From positions 40,834,801-40,898,800 of the forward strand of contig OX359247.1 of NCBI GenBank assembly GCA_947179485.1: a stretch of DNA of 64,000 nt, read 5' to 3'. The stretch comes from Allacma fusca. Its lineage: Eukaryota > Arthropoda > Collembola > Symphypleona > Sminthuridae. Both the position numbers and the translations under genes were made by a program. Below are positions 1-64,000 of this stretch, one piece after another. Numbering within the stretch: position 1 is the first letter of the stretch; every line of letters begins with the position of its first letter. The notes beneath the pieces are model-generated. The model had not been told where the DNA came from and did not search any database. It worked only from the letters and a program-made list of their open reading frames with translations.

Positions 1-1270
1 TGAGTCAAGGTCTCGTCGTCGGAAATGGTTATTAGAATCGGCTGTTGCTGACCTAGAAGAGCTCTTTCGCGTTGTTGATGATGACTGTTCAATACCAGCT
101 GACTTGGTCCGCTCACGGCTATTTCCCCAGAAACTACATCCTGGCTGTTCATCATCTTCAGTATTTCTTGATTGTTGCATGATTTGGCCAGTGGACGATT
201 TTCTAAAAAAGTCGCATACTTTGGCTTAGCTGAAAAAAAACGGAATTCATAACTCAATGGGATACAAATTATTAGCATTGTAATTATAGCAGGTTGCATT
301 CAATGTGTAAATTCCTACCACTTGGCTGAGTCATCCAATTTCCCACCGTATTTGGAGGTGCATTGAAATCATAGACATGTCCTGAATCATCCGTCATCTG
401 ATCATCGATGCTAAATGTATTAGCCCTGACGCTATCCCCTTTCACATTTCCTACATTGGTAAATAATAATTACGTATTGCATAATCAGGTAGCATTAAAA
501 TCTGATTTATGCACGCATTTGTCATAAGAAATTATAATGTACGAGGCGAATTAAATACCTTGCTCTGAGTCCCCTAGATTATCATGTGTAACATGATCGG
601 GATTTTGATTACCGTCTGGAATGCTGTGGGACACTGGTATTGCGTCACCTTCTGAAAACAGTGACATTATTTATAAAATCAATCTATCAATGCAATTACA
701 GTGCGTCGTTGTTACAAACATATCTAGGCTAATATCTCTCGAGCTTTATATCTTCATATGTATCTATAACTACGTGCCTCACTACCTTCATACAATACAT
801 CATGCTTCATATTAATAAACGTTAGCATTGACCATACTTCCGCTAAAATTATTCAATTATTCATTTTGTGAAAATTCATACCTTCCACATTTTGCAAGAT
901 TGAAGATTCATGTAATCCAGGTTTGTCCCCAGCCTTCGAGTCTGAACCCGGTAACTCGTCTTCCATTTCGTTGCCTTGCACATCCGGCACACTCGCAATT
1001 TCTCCATTGCTACTTCTACCATTTAGCTCGGATTCTGCAAAAAAAGAGAGTACAAAACATATATTATGTATGTAGGCTCCTAAACTTAAACATAACTCGT
1101 GAACTAGAAAGAGTAAATTAATCAGCACCGTAAAGAACACTTCAAATATATTCATTAAAAATACCTATGAATGGCTCTCGCTCAAATAATTCTGCCCAAT
1201 TAATATGGAATTGGTCGTTATGATTCTCCAAGTTATCATATTCCCTACCGCAAGTAGTACACAAATTCAT
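1..1270 (-). CDS. Zinc-finger protein, 3' part off the window
   Basis: Five exons are visible: 1270-1165, 1034-882, 651-559, 450-319 and 229-1, the last cut by the window edge. All four introns fall in phase 1 and the frame stays open throughout. The protein starts with a single C2H2-type finger: MNLCTTCGREYDNLENHNDQ, followed by a His two residues later (C-x2-C, then paired His). The rest seen so far is acidic, Ser/Asn/Asp/Gln-rich and looks disordered, with short peptides such as EGDAIPVSHS and DDQMTDDSGH. The initiator is the ATG at 1270, the first in the exon. An N-terminal finger on a low-complexity body suggests a nuclear or nucleic-acid-binding protein, but that is inference. No family recognised; further domains may lie beyond the edge. 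The gene is head to head with the gene starting at 1583. Confidence 0.72.
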
Positions 1271-1582
1271 CTTATCACAGATACACTCTCTCACTTTTTT
1301 CTACTTAGGAATTTTAAACGGACAAATTTTGATTAAACAAAAGCAAAAAAACAAAGAGGGCAATTTGGTTAATCTCACTTGGGCTTATATCGGAAGACTG
1401 AGAGAATTCAGCTATGTCTGTCGTCCGATAGTTTTACGATGTAATAACGGGCGTCAAATTTCCAAAGCCATCGTGAGTTGATTCTCGCGAATAAAATCCT
1501 CTCTACACTCTAACTCTCCTCTAACTCTCCACACCATCCCGGATTATTTCCTCCAGTGAAATTTATCTACTTATCTAGAACC
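1271..1582. promoter_or_regulatory. Shared promoter region between divergent genes
   Basis: Only 312 bp separate the start codons of two divergently transcribed genes, so both promoters and 5' leaders must lie here unless there are distant untranslated exons. The stretch contains a CT-rich run (about 1498-1530, repeated CTCTAACTCTC) just upstream of the plus-strand start. I see no clear TATA box. Confidence 0.45.
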
Positions 1583-2986
1583 ATGGTTAGCCACCCTGTG
1601 ATGGAAATTGTGAAGAAAAATCTGAAAACCAGGAATGTGCAATTCATACCGTGTTTCTACATTGGTAGGGACGATGCCGTTGACCCTGCCCGATATCGAA
1701 TCCAAGTTGACGAAGTTGTACGAATGGGGAAACATTTCATTTACCAGGAATCAAAATCCCGAACCGGAGCTTTTATCATTGCTCCTTTTGCGGAGACAGG
1801 GATCAAGGAAATGAATCACAAGCGATTCACGACCAAGGTTCCGCCTTTCCCCCTTTTCTTCCGAAATGGTAACGATTGGTGCTTTATGATGCACGTTTTT
1901 GAGAGTTGGGCTCGAAAGGCTTTGAACACGGACGAGAATAATATAACTCGTAATGACATCAATTACGAAAATCCACTACTGACACTCATCTCAATGTCTA
2001 CAACTCTCCAGGACTTGTAAGTGTTAATTCATTTGCTATTTCTTGTGATGAATCATTTAATGAAAATTTTGATGTTATTTCTGTCGTGTTTCGTGCATCC
2101 TAACTACATTAGCATTTGTGTTGTTTTTGTTATTTACAGTCAACGACTATATCCTGACCAACGACACATGGAAGGCCTCTTTGCATGGGCCAATATTTGC
2201 ATTTGTCCATACTGTGCTATGACGAATGTAAATCCTCTCCAAAACCAAATCAGAGACTTGATGTGCCATTCTGGAAGGATGTATGAACGGACACATCATC
2301 GTCGGTCAGGCTACAGAAATTGTTTCGACCTTTATCGAATGCACCTTATCTGTTCAGAGCACTATATTCAGCCGGTGGAGTCAACACCAGAAATGGGGCT
2401 GAACTCAAATATAACTGAAATGTTAAAAGTCGCAGCAATAATTGTCGAGAACATCCGGGCAAACTACCTAGGATTCGGAAAAATCCAATTTACATTCCAT
2501 GTGGATCATTACAAGGACGGTCAACAACTTGATGACATTGAGATTGGAGATATGATATCTCTCCCCGTGAGTCTTTCAATCCCACTTGTCTGTCTGCAGG
2601 CCTACCTATTCAAGTTTGCTTACTACTTGATGAATGATGAACCACGTCTCAGAGAGGTTGGCCATATTTACAAGGAGCCTTTGTTTTTGGTTTCAAGGAT
2701 GCAATCTTCACCAGCGTAAGTTAAATTTTGTATTTGTAAATTCTATATTTTTTTTTTGAATTTAAACTATATTCCCGATAAAATTGCATATATTTGGAAT
2801 TACCTTTACAGAACCATCACGGCTGCAGCAAAACTCCGAATTATGGAATTTCGAAGCCGATTCCGTGGTCTCCATAGTGATCCAACACTTTGCTTTTCAT
2901 CCCGGGAGAGGAACTTTGTGACCGAGCAGCTTGGACAACTTGGGTATGATCTTACTCCATTGAGGATGAATCATGTTGTTATTTAA
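1583..2986 (+). CDS. Orphan protein, 394 aa, three exons
   Basis: Exons 1583-2016, 2140-2715 and 2812-2986, joined in phase 2 at both introns, give 394 residues. The start at 1583 sits in a strong context (ACCATGG); an upstream in-frame GTG at 1556 is not a credible start. Introns are short (123 and 96 bp) with GTAAG donors and TTACAG acceptors. The protein has no signal peptide and no convincing membrane span. The middle has a Cys/His cluster (CICPYC, then DLMCHSG, YRNC and ICSEHY within about 60 residues) that could bind a metal. Further on are a GKIQFTFH strand and a hydrophobic segment (PLVCLQAYLFKFAYY). An AATAAA follows at 3031. I do not recognise the family. The downstream gene at 3869 carries a similar GK-[IV]-QF-x-F motif, so the two may be distant relatives. 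Confidence 0.75.
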
Positions 2987-3868
2987 TCCTACATTAAATA
3001 TCAAAATTCATGACTACTTAAGGATTATTCAATAAAATGATATAATCCCTGAATTAACACATTGTTGTAAAATACTAGCATATATCGTTTCATACCAACA
3101 TAGTTCAATTTTGCAAGTCATAATAATTTTCTTTAAAATGCTCAATTATTTACTTTATCATTATAATCACTTCATCACGTATGCCACTACAAATTAGAAT
3201 TTAAAAAATAATACTTACGTTTTCTGTCATCCATCCGATTTATCATCATGGTAAACTCATGATTTTGAAAGTTTTTGCATATTCATAAGGTGGTTACAGC
3301 ACGTATAGTTTGTCATTGCAGTTCCATACATATTTGAACAATGTTTACCTTAACTTGTGAAACGGTACCGTGAGGGTATTATTTAAAGTATATATGCTAA
3401 GCATGATTGAATAGAACTGTAAGGGGAAAGGGACCGTGCGGGATTTATTTAAAGTATGTATACTTAGCATGACTGAATAGGAGTGGAAGGGAAAGAGGGC
3501 CGAGAGGGAATTAAAAGAACTAACTTTTGCTATTTTCTTGTAAAATTCCTCAGTTTCTTCAATTTACACACACTATTACACTTAATTCTGCTGGAAATGA
3601 CTTTTTAGAGCTTTATTCTGTGGGAGACAAGTATAATTGAGCTTAATTACTTTAATTACGATTAACTCCAATTAAATGATTGCAATTAGCAACTTTTACA
3701 CGTGAAATACGTTCAATACGGACGTACTTATGATTAGAAACAATAAAAAGTTGTAACTATGATTTGATGTTTCGGGTGGGGCTGGCACATACTGGCATTC
3801 TACTACAATGGCTGACACACGTGACTAATAGTAGAGAGGGAAATCTGTAAGGAAAGGGAAATTTTTTC
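2987..3868. other. Intergenic, with polyA signal and small tandem duplication
   Basis: The stretch between two orphan genes holds the AATAAA of the upstream gene (3031-3036) and the 66-bp tandem duplication listed separately. The rest is AT-rich with no supported coding exon. Confidence 0.6.
3367..3510. repeat. Two-copy 66-bp tandem duplication
   Basis: Unit 1 (3367-3432) begins ACCGTGAGGG and unit 2 (3433-3498) begins ACCGTGCGGG. Both contain ATTTAAAGTAT...TTAGCATG or GCTAAGCATG followed by TTGAATAG or CTGAATAG, then a G/A-rich tail. The beginning of a third unit (GCCGAGAGGG) follows at about 3499. The copies differ by several substitutions, so the duplication is not very recent. It lies about 360 bp upstream of the gene at 3869. 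Confidence 0.7.
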
Positions 3869-4641
3869 ATGTGTAGTATCAACCTGTTGAATTCTTTGAT
3901 AAAAGGTGTCCGTACAATCATGAATTCAATTGTTGAAGCTTGGAAAGCTGAAGGTACGTCGTACTACATGTTGGAGTTGTGGTTGCAAGCAATTTGGAAG
4001 GAAACAACCGTAGGAAGAATAGACACCTTGTACTATCCTGGAGGAATTCGATTGCCCCTTGTTGCTGGCCGTGAACTGTTGACACAAGATTTGGAAAGAA
4101 GAATTAAAAGACGTCATGACAAAATCCTGATTCATCTTAACATGCTTGCGGGTGAGCACAATTTTGGAGGATTATTGCTTATTGAGATGAAGGATCTATA
4201 TGTCAAGTACTATGGGGCTTACGTCAACGAAGAAGTGAAATGGAAAGTTTCAACTTTTGCAAATGAGGTGCTGAAGGCAATTGAAACTCGTGGACTGGAC
4301 TGTTACACTGGAAAAGTGCAATTTCGATTTAATCAGCGTTGGAGATATCCTAAGTAAGTGTCAGATTATTGACAGGTTTAAATATTTTTTATCTTGCGCT
4401 TTAGTCATGTCAAACATTAATTATCGTGAACTTTTGTTGATTTAGTGTTCAATGCTTGGGAGGGCTTGTGACTGCATTTTACTTCCGCGAACACATGAGA
4501 TGGGAGACTATCAACGATGATATCTCTGATGGTGAGATGATGAAGGTTCTGAAGGATTTTGCACGAAAGGAGCAGGATCGGGCAGAATTTAAGGCCGTCG
4601 TAGATTTCCTCAGCAACAAGAGGAGATTCAATATTTTCTGA
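3869..4641 (+). CDS. Orphan protein, about 226 aa, two exons
   Basis: Exons 3869-4353 and 4446-4641 join in phase 2 across a 92-bp intron (donor GTAAGTG, acceptor TGATTTAG). Starting at 3869 gives 226 residues; the second in-frame ATG at 3920 (MNSIVEAWKAEG) gives 209, and neither context is decisive. An unseen upstream exon is possible. The product is soluble-looking and rich in charged helices, with a basic stretch (ERRIKRRHDK), the motif GKVQFRFN near residue 150, a YFREHMRWE helix after the intron, and an acidic/basic C-terminal helix ending RRFNIF. AATAAA occurs at 4674, 33 bp after the stop. No known family recognised. The GKVQFRFN motif echoes GKIQFTFH in the gene at 1583, which also lies in its C-terminal half before a hydrophobic segment. 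Confidence 0.7.
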
Positions 4642-4673
4642 GATTTTCCCTTATTTTTGGTATTTTTTTACAT

Positions 4674-4679
4674 AATAAA
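4674..4679 (+). terminator. Polyadenylation signal AATAAA
   Basis: Canonical AATAAA 33 bp downstream of the stop codon of the two-exon orphan gene. Confidence 0.6.
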
Positions 4680-4943
4680 TACAAATATTTAATGAATTAT
4701 GTGATGTGTCTATTTATTTACTGCGTAGGTCAGTTTTATACTGAGCGTCAGCATGTGATTAGATAATCCTGGCCGTTATGTCGTACGTCACTGTGGATGA
4801 GGTGGTGCTGGTGCTGGGGGGTGTGCATGTGTGTGTGTGAAGTGTACATGGAGTAACGGACTGATTTGCGAATCTCTCCTCCAGCCCCTCGTCCATGTAC
4901 ATAATTGATTCATGTGCTGGGCACAGCAGCTCAGCTCATTATG

Positions 4944-5055
4944 CCTGAGCAACTCAGGTCCTATTCTTGTACCTGAGCAACTCAGGACCTATCCTTGTAC
5001 CTGGGCAGCTCAGGTCCTATCCTTGTACCTGAGCAGCTCAGGTCCTATCCTTTAA
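4944..5055. repeat. 28-bp tandem repeats, each with a palindrome
   Basis: Four head-to-tail units start at 4944, 4972, 5000 and 5028. Each opens with CCTGAGC-A-GCTCAGG or a one- or two-base variant, an inverted repeat with up to 7-bp arms around one central base, followed by a spacer like TCCTATCCTTGTA. Derived fragments (TACCTGGGCAGCACCGTACC) continue to about 5106. The array ends roughly 20 bp before the truncated fucosyltransferase sequence begins at 5128, so it marks or lies near the 5' breakpoint of that copy. The function is unknown. Confidence 0.85.
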
Positions 5056-5127
5056 CACGGGATTTTAGGTATAGGCGGTGTACCTGGGCAGCACCGTACC
5101 TGGGCATATGAGCCTACTCCCCTACTC

Positions 5128-5773
5128 ATGACAATGGAAGCACCAATAAGAATCCCATCAGATATGGAAGCCTACAAAGATTTCTTCAACTGGACTATGA
5201 CTTATAGGCTGGATTCCGACTTCCCTATTACTTACGGGAGATTCATACGAAAATCTCCAGAGGAGATTCAATTCTACCAACCTGCCGATGATATCGATCA
5301 TATTAAATTAGCCAAGTAACATAATACGTTAATACAGAATATATAAATGTATTGGTTAGATTGTTAGTGAATTCAAAATATTTATAATACTCACTGATTC
5401 TTTTGAATGTTTAGAATCTATAGCAGAATGAAAACGGCTTCTTGGATGGTTTCCAACTGTGACGATGCACCCAGTCAGAGGAACAAACTGGTCCAAGAAC
5501 TTAAAAAATACAAACCATTTCCACTTACGGCAAGTGTGGAACGAATCAATGCAACGAAACCATTGATCCTGATTGATGGATCTCAAGTATTTTGACTGGA
5601 GGAGATATTACCATTTGAGGATTTTGTGGCTATTGGAAGAAGCCTACTGCGCAGCGTGTGAGAGACTCCATAAGGAAAATCCTCCAGCGCCCTCTGTACT
5701 TGATATCAATGACTGGTTATTTCGAAAGAATTCGGAGAAACCTGTTTGCGATGAGGTGCCAGTAAATTTTTAA
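5128..5773 (+). pseudogene. Alpha-1,3-fucosyltransferase pseudogene, truncated and deleted
   Basis: This is a decayed partial copy of the GT10 gene at 8182-12534. The first part (5128-5315) matches exon 4 of that gene from MTMEAP onward, including FNWTMTYRLDSDFP. An intron (from 5316, GTAAC) is retained at the same place, so this is a DNA duplicate, not a retrocopy. The second exon starts near 5415 or 5427 and matches WxVSNCxDAP and KLVQEL. It then loses one base within the KYxP stretch, which shifts the frame. About 230 bp are missing relative to 12102-12330, which removes the donor-binding segment (FYLSFENSLCKDYVTEKFF in the other copy). Homology resumes at LKYFDWRRYY and runs through CERLHKENPPAPS to the end. 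The 5' half (anchor, stem, N-terminal domain) is absent. No functional enzyme can be made. Confidence 0.9.
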
Positions 5774-8181
5774 TTTCTATTAATATACACGAATGCGTTG
5801 TCATAATTGGATTCGTGCTATAGTCTTTTTATGTCTGCTATAGTTGCACCATGTGTGTAACTTATTAATGTGGATGTATGTACATAGATGTATGAGCATA
5901 CATATCCTGCAATGTTACATATTATGTAGGAAATAATGCAAGTAAGCACAATTGTATAAAAGAAGTGTATTTATGTTATAGTTACTATATTCAGATCATT
6001 ATTGCAAACAGGAGTTCAGACTAAGTACATCCCACTATATTTTGCTTAACATAAATAGCTTAACAACTATTTATTCTGGTTAATTGGAATGGATTTAACG
6101 CTGATAAGACAATTACTGTCTGGGATATCAAATGGCTTTGTGATTTCGTATGCGTCAGGGGAAAAACGTGTTGAATGAAAAATCGTGAAGGAGTGTTAAT
6201 TCCTTTACTCAATATTAATCAAATATTGACCTTGTCTTTTGCTCTATTAATTTCTACAAAATGTAAAAACAAGCACTGACAAGTCTACGTCCTTTTAATA
6301 CAACTTGTTTTCCCCATATCTTTTCCGGGTTTTGAATAGAGAATCTGTATTTTGTCTTGTCAGGACCTCCGTCATGAATATAGCAAACACACACAGGTCA
6401 CATTTTTACAAACTGAGTTTGTGTTTTTTTGGTTGCGCAATTTCAGGCTGCTGACAAGTATTTTAGTTATACAATATGCCAAATGAACATATGGACATTT
6501 CATTTCAACTGGATGTTGTAATCACTATCTACGTATTTACTTGCCCTTAATTACAGATTTTGCTTTACAAGTTTTTGCTTTTAAATCTTTGCACTGCTCA
6601 AAGTGATCAAACTTCTCGCAGTAACAAAAAAATGTAACAACCAAATTGCATCAGGATATCAAATCAAACTTTTTAAAAATATATGATGTAATACATTACA
6701 TCATGTGCCTCTAACACTATAATATTACATACACCATGGAGGTTAAGAAGGCGCCTCTCAATCGTCAATTTTTGGCGGTAGAGCTTACGAAACATTTTTT
6801 AAAAACAGGCAACCCAACTATACTGAACTATATGATTACTTTTTTATCTAATTAGTCGAATTGAAAATGTGCATACAAACATTTTTCTTATTAAATTTAC
6901 TGTAGGGAACTTGTAACACGAATGTTTATACTTTATAGGGGTGCCGTGAAAAGAAAGTCTCTATTTTGCATGTGTGTCTATAAAAACATGGTTATTAAAT
7001 TATCGTGCTATCTGTAATCATCGATGATTTGGCAAACAGATGGTCACCTACATATGTACAGATATACAGTGCCACGACACTCTTTTTATAAAACGGGCAT
7101 TAATTATGCTTTGAGAGACCGTCCTTTAAGTTATCTCACCGAAATCGTTGACAACTATATTATGAACATGTACGTTCCTGGTCATTTTACCCATAATTGT
7201 GAATAGCAGACCTTGACCATAAGTTGAAAATATACGCATTTATTCAGAAAAGCTACATGACATTATTCATGGTGCCGCAAAACATTTTTCTCGCCCTAGT
7301 CTGGAACTCTTTGGCACTCTTTTTGTGGCCTGTGTATAATATTCAATGTAGGGATACTGACAATGAGTGCTTGTTTGAAGGCCCTCTAGATTTGCTACAA
7401 ATTGGCCTCACTTTATACTTTTTATAAATTTTCAAAATTTAAATAAAAAATCAAAACCTTCACAATTTTCGTTCTAATCCTAATTTTTTTCGTCAAATCC
7501 GGACTTTCCTCCATTTGTTTGAACGTTGTATTGCTAATGTTTGCAAATATCTGGAAGAAAATTTGTAAGAAAATGAGGAAACCAAATATTTCCTCCGTCC
7601 ATGGGCAAGCGGGAAGAAAATTGTTTTGCGGCACTGATTGTGAGAACACCATGAATTATGTGAATCACTGTTGCGTAATTTTAAGTGGAGGAGGCCCTAA
7701 AATCTGGGTAATTATTGAACCGTAAAATTGGCCATAAAATTGGCCAATGAACTTAAAGGAAAAAATATATTTGCACTTATACACTATAGAATTGATGCTT
7801 TAAAGCTGATATTTACTCGTTACACTCCCGTTAGATTACAGAATTTACAGTTCACGGAGGGAATACAAAACCGCAATTTCTGATTCCATGTGTGTTGCCT
7901 CTTGCATTTATGATGTTCCTTCTATATTTCAGATTATACTTTACAATAAACCAAAGGAGTGTATGGGATTACGTTTTTTCATTTTCTTATCTCACAAGGT
8001 ATGGCTCAAAATTTGAAAATACATATTTGTACATACGTACGTGTGCATAATGTATTTAAACAGAAACTTTCATTTGGATAAAAATGGGACTGTAACTTTC
8101 AAAAAACTTGGCAGTTGGCTCTGGCCGAAGTGCAGGACAAGTTAAACATTTTCGCTGCAAATAAACAAATTGATAGGAAAT
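5774..8181. other. Intergenic, no gene supported
   Basis: AT-rich sequence between the two fucosyltransferase copies. Short open frames (for example 7024-7206 and 7224-7427) have no splice-consistent extension, no recognisable motif and no coding signature. I see no repeat family here. Confidence 0.5.
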
Positions 8182-11100
8182 ATGTTTGGTAAAATTAAAT
8201 TAGCTTCAAGAATAAAACATTTTGTTGAAATTTTGATTATTATCAGTTTTGTTGTAGTGATATGGTCATTTCTGATTTTGGTCGTGTTCCGTTCAAGAAT
8301 TTCTAGTGATTTCAAAGTTCAGGTAGGTAAAATTAAGGACGACAAATTATTCAAAGGTTTTGAGGTATACTTGAAGAAATACTAAATCTAATATCATTCA
8401 TTGTTAAATTGGTTTCGGTGGAATAAAATAAACTAAACTTGCAATTTTGTTTTGCTAGACAGAAGGATGTAAGGATCAAGACTTAAATTCTACATTTAGC
8501 TCTAATAATGATGGAATTCGCAAAGACCCCAGAAATGCAGAAACTGTTCAGGTAGACACAAAATATCTCCTCACTGTAGCTCATAGAACCGAGTAATCTG
8601 TAGATAAGAAATCCGGTTCCACAACTTTGTTTAAAATCTTCCAATCATTTTATCGTGTGTAATTTCCTCATTGATTTACGTCAATATATTTTCAACTACA
8701 GCGACACACAAAGTTGGACGTACAAAGTTGAGGTTTTATTTTGAAGAGGTTGAATTTACTAATATGTTGAGAAGCAAAACAACTCTTTTAAGGTAGATTT
8801 CATCATATTTTGACGATGTTTATTCGTGGAGATAGTGGGAATATGTTGGAAAAAACTTTGCTTCACATTTTCGGTCAAAATGTAATGACTGAATCATTGT
8901 TTGATAATAACAAGAGAAATAGTTACACCTTATACTCATGACACAAACCCTCCAACAATGTGCTCGTGGTCCTACATTACATAGCAAATTTCTCGCTTCC
9001 GCTTTGGATGTCACATTTCCATCTAATTTTTCCTTTCCGTTTATCCATTCTAATAGCTTATAATAATCAGTCTTATTTCACGGATTCCTCTGGTGGGAAA
9101 CACCGACCTATTTCAGTGTAAATGCAACAAAATATTAGGGTCGGAAAGTTGGGCTACTCTTCTGGTCAGAAATCATGCATAACTTTTTATACCAACCGTA
9201 AAGAATCATTACGAATACCAAGATATTATCAAATATTCCATTCAATGGTAAAGGGTAACCGTAATCATTTGCCACCACCCCGTAGTCCACACAAGGGAGT
9301 GCCTCAAAAAATATTGATTCCCCCAGTTTGTAGCAGATTTAATTGCAGGTTTTCTAAAATTTACTTCATTGACCATTTACTTCATACAAATTAAATTTCT
9401 AAACTTAATTTTAAATTTTCAGTTATTTCTTAAGAACTAAATTAGGGGATTCAAATACTTTCTAAGTCACTCCATTATTTGTGCTAGAGGTTGACGAATT
9501 TGTTTCATTAAGCCGTGTTTGGATTATATGGGAGTAATTAAACCAAGTCTTGTAGGCATTATTTGGTATACATAGGTGTACCAATTGAATGGTGTACTGT
9601 TTGATATAATTATACCAAATTGGTGGTATGTATATAAATATACTAGATTGTATGTCAATAGTGTTGACATTTTGGAAATACCCTGCGACTGTGTGTGAAA
9701 GTGCCTGTCAAGCCCAACATGCAAAGTGAATGAAACATTCTAGCATTCTGGGATTCACTACGCCACGCTCGCATACGTTCGACTTTTAAAACACTGTACC
9801 CGTGTGGTCAATATGCATACAATATCCCGAAAATACCCCACAAAATTATCAGAAATATCCCGAAAGTAATCTAAAATTGTCACAATTCCCTTATTTCAAT
9901 AGACCTGCTCAAAATGCCGGTTTTTCATTATTGATTATGCCATCCCAAAATGCCTGCCCAAAGTGCCCAAAATGTTTTGGCATTTTCAGAATTCCAACCT
10001 ATGTGTAAGTATGTATGTACCCATCTTGTGACACATTAGTTGGTACACTTATACCAATTTCGTGGTATATTGATTACAGGGACGGAAATCGAAATTTCAT
10101 ATTGTCCCAAAAATTAGAAACCTTGTTTGTATTCACAGTAATTGTAACTCACAGTCTCAATGGTGAGTTATAATTACAAAAATATAGATCGATGATAGTA
10201 AATTCGGAAATTTTGATTTCCAATACTGACAATAAGGTAGTGCCTGAGATGCTACATATGAGTCCTGGCCGGACGAGTAACTCTCGCCCTGAAGTTAGTA
10301 GCTAGAGGAGATAAATATTACATTTTGGAACTTGCTCCAAAAAATCCTCACCGAGTGCATCAACCAGTAGCAGGGTTGAAAATTGGAATCGGAATTGGAA
10401 TCGGAATCGAAAAAGAATCCGAAAATTTAAAGTATTAGAATCAGAATCGGAATTTAAAATACCGTAAAATTAGGTATTGGAATTCTAATCGGAATTGGAA
10501 AGTAAGTATCGGTATTGGTATTAGAATTTAATGATATTCCAATGAATTCCGATTCCATTTCTGATATTGCATTATACAGCCATACAGAGACCTTTATGAC
10601 CTTTTATATAGTAACTTTACATTTTACACTTCTACATGGTTTTTTGCGCAAATAGTTCTTTATCGTAGTAATGAAAATGGAAAGAAAGACAGAATCATTT
10701 GCTTGTGATTACAACGGCTACAATAGAAATCTAGAAATACAACAAAAAATGAAAGACATGTTCCAACGTATTCTGTGAAACAACTATGGACCGCACAAGG
10801 GACAAATTAATTAATTTGTTCAAGTGGTGGAATGATTCCGAATTTTCTGAAATTCTCCAGCCAGTAACATTTGTAATCTTGAGCATTCCAGCAACTTATA
10901 ATTAGGTTACTGTGGGAAGATTTTTCTCTGCATTACGTTTAATTTAAAATTATGATCTAGGTCGACTACCAGAGTAATCCCTGCAAAACACGTGGTTTGT
11001 TCGAGTAAAAAGCAGTTTAAATGACGTGGTCAAATGACAAAATAATAAATTATAGGTTACATGCATAGAATCGGAATTGGAATCGGAATTATTTAAAAGT

Positions 11101-12534
11101 ATTTGAATTAATTCGTATCGGAATTCAAAATTAATTATTTGGATACATCGGAATCGGAATCTAAATCGGAAATAAATTTAAGCAGGTATTGTAATTGGAA
11201 TCGGAATTTTTATTTTTCCGATATTTCATCCCTGACCAGAAGGAATTTTAGAATAATAATATTAGGTGAGACCTGTTGGTCCGACCTCGCAGGAAAAAGT
11301 CCGAAGAATTCTCTGGTGGTCAACGGTGTATGGAGGAAGTCCTCTGGATTCTTTGCTGTAGGTGCCGGTAAGGTTCTTGTTTTCCTGGCGAAAAAATGCA
11401 AGTTCAAATGTGAATTCACGGTGGATAAAACTTAGCTGGAAAGTAGCCACGGAGTGGTATTCCATGGATGGGGAGATGATCTCCCAGTTGAAACGTAAGG
11501 ACTTGACAGTCACATCAAACACAGCTATGTAAATCTTGAAGTATGCTCATATACAAATATTACATGCATTGGCGCTTTAATTTCAGAATCTTTGTTGGGG
11601 ATAAAAGAGTAACAGTCCCACTGAATGCTCCCCAGCAAAGATATGAGAATCAAATATACATTTATATGACGTTGGAGGCGCCACAAAGAATCCGAACAAA
11701 TTTGGAAGCCTATAAAGAGTTTTTCAACTGGACCATGACTTACAGGTTGGATTCGGATTTCCCAATTCCATATGGGTGGTTCATAAGGAAATCTTCTCTA
11801 GAGGCTCAATTTTACAATACTTACGCAGACGGGCTTGACTACAACACATTAGCCAGGTATCATAATATGTTAATACAAAAAATATATCTAACCAGATTGT
11901 TGGTGAATTTTCGGTTGTATGATGATTTTGAATGTCTTTGAACCATAGAAGAGCAAAGTTGGCTGCTTGGACGGTTTCTAACTGCGAGGATGCACCAAGC
12001 GAGAGGCACAAATTGGTCCAAGAACTTCAGAAATACATACCCATTTCGATTTACGGCAAGTGTGGAACGAACATGTGCAATGAAACCATTGATCCGGATT
12101 GCTGGAATGAGTTGGCAATGTTTCACAAATTTTATCTCTCATTTGAAAACTCACTCTGCAAGGACTACGTGACGGAGAAGTTCTTCAATTCCTTGAGAGT
12201 AAATATGGTTCCAGTTGTGTACGGGAAAGCTAATTACGGTCACCAGTTCGCGCCAGGATCTTTCATAAATGTGGATAGTTTTGCGTCCGTCAAAGCATTA
12301 GCACAATATTTGATGTATTTGAATGGGAATGATGAGGAGTACCTCAAGTACTTTGAATGGAGGAAATATTACCGGCTCCATCAGGGATGGCCTGTGGAAG
12401 ATGCTTACTGTAGAGTGTGTGAGAGATTGCATAAGGAAAATCCTCCAGCGCCCTCTAAGCTTGATATCCATGACTGGTCCTTTAGACAAAATTCTGAAAA
12501 TCGTGTTTGCGATGGGCCGCGTTCAAAATATTAA
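8182..12534 (+). pseudogene. Alpha-1,3-fucosyltransferase (GT10), apparently disabled
   Basis: Five exons fit a Golgi type II glycosyltransferase that would transfer fucose from GDP-fucose to N-glycan or Lewis-type acceptors. Exon 1 (8182-8322) is a short cytoplasmic tail plus one membrane anchor (FVEILIIISFVVVIWSFLIL). Exon 2 (8459-8551) is a polar stem. Exon 3 (11293-11494) is the start of the N-terminal domain (RRILWWSTVYGG, later GVVFHGWGDDLP). Exon 4 (11587-11856) contains FNWTMTYRLDSDFPIPYG. Exon 5 (11949-12534) contains the GT10 core FYLSFENSLCKDYVTEKFF and ends CERLHKENPPAPS...CDG. Splice phases agree except inside exon 3, where the frame shifts after SPLDSLL near 11355-11362 and a TAG interrupts the frame at about 11432 after FTVDKT. 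Exons 4-5 are fully open and well conserved, so decay is recent or exon 3 has assembly errors. A hAT element sits in intron 2. An AATAAA lies at 12546. Confidence 0.85.
10371..11234. mobile_element. Degenerate hAT transposon in fucosyltransferase intron
   Basis: The 864-bp insertion has imperfect terminal inverted repeats: CAGGGTTGAAAATTGG at the left and, read inward from the right, CAGGGATGAAATATCGG. It is flanked by an 8-bp target duplication with one mismatch (ACCAGTAG at 10363-10370, ACCAGAAG at 11235-11242). TIRs opening CAGGG and 8-bp duplications are hAT hallmarks. Both ends carry many subterminal GGAATCGGAATT-type repeats. On the plus strand around 10850-10950 there is a broken relic resembling the hAT dimerisation region (ILSIPAT, a stop, then GRFFSALRLI), so the element descends from an autonomous copy. 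Its right end lies 58 bp before exon 3 of the host gene. Confidence 0.87.
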
Positions 12535-12545
12535 TTTCTCTAGGA

Positions 12546-12551
12546 AATAAA
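12546..12551 (+). terminator. Polyadenylation signal AATAAA
   Basis: AATAAA begins 12 bp after the fucosyltransferase stop codon. This is close, but it is the only canonical signal immediately downstream. Confidence 0.4.
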
Positions 12552-13193
12552 AAACATGGTTTCTCCATGTCCCCTGGAGACTTCAAGAAGGACTTATAAA
12601 AGTACCAAAATTCGTCTTCATGGAAGGTAACCTCTTATCGCAAGAAAAATTAAAATTGAGTTTAATGAGAATCTGCTCAAATTTAGCTGCTAATAGGAGG
12701 CTTTTAATGGAGTGCTTCTCTTATTATTATATATAACATATGAGAGATACATTTTCTTATATATTCTCTAGAGTTCAGAATCTTCCACTAGCTCCACCCC
12801 CATACAGAATTGTTAAAAGGAATTGAGGTGTGTTTATTGCAAGCTTAAATTTTTTTATCAATTTCAAATATAACCCTTAAAATTTGCCTCTCAACTACGC
12901 TTCATATGACTAATGAAATGTTTTTATTTTTAGAAAGGATGTGAACACGATTTTATTCCTAAGTCACATCAACACCCAACATTGAACTCTTGACATATTG
13001 GGGCATATATGTATGTATTGCAGAATTGAATTAAATCCTTTTCAAAATCATGATTAATTGTTTTCACAGTATAATTTAAGGTATTTTCACAGACTAGGAC
13101 TACTAGGAGGTATGCATAGTATAACAGGAGATATTATTATAAGGTTAGAGCTTCTCAAGGAGGTCTTCGTAAAAGTTTCCAGGATTTGAATAA
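12552..13193. other. Intergenic between convergent genes
   Basis: AT-rich 3' flank shared by the plus-strand fucosyltransferase copy and the minus-strand TMX3 gene. I see no coding or repeat feature. Confidence 0.5.
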
Positions 13194-15505
13194 TCACTCA
13201 CATTTTTCATGGTTATCGAGATCCTCACCCTCGTTGTCCTGGGTTTCTTCAGAAACTGTAGAAACACAAAAACTATTGGTTAGCTTCGCTTATTGCAATT
13301 ATTGGATAGACCGGAAAGTTCTTGCGAGGGATACTTTCTGAGAATATCATTTTTATGTCACACAAAAACTACAGGCTACGAGTAGTATACCATCATCAAT
13401 TAAATCCGGGCAGAAATAAGAATACAGGATGAGACTCAAGAAGCCCAGAGGAAGACCAAATAATACTGTAGTTAATATTGGATTCCCAGCCCACATATCC
13501 ACCAAATTGGAAGTTAATTCGTAATACTTCCGGTACAACCTGATTATGATGGAGTTGCCCCCATAAGCCTGTAAAATAGATGAGGAAGCTCCATTTACAA
13601 TTAATGCTCTATCGGAATCAATTATGTAATTGACTGATTCATAATAATAATTTGCAATTGTCCATACTCTGACACCGCCTTTAGATACCAGGTCCAGATG
13701 GGAAAAAATTGTATCAGGACTCCAGCTAACGTCGTTTCCATTAAGTAAAAAGTGCTCGTGATTAGTGCTATTGATGACAAGTAAAGCTGGAGTTTGCAAT
13801 TGCATGGTCAAAAACTTCCCCAACAAGTCAACTGCTGATGTCCAACATACTTGAAATGTACTGTTGATATTAAAAGTACAACAATAAATTTTTGCATTTG
13901 TAATACAACGGCAATAATAATTCCTGTGTCATCATTAAAAATACATGCAAATAAATTTGTTATAAATGTGCTCTTTACCGCATGTCTGTATCCGCTGCTA
14001 CTGTCCCCATGAAATCACGAAACCTACAGGAAGATAAACATGAGTACATATTACCATGAGACAGGCAAACGTTTATATTTATACTAAAGACAATAAACAC
14101 ATGATGTCTTACTCTAAATGATGATTAGGACTTCGTCCAACTTTATCTTCCTCAATGACCCCAACAGCAACTAATTTCTTCGTTAGAAATAACTGGTCAA
14201 AATTACTCCTCGTGAGCCGGACAAAATGGTCAAATCTATTTGCTGACACAAAATTTCTCAACTCATCTCCCTCACTTAACTCCAGTATCACCCCATTAGA
14301 ATTCTTCTTTAAAACCTTTGGGCTGACTATATCCTGATGCTATATAGAACATTCAGATTATTAAATACGCCTCAAAATTAACTGAACAAAAAACTAATTA
14401 ATAAATAACTTCCAGTAAAATTTACCTCTTCCTTCTCAATGAAATAAAATCGAGTATCCGAATGCTGGTTTTCCTTGGCGATTGTTTCAAATTCACTCTA
14501 AAGACATAAATAATGAAAACATTAATGGTACATATTACACTAAGGTGGTGCTCTTCTGCGTGTAATTATTTTTAGCTTTTAACTAATATCCTAAAATTTC
14601 CTTACCCACAGGGGTTCAACGATGGGTCCCTCATAAGCAAACAAATGCCCGTGTAATGTCAGTGGGTCATCTGTGCTATGAATGATGTGTGGCTCACTCA
14701 TTTTTTTAGCAAAGTTTACAATGTCATCTGTTACCCTTTCTCCACGATATATTTCCAGTTTGTCTCCTTGCATACTAAAAGGAAACGGCAAAATAAATGT
14801 TACGTTTATTTATAATAATGTTAATGGATCAGAATTCCAATCAAATATCTCAATTATTTACATATTTTCTTAATATGGTGTTATTATTATTTATTACTTC
14901 ATGCAAACACATACGCTGCATTATATTAGTGTAAACTTACAATATAATCGTAGGGAAGCCTCTGACACTAAACTCGGAAGCCACAGATGGGAATCTTGTA
15001 CAATCCACCTTTGCCACTCGGACAGCAGTGTCATGAAGTGCTTGAGCCACATGATTGTAAATGGGCTCCAGCCTTTTGCAGTGACCACACCAGGGAGCAT
15101 AAAACTGTAATATTTTAAAAAATTGTCATTATTATATAGCTGTATAAATAAACTAGCAAATTAGAAAGTACAACATATCTTAATCTGGTAAAAACTTTCT
15201 ACTTACTTTCACTAACCAAATACCTTGTTTCCGAACTTCAAGGAACCTGTGCATACAATACAATACAAAAGTCAATTATGGCATTTTTAATATTCTTTTT
15301 TAATATTTTAATATTGAGAGATGTAGAAATTTTGTAAATACAGCTACAAAATTATTCACCTGTCTGACAGTTCCAGAACCTTGGCCGGGTGACCAACCCC
15401 ACTGGCACGAACAGAAAGCAGTACAGAAAGAAGTATACATAAAATTGCAAGAGCATAACAAGCTTTGAGCTTTCTATGTAACTTCAAGTTACTACTGGTT
15501 AACAT
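13194..15505 (-). CDS. TMX3: Thioredoxin-related transmembrane protein 3 (disulfide isomerase)
   Basis: Nine exons: 15505-15360, 15246-15207, 15104-14941, 14774-14606, 14497-14426, 14333-14113, 14023-13979, 13860-13391 and 13255-13194. All phases agree and give 462 residues, close to the usual length of about 454. TMX3 is an ER membrane oxidoreductase that forms and isomerises disulfides in client proteins. Residues 1-35 are a signal peptide. The thioredoxin fold carries the active site FYAPWCGHCKR (Cys68 and Cys71) and the downstream RGFPTI cis-proline loop. Redox-inactive thioredoxin-like domains follow (KLVAVGVIEE, then ALLVIN). The C-terminal membrane segment contains FGLPLGFLSLILYSYF, a TMX3 signature, followed by an acidic tail ending HEKCE rather than a lysine-rich retention signal. 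The start at 15505 directly precedes the signal peptide; an in-frame ATG farther upstream, at 15571, would bury it. Confidence 0.95.
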
Positions 15506-17351
15506 TTTGAAAAGTTCACAACTATTGGCTACTTCAATTATTAACAAAAGTGCTATATTATGTATGTACAAGTAGTTACTTATGTTTTTTTAGAGTGTCA
15601 CATATCATAAAAGTTTTTGCGACTGTACATGAGTAAGATGTATGTTAATACTATATGTGATCAATATATGATATATTAAGAAGTCCGTCGCTGCAACAAT
15701 TTTTGTGGTAAACTAATACATTTCTATAAATTAGTTAGATGAATGTTAGCAAATACTAGGTTTAATAATACGGTCCTGTAACAACAATAAAATTAATATC
15801 ACTCTTCGTTGGTTATATGTATGCTAGCCCTTTTGTACAAGCTGACTAGAAATGTTTTTACCATTGTTCACATTCATGACTAATGATTGTCAGTGTAAAA
15901 GTTCACTAGTATCTAAATAATACTGAAACATTGCTTGGCAAAAAATTTGAAATTACTGCTTTCATGGTAAAGAATTTCTCTTTTAATAAGCAATAGCTTA
16001 AAAATGTAGCACTGCAGTGTAGGTATTATCTACGTTAACCGGTATTTAAATATTAGTAATATATGATTTAACAGAACGCTGTTTATTTTGACTAGTCCAA
16101 GTTTGAAGTATTGATGTTGGGTTTGAAAAACCGCTTCTACCTATTCTACAGATCTTCATTGGAGCGGATGCAGAATCCCCTTGCTATCTTGGGAAGATTA
16201 GCTTAGCATCATCCTGCAAGGGATATTCACTAACGCTCTGGCAGTGAACTGGGTTACTGCATAGGACATAGAGATGTACGTGTGCGCAATGTTGAGGGCC
16301 AAATAATAATAGTCGTAACAGATGATGTTCACTTTATTTGTTACAGGACGTGAGCTGAAGATCGTAGTAATAAAATGCGGTTCCAGAAAAAAATATTTTT
16401 ATTACAAATTCCAAATGCATGCTTTGAGGTGACATCACATTTAACACATACTCTTGTTTTGTCAGAAAAGTCCGTAATTGGCTTTCGCCTGTCAAGTAAC
16501 AATTTGCACCTATACAAATTGCTGGGTAAAAACAGCCGTTACTTAGTAGCATACTAGCAGTATCATTGAATACAGGGAATATACAGAAAATTTAATACAC
16601 AGTTGAAAGTGTAAAATCATCAAATTAACCGAGTTTGAAAGAGGAAATAATGACCAATTTCCATTATAAACGTAGTACATTTTTTCTATCGGTGTAGCCA
16701 GACCAAAATATAATTATACTAGAACTATGCCTAATACAGTTACAACAATATCGATTATACCGTGCATGTACGTATAAAATTGCGAAATAATGATTCCATA
16801 CAAATGCAAAGTTGTTCCATAATATTAAGTAGCTATGTTATGAAACAACCTGCACAGGAAACTCAAAATAAAATATAATAATTACAGCAAGCAATTACAT
16901 TACGAGAAACAGATAATCAAATAATACTAACTTCAATGACCAAAACTTAGAATTTCAGAAATTCCTGTTTTTCAGTTGTAACATTATCGTAAAGCTACTT
17001 TCCCAGCAGAAAAATATAATTAATAATTGCACGTAAGTAACTGTGTACGGATAATAACGTAATATAGCAGGAAAATATTGGGGTAATAATAAAGTACACA
17101 CACACAGGAAAATCTTAACGGGACAAAGGAGTTTTGCCCTGTGTAACATATTCCGGTATTGGACTACTATTTACATTGTTAACATTTCGAGACAAATAAG
17201 AAACGTTTCCGCTATATGAATAAATTCCGGTATAAAGGCGTCCGTTATAACGAATATGAGCTAATTGCATAGATTTTTACACTAATTCGTAAAATGAACG
17301 CTGCATAACAAATGTTGTACAAGTACTGCTTCAGCCAATGTCACCATGAGC
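15506..17351. other. Intergenic, no gene supported
   Basis: This stretch contains the promoter of the TMX3 gene and the 3' flank of the SPPL2 gene. Open frames at 16334-16557 and 16955-17149 overlap each other on both strands or lack motifs and splice context. Confidence 0.5.
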
Positions 17352-19902
17352 TTATGCAGGCAATTCAGCACTGGGTTCAGGGTTGCTCCATAGCTGTTTA
17401 ACCTGTTTCTTACATAACCCTACTGCATATATGGGTATTAATGTACTTGGAACGATGTAAAACAGGGCTGGCTGTCCGGTTTGAGAGATCGTGAGCACCA
17501 CAAAAGCAATTGCAAGTCCAACTCCGTAACCTGTTTTCAAATAATTAGGTTACGTAAAGACACATTCAAATACCATGGCCAGTTTATATAATAAATATTA
17601 TGTCATGATGCATCACAACGTAACTCCTCACCGATAGAAGCAGTTATGAAATATGGACGTCTTCTTGTGTCCCCGTTGAGGATATCAAAAGAATGAGCGA
17701 AACAGACTAGGAAACCGGGCACGATGATGTCACCGAACCCAAGCATAGAATAACGTTGCCCTACACAGGAGGACAAGATATTAAAGTCTAGTGATGGTAC
17801 TTTCAAAAGCAAAGGCAAGGTCTCGCCTGATCCACCACCGGTAGCAACTTGCACCATGACGCTTTCTCCATCCTATTATATAAAGATTAAAATATTTTAT
17901 AGACGATTTTTCTTTTCATATTGACAATATGTTGTAATATCGAAACCCAACATTTAACTTACAGAAGTAAAAAATGGTGTAATGAATACGAAAAAAATAT
18001 CGTAAACAAACAGCAGAGTCAGAAGAATGGTACATATTTTTAAATTGGGCATTCTCAGAGTTTGAATAAGGTGGATACTGAAATTACACAAGAAAAATTC
18101 ACATTAGAATATCTCCGAATGCTTTTAAGACGGGATCGTCTATGAAATACTATTACGTAGAAAATACTTTTCGTACCAAAAACATACACCTAGGTAATCC
18201 TGCAAGACCCATCCAGCTGCCGTATTTCTGAGGAAGAACCAAGTGATCGGTACGGCAATGCAAACAAGCATCAGTAAAATTTGATGAAGTCCATATCCTC
18301 GGATCCTGTTAACGATTTGGAATTTCGAAATTTAGTATTTATTTGTTGTGGTTTAATTAAACGGTAAATTCAGACCAACCTGGGCATGAAGCTGTCCACT
18401 TTAAAGTACTTGAGTACCTGTAACCACAGGTCGTAAGTTGCTCTGGCCGTTGCGAAACAAAACACAGCCATAAAGAAATACACTAAAAAATAGTAAAATT
18501 ACCGTAATCATTATATACACCAGGTAAAACAACCAAATAACCACATAATGTTATTTAAGGTCTCAAATCAAGTTCATCAGTATTAATTACAAACTTTGCA
18601 GTTACCCAAGTATTTGTAGAAAAAGTACAGTAAAAGCAGCGTAGCCGTAATGAACACGACGAGAACAAGTGTAACCATAACATTCATACTGACTTGGGAT
18701 TTGCTGGCTGACGTCGTGCCAGTATTATTATCCAAAATTTGCTGCTCACTAGCCGTACTAAAAGCAAATAGATATTTTACATACTTTCTGAACCTATAAT
18801 ACTGCAATTCACACTACAATATTTTCTATACTTATAAAAGCCCTTTTAAAAATACAAACCAATTCCCACAGAAAGTTAGTTAGATACCTTGGAATCTCCC
18901 TATAAGGTCCAGTGTAAGATCCAATGACTACACAAACAACTGCGAGACCCCAAAGAATCAGCACAGTCGGGTTGAACAAGGTGTCATCTTTAGCTGTGAT
19001 GAACTGAACCTGTAGATCTCCCTGCGCCTCATAGTCCTTCATAAATCGTGCCGCAATGAATATTAAATCCAGAAATCAAAATTTTCGTTCTAATTGATGC
19101 TCTAATAATAAAGCTAATTATTAGCTTTGAAGTTACATAAACCCTCTATAATTACCAAAATTTTATTCCCGGTCGTATTGCCAATTAATGCAAATACATC
19201 CATGCTGTAGTTCCCAGTTATATTAGTCAAAAACTCAGTCGAAATTAAGATCAGGCCGGATCCGTTGTTCTACAAATACAAAATAAACTCCATAAAAGAA
19301 TGACATCTCAGAGAATCGAAGGCTCAACAGTAACAATGTACAAAACATTACCCTAACGAAATCAGCATAGTCGGACAGCTGACAGTCAGATGAGTATCGC
19401 ATGAGAAACACAGTGTCTTTACTCTCGGACAGACTAACAGCCGCACGTGAAGTGTCATTACAAATATCAATCTCAGTCAAATCCTTCACTACATACGGTT
19501 TCTAAAAAAAATCAACCCAATGTATTATATCTTGGAAACGTTCCCCAATCCCCGAAAATTATATGTATCTTGACAAAAGTAAATTCCTTACAGATTCAAC
19601 AGTTGGCACTGTGAAGTACTTTGGCGGGTAGTTAAAGCAGAGATCCAGACTAGCATTAGTATTGGGTGACGAGACATTAAAAAATTTCATTATTCCAAGA
19701 TTATATTCCAGTTTTCCTGCTCCCTGGAACAAAACAAAATATTGACACCAATAATCATTACCGAACTTTCCCAATTTCCATCACCAAAAATATTGTATTC
19801 CTTTCGTACTCTAGCTTAATCATCATTATCCTATATTACCTGTCCAGAGGGAAGCATCACAAAAATACATAGAAGAAGCTTGACCACGTTGCTCTGCCCC
19901 AT
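17352..19902 (-). CDS. SPPL2: Signal peptide peptidase-like 2 (intramembrane aspartyl protease)
   Basis: Eleven exons: 19902-19840, 19723-19592, 19501-19352, 19269-19156, 19036-18888, 18757-18606, 18482-18380, 18305-18177, 18077-17963, 17872-17632 and 17530-17352. They give 508 residues, near the 520 of human SPPL2A. The family cuts type II membrane proteins within the bilayer in endosomes, lysosomes and plasma membrane. Residues 1-21 are a signal peptide. A luminal protease-associated (PA) domain runs to about residue 155, with FLTNITGNYS glycosylation-type sequons. Multiple membrane spans follow. The catalytic pair is visible: VYDIFFVF (Asp357) and LGFGD (Asp417). The QPAL motif (470-472) completes the GxGD protease signature. 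The exon at 18305-18177 must use the donor after TTTTTG, giving LGVCFCIHL; an earlier GT at 18181 would break the frame. The acceptor before 19036 (TTATGAAG) is weak but keeps phase. Confidence 0.95.
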
Positions 19903-21265
19903 TTTGCTATGGTTCCGTAATTTCCTCCCAATTATCACAAATCCACCAAATACCCGTCCACCTGAATTCCCTCACTAAAATCAAAGGAAACAAAACACAT
20001 TTATCAACTCCTCAACTTCAAATCACAAATTTACAAATTCCTTCAAAATGATTCCTCCAAATTCGACTGTTTTTAAATTCAACCACCCATTCAATTCAAT
20101 CCACTCCTTCAAACGATAATAATTTAACTTAATAAACTGCAATTCAAAAATGGTCAGCAATTGGTACACTATCCCAAATAATTACACACATATATTTATA
20201 TCCCCCCTCAGACCGACAACCGCCTCTAAACTGAATTCAAAAAGCGAACAGCCAAATGTGCATCTCAAAGAATAGATACAAATCAAATCCAAAAACCAAT
20301 AAAAATACCTGCTGTCAGTCACAGACACCCCTTAGTCCGTTACAGTTGTTATCTTACACGTAGTTCCACAAACTCAATAACTCAATATTTGCATTCAAAC
20401 AGTTTCTAAATTCAAAAGTGACGTGTACCAGTAAATAATATGTTCAACTAAATTCCCGAAAAGTATTCCCGATATTTCGAACACCGTAATGAGGCAGAGA
20501 GAGATGTCCGTCAAATCCTTCTTCTTTAACCTGATCCACTCACACTGTACTTATTTAGTTTATCCCAAAATCTACAAAAATAAACGTAATCACTTGATGA
20601 TCCGCATCATCCACTTCCTAACTTCCTATTGAGAGTGATTCACAAAATTGAAAATGCATTTTTGCATATGACTTTGTAAAGGCCGCCCCTAAAATCCAAT
20701 ATTTCTGTTGAGATTCCCATTGGCTTACAAATAAATCAAGGAATGTTGGGAGTAACAAAATGTAATCGCACCTGTTCATTTAACTCATGACTGTAGACAA
20801 AGTTGATTAACTATAGAATTAAACTTAAATGATAAATACCTATGTATGTAAATACTACGTGTGAATAAATCAGAATTATAGTGTTATTGTGGCCCGATAA
20901 GACAATGTAGATTTGATTCCTTTAATCAGTCCATAAATGATTGTCGGGTATAAGCAATTATGTAGATGCACTTACGAGGTATAGGCCAGGGCCAAAGCAA
21001 ACAAGTTGTATCCTTGAAGACCTTCTTCTCCAGTTTCATGTATGTATGTTATACAACATAGACACACGAGATTAGGTAAGCTGTCCACTGTAGTCTGCAG
21101 TACCTTTTTATTAGAGCGTAAATATCACTGTACTATTTCTTTCACGAGTTTTTTCCCTCATAGGACTTAACTAATTTTTGAGCACTGGAGTAAATTTTCA
21201 AAAATAGTAGACAAGAAAAAGTAATATTTGTGAGCATTATTTGATAAGGGAGCTCATTGTCAAAA
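19903..21265. promoter_or_regulatory. Divergent intergenic region, SPPL2 and GLO1
   Basis: The two genes are head to head with 1.36 kb between start codons. The part nearest SPPL2 (19910-20350) is C/A-rich on the plus strand and lacks ORFs, which fits 5' untranslated sequence with possible introns. I cannot place a core promoter. Confidence 0.4.
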
Positions 21266-23380
21266 ATGGGGGACTCAGTACCGCTGTCTGTGGAAGAAGC
21301 CCATAAGATTGCCGGTGGGGATAGGGATCCGGCCACTAAGGTATTTGAATGATATGTTTGAGACAAAATTAATTACTATTTAATTATATGCTTCACACTG
21401 GCACAGAGATATCTTGATGGGTGGGAATGCAAATTTTTTGGGATTTAATTGAAGTCATCAAAGTAATTATGTGTTGTTAAGATGGGTGTAAATACTGTGA
21501 TTTGGTTTTTATATCAAGCATTATCTACATGTTGCAAGTAATTAATTCGGAGTAAAAGGTTTTCATTTCTAACCCCTGTTATTAAGGTCAAAGGTAAAAA
21601 GATTTTATTTCATGTTGACAACTTTCTGGTTTTTGAGGAAAAAATTGTGCTTAGGTGGACCGTGTTTGCAGACAATATTTGAATGGAGGTTGACATTCTT
21701 GTTTGTTTGGGTATTGTTGTCCTTATGGTTTGATTGACATTTTTACATGTGGGTTTTTTTTAATTACTTTAAAATTTTGTATGGGGTTTGTTCTTGTATT
21801 TATTGTTTTTTGAAGTTGTTGTTACTGTCTTTGGAATAGTTTCTTTAATGCTGGTTTTTGTGTTATTCTGTATACAATTGGTTGAATTTTTGAAATGGAA
21901 GGGGAAGTTTTGGGAAAAGGTTATTTCAATTAGGTAGATAAGTGATTATTGTATGAAGTGGTGCGGTAGTAGGAAGTGTGCTATTGCTTAGAGATAAAAC
22001 CAAATCCTTTTGTGTGCCCTAAATTGAGCAGTATTTAAAAAAAATAGGATATTGTGATAGGGTTATATTGTCGCTGAAGAAACAAAATAATCTACATAGG
22101 ATGTAGATCATTTTACCTGTTCAACGACGATATGCACCTGTTGAAGCGAACTCCATATGAAAAATAAGAACTACCGGTAGGGGGCTGTACTCAGTCCGAA
22201 TTAAAGACTATAGATGGTTATGGTACAAGAATTGTACATATTCTAGTTAATACAGGGACCGTCATGTTATGTTTTTATTGCTTTTTGTCGACTTTGAATG
22301 CCAATTTTGATAAGTTTACTATTTCCCATACCTGACTTTACGTCTTGGATGAAAACCAATACTTAAAGTATTTTTTGTTGGCACACTGATAAAGATCACT
22401 AACTAACATATAGTTATGCTGAATGTAGATTGCAGTAGTGATGGTTGGAAGATGTGTAGGGATTTTTTTAATTTTCACTTTCGAATAGCAGAACTTGACC
22501 GGACGGACTAACACATTTCAGAATATTACTCTGACTAATCTTTGACCAGACACAATTAATTAGAAATCCCCCTGGTTCCAATTACAAAAATAAATAAAAA
22601 GTAAATCATATGTACGTATATTGGCAGTGGTCGAGGTCCTAATCGTAGTAGGGTTTACGACTACGACATTGTCTTCTACTATAAATTAGTATGAAATAGT
22701 CACAATTTGAATACAGTAGCCTTTCATATATAACTGATATTGATTATATTTTATTGCAGGAGTTTCTCTTCCAGCAAACGATGTACCGCATAAAGGACCC
22801 TCGACCATCATTGGAGTTTTACTCGAAAGTGTTGGGGATGACTCTACTTCAGAAGTATGACTTCCCCGAAATGAAATTTTCCCTGTATTTCATGGGCTAT
22901 GAGAGTAAGGATGAGATTCCGGCAGACAACAAAGAGCGGTCTCTCTGGGCTATGACAAGGAAAGCTACATTGGAATTAACCCAGTAAGGAAACTATAAGG
23001 TTTTATTGTATGAGAAGGAAATTACGTTCTAGTGAGCACATCAAAAGAAAAGTTTGCCAAAAACTCAGCGTTAGTTTCTCCCCTGTCAGGAGTGATTGAA
23101 TGATGTGTTTGTTGTCCACAGCAATTGGGGAACTGAAAACAACCCAGACTTTGCTTACAACATTGGAAACAAGGATGGGATCGGTTATGGTCACATTGGT
23201 ATCCTCGTTCCGGATGTTGAGTCCGCTTGCCAAAGATTTGAGGAGCTTGGCGTGGAGTTTGTAAAGAAACCTAGTGATGGAAAAATGAAAGGCTTGGCCT
23301 TCATCAAGGATCCGGACGGTTATTGGATTGAGATCTTTTCCGCTGTTGGAGTCGCTAGTAACCTTAAATTAGATCAATAA
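21266..23380 (+). CDS. GLO1: Lactoylglutathione lyase (glyoxalase I)
   Basis: Three exons (21266-21340, 22760-22983, 23122-23380) give 185 residues; human GLO1 has 184. The enzyme isomerises the methylglyoxal-glutathione hemithioacetal to S-lactoylglutathione, the first step of cytosolic methylglyoxal detoxification. Both glyoxalase folds are present. The four metal ligands of the animal enzyme can be read: Gln31 (FQQTMYR), Glu97 (LELTHNWGTE, restored across the second intron), His124 (YGHIGI) and Glu170 (WIEIF). The highly conserved [11 protein letters not shown] and [10 protein letters not shown] segments are intact. The first exon encodes a short N-terminal tail ([14 protein letters not shown]) and is followed by a 1.4-kb intron with no coding content I can see. 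AATAAA occurs at 23577. The gene is convergent with GIPC. Confidence 0.97.
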
Positions 23381-23576
23381 TCATTCTTATCCTCCCACAC
23401 TGAACTGTGTTTAAGAAGTGCCAAGGGCTTTCAAAAAGTAAAGCTACACTGACAATAATTAATCCGAAGGAAAAAACCACACATACTTTACAATGCATAT
23501 ACATTTATGGCTTTATTTCCATATGCATATAATTAGATACATACATATTTTCCGGAGTTTCTTGCACCTGCATTTG

Positions 23577-23582
23577 AATAAA
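23577..23582 (+). terminator. Polyadenylation signal AATAAA
   Basis: Canonical signal about 200 bp downstream of the glyoxalase I stop codon, in the gap between two convergent genes. Confidence 0.55.
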
Positions 23583-23852
23583 CTTCACAAGAAAGTAAAT
23601 ATTTATGTACTACTTTGAAAATCTCCAATTGAGGCGAACACTTCTGATCCTGTCGACCTTAATTTAAAGGATGAATCATTTAACTTAAATAAAAGAATAA
23701 TACCGCTATTACTCTATGTACACATACAAATAAGAAATGTAGCATGTAAAAGAAATAAATCAAAACGGGATGATCAATAATGCGTTATACTATTAGTTGT
23801 TAGTATTATCTTTATCCACGCACGACCGGCTTATTTTCCTTTGACGGATCTT

Positions 23853-26800
23853 TCACTTGGCTTTCGTCCTTCTCCCAGCAGGTGTGGAGTTCATCATTAA
23901 ATAAGCCAAATCTTCATCATTCATTTCATCGGGATCCAAATCCTCAATATTCCTACCTCCATTATTGTGGCTAGAATTGGTCAGTCGGCCTGATTTCGCA
24001 TCTGTTAGTATTCCCCATACCTCTATAATGAAGTCATCAGTGAAGCCGAACGATTCCAATTCTGAATTATCCACTGCTTCGGCAAAGTCCATTGTATTAC
24101 CTTTCCCTTCTGCCATCTCCCATATTTGTGTTGCTGTCATTGCAAAAAAAAAACAAAACAAATCCCACATAATTTTAAGCCAATTATATATCTTTCACAG
24201 GAATAATCTTCAATTTTTTTTTTGCCACAGAATATTCATATACGATACTCCTACAACTGATACAATCTCAAGAGAATAAGTTCACACATTTTTCTCAGGC
24301 TATAATTTATTCCTACAAATTTCTTAATTTACTTGTCTTGTTTCTAAATTAGACTGCAACGTTACCTAAATCCGTGTCATTAATTCCCATGAAGCTTTCC
24401 AGCAAAGTGTTGATCTTTTTAATGGCAACTTGAACGTAGTCATCCGGCTGAAACAGTAATAATAATTATACATTAATTAAATCAGTCAAAATTATTGCTA
24501 GTACAATATTACAAAACAAAACCAGAGCTTGTAAATATGTTCTAATGCATTCCTTCATAATCATTGAATCACTACAGCCTTATCCTATTTACACACTTGG
24601 TTAACTAATTAAAATTCGCACGATCAGTCTCATAAAAAGTCTCTGTATGTATTCCGATCTTGACAGTTTGTGCTACCACATGGGAATTATTTCCCTTTTC
24701 ATTGAAATACTAGTTACAAATCTCGTTGAGGTGTACGACTCATTCGTACACTTCTGTCCGTAACTATATGGGTACAGGTTAGTACTGATATTGTGAATTT
24801 ACAATTAGGTAAATATATGTAATTACATATACATAATCATGCCTGAATGACTGTGTGTGCAAGTAAGCACAGGCTTAACGATAGGCCTGGGATTTAACAC
24901 ATTTCTTCAGAGCTCAAAATCATACAATAATTTCCTAACTGATTGTGAGCCGAAGTTCAACAGCAGCATGACAAAAACTGATATAATAATCATATTGTTT
25001 GCATTAGTTATGTACCTGAAATAATTAAACATGCATATCTAACTAATGCAAAAGATCTGGTATAACGAACGCAATATATGTTCTAGTTACGAAATGATAA
25101 AATATGCAAACCGCTCCTGCGAATCACAATTAGATCCGTCAGGTATATTTTAAGAGTTGGATTTGTATATTGTGGGAAAATACACATGTGTGTACATAGT
25201 GGGGTGTAAGAAATTACATATGTTGATATGGTATATTATACCATTTCAACAAAAGTACAAGCCCATACTTACTGGGTGACTCAAGACAGCGCTAATGAAT
25301 TTGTGGCAGGAAATTACTAAATATTCAGATATATTCCCATTATGATCCTTCCTGAATTATTCCCAAGTACATGTCTTTCCGTATGAGAATAGAATTCGTG
25401 AATAATTATAAAAGAAATGTAAAATTTACAGTTAAGTATTTACATCCATATATGAAGGTGCTCATTGTCATCTTGAAACATAATACCGCAACATTTACTC
25501 ATTTACTCAACTTACTAATGGCACACGCCCATATAATTTTTTTTAAAGTTGTAGAGATACTCAACATCTCCGTCTGCTTTAGAATTTATACCACAAGGAA
25601 ATGCATGGAAGAATTGGAGCATAAAAGATAACAACCTTCCGTCTTCAATTTGTGTGCGGCCAAATGTATTATATGTACATTCTTTAAGATCTCGTATTCC
25701 CATCTGTTGTACATTGTATGCAAAACATTTTGAAAAAATCTCCGGACGAAAATGATAACCACAAATGATTATGAGCATGCGAGCTCCTTTTTTTTTATGT
25801 AACGTATCAGAGAGGTACATGACAAATGACAAATATATACACAATGGCTCCCACATGAAAGTTAACATCATACGAGTGTGACACAAATGTTTTGATATGC
25901 AAGGGAAAGATAAAAAGGGAAATGTCATACCTTTTAAAACCAAAACTGATTGAGTTCTAGTACAATCACTCTGTATCAATTGAGAACTCACAACTCATGT
26001 TAGATCAGTACAAAGAAGTGAATTAAGAATTGAGGGCAAAAGCATTGCAACGAAAAAAAAATAGGATTTTCAAGTCAAAAAAAAATTGAAGCCCGGAAGT
26101 CGTTGGTTTTCTACTGGCAATGAAAGGCTATGCAAAAGGGAAAGTTTTTGGACGCTTGTCGCTGACTCATACACAGTGAGTGAGAAGATGACGGTAATTT
26201 TGAGCGCTATGGTTTATGCTTTGTGATCTCCCATAATTATCACTATGAATTTAGCCTCTCTTACATTTACAAACAATGAAGATGTGCTTTAGAAATATGT
26301 ATGTTCCCTTCCCGATATCCAATTTGTATTTTCTCCCATTGACTTCGACGCGGTAGGTAAGTTCAGCAAATGGGCTTTAGAAAATTCAATGTGAAACTTT
26401 CAGTGTGCTCACTGATTCAGACCTCGTAGGAAAGGAGTCTACAGTACTCTTCTAATACTTGAGCAAATCATGTTTACGCATAGGTGTGTATGTGTACCTG
26501 TCAGGTGGGAGTGGATCCTGTTGGAGGTAAATTCTATTAATGAGGGATGATTGCTGTAATTAAGATTTTTAGCGTACTTTTTGGGGCGGGCCTTTTATCA
26601 CTGCATCTTCTTTTTATGCGTTACGTGTAAATGCATTTTTACTGCTCTCAAATATAATTACCCTTAAGAGACAGCCGGCGTAGGCTATTTCTTTGTTGTC
26701 AACTGATCTTGTGGAACGGCATTATTAAAGTAAAAGCATCAATTTGAATTATGTGCTCATCCGGAGGTACTTTAAGGACGCTTCTTAACTTCACCTTTTT

Positions 26801-28803
26801 TAAACTGCGAAGCCGGATGCTCGATTAATAAAAAATTAAACGGTATCCACTAAAGTTACTTTGTTTGCATTTAGACAAGTACTTTAGGCCCATTAAGGTA
26901 ATAATTACGGATATTAAGTTTCCTCACCAATTTTTCAATTTGAGCCGGACCATTATTCCGAAGTCGTAAGGTTTCTCTCCCACTTCCCACGCCCTTGCCT
27001 TTGGCCGTACGTTTCGAATCCGATTTCGGGCCTATATTAACTGAAAAAAATAATCATTCTTTAGCTTTTGTTAAGAAATTTAAGAAATGTACAAAATAAA
27101 TTATATCATTAGCAAAAGATTTCATTGGCAGCTTTAATATATCCAATTACCGAATCCGGCCCGAAGAGGTTCAACCAGTCTCATAGTAAAAGAGGTTCCT
27201 ACAGAAATCGCTTTCAGGTATTTGGCAACGTCCACATGTCTCCAACCAACCAAGTTCTCGTCGTCGATTCCTTCGATATGATCTCCAACCTTAATTTTTA
27301 AAAAAACAAAGCATTCCAATTTCTGAATAACATTTCCAAAAATTACACATGTGCAAATGTAAGTAATTAAATACTACGCTAATCACGGTAAGCGTGGTCT
27401 ATTGTTCTTGTTTGAATACGTAATAGCTTTTTATCGCATCTGCGAGTCTATAGGATATTGTGTGCGTGATCCTATAATAAATTATATTTATACAGAGTTA
27501 TACAGTGTAGGCATAGAAGAGTCAAGTTCACGGAAATAATAAATCTTTTACTTGGATAGATTTGATGTTATCAATAATACTGTCTTCTTTGATTCGCTTA
27601 ATGAAAGCATAGCCAGTGCCGTTGTCCGTTATTGTGAGGCCGAGGGCTTCCTCCGATTTCAACACTTGCACTTCCTTGGTTGCACCTGTTTACAAATTTC
27701 ATTTCACTTTCAGTACCGTTCTTTTTTTTTTACTTCCAGCCATAGTAATTATTACATATTTTGTTACATACCAAAATGTCCTTTCAAATGAAAATATTAA
27801 TTTGTAAACAAAAATAAAGCAAACATAGAACGTGACATGAAAATTACATATAGATAGATATGCATTCGTAGTCGGAAGATCCTCGGGGAAAATAAGTGAA
27901 AGACATAATCCTTACAGCCTGTAATTACTCTCACGTTTCCAGTCAATAGGACATTACAACTGTTAATTAATGTTCACACAGCTGCATCTGCTAGTCCTAC
28001 AATCAGGAGCACTCTCACTTCGTAATATCACAATAAAATTAGGTTACTGAAAGGGCATTTTTTTTAGCTCTTCAAACATTGATTTCCCATGTTCCTGTCA
28101 TGCATAAAGAAGAGCTGGTGTACTTTGAATTTACAAGAAAAAGTTTGAGTACTACAAGATTCATAATCACTGCATTAGAGTATCTATATATAATCTATAT
28201 ATATTGTTGATACATAAATATAACAAATTGAACCCTATATTAACAGACTAGGTTTCTATATCGCTTTTTGACCACATTTATTGTTGTACTGACATGCCTT
28301 CATTGGCACACAAGTCTATAGTTCTGTAATTCTGTGTACATACCCATCACAGCTCATATTTATAGACGTGATAGAAATAGAAATGAATTGAGATGTGTAG
28401 AAGGAGGGGCTAGGGACGTTGTTACCTTTCCGGTGAACGAAAATGAAATCATCGAGGCATAGCTGAGCACTCAGCAAGTTCTCCATGTCAATCCGGTGAG
28501 TGTTCAATGTACAAAATAGGATCTGAAAAGTCATCAAAAATACTTCAAATACCACACAGGATGAACCTAAAATTCTACATGAAAATACCATATCCAAGAG
28601 TTGATATCCCCTTTACATCTTTAAATCTTCAACTAATCCCCTTCCCACGCCCACATCGATAATTAACATCCTTGCAAAATTCTGGGTGAAACACGTCCTT
28701 ATTTGTGTCCACTGTATTTAAAAAATTGCTAAATTCATTTGAGATAGTACTAATATAGCAAATAAACATCAGACAGTGTAACCAATAAAAGACCGACAGC
28801 CCA

Positions 28804-28837
<34 letters not shown>

Positions 28838-29860
28838 AGACTGGTAATGGATAACCCCGAGATGATGCTTGTAGTAAGAGTATTAATTTCCACGCTTGTG
28901 CATACATAATAATTATATTCCAAGCCTCCTAATTATATGTCAGCTTCATGCATGGATTAGAACTGAGTGTAATATAATATATGTATCTAAATGTATGCAT
29001 TTCATAAATTGGACTGACTGCTGTCCTGTTCTTAATTTAATTGTTAGGTTAGGATGAACTGGAGCCGGTTATAAAAAATATTCGTCATTTGTATACATAT
29101 CTACATAATACATAGTTACTAGGGACGGCAAAATGCATCAAAGGAGGTAAATCTGTAGATACGTAAATTACGAGCCAAGAGACAAACACAAGGCTAAATT
29201 TACCACATAAATTTTTGAGCACCCTCCAAATAATTATATGGAGAGGTACAGATGCAAACAAAATCAGTATCAAAAAATGTGCAATGTGCATGAAATGTGA
29301 AGAGGGGGAGATCCTCAAACAACAAGAGGATTGGATGCTCCACACATTTCTACAGGTATACTGTAGTTCGATTGTAATGTATATATGTACCATACGTAAA
29401 AAAAAGTGTTGCTCGGAGTGAGTTGGATTTTCATTAAACTTTTAGCATAGGGGAAAATAGTTATGTGGAAGTCAAAGCGGAAACACGCATTTCCGCCTTA
29501 AAAAATGAACGTCCCATTGTAAAGGTAACATGAAAAGCTCAAATAGCCAACTTGACTCTTTTATTATCTATGTAGGTTTTGATACTCTTTTTGTCTTTTT
29601 TTCCTCTTCTATTCAGAAAGAGTAGCTTTGCAATGCCTGAATGGCTCATGCCTTTTTTACTGTTTCGTCACGACGGAGGCATTGACACTGGTCCTTGATG
29701 CTGTAATCCTCACATACATGTATTCCTAATGCCCCGTCCCTTCACTATTAGTGGAGTCGTCCACGATTGTCAACAAATGTAAAGTTTTTCTTCCATGTTC
29801 GTTAAGAACTTCACTAATGATAATCCTCTTTCTACGTCCATGTCTCACGTCCTTACGGAG

Positions 29861-29921
<61 letters not shown>

Positions 29922-30431
29922 ACATATTTAACGGGGAATAAATATAAGGAATATACATAAATACAGTACTAGAACCTATACTTAAACTAACTAATAAGAG
30001 GGAATATTTGATCCGAAATCGAGGATTGTATAAATAATACAAAAATATTTAATGGTTAATTATACATGGAAATCTGGTCCAGCCCTATTTTATCACGTTA
30101 AAAATAAAGGGTAGGAACTTACATCATTCGCAGGGAAGCCATAGCATTCGGCAATTTTTTCATACAGCTCTTTGACATTGGAGAAGCCCGAAATAAGTCC
30201 TGTGGGGCTTCCTTGAGCTTGCTGACAATGAAACACTAATTTTGGTTTGGAACCTGGCACGGGCGTAGTTGCTGGACTATTGTTTGTCTGGGGTGTCGGA
30301 TCGGGCTCTATGACGGCAGTCTTCCCATCTTTTGTGGGGGAGGGTGTCATATTCCGGCCGGAGGAGTGGTCACTGTCACCATTCTGACTCAATTTGTCCT
30401 TATCCTTTTTATTTTGACCGAAGAAAGGCAT
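23853..30431 (-). CDS. GIPC: GIPC PDZ-domain adaptor (kermit orthologue)
   Basis: Seven exons: 30431-30123, 28522-28426, 27685-27552, 27289-27151, 27040-26928, 24447-24366 and 24133-23853. They give 384 residues (human GIPC1 has 333; the extra length is mainly N- and C-terminal). GIPC proteins link receptor tails, through the PDZ domain, to myosin VI on endocytic vesicles, through the C-terminal GH2 domain. The N-terminus is basic and Pro/Ser/Thr-rich ([13 protein letters not shown]). The GH1 region follows ([15 protein letters not shown], then [13 protein letters not shown] and DDFIFVH). The PDZ domain has the loop EALGLTI and the core GYAFIKRI...[16 protein letters not shown] follows, then the GH2 helices ([20 protein letters not shown]). 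The C-terminal tail is acidic and ends [10 protein letters not shown]. Introns are long (about 1.6 kb and 2.5 kb among them) and hold microsatellites. Confidence 0.95.
28801..28837. repeat. CA microsatellite in a GIPC intron
   Basis: An almost pure (CA)n run interrupted by ATA near its start, on the plus strand in the first GIPC intron. Confidence 0.9.
29863..29918. repeat. CT microsatellite in a GIPC intron
   Basis: A perfect (CT)n run of roughly 28 units in the first GIPC intron. Its length explains the spurious Ser-Leu and Arg-Glu repeat open frames on the two strands. Confidence 0.95.
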
Positions 30432-33400
30432 CTTGGGAGTGTCCTAGTACAGTAGTCCAGGAATTAATGATTTCCAAATGGGATCAATCTAAAGGTCCAA
30501 CTGAATTCTTGGAGTTCACAGTCTGAAGTTATGTACAACTTTTTGAGATGCTCACTTTATTTCACCCTTGTATAGAAGGAAGGTTTGCGTCGGAATTGGT
30601 CAAGTCAGTGTGATTCATGTTGGAAATGTTCGTCAGAGATCAACCAGAAGCCGTGGGTAAATTTGTGGGTGACACCAATGGGACTCACTTGAAACTATTG
30701 ACCATTATCTGTATTATGGTTGGCACTACTGTCGAATATTGAACATGGAAGGTATCACTTTATCACTGGATTTTTTATTTTACTATTACACAATTTGTTG
30801 CGTGTTTCCTATCTCTTATCTTATCATCGGCGAATAAACACATGCAAGGTTCTCACTTGTCTCTGATTCGTTAGGGCGATTTTAGCACACAGTCACCAGG
30901 CCATGCTTTGTTGTCACTCCAACCTAGGGAAAAAATAATTTTTAGGAATGAATTTTAAGCCCTTCCGTAACTCCTATTTAAATTAATTAAAGGTGACTGG
31001 GTACACACGTGGATATCCTTTTTTTTTCCAACACGAGAGTCAACCATGCTTGGGTACAGATTTGCAACTTTTAAGAAACAAAAGAGATATGATATAAAAA
31101 CATTCCGAGGACGCACGTACGTGAGCATCTTTACATTAATGATGTATGATATGACAGCACATATGTAGCTCTTTAAATTTACTGGAATGTTTCACCATCC
31201 CCTCTTTATCATAAAAAATTCTACTGAGTTAAATCGTAAGTATACATAATTGTAGTTTGGCTTGCAAGTAAATATCTATTCTCTGGCAAAGGTTTACCTT
31301 GTAAATATGTTTAAATTCCAAAGATATTTTTATTGGGAGCATTTAACACTACATTCTGATAGTACTATTCCATGAATCCTACACATATTATCCTGACGAT
31401 TATAATAATTACTATTTTAACAACAGCAATTTTAAACATTAAGATGGTTGTGACTTGTAACTGATCCTACTCTAAGGACTTAATGGGCTGAAAAGTGTTA
31501 ACCTATAATAAATCTTTATAAGCATTTAAGCTTCGTATTAAAACCGCAACCTTCCCAAGAATTCTTTTTGCCTAGTAGAAGTGCCCATGGTTATGTTTAT
31601 AATGTTTCCAAGGTAAAAGTGGTAACAAAAACAAAATTAAAAAGAAAAGAGGAGAAACACCCCCAAAAAATAAATAGTATACTAGAATACATACAAAGCA
31701 CAAAATTATAAGAGGTGTTAAATTAACCGAACTTTGATCTTGGAAAAATCCTTTACAAATAAAAGTATAGATACTTTTCCCCCTGTGAAGGCACATATGC
31801 CTATACATGAACATGAGAGGAGCAAATTGCACATCACGGGAAGCATAGCCATGTGCCAGCATTTAATTAATGAGAGCTGATATCCATCTGACTCCTGCTG
31901 AACATTTGATGCACATACGCATCACATTCAGACAATGCCAAGTTGCGTGGAAAAATTTTGTTACATCGAGATAATGCAAACTCATGTCTGCATCTGTACA
32001 AGCAGACTGACTTCAGAGTTTCTATAGCAAGTACGGATTATGTACATTTTGGTAATAAATTCAAAAGCGAAATTTCAGATGGAAATAGGGAATAGTAACG
32101 TTTAAGAGAGTGGCCTAATTGAACGCCAAATATACTTCAAGGCTCGTTGCTCTGCACGTCGATTTTCTGTTCATCATTTCACATTGAGAACAATAGCAAT
32201 AACAATAAATGTCTACTGCATACTACAGAGCATAGCTACATAGGAGCTACCAAATACCTTCAGGATTTTTATTTTACACCCAAGCGATTTTATGACCGTT
32301 GAAAAACGATTGTCAACGCTGTTCTGCGCTCCCATCAGGACGTCAGAATTAATAATAAATGCTGGGCTCGCTTACCACTTTTGCAATAGACCCTCATTTT
32401 AATTATCTCCTGTCGAATCTGTGTCAGTTGTCAATTCTCAAGTAAACATTGTGACTTGTCACCACTCAACTATGTAGTGCTTGCCTTGCTTAAATAATTG
32501 CTTATTAATTAATGGCTCTTGCGACATTCTCTTGTTTGAAGCCGCTCAAGAAAATAGCTCTTTACCACACAATCAACAATGGTCTGTTTTGTACAAGTTC
32601 TGTAAGCTATCTATAGGTACATGGGGTGTAATTATCGATGAAATACCGCAAAACCTTTGGGTAACATTTTCACAGTTGCCAAACCCCTTCAGTAGATACA
32701 GATATATGTACGTGTACCCCAAAATTGGCAGGTTCTGAAAAATATATTGTATTAGAATCTATACACCTCCCAAGACATACCTCTGGCTTGCTTATCCTAT
32801 GAAAATGCTAGGAGGACTTAATTACTTGCCGTCGTCCGTCACTAATACAAGTCCATCAATTTAAAAGAAAGCTCCACAATAATTGACTTCCTCATGGAGC
32901 CCTTGTAAATGGCTTTTTTTGAACCCTAACTATACACCAAGTAATATTTATTTCTAATTTACAGTAAATTTTAATTTTCACTTTATGTTATTATTCTTTA
33001 AAAGGAATTTTACGTCAACAAGAAATATATTGCAATTTTTTTTTACTGTGCCCTTTCCCTTGTGAGAAACGCTTTAATAGCCGGGTTTGTAATTAGAGGT
33101 TGTAAGTACAGTTTGGTACTAGTGAGATGTGTACACGACATAAAACACAAGTCCCACTTGTTTTGGCGTAAAACAATAGAGCCATGCAATATTATTGAAA
33201 TGTTTTTCCCAAGTCCTTGAATGAATTTAATTTTTGAATGGTCATTATTAACTATTTCTTAAACAAGGGAAGCTAAAAAAATTGACAGTTTGCTAAAGTA
33301 CTTCCAATAACAAGATGTACTTACATATATCAATGTACATAATTATGTACAGTACACTTACAATCTACAGTAGGTAATAATTCGTTGTCAGCTGTCGAAA

Positions 33401-36400
33401 TGTTTCTGCAGCTAATCCGTTAAGTATCACATTGCCCTAAAAATTGTGAGCCGAACTTACGTACAATTCTGACAGACTGACTGTCTTCCAGCAAAATCAA
33501 AAGTTGAGTCCAAAGTAATGCCAAAAGAAGCACACTGAAATGAGAATTCTGTACAACTGATTGGGAGTACTGTCAATGCCAGGAGACTTGACTATTTACA
33601 GAAGGTAAATAAAATGTGACTTACTCCGCACCACCTTCATGGGAATTGTTCCCTCTCGGACCAAAGACGACTTACTAAACCGTGTAACGTAAGAAATGAA
33701 TTGGATAAGGAAAAAGCAAAACTGTACACGGCAGAGAAAAGATTAATAAAAAGGGAACGTGAGAGAGGAGAGATAGGCGACTAGCTACCTACCTGTCCGT
33801 GCCTTACGTGGAAACTAACCTAAAGGCTATGATACAGTTGATGCTGCGTTTTTACTACTGCATAAAAACCAATGCAATAAAAAGCACTGCTCTGCAATAA
33901 TGGCTCATGTTCTCATACTATCGCATCACATCGTCATATATATGTATATTGTAGGAGCCGTACATTGAATAGTACAGTAGTCCTAAAACTCCACTCAGTA
34001 CTACAAGGAATGTACTCTACTCATAAAAAGCATCTGCACCTCATACCATTCCTCTTGGTTGAGGACTCTACTGATTTTGCATACTACTACTCTCGTATAA
34101 AACATTTTAATATCTCAGGTGATAGATATAAAATAGATGCATGCATAAACTTCCACACTAAATTCAGCCCCAACTCTTCCCTTCCTCTGAAAACCTTTGA
34201 AAATTCAATACAAATTCTCTGCCGTTCTGCTGTTCTGACTTTGTTGCCTTCATTATAAAAGGCTCATTGTGTGAGCAGAGTTAAACGCAGAGTTACATTT
34301 AAGAAGCATGCATGTTCTACTCCGTTGTGGGAGAAAAGCTTTAAATCAGCTTTATTGTCAAATCCAAGTGGCTCGAACATACCTCCTGCTGTCAACTATT
34401 CATTTTTTGGCATTGGCGTATTTGAATGACATGAAGATAGACTTGTATGCGTGCAATTAGGATTTTCAGGCTGAATTATTTAACCACAGGGCTTGCAACC
34501 AAGTAGAACCTTCATGTATGGGTATCTCCAGATGTATATGTACTAGTGGCACATCTTATGCTAAGCCCTACTAAATAATCATATGTTTAATATCTATGCG
34601 CCAAATCATAACCACTGACATGCATACGAGCGTATACATAAAGATCCTGCGATTCCTGTACAGAAATTAATTTTTGGGATTGCGTAAGTGTATACTTACA
34701 TACGTGACTTTACTACAGTTCATGTACAGGATGTTGCGTATTCCTTTTCTCCATCTTTACTTATTTCATGTGGACAAGGTTCAGTTTTAAATTTTCTTAT
34801 TTAAAGGGAATCTTTTTGCAGACTTTTCAAAATTATCTTCTATAGGTAAGCCTTTAAAGTAACATAGTGGCCACGCGAGTGAAGGCAGGTGGCAAGTGGC
34901 AAGATTATCAGAAAAAGTTTTGAGATTTTTGCTTTACAAAATAAAATTGATAAAAAAATCTTGTTTACGATCATATTCTGGTAGATTTTATTGGCTTCAA
35001 ATTTTTCTGCGGAGTTGTCTTTCCACACTTTATTTCCTGCAACCTTGCCTCACCACTCGATCCTGTGTGTCCAGACTGTTCCGCAGTGGTCTCTATAATA
35101 GCAAATTTTTAGAAAAGTTTTAGTGTAAGCCGGAGATTGAAAGTGTAACTCTGCTCATGAAACAAGAAATTCCGGGTGGAATTCAAGCACTTCAAGAAAT
35201 TACTGGGACAACTCCAAGCATGTCCAGAAACCCTGCTTCAAGACTGTAGACACCCCAGTTTGGACAAACCAATCTCCGTGACTGAATTTAATATAACTAG
35301 ATAGGAACTGGAGATTGGTACCGGGAGTAGACGGAATCACTAATGAATTCTTGAAATCTATTCTCGGTAACTTTTTACAGCTGTTTCTGTAGCTATTTAG
35401 AATTTTTGAAGTATTTTTGAAGAATAGAATTTTTGAAGGAGGCTCACCCCAGGTATCTGGGGTGAGATCGAAATTGTGCTGCTATATAAAAGAGAGCAGA
35501 GATGATTGGGAAATAAACAGAGTGATCTCCCTGATAAATTGTGCGGTGAAATGGTACACACACCAGCAATACATACAATAACAAATTTTGAAACTAATAA
35601 AATTTGGGAAAGATATATAAGTGTGAACATAATTTTGTTTAAAATTCTATTTGGAAATCCAAAATTGTAATAAAGGTTTTTCGGTAAATCTCCCAACTTT
35701 GCTTCTCTCACTTGACCACTATGACTTTATGAGCCAGCTTAAATTAATGCTGACAATTTTGAAAAACCTATAAAATGATTCTCTTGAAAATGAGGAAATT
35801 AATTTTTTATCACACCTCAACCTTGTATGGGGTAGGTGGAGAGGGTGTGGAAAATGATATGCAGCACCCTGTATGCACATCACATACATACATACATATG
35901 AACATAAAAAACCAGAGAGAACAAAATCAAGGTTTCTTTTTGTTTGAAATTGCGTTCCCAGATTTCCGTCTTTTTTGTGCAGTTCTATCGTCAATTGCGG
36001 GTTTTGAGGTTGTAGCATTCTACGAAAAAGTTTTATCCCTAAAGGTTAGCAACCGGTTGCAATTCTGAATGAAGGAATAATAAATACATGCAAGAGCTGC
36101 AGCGGTAGCATTTTAAATAAGATAGATTTTGTACCTGGTTGAACTGAAGGGGTTCAAAACCTTGTCACGAAAAGGCGTTCTTGCATACGTACTGTAGAGC
36201 TAGTGTAAGTGAGGCCAGCGAAATCTATACTTTTGTTGGAAAGAATTTCTTTTGGGAACCGTTCCAACGTTTGTTAATTTATTGACCGTTGTGGTTTGGC
36301 GTTGATGGAATGACAGTAGGTATGAAGTCAAAACCGAGAGGACGCGTTGCACATTTTCTGACAATATGTTCAGAAACTGTAGAAATGTATATAAAATCGA

Positions 36401-38064
36401 AACTTATTAAAGTTGAAACACTAACCAATGCCAATGTACTATCGATTATAGTTCAATTAAATGGTATCAGTACCTGTAGCCTTCATATAATTTCTTAAAC
36501 ATTCATTGAACAATTTTGCAGCGCTTTAGCCAGACGAAAAATAATGGTACAAGCCAGTTAATAACTCAAAACAAAAGGAATGCCCCACACATTAATTATT
36601 GAAGATTTTACGTTCTTCTGAAAGGTTTCATTAATTTCTTGAAGGTCCATGTCAATATTTGAGCAGCCTACATGTAGCTAATTATACAGTGGCTCCATAG
36701 CTCGTACGCTGTCATACGACTGACTATTCTACGGTTCCAGGCGTCCACAACTTAACTACTATCCCTGAAAATCCAATCGATTATTTCACGCAAACCAAAT
36801 ATCAGTAGAAACGATTTCCTGTTACCATTCTTTAAGAATGAACTCCAGGCTATTTGTCAGGTAAAATAAGTTGAAGCCCCGTATGAACCGTTAAGATATG
36901 CAAGCATTCACAATTGTATTGGAAACATTTGTATTGATTTTCGTAGAAGACAAGTAGTATAATTTATGAATAATTTAAACCAGATGTTTCAGGGCTTAAT
37001 TGCGTGAAAGGAACGACGTCAGTATGGTCGAACTAGCTGGCAATGATGTATCATCATGGTAAATATAAAATGCAGTAAAGACATGTATGTATGTATATAT
37101 TAACTAGCAATAAATAATCTGCAATTGAACGGACTTGTCGTGGAATTATTTAATGCAAAAGGGGTCACGAGTGTAAAAGTGTATAAAATTACATTGAAAT
37201 TCCTAAATACAGCTTATTGAACTAGACCATTAAGTGTCTTAAGTGATATCTGCTTACTTAGTGCTAATAAACATGTTTAAAAATAGAAATACTAGCAATA
37301 TGTAACGTGTACTAAAATAACTGTAATCACATTTGAATTAAGTAATTACCATTAATATTCTACATCCAGATTCGTATATTAACGCAGGTGCTGACTTATA
37401 ATCTGGGAATGTTTACAGCTCATTTTTCAACAATATTCAATCATTAGATAATTTATTTTTGAATACAGTGGAGATTATGCACAAAAATTGTGATGAACAA
37501 CCTAGTGATGATTAAGTTTATAAAGATCTGCAGCTTTCACAAAAATGTATCTACTATATAAAATACTCCTGATTTTATCCTGGACGTTCAAGACTAAAAT
37601 TACTTAAATGCTATCACCTTTTCTAAGCTTGTGATTTGTGACTACCATGGTTAATGATTGAACATCATGCATTACAACCGGGTTTGGACTTAAAAAATCG
37701 AATATTAGCCTCAACATTAGCGTTACCTGAGGAAATAAAATATTAAATGCTAAGACAGTCAATGTGAGATACCTACTCGATAGAACAATGACTACAACAA
37801 ATGACTATATATATTCCTAAGCTATAAAACAACAACAGTCACAATGATGCCAATAAATCCATAGCTGTCATGATTAGGTACTAAAAGCACAAAATTTAAG
37901 TTTTGCATTAGTCCCAACAGATGTGAGCATGCTAACAAATACGATTGTAAAACATATAAAAATTGATTGATGGATACTGAAATTGTTTTAACTATTTAAG
38001 TTGAATTATTGCATTTTTCTACACCATGATTAAAATATATTACCATTGATAGTTAGCCTTAAAA
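30432..38064. other. Gene-poor 7.6-kb intergenic region
   Basis: Apart from the reverse transcriptase relic at 35255-35700, I see no exon with recognisable protein and matching splice signals. The 5' untranslated exons of GIPC probably lie at its left end. The open frame 31572-31862 (minus) would encode a Leu/Phe-rich hydrophobic peptide but lacks further support. Confidence 0.5.
35255..35700 (+). mobile_element. Degenerate non-LTR reverse transcriptase fragment
   Basis: Read in shifting plus-strand frames, this stretch shows the order of motifs of a LINE-type reverse transcriptase: LDKPIS near 35261, then PGVDGITNEFLK at about 35322-35360, then INRVISLINCAVK at about 35510-35550. Frameshifts and stops separate them, so it is a dead relic with no intact frame. 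The matching 5' and 3' parts of the element are not recognisable. Some homology may extend left to about 35150. Confidence 0.72.
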
Positions 38065-40616
38065 TCAATCAAACAGCTCTACTTCTTCCATGTTAAACGA
38101 GTCACTCCCAGTATCAGACAGACTAACTTCTATTAAAGAAGCACTAGGGAAATTAACGAAGTTAGTTTCATCTTCATCCTCTTCATTATCATCGGCTTCT
38201 AATTCTCGGTCATCTAAATCTTGCACTAGGGTGCTTCCTAATACGTTACTGGCAGCCATTATTTTATTCGCCTGTTGCTTGTCACCATTGTTTCCATGAA
38301 CAGCAAAATGATGTTGTCTAGCATCTCCAGCCGTTTTGAATGAGTTACTACAGATTTTGCAACGATATGGTCGTAACCCTGTGTGTCTTCTGACATGATC
38401 ATTTAATGAATTAGCTCTGGAAACGATCTTGCCACAAATATGACACTTGTACGTATCTTCATGGGGATGAAGTGTCAGACGATGTTCTCCTAAAGCTGCT
38501 GCCGTGTGGAAAACTTCTGAACATGAAACACATTTAAAGAGAATTCTTTGTTTTGCAACACTGAAGCTATATCTCGAATTTCTGGTAGCTACCTCCTTTG
38601 GGGCGATTCTTTTAAGGGACTTAATTTTCGCTTTCAAAGTATTTGATTGAATATTCGCTTTTTCTTGCAATTTGTGTGCTGATTGAAAGTTAAGGACCGG
38701 CTGCAAGCTCACAGTCGGTTGCAAGTTTGATCCTTGTAAGTGTGCCTTCTCAATTCGTACCCTTTTGAACCGATGACATGCAATAATATGACGTTCAAGC
38801 TCGGAATTATTGGGAAACTTTTCCGAGCAAAATTCACAATCCACAGCTTGAATCTCATGCAACTGCATATGAGAGTGGTAAGTGCCTGCGGAAGTGAGTA
38901 CCAACCTACAAATATGGCACTGGAAAGGTTCGTCCACAGGATGGGAATTCAGCCGATGCTCATGGAGCTCTACAAAATTATTACACATTTCCGTACAATC
39001 GACACATTTCATAGGAAATGCCTCCGGAACGTACTTCCCAATAGGGTCACAAGTTTTATGCGCGGAGGACAAGTGAATATCTAGGTTCTTCTGAGAAGCA
39101 AAATTCTTCGAGGAAACAAAACATTTCTCTACCCCGTCCGAGGTATGATCATGAATTCTATGAAGACTAAGTGCTCTTCGGGTGGAGAATCCTTGGGTAC
39201 ACTCTTCACATTTAAACGAATGACTCCCATCAAGTTGAGTCGGATCATCTGTACCCAACTGATTTCTATGAAGTTGCCCAGGGAGACGATTCGGAGATTT
39301 TGTATCTAGCTGCTTCCGAAGTGGTAGCTCAACCTGATCCTGAATGAGTGGATCCAAATTATTAGCTGGAATGGTAGGAACTATTCGCGCTGCTTTAATC
39401 AACGGGGCGGCATCCACTGGAGTGAGGACACCAGGCCCAAGTTGAACTCCACTTGGCAAAGATATCGAAGGCACCGAGAAATTTGAATTAACAAAGTTTG
39501 AGTCCACCTGAATGATTGTAGGGACAGTCAATATTGCATGCTCTGCTTGTTGCAAACTGATTATACAATCGTTGCTACTCGCCCCAGGCATCTGTACTTG
39601 AGATAACGTTATCGGTGCTGGAGCTTGTGCCAGGAACCCCACTGAATTCATGCTCTTCAACAGACTCGAAGGGTTGTTAAATGTATTTTGATTATACTGA
39701 CTGATTTGATTAGATGCATTATGGACGGACGTACTAATACCAAACGGGATCGGTGGCACCGGCTTCACTGATGTTAACAACTCTTTCTGTTGACCTGCCA
39801 AGAATAATAACAATACAATATACACAACCATTTCAACAATAACCACATACTTTGAATACCTATTACAAAAAAATACCTCTATAAAAATCCTTGTACAATC
39901 TCTTCATTGTCTTTTATTTAACTTCTGTATTAACTCACCCACTACAACATTTTATTTAACATTTTACCTTCAGTTTATTCCATCAATTCAGATTTACCTT
40001 GTACATTCTGCACAATACTAGCAGGAACCGGGGCTTCCAGTAAATTCGTTAAAATAGGATTTTGGCCCGGACCTGATGAGAATTTCGGCTCTTTATTTTT
40101 TTTTCTTTTGTCAATTTCATTGATGATTTCCACATCGGTTTCCTCATCCACTGAGCTCATTGTCAGATCAACGGAATTACGGTTTCGGGACGGATCCTCC
40201 CTTTCTTTCAGCTTCTCCAACATATCCTCAATCCTTTGCTGACTCTCAGTAATGACTGCATTGGCCCTCCGGAGGAAATTAAAATCATAATAATACTTAC
40301 ACAGTTGAGCAAACACAACCCCACAATTGTAACACAAAATCAGTTTGTTTTTTAATTGTTCCGTTGCTAAAGACTCAATTTCGTCCACCCAATTCAACCT
40401 GTATATTTCGATTAGAGCATCACTCACTTCAATTGAGAACTCTTCATCATTCACGTCAATCATGAAATTAGAGATTTTTGAGTTCGGAGGTTTCAATTTC
40501 TCTTCTTCATCATCACTGGATAATGAACTGTCTTCCGGGAATTTGGATCTGCAATTAGCACACTCCTTGCCTTTCAAATCTATTCGACCTGTTTTATTAC
40601 TCATTTTGTTAGCCAT
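38065..40616 (-). CDS. C2H2 zinc-finger transcription factor with ZAD-like N-terminus
   Basis: Two exons (40616-39998 and 39794-38065) joined in phase 1 give 782 residues. The N-terminus has two spaced Cys pairs, ECANCRSKF near residue 17 and LCYNCGVVFAQLC near residue 93, with helices after the second. This resembles the zinc-associated domain (ZAD) that dimerises many arthropod zinc-finger factors, though the spacing is loose. A low-complexity Ser/Asn/Pro region runs to about residue 395. Eight fingers follow from about residue 400: seven conform to C-x2-C...H-x3-4-H (for example FKCEECTQGF, YKCHICGKIV, YRCKICSNSF) and the second (KCFVSSKNF) lacks a proper Cys pair. Fingers 7 and 8 are joined by the linker TGLRPY. 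The tail is very acidic (DDNEEDEDE). It likely binds DNA in the nucleus. I cannot assign an orthologue. Confidence 0.9.
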
Positions 40617-41640
40617 AGTTAATGTAATAATTAATTTTTATTTTAGGATGACACAAATAATTATATAGAACCCTAGGGTTCTTCCCAACTGTGGAATATC
40701 CTCATGCGACTGGGCTCTGGAACGAGAATAATTTTTGCCCAATACCTGTCCCGTGTGCGTGCACGACAAGACTTAAACCCAAGCTGACAAGCGACTAGAG
40801 ACAGGGACAGCTTTCACATGGGATGTTCCTACAAATTATTAGCAATATAGGCTTCCAATTCTAATTTCTAATCCCATCGCTCCTCATAGCAAAACTTTCT
40901 TGGATTTTGAATTTCCCGCGTAAAATACTCTCATCTTTGATTGACGCTTTTGTCGGAAAGTCAAGGAAGGAGACAAAAATAATTGAAGCCCTCAACGAGC
41001 ATACGTTGATGAATTAAAGTAATTAATGTAGTAATTTTAGGGGAAGCCCATTAAATGCGTACAATTCTCGACGATTACATGATTATGATAATTTTTATTG
41101 TATTTTAAAGGATATTTTAAAGCACATTTTAAGTAGATTTTTATTGCAGCTAATACAAGGCTCTAAATGTGAATAGATTTTGAAGACAAAATATTTAAAA
41201 CAAGTTCACAGGCTCTCGTCATTCTCATCACATAAGATCTAATATGGTTAGGTCTAAAATACTAAAAGTCTTTAAATAGCAGAGATTACTAAGTTGGAAG
41301 CGTGGAATAAAAATTGGCAAAAATTATTGGTTCTTTGACATCCTTCAAAACTTTAAAATAGACGGCGAACTATTTTTGGATGTTCCTTACATACACATGT
41401 AATTATGTAGAGACATGATGATGTAGCCTGTATTTATAGATATATGTAGCTAGAGGTACCGTACATAATAATTTTTATGTCGTTACTATACTTCATAATT
41501 ATAGTTACAGTTATTTATCTTAATCACAATTTCGACTTGGATAGGGGTATTTTAATCACATATGACGTCAGGAAGATTAAATGACTTGGTTTTGTAAGCG
41601 CAATGATATTGAATAAATGTTGCGACCGTGGAGGATGTTG
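40617..41640. other. Intergenic, no gene supported
   Basis: 5' flank of the zinc-finger gene and 3' flank of the secreted protein gene, both on the minus strand. AT-rich; no splice-supported exon seen. Confidence 0.5.
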
Positions 41641-43338
41641 TCAAAATTCATCACGGCTGTTGCTGGATATTAAGTATTTCTTCTTCAATCGGAGATTCGC
41701 TATTTCCTTCTTGTAAGATATTTCAGCCTTGTCTACTCTGCTGGAGTACGCATCTGTGGCATCGACCTCCTTCGTGTACTAAGTATTCAAATGGGATTTT
41801 GATTTTTTTCATGGGATTGTATGTAAATAGGGATGAGGACGGTGGGAGGAGGGATTGTAATATTTATATATATATTATTTGTAATATGTAATATTTGTAT
41901 TGTAATAATAATGATGATATTTATTCAAAGCGACGTTACCTTGTCCGCTGCTCGTTTTAGCAGATCTTTCAAATAGAGTAGATTAACCTCTAAGGATGTT
42001 TTGATCAAAGAGAGTTCCTCAGCATTCTCCTCAATGAACTCTAAAGCTTTTTCATGGAAGGCCAGGATTTCGTTATATTCTGTGGATAATCAAACAGTGA
42101 AGGGGCTGACATTAAAAGTGTCTATACATAGTAACCTTATAAGGTTCAATCGGAAGACAATCCAATAACGTGTCAAGAGTTTGCAAACCTTTAAAAAACT
42201 TTTTGTCCTTCTTCCCATCAATTTTCTCCATCGCTATTTTGTTCTCGAGCTACGAATGCATAAAAAAAAAAAGTTAATGAGAGCTGTTACAAACAGAATC
42301 AAGGGGAGTAAAAGTACTCTGTCAAAAAATAAAATACCTCAGCTACAAGAGTGTCAGTATGGTCGTAAATATCCTGAAGATCCGAGAGAGCCTCTATGGC
42401 TTCTAACTCAATATCACCATTCCTCTCATAATTCTCCACGTGTTCCCGATATGCTTCATCAGTTTTATAATTTTTATCTTCGTCCAAAACTAACCCCAAC
42501 TTCTTACAGCTCACCCAGCTTTCCGAAACTTCCTCCGAGGTTTTCATCAGAGTTTGAAATTCCATTTTGACGTAGTCATGCTTCTCTTCTATTACTCCTC
42601 GGACCAGATTGTACTGTAACTCAACAACAAAACAACACCCTCAAAACCACAAATATATTTCAATTTATCTATACATACGCTACGCACACAGATATAAAAA
42701 ACTTCAAACATTCAATCAAACCAATACCCTACTTTGTAACTCTACCTCAAAATATACGAAAATCAATTCAATACTAGTCTTATCAACCTGCAAGATGAAA
42801 GCGTTCATTAAGTCTTGAAACTCCTCCTGCGTTTCCTCTACAAAGTCTTCAAAAACAACCGTGTTGGTTTTACTACTATAATTTTTGATTCGTTTATTCA
42901 AGATTGAGATGCCTTTTAAAACTTCGTCCATAGTGTCTTTTAATTTCACTGTCCCGTCAACTTTTAGCATTTGAAGGACCTACAGAATTAAAAAAAATAG
43001 TTACTCATTTCTCCAATAATTAATTTTTGTGACTACAAATTCATTGGAATAATGTGTATATGTATTACATTATACTCCAGTCTGACAGTTGTGTTAAAAA
43101 AGTCCATAATGTTCGCAATGTATTTAGTCGGGGTCCTCAGCTCGCTCAGAATCGTCTCAACCATGTCTTCGTCCGGAATATCTTCCAAAGCTTCCTCGAA
43201 TTTCGCCAGTCTTTGCTCTTTCGTCAGTGGCCTTTTCTCACCCGCACTCACATGGTCACCCAGCGTGACGAGGACCAGTATTAAATGAAAGCCAATTATT
43301 ATTCCCACACTTCCGACTCCTCTCCCGGAAGACCCCAT
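41641..43338 (-). CDS. Orphan secreted helical protein, 358 aa
   Basis: Six exons: 43338-43069, 42979-42788, 42613-42338, 42249-42189, 42079-41940 and 41778-41641. All phases agree and there is a single final stop. The start at 43338 (MGSSGRGVGSVG) is followed by a hydrophobic stretch (IIIGFHLILVLVTLG) that reads as a signal peptide cleaved near VSAGEK. The mature part is almost entirely charged, amphipathic helix rich in Glu, Lys, Leu and Asp, with few Cys (SCKKLG has one). Heptad-like spacing in exons 2-3 and 5-6 suggests helical bundles or coiled coil. NTT and NYSS are possible N-glycosylation sites. I recognise no family. In exon 4 a downstream in-frame reading (LQTLDTLLDCLPIEPYK) looks protein-like, but using its donor would put the next exon out of frame, so the exon was ended at 42189. 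Confidence 0.8.
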
Positions 43339-46300
43339 TTCAACCTTATTTTTATTTCTAACTACTCTCACAAAAATGCAACATTATTAGTACACTTCTG
43401 ACAATTCATAATTACTATCTTTAATTATTCACAACCGCTAAACCTCCGGAATTATAATAGGTAATAAAAATTCTTACACCATTTTTTTTACAAGTTGTAG
43501 TAATTTTGGGGAGCTGTAAACATTTTTACTTTTTATGAGGTCAGAAATTTAATACCTACCAAAAACAACCCTTGAATTAATTTTTCTTTCTCACAACATG
43601 TGTGTGAGATTTAATAGGTGAAGTCATATATTCCCGCGGAGTAAAGAATACCTTTTCGAACCTTTTTTTTATTCACGGAAGCAAATTTATTTACATTGAA
43701 CCTTCTTCGAGTTCGAGTTCGAGATTTATTTTACTTGTACTTAATCTTGTAATGTTGCTTATAGAGTTTTATTAAAATTAGTTGAATAAATATTATGTAA
43801 TAATATATTTGTTTTACTATTTTTTCAATTTTAATTTTTAATATTTAATTCCGTAATTAATAGGTGAGGAGAAACAGTAGATTCAAAATTCAAAAAATAT
43901 AGGGAGCAAAATTGATTTGGGTACCTCCAATCTATATGTAATTGTGCATAATAGTAGATAACCCGACAAAGGGATCTAAAATATTTTGACGTAGGTTGAA
44001 AAATATTGTAATAATGAGAACCCTTGTAGAAAGTGTTCACTGTATTTTAAAGGCTTTATAGATATGCAGATTATAGTTACTTCGTAATTTGTTTGAGGAC
44101 TGTTTGTGAAGGCAGGTATTGCTTGGTGTTGCAGGTGATTCTGAGTAAGTAACTGCTAATTGTGAGTAATTTCATAGAAAAATTTCCGGTCATTTGGGTT
44201 TGTGAAATCGGAGTATAAAATGTTTGAATAAGTTTCTATTTGGAGTAATAATGATTCTTGTCTTATTGTTAGAGTTCTTGTCCCAAGGTGCTTTGAATCA
44301 AGTAATTTGTAGTTACATTATAAAAGATTGAAGTACATGATAATATCAATGTTCCCATTGCTTGAAAAATAATTTTAAAACTGGGAAATGGTTCCGGTAG
44401 TTTATACTTTTAGACATTGTTACTGAAATTAAGTGTACTGCTTAATTTGTTATGTTTGATAGGTGGTTGAGGCATAAGTTGAGAGTAATTTAAGAAAGAA
44501 TAAATTAAAATTGAGGATACTTTTTGAGAAACGATGAGATTTTCCAGGAAACTAGAAGGTTCATTACTCAGTCAAAAATTTCAGGCTAGGATTTTTAATT
44601 TCGCCATTAACTCAAGGTCATAGAGGTAATGCTGCAATATTGTCAATTTGGTTTGTGGTTCTTGTTTTTATCGTGTCTAGATTTGTAATATTGTAATATT
44701 TTTGTGGTAAGGGTTTTGTAATTATGGTTGTATAAGTTGCAACAAACAGCTACAACCATAAGTAGTGACTTGTTAAATGAATGTAATAGTTTTTAATCCC
44801 ATGCAGGTTTGAAATTAGATCTACTAGTTAGTATTAGAATCAAAATCTAAAGATCTAAGTTCAAGTTTGTGTCGAAGTTTAAGTTTTTGGCTTCAGAAGC
44901 CAAACTCTTTTGATTTTTAATATTTTTCAACTAGGTACCACCACTACCACATTACAGATGCGTCTCTGGAAACAATGGATTCCACATTTTGGAATTATAA
45001 AGATGTCCCGGAATTTTATCAACAGGCACCGCACAGTACTTGTGAGAAATGTACCTGATAATTACTCTTTGAAGTTACGTTACACGAAACAAAACCTCCA
45101 GCAATAATATCTCGGAAGACAAAGTGTATAATGTTGACTGGCTCGGCTTCTATGTGTAAATACATCTATTAAACCCCATCGACACATCTACATATGTGCC
45201 TACGATATACTCTCAAATCACTCAAAAAGTTTGCATGTCTCGTTATCGAATGATTTATTACCCACGGTTCCTCCCGTAAAAAGTTGACCCATCCATACGC
45301 GCGAAAATCGTATCGCAATGTTTTTCCATTGCAAGAGCAAAGGATTTCTAGATCAATAGATTTCTATCGCAATGGAAAAACATTGCGATACGATTTTCGC
45401 GCGTATGGATGGGTCAATTTTTTACGGGAGGAGCCGTGGGTAATAAATCATTCGATAATGAGACATGCAAACTTTTTGAGTGATTTGAGAGTACTCGCTC
45501 AGTCCATTAAAAGAAAAGTTGTAAACCTATCCCCCGTCACCCTTCATTTGCGGTTGAAACTTCTCTACACTTAATTTATCACTTCTTAATTTATGTCTTC
45601 AATTTTTTAGTTTCGATTTATGGAGCTGATATTCCATTTTGTGACTAAGACTAGCTTCAAACTGGCTCCTTTAAATTCATTACAATCCGGGGTGAATTTA
45701 CGGGATGGTCCACCCTGGCCCCGCCAGGATAAAAAATTCAGGACCAGGGTAAAAAGAATATCGTAGACCCTCAGATTGCAAATGGTAAAGCCCACAAATC
45801 CATTTTGAGGCTTAGGGCCAGGGCAAGAATTATTTTATTAATCCACCCCTGATTACAATTAAGTGTCAACCTGTCGTTAAAACTAAAATTTGAATAAGAA
45901 AATCAAAAACTCAACGTTTCACTTTTCCCGGAAAAAATCAGACATTAAGTCCTTCCTTAACCGCTTTATAGAGAGTTTCTGGATTTAGGAGGATGAAACA
46001 AAATTTTACCTACACCTGACAATCTCTCATAATTTTCTACAAAATACGGGACTCGAACATTTTTTTTACCATTGTCCCGTGTATGGGCATCTAAGGGGGT
46101 GTGAATGTAATGTGGTATCCTCATACTATGTAAATGCAAATGTGTAGGAAGTGGATTCGTACGTACGGCTTTGTTGGTGCTGTTGGCAGCAATAATTATT
46201 ATTAGCCATAAAAATCGGATTGAGGGAAATAAATAATAATAACTACAGATATGCAACTACGTATGTATGCGCATTTTAAATGGCAATTAAACTTTTAGGA

Positions 46301-48605
46301 ATGGTGTCTGATTGCAATTTATTCAACCCCTACTACTTAGATTTAAGACATAACTTGGTGTTTGTTAGATACACAGGATGACATTGGATGTTATATTGTT
46401 AAAGGATGACTGTAGTAATAATTATTGTATTTTCTAATTTTTAGAATTATTCAAAAGCTTGACAAAATTAAGTAAGCTTAACCACATATTCCAAATATAA
46501 CAACATGATTCATCAAAATTGTAGTCATTTTTCATACTTTAAAGGAGCTTGAACGAATTTAAGTTTTGCACCGAATGTGACTGCATTAAAAATAATTCCG
46601 ATAATATCATGCAACCAGCTGGTGTTAACTTTTGTCGTTTGCGTACACATTTAAAAGTGTTAGTCAATTTAATATCTTGATAATGACATCTGAAAGGATT
46701 TTATTTCCTGCTGTTTTATAACTAAAGTCAAAATTATGAGATCATGGTAGAAACGCCTGCTGTTTAGCTGCCTGTGCTTGGCGCAATTTGCAGTCCGCTT
46801 GGACGTACATACATGAATAATATGCACTTGCAATTTAATCTGTACGAACAGGCCTTTTTGCTTGAGAAAATAAACAAAGATGTTTATAAAATTACACTAT
46901 TTATGCTTTCATCCCTAAAAATCAGACAAGAGCTATAGTGAGTCATTCAAAGCAAAGCTCATCAAGGGTTTGTGCAAGTAAAGTCTTACAATTAGTGCAA
47001 CTTGTCATACCAGTAGATATGTATTTATTGTTAGTAAAACTTGTAGTTAGTCATTATGAAGAGTTACTTCCGACTGGATTTCAGAACTCATAATATGTAC
47101 AGTATGTATAATCGTCATTATTTATTGCGCTAAAATGCAACTGTACAGCTACTCAATTGAGATAATCCAAAGAAACTACTGCGTTTTTATTTTTCATATC
47201 TATGGCTTACGTATAGAACTTCCTGGATTAGCTTATTTACGGACAATGAGAATTTTTTGGTGATGGATGTGAGCAAACCAAAAGGATTATTACATTGTAG
47301 AATCAAAATTATGCAAAAATCTGGTCAAACAGTTTCAAGCTTCCTGCATCTTTGTAATTATTACTAAATACTTGTTTTTCAGATATTTTGATATAATTCA
47401 AAGCAACCAAAGAAATTTTGCTCCGGGGGCTGTTCCTTATGGAAACATTGAATCAAGTTTAACTTCCACCGAAAAAATTCCTGACTTTATAGAAGTTATT
47501 GGAGGATTGTTGTTCACAAAATTTGATCTACGTAGATATTCCATTGAAGAAAACTTTAGAAAATACCTATAAGAAAAATTTCCTTTCAAAAAGAGGATTT
47601 TGATATTTCCACCCAACTTGGTTATACTTACCCATGGATCAAGGGGAACCAAATATTTGTAGTGCTTTGTGTACATAAAAGGGACAGTATTTTTCAAGAT
47701 ACATAGTTTGGTCAACATGTAATGATTAGTAGTGACAAACAAATGTTATTTAGTGTCTTGAAGGCTTCTGTCTGAGGAAAGAAAACATCTTGACGTTAAC
47801 TCAACGTTTAGCAGTATTCCGTAGATTTTCGTACGAACCAGGCTGGCTTGACAGTACGAATGTTACTTTTTAATGCATTTGTTCATGCGTTATTTTTTAT
47901 GCTCAAATTTCGTTTTTAAAACGCCACATTGTGTCAGTGCTTTAGGAGAAATGTCATGGTGTATACTTATGACTGCTATGTAACAATTTTAGACTATAAA
48001 ATATCAGGTGAGTCATTTATATATTGACATAGCTTTTACACGGATTCTGACTCTCTTGTTCAGTCGTTCCAGTGCATTACAGACTGAAGCAACGCAGGGA
48101 TCATAACTACAGACACAGCTAGGAGAAATAGTTGAGTTTTGCATTGAGCCCTATCTGCGGGAGATAGTGATCACCATTGTTTCCATTGTCACACTGTTGT
48201 TAAATTATTATTATAGGTTTTGATCACCTATACTATTTACCTTGAGTGAAATACATTTTAAAATTTGTTGACATCGTTTCCCGGCAATAATAATAATTAT
48301 TACTACTTTCTCCAGCTCTACTAAAATTATTTGTTGGCTTATTAAAACTGACACGGTTGGAATATTTCATTTGAAACACATACTAGTGGCGTCTGTAACT
48401 GTGTGGTTATTTCTGATATTGGAAAAAAAGAAGTGAACACAAAGTTGTGGCGTCCGCTCCATTCTCACTATCTGAAGGTAATAGTCCATGTGAATACAAT
48501 AAGAGTTAAATCATCATTTTGATGCACTTATTTACTAATCATTTAATTTGCTATAATTTCAGTTCAAGTCAGCTTTTCAAGTTCAGAACTTACCTAAAGC
48601 AAATC
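43339..48605. other. Intergenic, 5.3 kb, with a foldback element
   Basis: The stretch is AT-rich and divergent between the secreted-protein gene and the membrane-protein gene. It contains the inverted-repeat element at 45208-45493 and two isolated exon-like pieces (44935-45058 and around 47392-47572, plus strand) that I could not join to any gene. The 5' leader of the next gene probably has an intron ending at about 48561 (TATAATTTCAG). Confidence 0.45.
45208..45493. repeat. 286-bp near-perfect foldback (hairpin) element
   Basis: Two arms of 125 bp (45208-45332 and 45369-45493) are inverted copies with only a handful of mismatches, separated by a 36-bp loop. The outer ends read TACTCTCAAATCACTC and GAGTGATTTGAGAGTA, so the arms are bounded by TA, as expected for a Tc1/mariner-type miniature element with a TA target duplication. 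No open frame of interest exists inside. A transcript from either strand would fold into a long, nearly perfect double-stranded RNA. Confidence 0.93.
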
Positions 48606-51600
48606 ATGGAAATAAACACAAAACTTCGGTTTCTCACAGCCATATACGTAGTAAGTGGATTCAGTAAATATTTTGTTGTTGGACGGGAACCCCTTATAAA
48701 AACTGTCCCATGTAGTTTGGAGGCAGTTTCTTAAGCGCTGTGTGAACTGCGTCGGCTATTGTCGACTTTGTGATGCATGTATAGTTTACAGTATCTACAC
48801 TTCCTTTTTGAGGTTTAACCCACTTTAATTGTTTGGGAGCGTTTTGTAAACGTTGTAGTATTTGGGCACGAAAGCGTACGAACGGATATTATTCCCATAT
48901 TTGACATTGAGACATATGTACATATGTCATCAGTCATGTATAAGAATACGGAATAATTATATTTTGATGAAAATTGGGCTGACGCTTTTATGTATCTTTG
49001 TATAAAATTATTATGACATCTAACAATATATAACTCTGTAACCTTGGTTTAGTGAATTTTCAAGTGTGATACCGATAGCATCAATTGAATTTGCTGCTTT
49101 TTATGGTTGTGTACCTATATGCGTATGTATGTAAACTGATGAGTACAAAGATCCCTATCCTGTTGACTATTCACAAAAGGTAGTAATTCTATAGTGACAA
49201 AGTTCAAATGAGGTCCCTCTTGTTAAATGACATGAATAATGTCTCGAGCGGGCCCTTTATAAATCCACCACAAATAGTGTGTATGCAATCATTGCAAACC
49301 GAAATACCTTTATTTCTGAACAATATTGTAAACGTTCTTCTTTTGAACAAGGACACTTCCGAAATAGAACTGATATTCTGGATAACCTGGAAGACTTTTG
49401 TAATCAATCGCTATTTCCAATTGTCCATGCAGTCTTTTAATAGAGGATAAAAGTCATCCTGAGATGAAACTCCAGTCGAGGCCTGCTTCGCTAGTGGGTC
49501 GTGATATCCCTGACAGTTGTTGCATAACAGTTGTGCATGTGGGGCAGAGGTGTGGAAAATACATTAAATTAATTATTAGAATACAAAATATAAATACACA
49601 TCCAGTAACCCTAATAAACAAAATATAAGTACATTTCCAGAAACCCTAATAAACAAAATATAAATACATTTCCAGAAACCCTAATAAACAAAATATAAAT
49701 ACATTTCCAGAAACCCTAATATAAAAAATACAAATACAAAATACGTTTCCAGAAACCTTAAAATACAAAATACAAATATATTTTCAGAAACCTTAAAATA
49801 CAAATATATTTTCAGAAACCTTAAAATACAAACATATTTTCAGAAACCTTAAAATACAAACATATTTTCAGAAACCTTAAAATACAAATATATTTTCAGA
49901 AACCTTAAAATACAAATACCACGAGTAACTTAATTAAGATACAAACTAAAATACAAATATCGGGAGTAATTTTGGCAAGATACAAAATAAGTTACTTTGC
50001 TTCCAGCAAACACCAAAAATGCGAAATGAAAATACCATATTTTAAATACAAAATGCATATTGAAACTACTCAAATTTATCTCAAAGTATGTATCTGGAAT
50101 GTATCTGTGTCTCAAGTTTATTCTCTCAAAGTATCTTGGATAATTTAACCAAATAATTGGATATTCAAAAATTATTCAGCAAACGTAAGGCAACAGGCAC
50201 GTAATTAGAGTTTAGAGTTCTGCATTTGTGTAGATCAAAGTAGTGTATCATGACCCTAGATACAAAATATTTTTCCTCAAAACGAATAACCTTATAATTC
50301 ATGTCGTGGGTATTTTTTTACGGATTTTATATTCGCGTCAAATTTAGCTAAATTAAAGCCCACACAAACATTTAATTTTACGTATTTATGAAATAAACAA
50401 GTTCTTTAAGCCAACCAAAAAGTTAAAGAATTGACTTCAAAATGTTTCTAATTAGTGCTTTTACCTTTAAAATATTTATTTGGGCATGTGTTCCGTACGA
50501 CCATGACAGTTGCCAGAGCTACATACGTATTTTGAAATTATACTTCGTACTTGAAATATGGGGTGGGCAAACGTTACAAGATAAATAAATTCAAAATAGC
50601 ATCGTAGGTCTTCAAAATACAATATAAATTTTGGTGCTGACAAAATACGAAGTGCAAAATACCTTAAAACATTGATGGCGAGAAAAATATCAAAATAAGC
50701 AATGTACATATCTAGTATTTCAAATATTATTTCAAAATATTGCACACCCCGATGCCGGGGACAAGAGGGTTATTGACTTTGGGGTGAAGGCCTTGTTATC
50801 GGGCATACGTGTTTGTCTCCAGATTAAAAGTAGCATTTATTAAAGTATCCGTATCAAAATGATACATATATATGTAAAAAAAATGCGCAGTAGCTTGTAC
50901 ATACAGTAGATTTACTGCTAACAATATGTGCAGATACAATCGATGTCAGGCGTGTTTTCAAACTCACAATCAGTCATTGCATTGTTGCTTAAGAGAAGTC
51001 TTTATAAAAACATTTCTTTTCATTGGGACATAAATATTTAGTACAAGCTCCAGGTTGATTTTTTCTCTGTCTGAGTATGCCTGTATATAATCAAGAAAAA
51101 TAACAGCAATCAGGAATCAAATTTTGTTCACGCATTTATTTCTGCTGCTAAAGGAGGAGCGCACTGTGATTATATTAAGCCCCTCAAGCACATATTGTGG
51201 CACTTGAATTTTAATTTATTGCTCTTAATTTTTTCAAAATGAACTTATACCGTTTTGCTTTGTATACTCCTCATAAATACGTTAATATTCCTGAATAATC
51301 AGCGATCCGGTACATACTTAAAGTGGCTGAGCAAATGAGTCACAATTGCGGTAGGTTCGATAAGCGCAGTACTAACGGGATTAGTCTTTTCAAGATTCAT
51401 GTGTTTATGATACACATTTAAAGGGGTAATCTGTATTGGAGCTGAATTAAGGGTTTATAATATATGGTGTCTATTTATTTATGCTGAAATAGCTAACAAA
51501 TTATGAAATACACTGTCATCTGTAAAAATGTTGCTAATTTTCATATGAGTATACATACTTAACACCTTCGCAGACAGTTTTTGATGTAAGCTTTACACAT

Positions 51601-52534
51601 GTGTAATATTTAAAGAACCTCATAGCATCCTCAGACCACACATACTGTTTGCTTGACTTGTACCAAATATTTTTCTGAGATTTATGAAACTTGATATTGA
51701 TAACTTTGCTTACAATGAGTCCCTTGTTGTTTGATACCTTATCTGTATAATAATTTTAAGAACCAATGAAATTTTAAACGTTTTTTTCAAACATTATTGT
51801 AACATTATGTCCCATGTATTTTCTGATTCTGTGCAGATCTATGGATTGATGCTTATGGGAGCGACATTTACTTACTACAATCAGTTGCAAGATGTTCAGG
51901 ATAGTACGAAGATGCAATGTAAATTTGTTGAAGAGGAAACCAGAGGTAAATTTGACCTTCATGACGGGGAGGAATTTTGCAAAAAAATTGGAACATGGGT
52001 AACTTGCTCCATGGTCGCTTTCATTGCTGGACTACTCATTGTATCATCTACTATTTATTTTTACACGAAAATCGCAACCCAGGCGGTGAGTTGTTCTTAA
52101 TATAAAAAATACTGCCCAGAATCAAAAATAGCTAAATTGTTTTCAATGCATGTGTACACTCCTTAACTAGTATACATTTTCTGTTGAATTTGCAGAGTCA
52201 CAACTCAATCGCATCTCGAGACCCTGAGAAAACTTATTTCTTTTACATCGTGCTGTTGATTGTAGTAGCGTCCATGTCAACTATAATGTCAATCATGTTG
52301 ATAGACTCGAAAGCCATCACAGCCCACACAGGAACTCATATTCCCACATCTCTACAATTAGTTGCAGTTGTAAACATTGTACTATTATTTCTACCGTTGC
52401 TTTTATTAATTGTAGCAACAGTTGTGGTTTCTGCAGTATTGCCACTCTGGAGCTTTATTTTTAGCAATCGGACACGGGCCAGAGATTTTACTCAGGTGCC
52501 AATGACCAATAACTCATGTGATACAATCGCTTAA
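48606..52534 (+). CDS. Four-helix membrane protein, 210 aa, family unknown
   Basis: Exons 48606-48650, 51837-52085 and 52196-52534, all phase 0, give 210 residues. Four membrane segments are evident: about 8-30 (spanning the first splice junction, LTAIYVIYGLMLMGATF), 62-88 (VTCSMVAFIAGLLIVSSTIY), 109-132 (YFFYIVLLIVVASMSTIMSI) and 145-180 (LQLVAVVNIVLLFLPLLLLI and onward). The loop between helices 1 and 2 is charged and has two Cys (MQCKF, EFCKK). The C-terminal tail is short and polar (FTQVPMTNNSC). The topology recalls tetraspan families such as TMEM179 or claudin-like proteins, but no signature motif supports a name; this is not a tetraspanin (no CCG). The first coding intron is 3.2 kb and holds a hAT-like element. 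Confidence 0.78.
49545..50751. mobile_element. Putative hAT-like non-autonomous element in intron
   Basis: The left end CAGAGGTGTGGAAAATAC and the right end (read inward, CGGGGTGTGCAATATTTT) form imperfect inverted termini of hAT type. Possible 8-bp target duplications flank it with two mismatches (ATGTGGGG at 49537-49544, ATGCCGGG at 50752-50759). The interior is packed with AAATACAAATAC subterminal-type repeats, including a tandem array in the left part. No transposase relic is recognised. The exact right boundary is uncertain by a base or two. Confidence 0.65.
49600..49915. repeat. Tandem AAATACAAATAC...CAGAAACC array
   Basis: Roughly ten degenerate tandem copies. The early units are about 40 bp (ACATTTCCAGAAACCCTAAT, then AAACAAAATATAAAT) and the later ones about 30 bp (ATATTTTCAGAAACCTTAAA, then ATACAA). 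The array lies inside the putative hAT-like element and probably arose by expansion of its subterminal repeats. Confidence 0.85.
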
Positions 52535-54752
52535 CAATTTTTGTTTACAGTATGATAATATTCGAAGATTTGCTATCGCAGGCAAATTTTGTGATCCTTT
52601 GTTCGTAACTTCGCAACTAACAAAAAGGGCTATGCTTACTTTTACGAAATCATTCTATAAAATCACCATTTAGATCAATTTATTTGCTATTACATGACTT
52701 ATAATGTACTGTAACTTCAGTTATTAAATTACTTGTTTCACTATACTTTACGACCCGTAAGATTTACCTTTGTATGTATGTATGTATATATAGATTTTTG
52801 ACATTAGAATTCCTGCTGTCTGCTTGCCAAATAGATTTCTTTAGAGAAACTGGATAGGGACAGCATGACTTGAAGCCTCTTTAAAGAATCCGAATTTTTT
52901 GTTATCAGAAAAATGAAATTTAGTAAGCTCAGTTTTTTTCTCTGTAACTTTTACCATTGTTAGCAAGGAGTCCATTTCCACCTGTTCAGGTACAATGTCT
53001 ACTATGACCTGTCCATGAAGGAATTCCTTGCTTACAATTGGCGTTAAATGTTTTAATGAACAGAGATTTAGAGTTAGAGCTTACCATTGCTGGGTGTTAA
53101 CCTGGTTTAGTGGATAAATGAGCAAGTACAGCGTAGGGTTGACACGCAGTAGAAATATATAGGCTCAGCGAGACGAACTTATTCATTATATTGTATAGAA
53201 TAGAAGGTACGTTGCATTTTTTATACATTACGTGTAATTATACATGGCTAATTCAATGGGCTCACCTGAACTACCGTACGAACGACAGTAACAAACTAGA
53301 GAAAAAATAACGATTTGTCACTCCTGCAATTTTTCTCAAAAACCCCATGACTGATTTTTACATATATTTTCTCAACTTATAATAAACTATGTGTGTCCAA
53401 AATAGTAGCTGAAAATTTGGTTAAAATCGAGTCAGTATAGTTTCTGAGATATTTTGCTCACGGAAATTGACAGCACTGCGGTCGCACATAAGGGCCACTA
53501 TAGATTCGCTGTGCTGCCTCGAAAAACATATTTTCCTTGTAGTTGTATGTAACTACGTTGAAATAAGTATGAAATTAAAAGACTTAGGCTTCATCCAATG
53601 AATACTGCAAAAACCGTCATACTTATTGTTAATATTACGGTTGTTATGTTTGTGTGTACATACATATCTATATATCCTATAATAATTACTATAATATATC
53701 AAAATTATAGAATCACAAAACAGGATAACCACGTTCTTTTAATTGTAAATTGGATTAATTGCACAAGGTACTATTTAATAAAAGTATGTAGTACGTATAC
53801 ATGTGTCACAGTGTGACTATAATTATGTCTGGTGTTTGCATCCTACGACCAAATTAATATTGCACTTAAATTTAGAAATTACACAGCGAGCTTTTCCGGT
53901 GTTCGTAGCTTAATTTCTTCTCATTCTGACGAATAAATCTTTTGCACAAACGAAGTAACAGTGAATTTTTATTCACAATCGTGAGTTTTCAATTCCTTAT
54001 TGACTGAATGTTCGAAGATTCCATGGCTTTCTCAGGTTTAAGTATACCAAGGAATTACCTCACACTTGGTAGAATACGGAGGTAGTTAAATTTCACCAAT
54101 TCATAAATGATTTTCTTGACTTTTTTAAAAGTTATTTATTTAGTCATTGGAGTCAACAAAAATCGTTTGAACAAATTTTGGAAATAATTCCTGCATATAC
54201 ATATTCGCTTCACAAAATAGAGCTAGCTTCAAAGGTTGCGTTATGGAAATATTATAACACAGGGATCAAATTCTATACTACAGAATCATTCAAGCTACTA
54301 TATCGAAAGTTTTATCAAAACAGCACCACAACAGTCTTGGTTAATTTGCCCATAGGTACTCAAAAGTCGTAATTAATTAAACGTTTATTTTTAAGCGAAT
54401 ACGAGCATTTGCTTAAATAACCTAATGCGTAAAATGCGTACAAATATTGGACAAACCCCATATTTGCTGGCTAGAATCTCGAAGCGTCGACGTGTGCACG
54501 ACCGTACGTGTTTAGTTACATTATTACTTATTAGACACAACTGCCAGCTTTGGCAACAGTTTTTGCTTTTTTATGCATCTACTACGTGCTGTTTTACTGC
54601 TAATTGAGCATGAGTCAGTAACAACTAGAATACAATAGTAAGTCAAATCATACCGTACTGAAATATGTACATAAATGTGATGGAAATATTTGTTTTGGAA
54701 TATATGAAAGTCTTCAGGACATAAGAATCAAGCGTCAAATTTAGTATTAATA
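52535..54752. other. Intergenic between convergent genes
   Basis: 3' flanks of the membrane-protein gene and the HECT ligase gene. I see short AT-rich open frames only, none with motifs or splice context. Confidence 0.5.
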
Positions 54753-57700
54753 TCACGCAAATCCAAACCCTTCACTACCTTCGTAAATTGCAGTTTTCAG
54801 ATTCTTCTCAAATTGCTCAAACGTATAGTGATCAGAAAGACAAATACGATTCACACAAGTTTGAGCTGTTGGAAGGCTGCCGATTCTTCCAGAAAATTCG
54901 ATATTGAATTTAGGATCTAATGACTTAAAACCACCATGAGGAAGAAGAGCACTTCCAGTAGTAAACTGTAACAGCCGACCTTTTTCTTCGTCGGTCATAT
55001 TATTTATTGCCGCCCAAAACCAATCCAAAATTTTGCGCGAATTAGTATCCCATGCCCAACTTGACGAAGAATAGTTTTTCCGTAAATCAGACACTTCGAA
55101 TTCACTCTTACCGCACATCAGTAGCTACAACGGTTAAACATATGTTACGTAAAGGCGTACTCTCAATTACATTCGTTGCTTCATTTTTATAAATTAGTTA
55201 TATTTGAAACTTTAAAGTTTACGGGTAGACTCACCTCTAATTCAAATTCGTCAAAATTACAAAGTAAATCATCAGGAACAATTTCATGGAGACCCTTCAA
55301 AAACGCCTCTACTTCTTTTTGTACTCTTGTTGCTAGCCTATATCTTGCAAGGACATTTAAATATTCTTCTTTCGTTTCATTGGTAACACTTATTTTCGAG
55401 CCATTCGTGATCAAATCCACCACCTGTAAAATTTTGTGGGTGAATTAAATTATTACATTATAAATTATGTATGTAAAAACTGTTAAACACACATTACCTT
55501 TATCATTTTACCATCTGCATTGTATTCTTCCTCCGAAAATGTCAGCTCCATTGGATTAACATCGTTTTCTAAAATATATCGAACTTTCCCCAAATAAAAT
55601 TCAGGGTCATCTTGTTCAAAATGCTAAAACAAAACGGAATATTTTCAATTTATAAAGTGAACTTGAAAATCCTAGAATATTTTACCTTAAGAATTGAATA
55701 CCCCTAAATACTGACCTACAGGTATTTATACACATAATTTACATCTGGTTATAAAGCACATATCTACTTTATAGTAAGACAAAATTATACCCTGTATGTT
55801 GGAGGCAGTCCAAGTATTTGAGCTAGAAAAGAACGACTGAATCTGCCATTAACCATTTGCTTGTAAGAATCACCACATGCAGTTTCGAACATACATTTTC
55901 CCACAATATTGCCAGCTAACTGATAATGATACATTTTCAATTGTGAGCTACGTTTCTGAGAATCATTCGGATGAACAAGCCTGGAGTTTCCCAGGGAGCA
56001 GAAAAGTCCTTTCGAGTTGTTCTCGAAAAATTTGGTGCACAAAATGTTGAGCCACTCCCGACGAAGCCCACCACCGTCAATACCTTAACACATAATTAAA
56101 TCCATTTTTACGAACATTTATATAGAGTTAAGGAATATGTAAGTCCTCAACATTACAACAGCATTAGTATTTACCAGGCTCGTTTTTGAATTCAATTCGA
56201 AAATTTTTGTACCAGTCTTTGGCCTTGAAACCTTTAGTCGCCTTATAGCTCTACAAAAATATAAATTATAGTTAGTTTATTATTTTTACCGCAGTAATAT
56301 TGGTAAATGTATGGACAAATCAAGTACATGAGTACAGAATAATATCAAAGTTTAAACTTATTTTTACCGATTCAATTATGTCGAATCGTGCTATTTTTAT
56401 TTGCTTGATAGTAAAGCGTAATTCCATATTTGTGTCTCGAAGATGCTTACTAAACGTTCTTTGCTTGCAGTCAAAATTTTCGGATCCACCTGAATTTCAT
56501 AACGACAAGGTAATAAATGTAACATGATAATGCTAATGTTATAATGAGCTAGTTTCTAAATAGCTAAATATTTGTATTACCGATTCTCCGAGAAAGGTAA
56601 TGAGAAAACATAGCCATGACCACTCGAGCCAACTGAGCACTCATTTCAACGGTTACTTTGGGCTGTATTTTATCTGTTATGGTAAAGGTGTACGTGCTGT
56701 CCTTATCATTCATCATAAGAATATCAATCTAAAAAGAAAAGTTAAACTGTCGAATATATTTTTAAACCAGTTTCTTCAATTAAATTTGGGATGCATGTAC
56801 CTTTGTCATAGTGGACAATCGGAAGTTAGCCACCTTGATGGGAATTATCTTGAGAAAATATTCTCTTACGTATATAATGCTTGGGCACACATAAATAAAA
56901 ATTTTTCTCATCTCCTTCTGTAGATCTTGATCATGAACCAGTAACCTACCCTCGAATGCTTGCCAGTTCGGATTTGAAGAGTTTAAAATTGTTTGGAAGT
57001 TTATTTTTTCTTCTGTGGAAATAACAATAATGCTAAACTCTCCATTGTGAATCCCCTGTTCCTTGTAAGTTATTTTCCCATGGTAGACTCCGCAACGTGA
57101 AAAAGTAGCTGAGAGAACAACCCTGTTAGAGTAAGCTGCTGGGTAGAACTTATGTTTGTAATAGGCTGAGGTTTCATCCGGGCGAATGCTTTCGTCCGCC
57201 TGTAAATTCATTTATTGTTCAAATCAAGTAATGCCAAAATATATTGCTAACACTTGATTAATTATTCTAACTGCTATGCTCATAAAAACTAACAATATTA
57301 ACTTACATTGCGGCAGCTGAATTTCAATGATGAGAGAGACACATCAAAAAGTTTACAATTATTTTCGTACTTATCCCTCAACTGAATCTCCAGGACTTCA
57401 GAAACACCTTTAACCCATGTAATCAGAGGGCAAGCTCGAAGTAACGTGGATTTGGAAGGTTCCACAAATAAGGGCAAAAATTCCACCTTCATTGGACTAC
57501 CCTCAATGTTTCTTCGCCTGTGAAAAACTTTAATCCAATGTTCTCCCGCCACTCTAACGGAGAACTTGAACTGCACAGAAACTAACTCTTTCTCATTGTC
57601 CGGAAACATCAACTCTTTCACAGGTACTACAACATTATCACCTTTCTTGATCTCTATAGTCAAGTCGTTTACTATTTCCTGAATGACAGCAGGATCCGAC

Positions 57701-58126
57701 GACTTCTCTAAAATCTGAATGCAAAGTTTTTCAAAACTTAATACAATGTCATGAAAATATTCTTTTCGCAAAAATCTAATGTCAAACTCCTTTCAATAAA
57801 AATGACGCCAGCATATCCATATGTAGAAACACTAAATATCATGAGATACAGATTCAGTAAATATAAAAGTTAGCTTACCCAAACAGTCAAGATGACTGTC
57901 TCACCAACTCGACCAGGTACTTTCCAGTTTAGATCAATCCGAAACAATTGTTTCTTGAAAACTTCAGTGAAATAAGCCTTGATTTTACTCCAAACCCAGT
58001 AAGCGACTGCCACTGGAATAAAAACAGCATCTTTACAACAACAAAACCCATAGTATATACTTATATGTTTCGAGGACACCATCAAATTAAAAATAGATTA
58101 CCCAAGATAAGGAAGTGTTCCAACAT
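54753..58126 (-). CDS. AREL1: AREL1-type HECT E3 ubiquitin ligase
   Basis: Eleven exons: 58126-58102, 58012-57879, 57789-57307, 57199-56801, 56728-56581, 56489-56368, 56250-56175, 56083-55791, 55623-55498, 55423-55235 and 55124-54753. They give 788 residues (human AREL1 has 823). In mammals AREL1 ubiquitinates IAP antagonists and so restrains apoptosis. An N-terminal membrane-type helix (FLILVAVAYWVW) precedes NWKVPGRVGETVILTV, matching the conserved start of AREL1. A filamin-type immunoglobulin repeat is in the third and fourth exons (EGSPMKVEF; ITYKEQGIHNGEFSIIV). The HECT domain starts near residue 430 and contains GGGLRREW, KMYHYQLAGNIVGKC, DDPEFY, LLQFTTGS and the catalytic loop LPTAQTC, with Cys755 as thioester site, ending EGSEGFGFA. 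The exon holding the ATG is open further upstream to 58179, so an extra 5' exon could lengthen the N-terminus. Confidence 0.95.
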
Positions 58127-61100
58127 GATGACAATCGTAGGCACCAGTAGGTAGTTGACGACTTTCCTCAGATTGAGTCCTAAAAATCACAGCACAAGAT
58201 GAAGATTACCGTAGACCAGTTCCTCAGACACTGCACCATACTACAGTAATTCTACGTGACATTACACTACACTGCCAACTAATTTATATTTTTATTCGCA
58301 CCAACCCTTCAAAAGACATGAATAATAATTGACACTAATTATCAATAATATTAATCAACTATTAACACAAAAACAAAGCACAGAACACACTCAATTTCTT
58401 ACATTCTGACTCCGTCGTAGTTTATACTCAAAGTTACTCCGCAAGTAATCAATTACCCCAACATCGTTAAATAAATTCCAGAGCTTTTTTTCAAAACGCC
58501 CTAGCTCCAATACCAGAGGTCCCAAATAAAAATACAACCTGTAAATACTTAATAATACATCAAACAGACGAATATCTATCGGCTCCTAAGCAGCTGAACT
58601 GGTCAGTTAGAGTTCCACTAATAACGTAAATAAGCTCCAATATGACGACATGTTCAACTACACCAATATCCATACTAAGACAGTAATCTCAAGACAAACA
58701 CACACACTGCCTCACAGGGTAAACAAAGAGGAGTATTTTTCGTTCGCAATAAGCATTCTAGTCTAACACAACACTCATTGTCAGCATCACAATATTAACA
58801 AATTCCTCACAACTCAAGAACGACACACAAAGACCTAATCATAATTTACTATATAGACTCCTTCCCCTTAAGAGTACCTCTACATCATGTCGAAGCCACT
58901 TCGACTCGAACACAGTTAAGAAATGCTAATAATGTATGTCCCTCCACGTAAAAGGTCCTCACCTTCATGTTTGGGTGTTCTCAACTTATATTTTTTATTT
59001 ACTGATGATGACTGTCAGGGCCACTCTCTGCTGAGCATTATCTGTAATAATTAAATAGACATACATATAAGTACACACAATCATCAGACGCCAGTACTAC
59101 TCTAAGTAATACTAATAATTGTATATATCTACATACATATATAAAAGTACACCAAAAAATAGGACCCTACTCCAACACTTAATGTCCCACATCGGATACA
59201 AAATACATAATATTTTATATTAGGTCACACAAATGTAACAACATCACAAACTATTAAAATTCTTAAAAAATTAACTCACTTCCTCGATTTTAAAGATCTG
59301 GCTGAAACAGACCATGAATACTTGAGCTCCTCAATTCAAGTACCTTCCTCAAGATTCAATTCGCGGAGTTTGCTTTTTATTAACCAACGATATATAGTAA
59401 AGTTAGAGATATTCTCAAGTACGCTAATAACTATACAGCACCAGTATCATATCTCCTCTTGAAACCCACTTTTAATTATGTATTTGATTTGATTCCTTTA
59501 CATTCCCTATGATACATTCCTATCCCAGAATTTTTGCACATTGGATTCATCACACACACACTTTGTTATTTGATTTGCACCATTTTTACTCGAATTGCTC
59601 ATTTCTGAATTGCCATTAATTGTTACACATTCCGATGGATTTATTGAGCAATATGAATATGACTATGTAATTATTACCTAGTATTTATTGTAAGTATATT
59701 GGAATTATTTACACGCAAGTTTCGAGTTCACTATCAAGTTATGTCACGACATTGCACTTCCACTCTTACTTTACTTATGTAGCCCCATTTGGTTGTAGCT
59801 CTCCTATAAAGAACACTTAAATGAAATTAAGGCTTTCTTATATAACAGAATGAAAGGCGAAAGGAAAACAAGTTTTTATTCCATTTATTACTTACTGTAG
59901 AGTTCTTACTGTTTAAGTAACATATCACAGAACACGGAGCACAGGAGTCGACTTTGGACTTCACGTTATAATTTTTTAGGTACTTCAATAAATCTATGGA
60001 ATTCCCTCTCAAAAAGCACATGTGATCTTAGTGAACTTCCACGCTCAAGCTCAGCTCAGCGTTCGTGTATCTACACTCTGCAGTTTGAGTTGTCTGAACG
60101 CTCTCAGGCCCAGGCCAGGCCGGTTTGAACTTTATGCTCTTCCCAATTCGCATGCTATTATGGCTATGGGTTGAAGGCAGAGCCCATCACTACGTGCAGC
60201 ATACGTAACCACAGGGAATATTTTTGTTATTGTCTTCGGACATGTTATTTGGAAATGATACCTTGTAAAAAGTGCAGTTCAGGAAACTTTAGTTTAATGA
60301 ACTCGTTTTTTTGGAATAATATTAATTGAGATTCTTAGGATCTTAGGACATTTAATTAATGGGGTGAAATGAATTTTTTACTGAATCCCTTGGGGAGAGG
60401 CCCAACAGAGCAGCTGAAAAAAAAACTGAAATATTTGTACATTCCTAATCTGCTGTGAAATAATTACTAATTTTTTTTGACGATACGTATAAATTGCAGA
60501 GACAAATTTTATTTCAGAGACACAGATGCTGTCGTATAGAGAGGTTTGGATATAAACGTTTGATCTTGTCGAGGTTAGAAATATTTGGTTGTAGACGAAT
60601 TAAAACAAAGTTTGTTTATATGTAATTATGGGAAATGGCCAGAGGACTTTTTACCACGGTGTTGATTTCCCAAATATGAGCATGCCCTTTTTAGCCGAAA
60701 TTTAAAGATTTTAGGTGGTTTATTTTTGGCTAAATTTGAAAGAATGACAGGTGATTCCGTGTAAAAGGCATTGGTTCCCAAACCCAGGGGGCATTTTCAA
60801 AAATGATTCAAATGAGATAAGACTAATAAGTCTATAATAATTCAAGAAGAAAATTCAAACAATTTAGCGTTCCAGGTAATCGGGATGTGACAGTGAGCCA
60901 AACAATGTTTTCAAAAATGCAGGGGTGTCGGGAATAAAATTGAGACAATCAGGCTCAAAATTCGAGTTTACTATTAATTGAGTTTAATATTAATGCCATG
61001 GAAAATTATTATTTCAGATTTACTATCTCCGGATGTAAATGCTCCAGTGCAGTGGTTTCAGGAAAAACGAAAGAGTTAATGTCAAAATTTACTTCAGACC

Positions 61101-64000
61101 TTACACCCAGTTAATAAGGTCAGAGGGGGATGTTACTTCGGCTTAGTCACTGGAATAATGATGAACTGAAGTTATTATTGATTGTTATCTTAAATTAAAT
61201 TTATTCTATTTAACTATAGGTTAAGAGTCAGTCTCCCTGAAGATTTGGGGTCTCTATGACTTGTAAAGAGAAGCTAGAGTTTCGGACGGGGAAGCCCTGT
61301 CTAACTAATTTGTTATATATTGAATGACTATGAAATAAAGTGTTACTGTTTGAAATAATGGGACAGCTTTGAGTCACGCAATTCTTTTACAGTACATACA
61401 TATATGCACGTAAGCGTTTAAATAAACCTGCGTGGACTAATGAAATTCCAAGTCATTACTATACTGTATCGTGTTGATTATTAGCAAACTAACATTTTAA
61501 ACCCGTTGTCTGTCTCGGTGTTAATTGCCTACGACTGATTCTTCATTTTCGAAAAAAGTTTTTAACTCACTGCCCCATTACCTGGAACAATCAAGGTAAG
61601 TTTGAGGACAATATCTAGGACACTTGTGAAACCTTCCTTGTTAGATGAAATGGACACGAGTAGTAATAGTCCTAATAAATCTTACAATTAGGGATCAACT
61701 TATAAGGGATTCGTGGATATAGGGAGATGCATTTTCTGTCCTACCAGAAGCTGCATATGCGAAATGTAATGAACGCGTAATATTAATGGTGAGGATCCCA
61801 CTTTTAACTAATTCAATTTTACGAGAAATATAAGGCAAATGATCAATTTCAAAATTTCATTCTTTTTTAGGTCATGCAATTGGAAAATAACTATTTTTGA
61901 ACTCCATTTAAATTTTTTAAATTTCACGAATTTTTCCAACCAATAATTCCAACGGTGGAACCCCTACGAAGAGAGATGTCGCTCTGTTTAGCCGCATATT
62001 TAATCAAGTTATGACCAGTGAAAATGTGGACAATGGGGTTAAGCTGGATTGAAAACAGTTTGCAAGAAGTTATGCTCAACATCGCATTGCCTAAAACGAG
62101 TTTTAAAAAAATATTTCGGGGATATCTACAGTATTCACTTTTGGTCTAAAAATGATGAGTGAACGTTATTTGGTTCCCGTGACAAGTGTGCATTTTAAGA
62201 AATAAGTTCTTAATTTAATTACTGTAGTATACCCATATGTGCAAATATATATGCACGTGCTTAAGCAAGTGCATTTTTCTACTATGCTTTACAATTAAAT
62301 TAATATGCAAAATAATGTTCATGTAGATAATCACTCATCGTACTACAGTCAGTACGTACTTCACTATTTTATCGCGTTTCTCATCCATATGTCCAAATAC
62401 ATATGTCTGAGCGCTACTCCAGCTCGTATTACAAATTGCATTACTCCTGGTTCCAGAATGTTTCACAGGCGTTTCCTCAAAAGTGGATGCATGGAAAGAT
62501 GAAAAGACTTTGTACGGTCTCCGTTATCAAACTCTAGCAAAATTTCTAAGCTTTCATTTTCTTCTCACTATGAACCCATTCCTACTCGTTGGGTTTTTCT
62601 AGACAAGATTTGTACTTACAACTTAAAGTCAATTCATGAGTAAGCCGAAATTTAGAATATTCTTGCATCATTACTAATTAAATTCTTTTTCTGTAGTTTC
62701 CTCCTAAACGCAAAACAATCCATCCAACATTGATGACGAATATCGCGAGAATATTAATAATTATTTAAATAAATGACTCCAGATTAAGGATTTTCAACCG
62801 CATCGGTTAATGTCTTGCTTGATGTAACATAATTGTAAATATTGTTATAATTATTACTAACTATGTATGGAGTAGCATGGGAAAAGCTCATGGATCCAGT
62901 ACTAATGGAAGCTCCGTACGATAATGTTTACGTACATTAGAATATGCTTCGGTAAAAAATATGGGAAGTATATGCTAAGAAAAATTTTGATGTTGGAAAT
63001 TCTTGTCATGGTTCATGAACTAAAATACACAGATGTAGTATGTGTGTGTTGAAACTGTTGTGCGTCTCACCACCACGTAACTATGGTAATATGAATAGTT
63101 AATTAATATTGATAGGAGTAATAGGTACATATAAAATGTACTGTAAAATTTTCTGGAAGGATATATTATGTACAGCTATAGAGAAAACTCAGTAAAGGGG
63201 ATGCTAACCCACATGAGCATTAATGGTATTCAATATCAGGTGAAAAATGTAAAATGAGAATTTGTGGCCTTTGAGCCAGTTCATGACAAGACAAAGCGTC
63301 GAGGGATTTCAAAATGCAATTTTCTCCTCAATATTATCAAACATTCTTCATTCCCAGCATCTGCTTGTTTTATTACATTCAAAATTACCTATGGCGTGAC
63401 AAGCCTCATTTGCTTCTTTTACGCATTTCCCCCCAGACATGGTGACACGAAGGTGAAGACCAGAGTAAAAAATTAAGTTTAAGCCTGGCTTTCTTCGGTT
63501 TGACATTTCCAGCTCCCTGTATCTCCACGACTGAAGCACGCAGAAGGAATTGTGTGCTACGCACATATGTACATACATTGTATTACATAGAGGCACATAT
63601 ATGGCACGCAAATATCCTTCCCGTCCATTGTCAGTCAAGGATGTAAAAATCAACATTTACAACAAGCCAGGAAGGTGAATTCAGAATTTGTACTTGGGAA
63701 CTGAGCATCTGAGTCATTAATAATTGTAAGGGACAATCTGAGATATTTTAGGAGAACATCATCGGATAAAAAGTAAAATTAATATCAATAAAGATAAACA
63801 AGACGTTGGTAAAGGTGAGACTGGCTCCCTGAAAAATTGAGAAGCAGCAACTGTTGACATCTTGATTTATTAATGCTCTGCGTCTTTTATCTTCTTTCCA
63901 AATATACATTTTGCTTTCAAAAATGCTTTTAGATCCTTCTGAAAAACCCTACCATTTTCACTGCTCGACGCGACTCAACATAAAAGTGAGGAGCACATGA
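58127..64000. other. Terminal 5.9 kb, no gene supported
   Basis: The left part probably contains 5' untranslated exons and the promoter of the AREL1 gene (C/A-rich, 58180-58960). The remainder is AT-rich with short unrelated open frames on both strands. One short exon-like piece on the minus strand near 63380-63445 (ATG in good context, MSGGKCVKEANEACHAI, then a GTAATT donor) has no partner that I can find. Confidence 0.45.

Follow-up and report, generated by a model that had tools for sequence, protein, structure and literature searches.

A near-perfect hairpin in the genome of Allacma fusca, very probably a Tc1/mariner-type MITE

Long inverted repeats can be read either as mobile elements or as sources of double-stranded RNA, and a hairpin in the collembolan Allacma fusca raises the question of which reading applies. 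It lies in a stretch of 64,000 nucleotides (C10:40834801-40898800, here called the window) of a host assembly of 392.7 Mb in 91 contigs. The initial annotation had weighed a Tc1/mariner-type foldback MITE against an hpRNA locus and had allowed for an assembly artefact. Here, we present evidence that the hairpin is almost certainly a non-autonomous Tc1/mariner-type MITE of 282 bp between duplicated TA dinucleotides, an ordinary and well-supported member of a known element type.

Anatomy and setting of the hairpin

The hairpin is built from two terminal inverted repeats of 125 bp each, outer TA included: a left arm on the plus strand (45208-45332) and a right arm on the minus strand (45369-45493), separated by a 36-base loop (45333-45368, plus strand). 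The arms are identical at 122 of 125 positions, and the mismatched pairs are 45242/45459, 45268/45433, and 45283/45418. TA stands at both outer ends (45208-45209 and 45492-45493), for which the chance at two given dinucleotides of this window is about 0.008. Between them lies the element proper (45210-45491), delimited by an inverted-repeat and target-site duplication scan and by the family's places in the host genome; its terminus is TACTGTCAAATCACTC. Read directly from the sequence, the left arm ends in the palindrome GCAATG-TTTTTC-CATTGC (45315-45332), and a longer form of it, TATCGCAATG-GAAAAA-CATTGCGATA, spans the end of the loop and part of the right arm (45365-45390). The initial annotation had described this anatomy correctly, from the coordinates, loop, and outer TA to the palindromic inner arm ends and the small number of arm differences.

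In the window, the hairpin is the sole ungapped inverted repeat of at least 30 nt with arms within 5 kb, and a gapped scan scored it at 240 versus 55 for the best structure elsewhere. At 34801-35788, arms of about 205 bp form an imperfect inverted repeat around 577 intervening bases. Folded as plus-strand RNA, the hairpin reached -231.6 kcal/mol, whereas 200 shuffles averaged -62.7 (sd 4.79) and none was as low (z -35.26). All three arm differences form G-U pairs on the plus strand, which leaves 125/125 positions paired on this strand and 122/125 on the minus strand; given three transitions, this outcome has a chance of 0.25. The observed/expected CpG ratio is 1.64 in the hairpin versus 0.75 in the window, and 0.7% of 1275 sampled 286-bp segments, those over the element included, reach 1.64.

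Open frames flank the element: minus-strand frames ending at 43383 lie about 1.8 kb away, and a frame at 51735 follows after about 6.2 kb. We tentatively regard these flanking frames as genes; no Pfam match over the cut-off was obtained there. The open frame running through the element (45254-45574) matched no Pfam family at E values up to 0.1, and the element is without coding capacity, as a Tc1/mariner-type MITE should be. Searches of the window returned no Rfam family above the gathering score and no tRNA, plasmid and phage collections gave no match, and a collection of viral contigs contained no exact match for four patterns. A single exact 20-mer in a bacterial MAG, found in a collection of genome contigs, did not continue into the arm and was taken as chance. 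A literature search limited to the letters of the terminus yielded no published name for the element and, among the matches listed, unrelated titles and no 14-mer.

Apart from the element and registers inside it, a structural scan of the window for target-site duplications and terminal inverted repeats (TIRs) returned two weak TA hits, compared with 0, 0, 1, 0, and 0 in five simulations, as well as one 8-bp hit that did not exceed the controls. A second small element of 165 bp lies 194 bp to the right (45687-45851); it has the ends CCGGGGTG.../...CACCCCTG and identical 8-bp flanks, ATTACAAT, and by the usual hAT criteria we take it to be a hAT-like MITE. Elsewhere in the window, 5395-5778 and 11540-12539 are alike (77-86% in the matched parts), the latter encoding fucosyltransferase N- and C-terminal domains, and 49583-49990 is a minisatellite array whose units measure 35, 28, and 41 bases.

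Copies, empty sites, and a transposase-bearing relative

A search of the genome with the element produced 574 candidates, the best 40 of which were scored; being the best matches to the query, they leave older copies unrepresented. These 40 copies are 93-100% identical to it, measure 282-288 bases, and lie on contigs C1, C8, C9, C10, and C12. All were fetched with 300-bp flanks, and 34 of them have distinct flanks, pairwise sharing at most 35 of 50 positions on either side. The six dropped as non-distinct were L018 and L020 (flanks as in L014), L029 and L030 (as in L028), L037 (as in L034), and L049, whose right flank equals that of L033 and whose left part is missing. TA occurs at both ends of 36/40 copies and of 32/34 distinct ones; L036 and L047, each lacking TA at one end, were retained among the 34. 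The other copies that the initial annotation had suggested looking for are therefore there: many, dispersed, and of one size, as in a Tc1/mariner-type MITE family. Three copies with equal flanks, spaced about 9.5-10 kb apart at C10:60082137, 60091591, and 60101713, represent a local tandem duplication.

Exact genome matches to the 22-base terminus number 220 (102 forward, 118 reverse), against 0 for the backward control. From the first 100 listed of these, we fetched 20 places without a partner at the spacing of the element. In 16 of the 20 stretches, more than 400 bp recur in one or more of the others, which defines a repeat of about 1.08 kb; for L083, what recurs is a neighbouring second stretch. 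Both repeat ends (CAGGCGCGTAGCC...) were present in 14/20, with 8-bp duplications that are identical in 12 and carry one mismatch in 2; the pairs L073/L074 and L075/L076 have common duplications, as parts of duplicated regions. Its ends and 8-bp duplication mark this repeat (L075 140-1222, with relatives among L070-L089) as hAT-like. Two pieces of our element travel in it as passengers, a mini version of 79 bp and a degenerate one, so that terminus counts overstate the number of MITE insertions. At C1:16393073-16402847, two 4.2-kb stretches in opposite orientation (L075 and L076) are 99.9% identical and belong to a large inverted duplication of recent origin.

Copies L014, L018, and L020 are inserted in a larger repeat, which provided a view of the target before insertion. 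With the left flank of L014 as the query, 78 candidates were obtained and the best 40 scored, these three included; 20 of the other 37 were fetched. In all 20 sister copies, a single TA joins the left flank (300/300 bases aligned) to the right flank (298 or 300 bases aligned), without the MITE. Such sites represent the state before insertion, and the unit thus inserts with duplication of its TA target. The empty TA sites proposed as a check have in this way been found, and the duplication is shown on copy L014 rather than on the window copy itself.

The parent type is indicated by a relative. A genome search with the DDE_3 transposase profile (PF13358) gave 54 matches from 139 candidates, and the best 30 were fetched. 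Only one of these 30, L110, resembles the MITE (short-word BLAST, E 0.1 or better), and the 16-base MITE terminus was present within 3 mismatches in 0/30. L110 consists of TA-flanked inverted repeats, alike at 102/109 columns, enclosing 1982 bp. Its left TIR aligned to bases 1-118 of the MITE left arm with 92/114 aligned positions identical and a score of 114, compared with a maximum of 49 in 1000 shuffles of the arm; five other DDE_3 loci, aligned to the arm in the same way, each remained below their own shuffle maximum. Unlike the MITE, L110 has an interior with a DDE_3 transposase frame, which is broken: it scored 37.9 bits in the genome search, over the cut-off, with one stop inside, and of its three open pieces scanned singly, two gave DDE_3 matches short of the cut-off (24.3 and 20.4 versus 28.6 bits) and one did not match. 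A PF01359 profile gave no match, and its controls gave none either.

TIR similarity together with the DDE_3 match indicates that the MITE arms represent long TIRs of this kind of Tc1/mariner element, its interior gone. The MITE shares its TIRs with a transposase-bearing element by similarity, not identity, the termini differing at 4/16 bases. L110 is a relative and not the direct autonomous partner, which was not found among the best 30 of the 54 DDE_3 loci. We propose that the interior of a long-TIR Tc1/mariner element was lost, so that only the two TIRs and a short spacer between them remained, and that transposase supplied in trans then spread the resulting MITE through cut-and-paste transposition into TA. 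The hairpin shape would then be a consequence of the long TIRs. Dispersed copies, TA ends, empty sites, and L110 together bear out the foldback MITE reading of the initial annotation.

MITEs of this build are known from insects. The Bari-derived (Tc1-mariner) MITEs of Drosophila are likewise short, non-coding, targeted to TA, and mostly TIR, a likeness of build; Bari_Dmel_MITE1 measures 116 bp with 46-bp TIRs (PMC4877112), whereas the Allacma arms, at 125 bp with TA, are longer and show their relationship to L110 of the same genome. Tc1-mariner MITE clusters of Rhodnius prolixus share the TA duplication and a similar size range, and a longer partner was available for only 4 of 15, the autonomous partner often not being found (PMC4678618). 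None of the 12 TIRs in Table 2 of that source starts with TACTCTC or TACTGTC.

Drift and joint change of the arms

The initial annotation had concluded from the few arm differences that either the insertion is young or the pairing is maintained. Among the 34 distinct copies, private changes affected one arm in 68 cases and both arms in 1. On the plus strand, the 68 one-arm changes comprise 37 transversions, 16 G-U-forming transitions, and 15 A-C-forming transitions, indicating that inserted copies drift arm by arm and that pairing is not maintained. Selection for pairing had been considered on the basis of the raw count over all 40 copies (69 G-U versus 40 A-C, with 102 transversions), which takes in shared changes and duplicated copies. 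As this lean is absent from the private changes, it must stem from shared changes together with the six copies that were dropped. A young insertion thus fits better than maintained pairing, and the identity of the arms is partly inherited from the source elements.

Over the 40 copies, arm and arm within a copy differ by 4.2% on average, and left arms of different copies by 5.6%. The terminus takes the form CTCTC or CTGTC, and the two ends of the same copy agree in 32 of the 34 (position 5: C/C in 19, G/G in 13, mixed in 2). At position 35, 28 copies have G/G, three have A/A, and three are mixed. Both of these positions require that the two arms changed in source elements. Altogether, matching two-arm changes were found at 12 of the 125 pair positions, in 27 cells. 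When the right-arm letters were shuffled among copies 500 times, such positions averaged 3.3 (sd 1.4) and never exceeded 8, and such cells averaged 8.2 and never exceeded 14; matching cells numbered 4073/4241 versus a shuffle mean of 4032. This shuffle ignores relatedness, and common descent can account for part of the two-arm excess. Conversion between the arms would be a plausible cause of the matching changes. It is conceivable, although we hold it to be somewhat less than an even chance, that both arms change jointly as DNA, by conversion within the hairpin, either in source elements or while an element is being mobilised, and that inserted copies then drift arm by arm. Joint rewriting, if true, would explain subfamilies with matching changes in both arms.

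RNA-based readings

The MITE might additionally feed siRNAs, with fold-back read-through transcripts silencing the transposon family. In C. elegans, read-through of Tc1 TIRs can yield double-stranded RNA and silencing (PMC3878927), and the Allacma duplex would be suitable. The identity of 92/114 to L110 is too low for long perfect siRNA matches, and the best 30 DDE_3 loci contained no closer partner. By analogy with Tc1, we consider such a role possible but unlikely; if double-stranded RNA arises from read-through transcription at all, it would be a by-product.

Far less probable is an hpRNA locus, in which the transcript of a long inverted repeat would be processed by Dicer-2 and the resulting siRNAs would silence a target gene of the host. 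Drosophila hpRNA loci also are long complementary inverted repeats, and they typically derive from and target host genes and respond to loss of dcr-2 (PMC10317233, PMC10292708), whereas the Allacma hairpin belongs to a dispersed transposon family. Its long, nearly perfect duplex, the G-U pairing of all three arm differences, and the excess of G-U over A-C in the raw 40-copy count would suit an hpRNA. Against this stand the multi-copy distribution, seen in the best 40 of the 574 genome candidates where one locus or very few, with homology to a target gene of the host, would be expected, the lack of any match of more than 15 bases to the hairpin in the rest of the window, and the private changes, in which the G-U lean is gone and pairing is not kept after insertion. 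The hpRNA proposal of the initial annotation is therefore not supported by the sequence data.

Faulty reads can yield near-perfect palindromes, and the fold-back artefact that had been allowed for can be set aside with near certainty, given a near-identical loop in 34 distinct flanks, arms that differ from each other, and clean empty sites for copy L014.

The insertion evidence settles this striking hairpin as a transposon. A long perfect hairpin by itself is no ground for calling an hpRNA gene. With its many copies and clear arms, the Allacma family could be used to test how the arms of inverted repeats stay alike.
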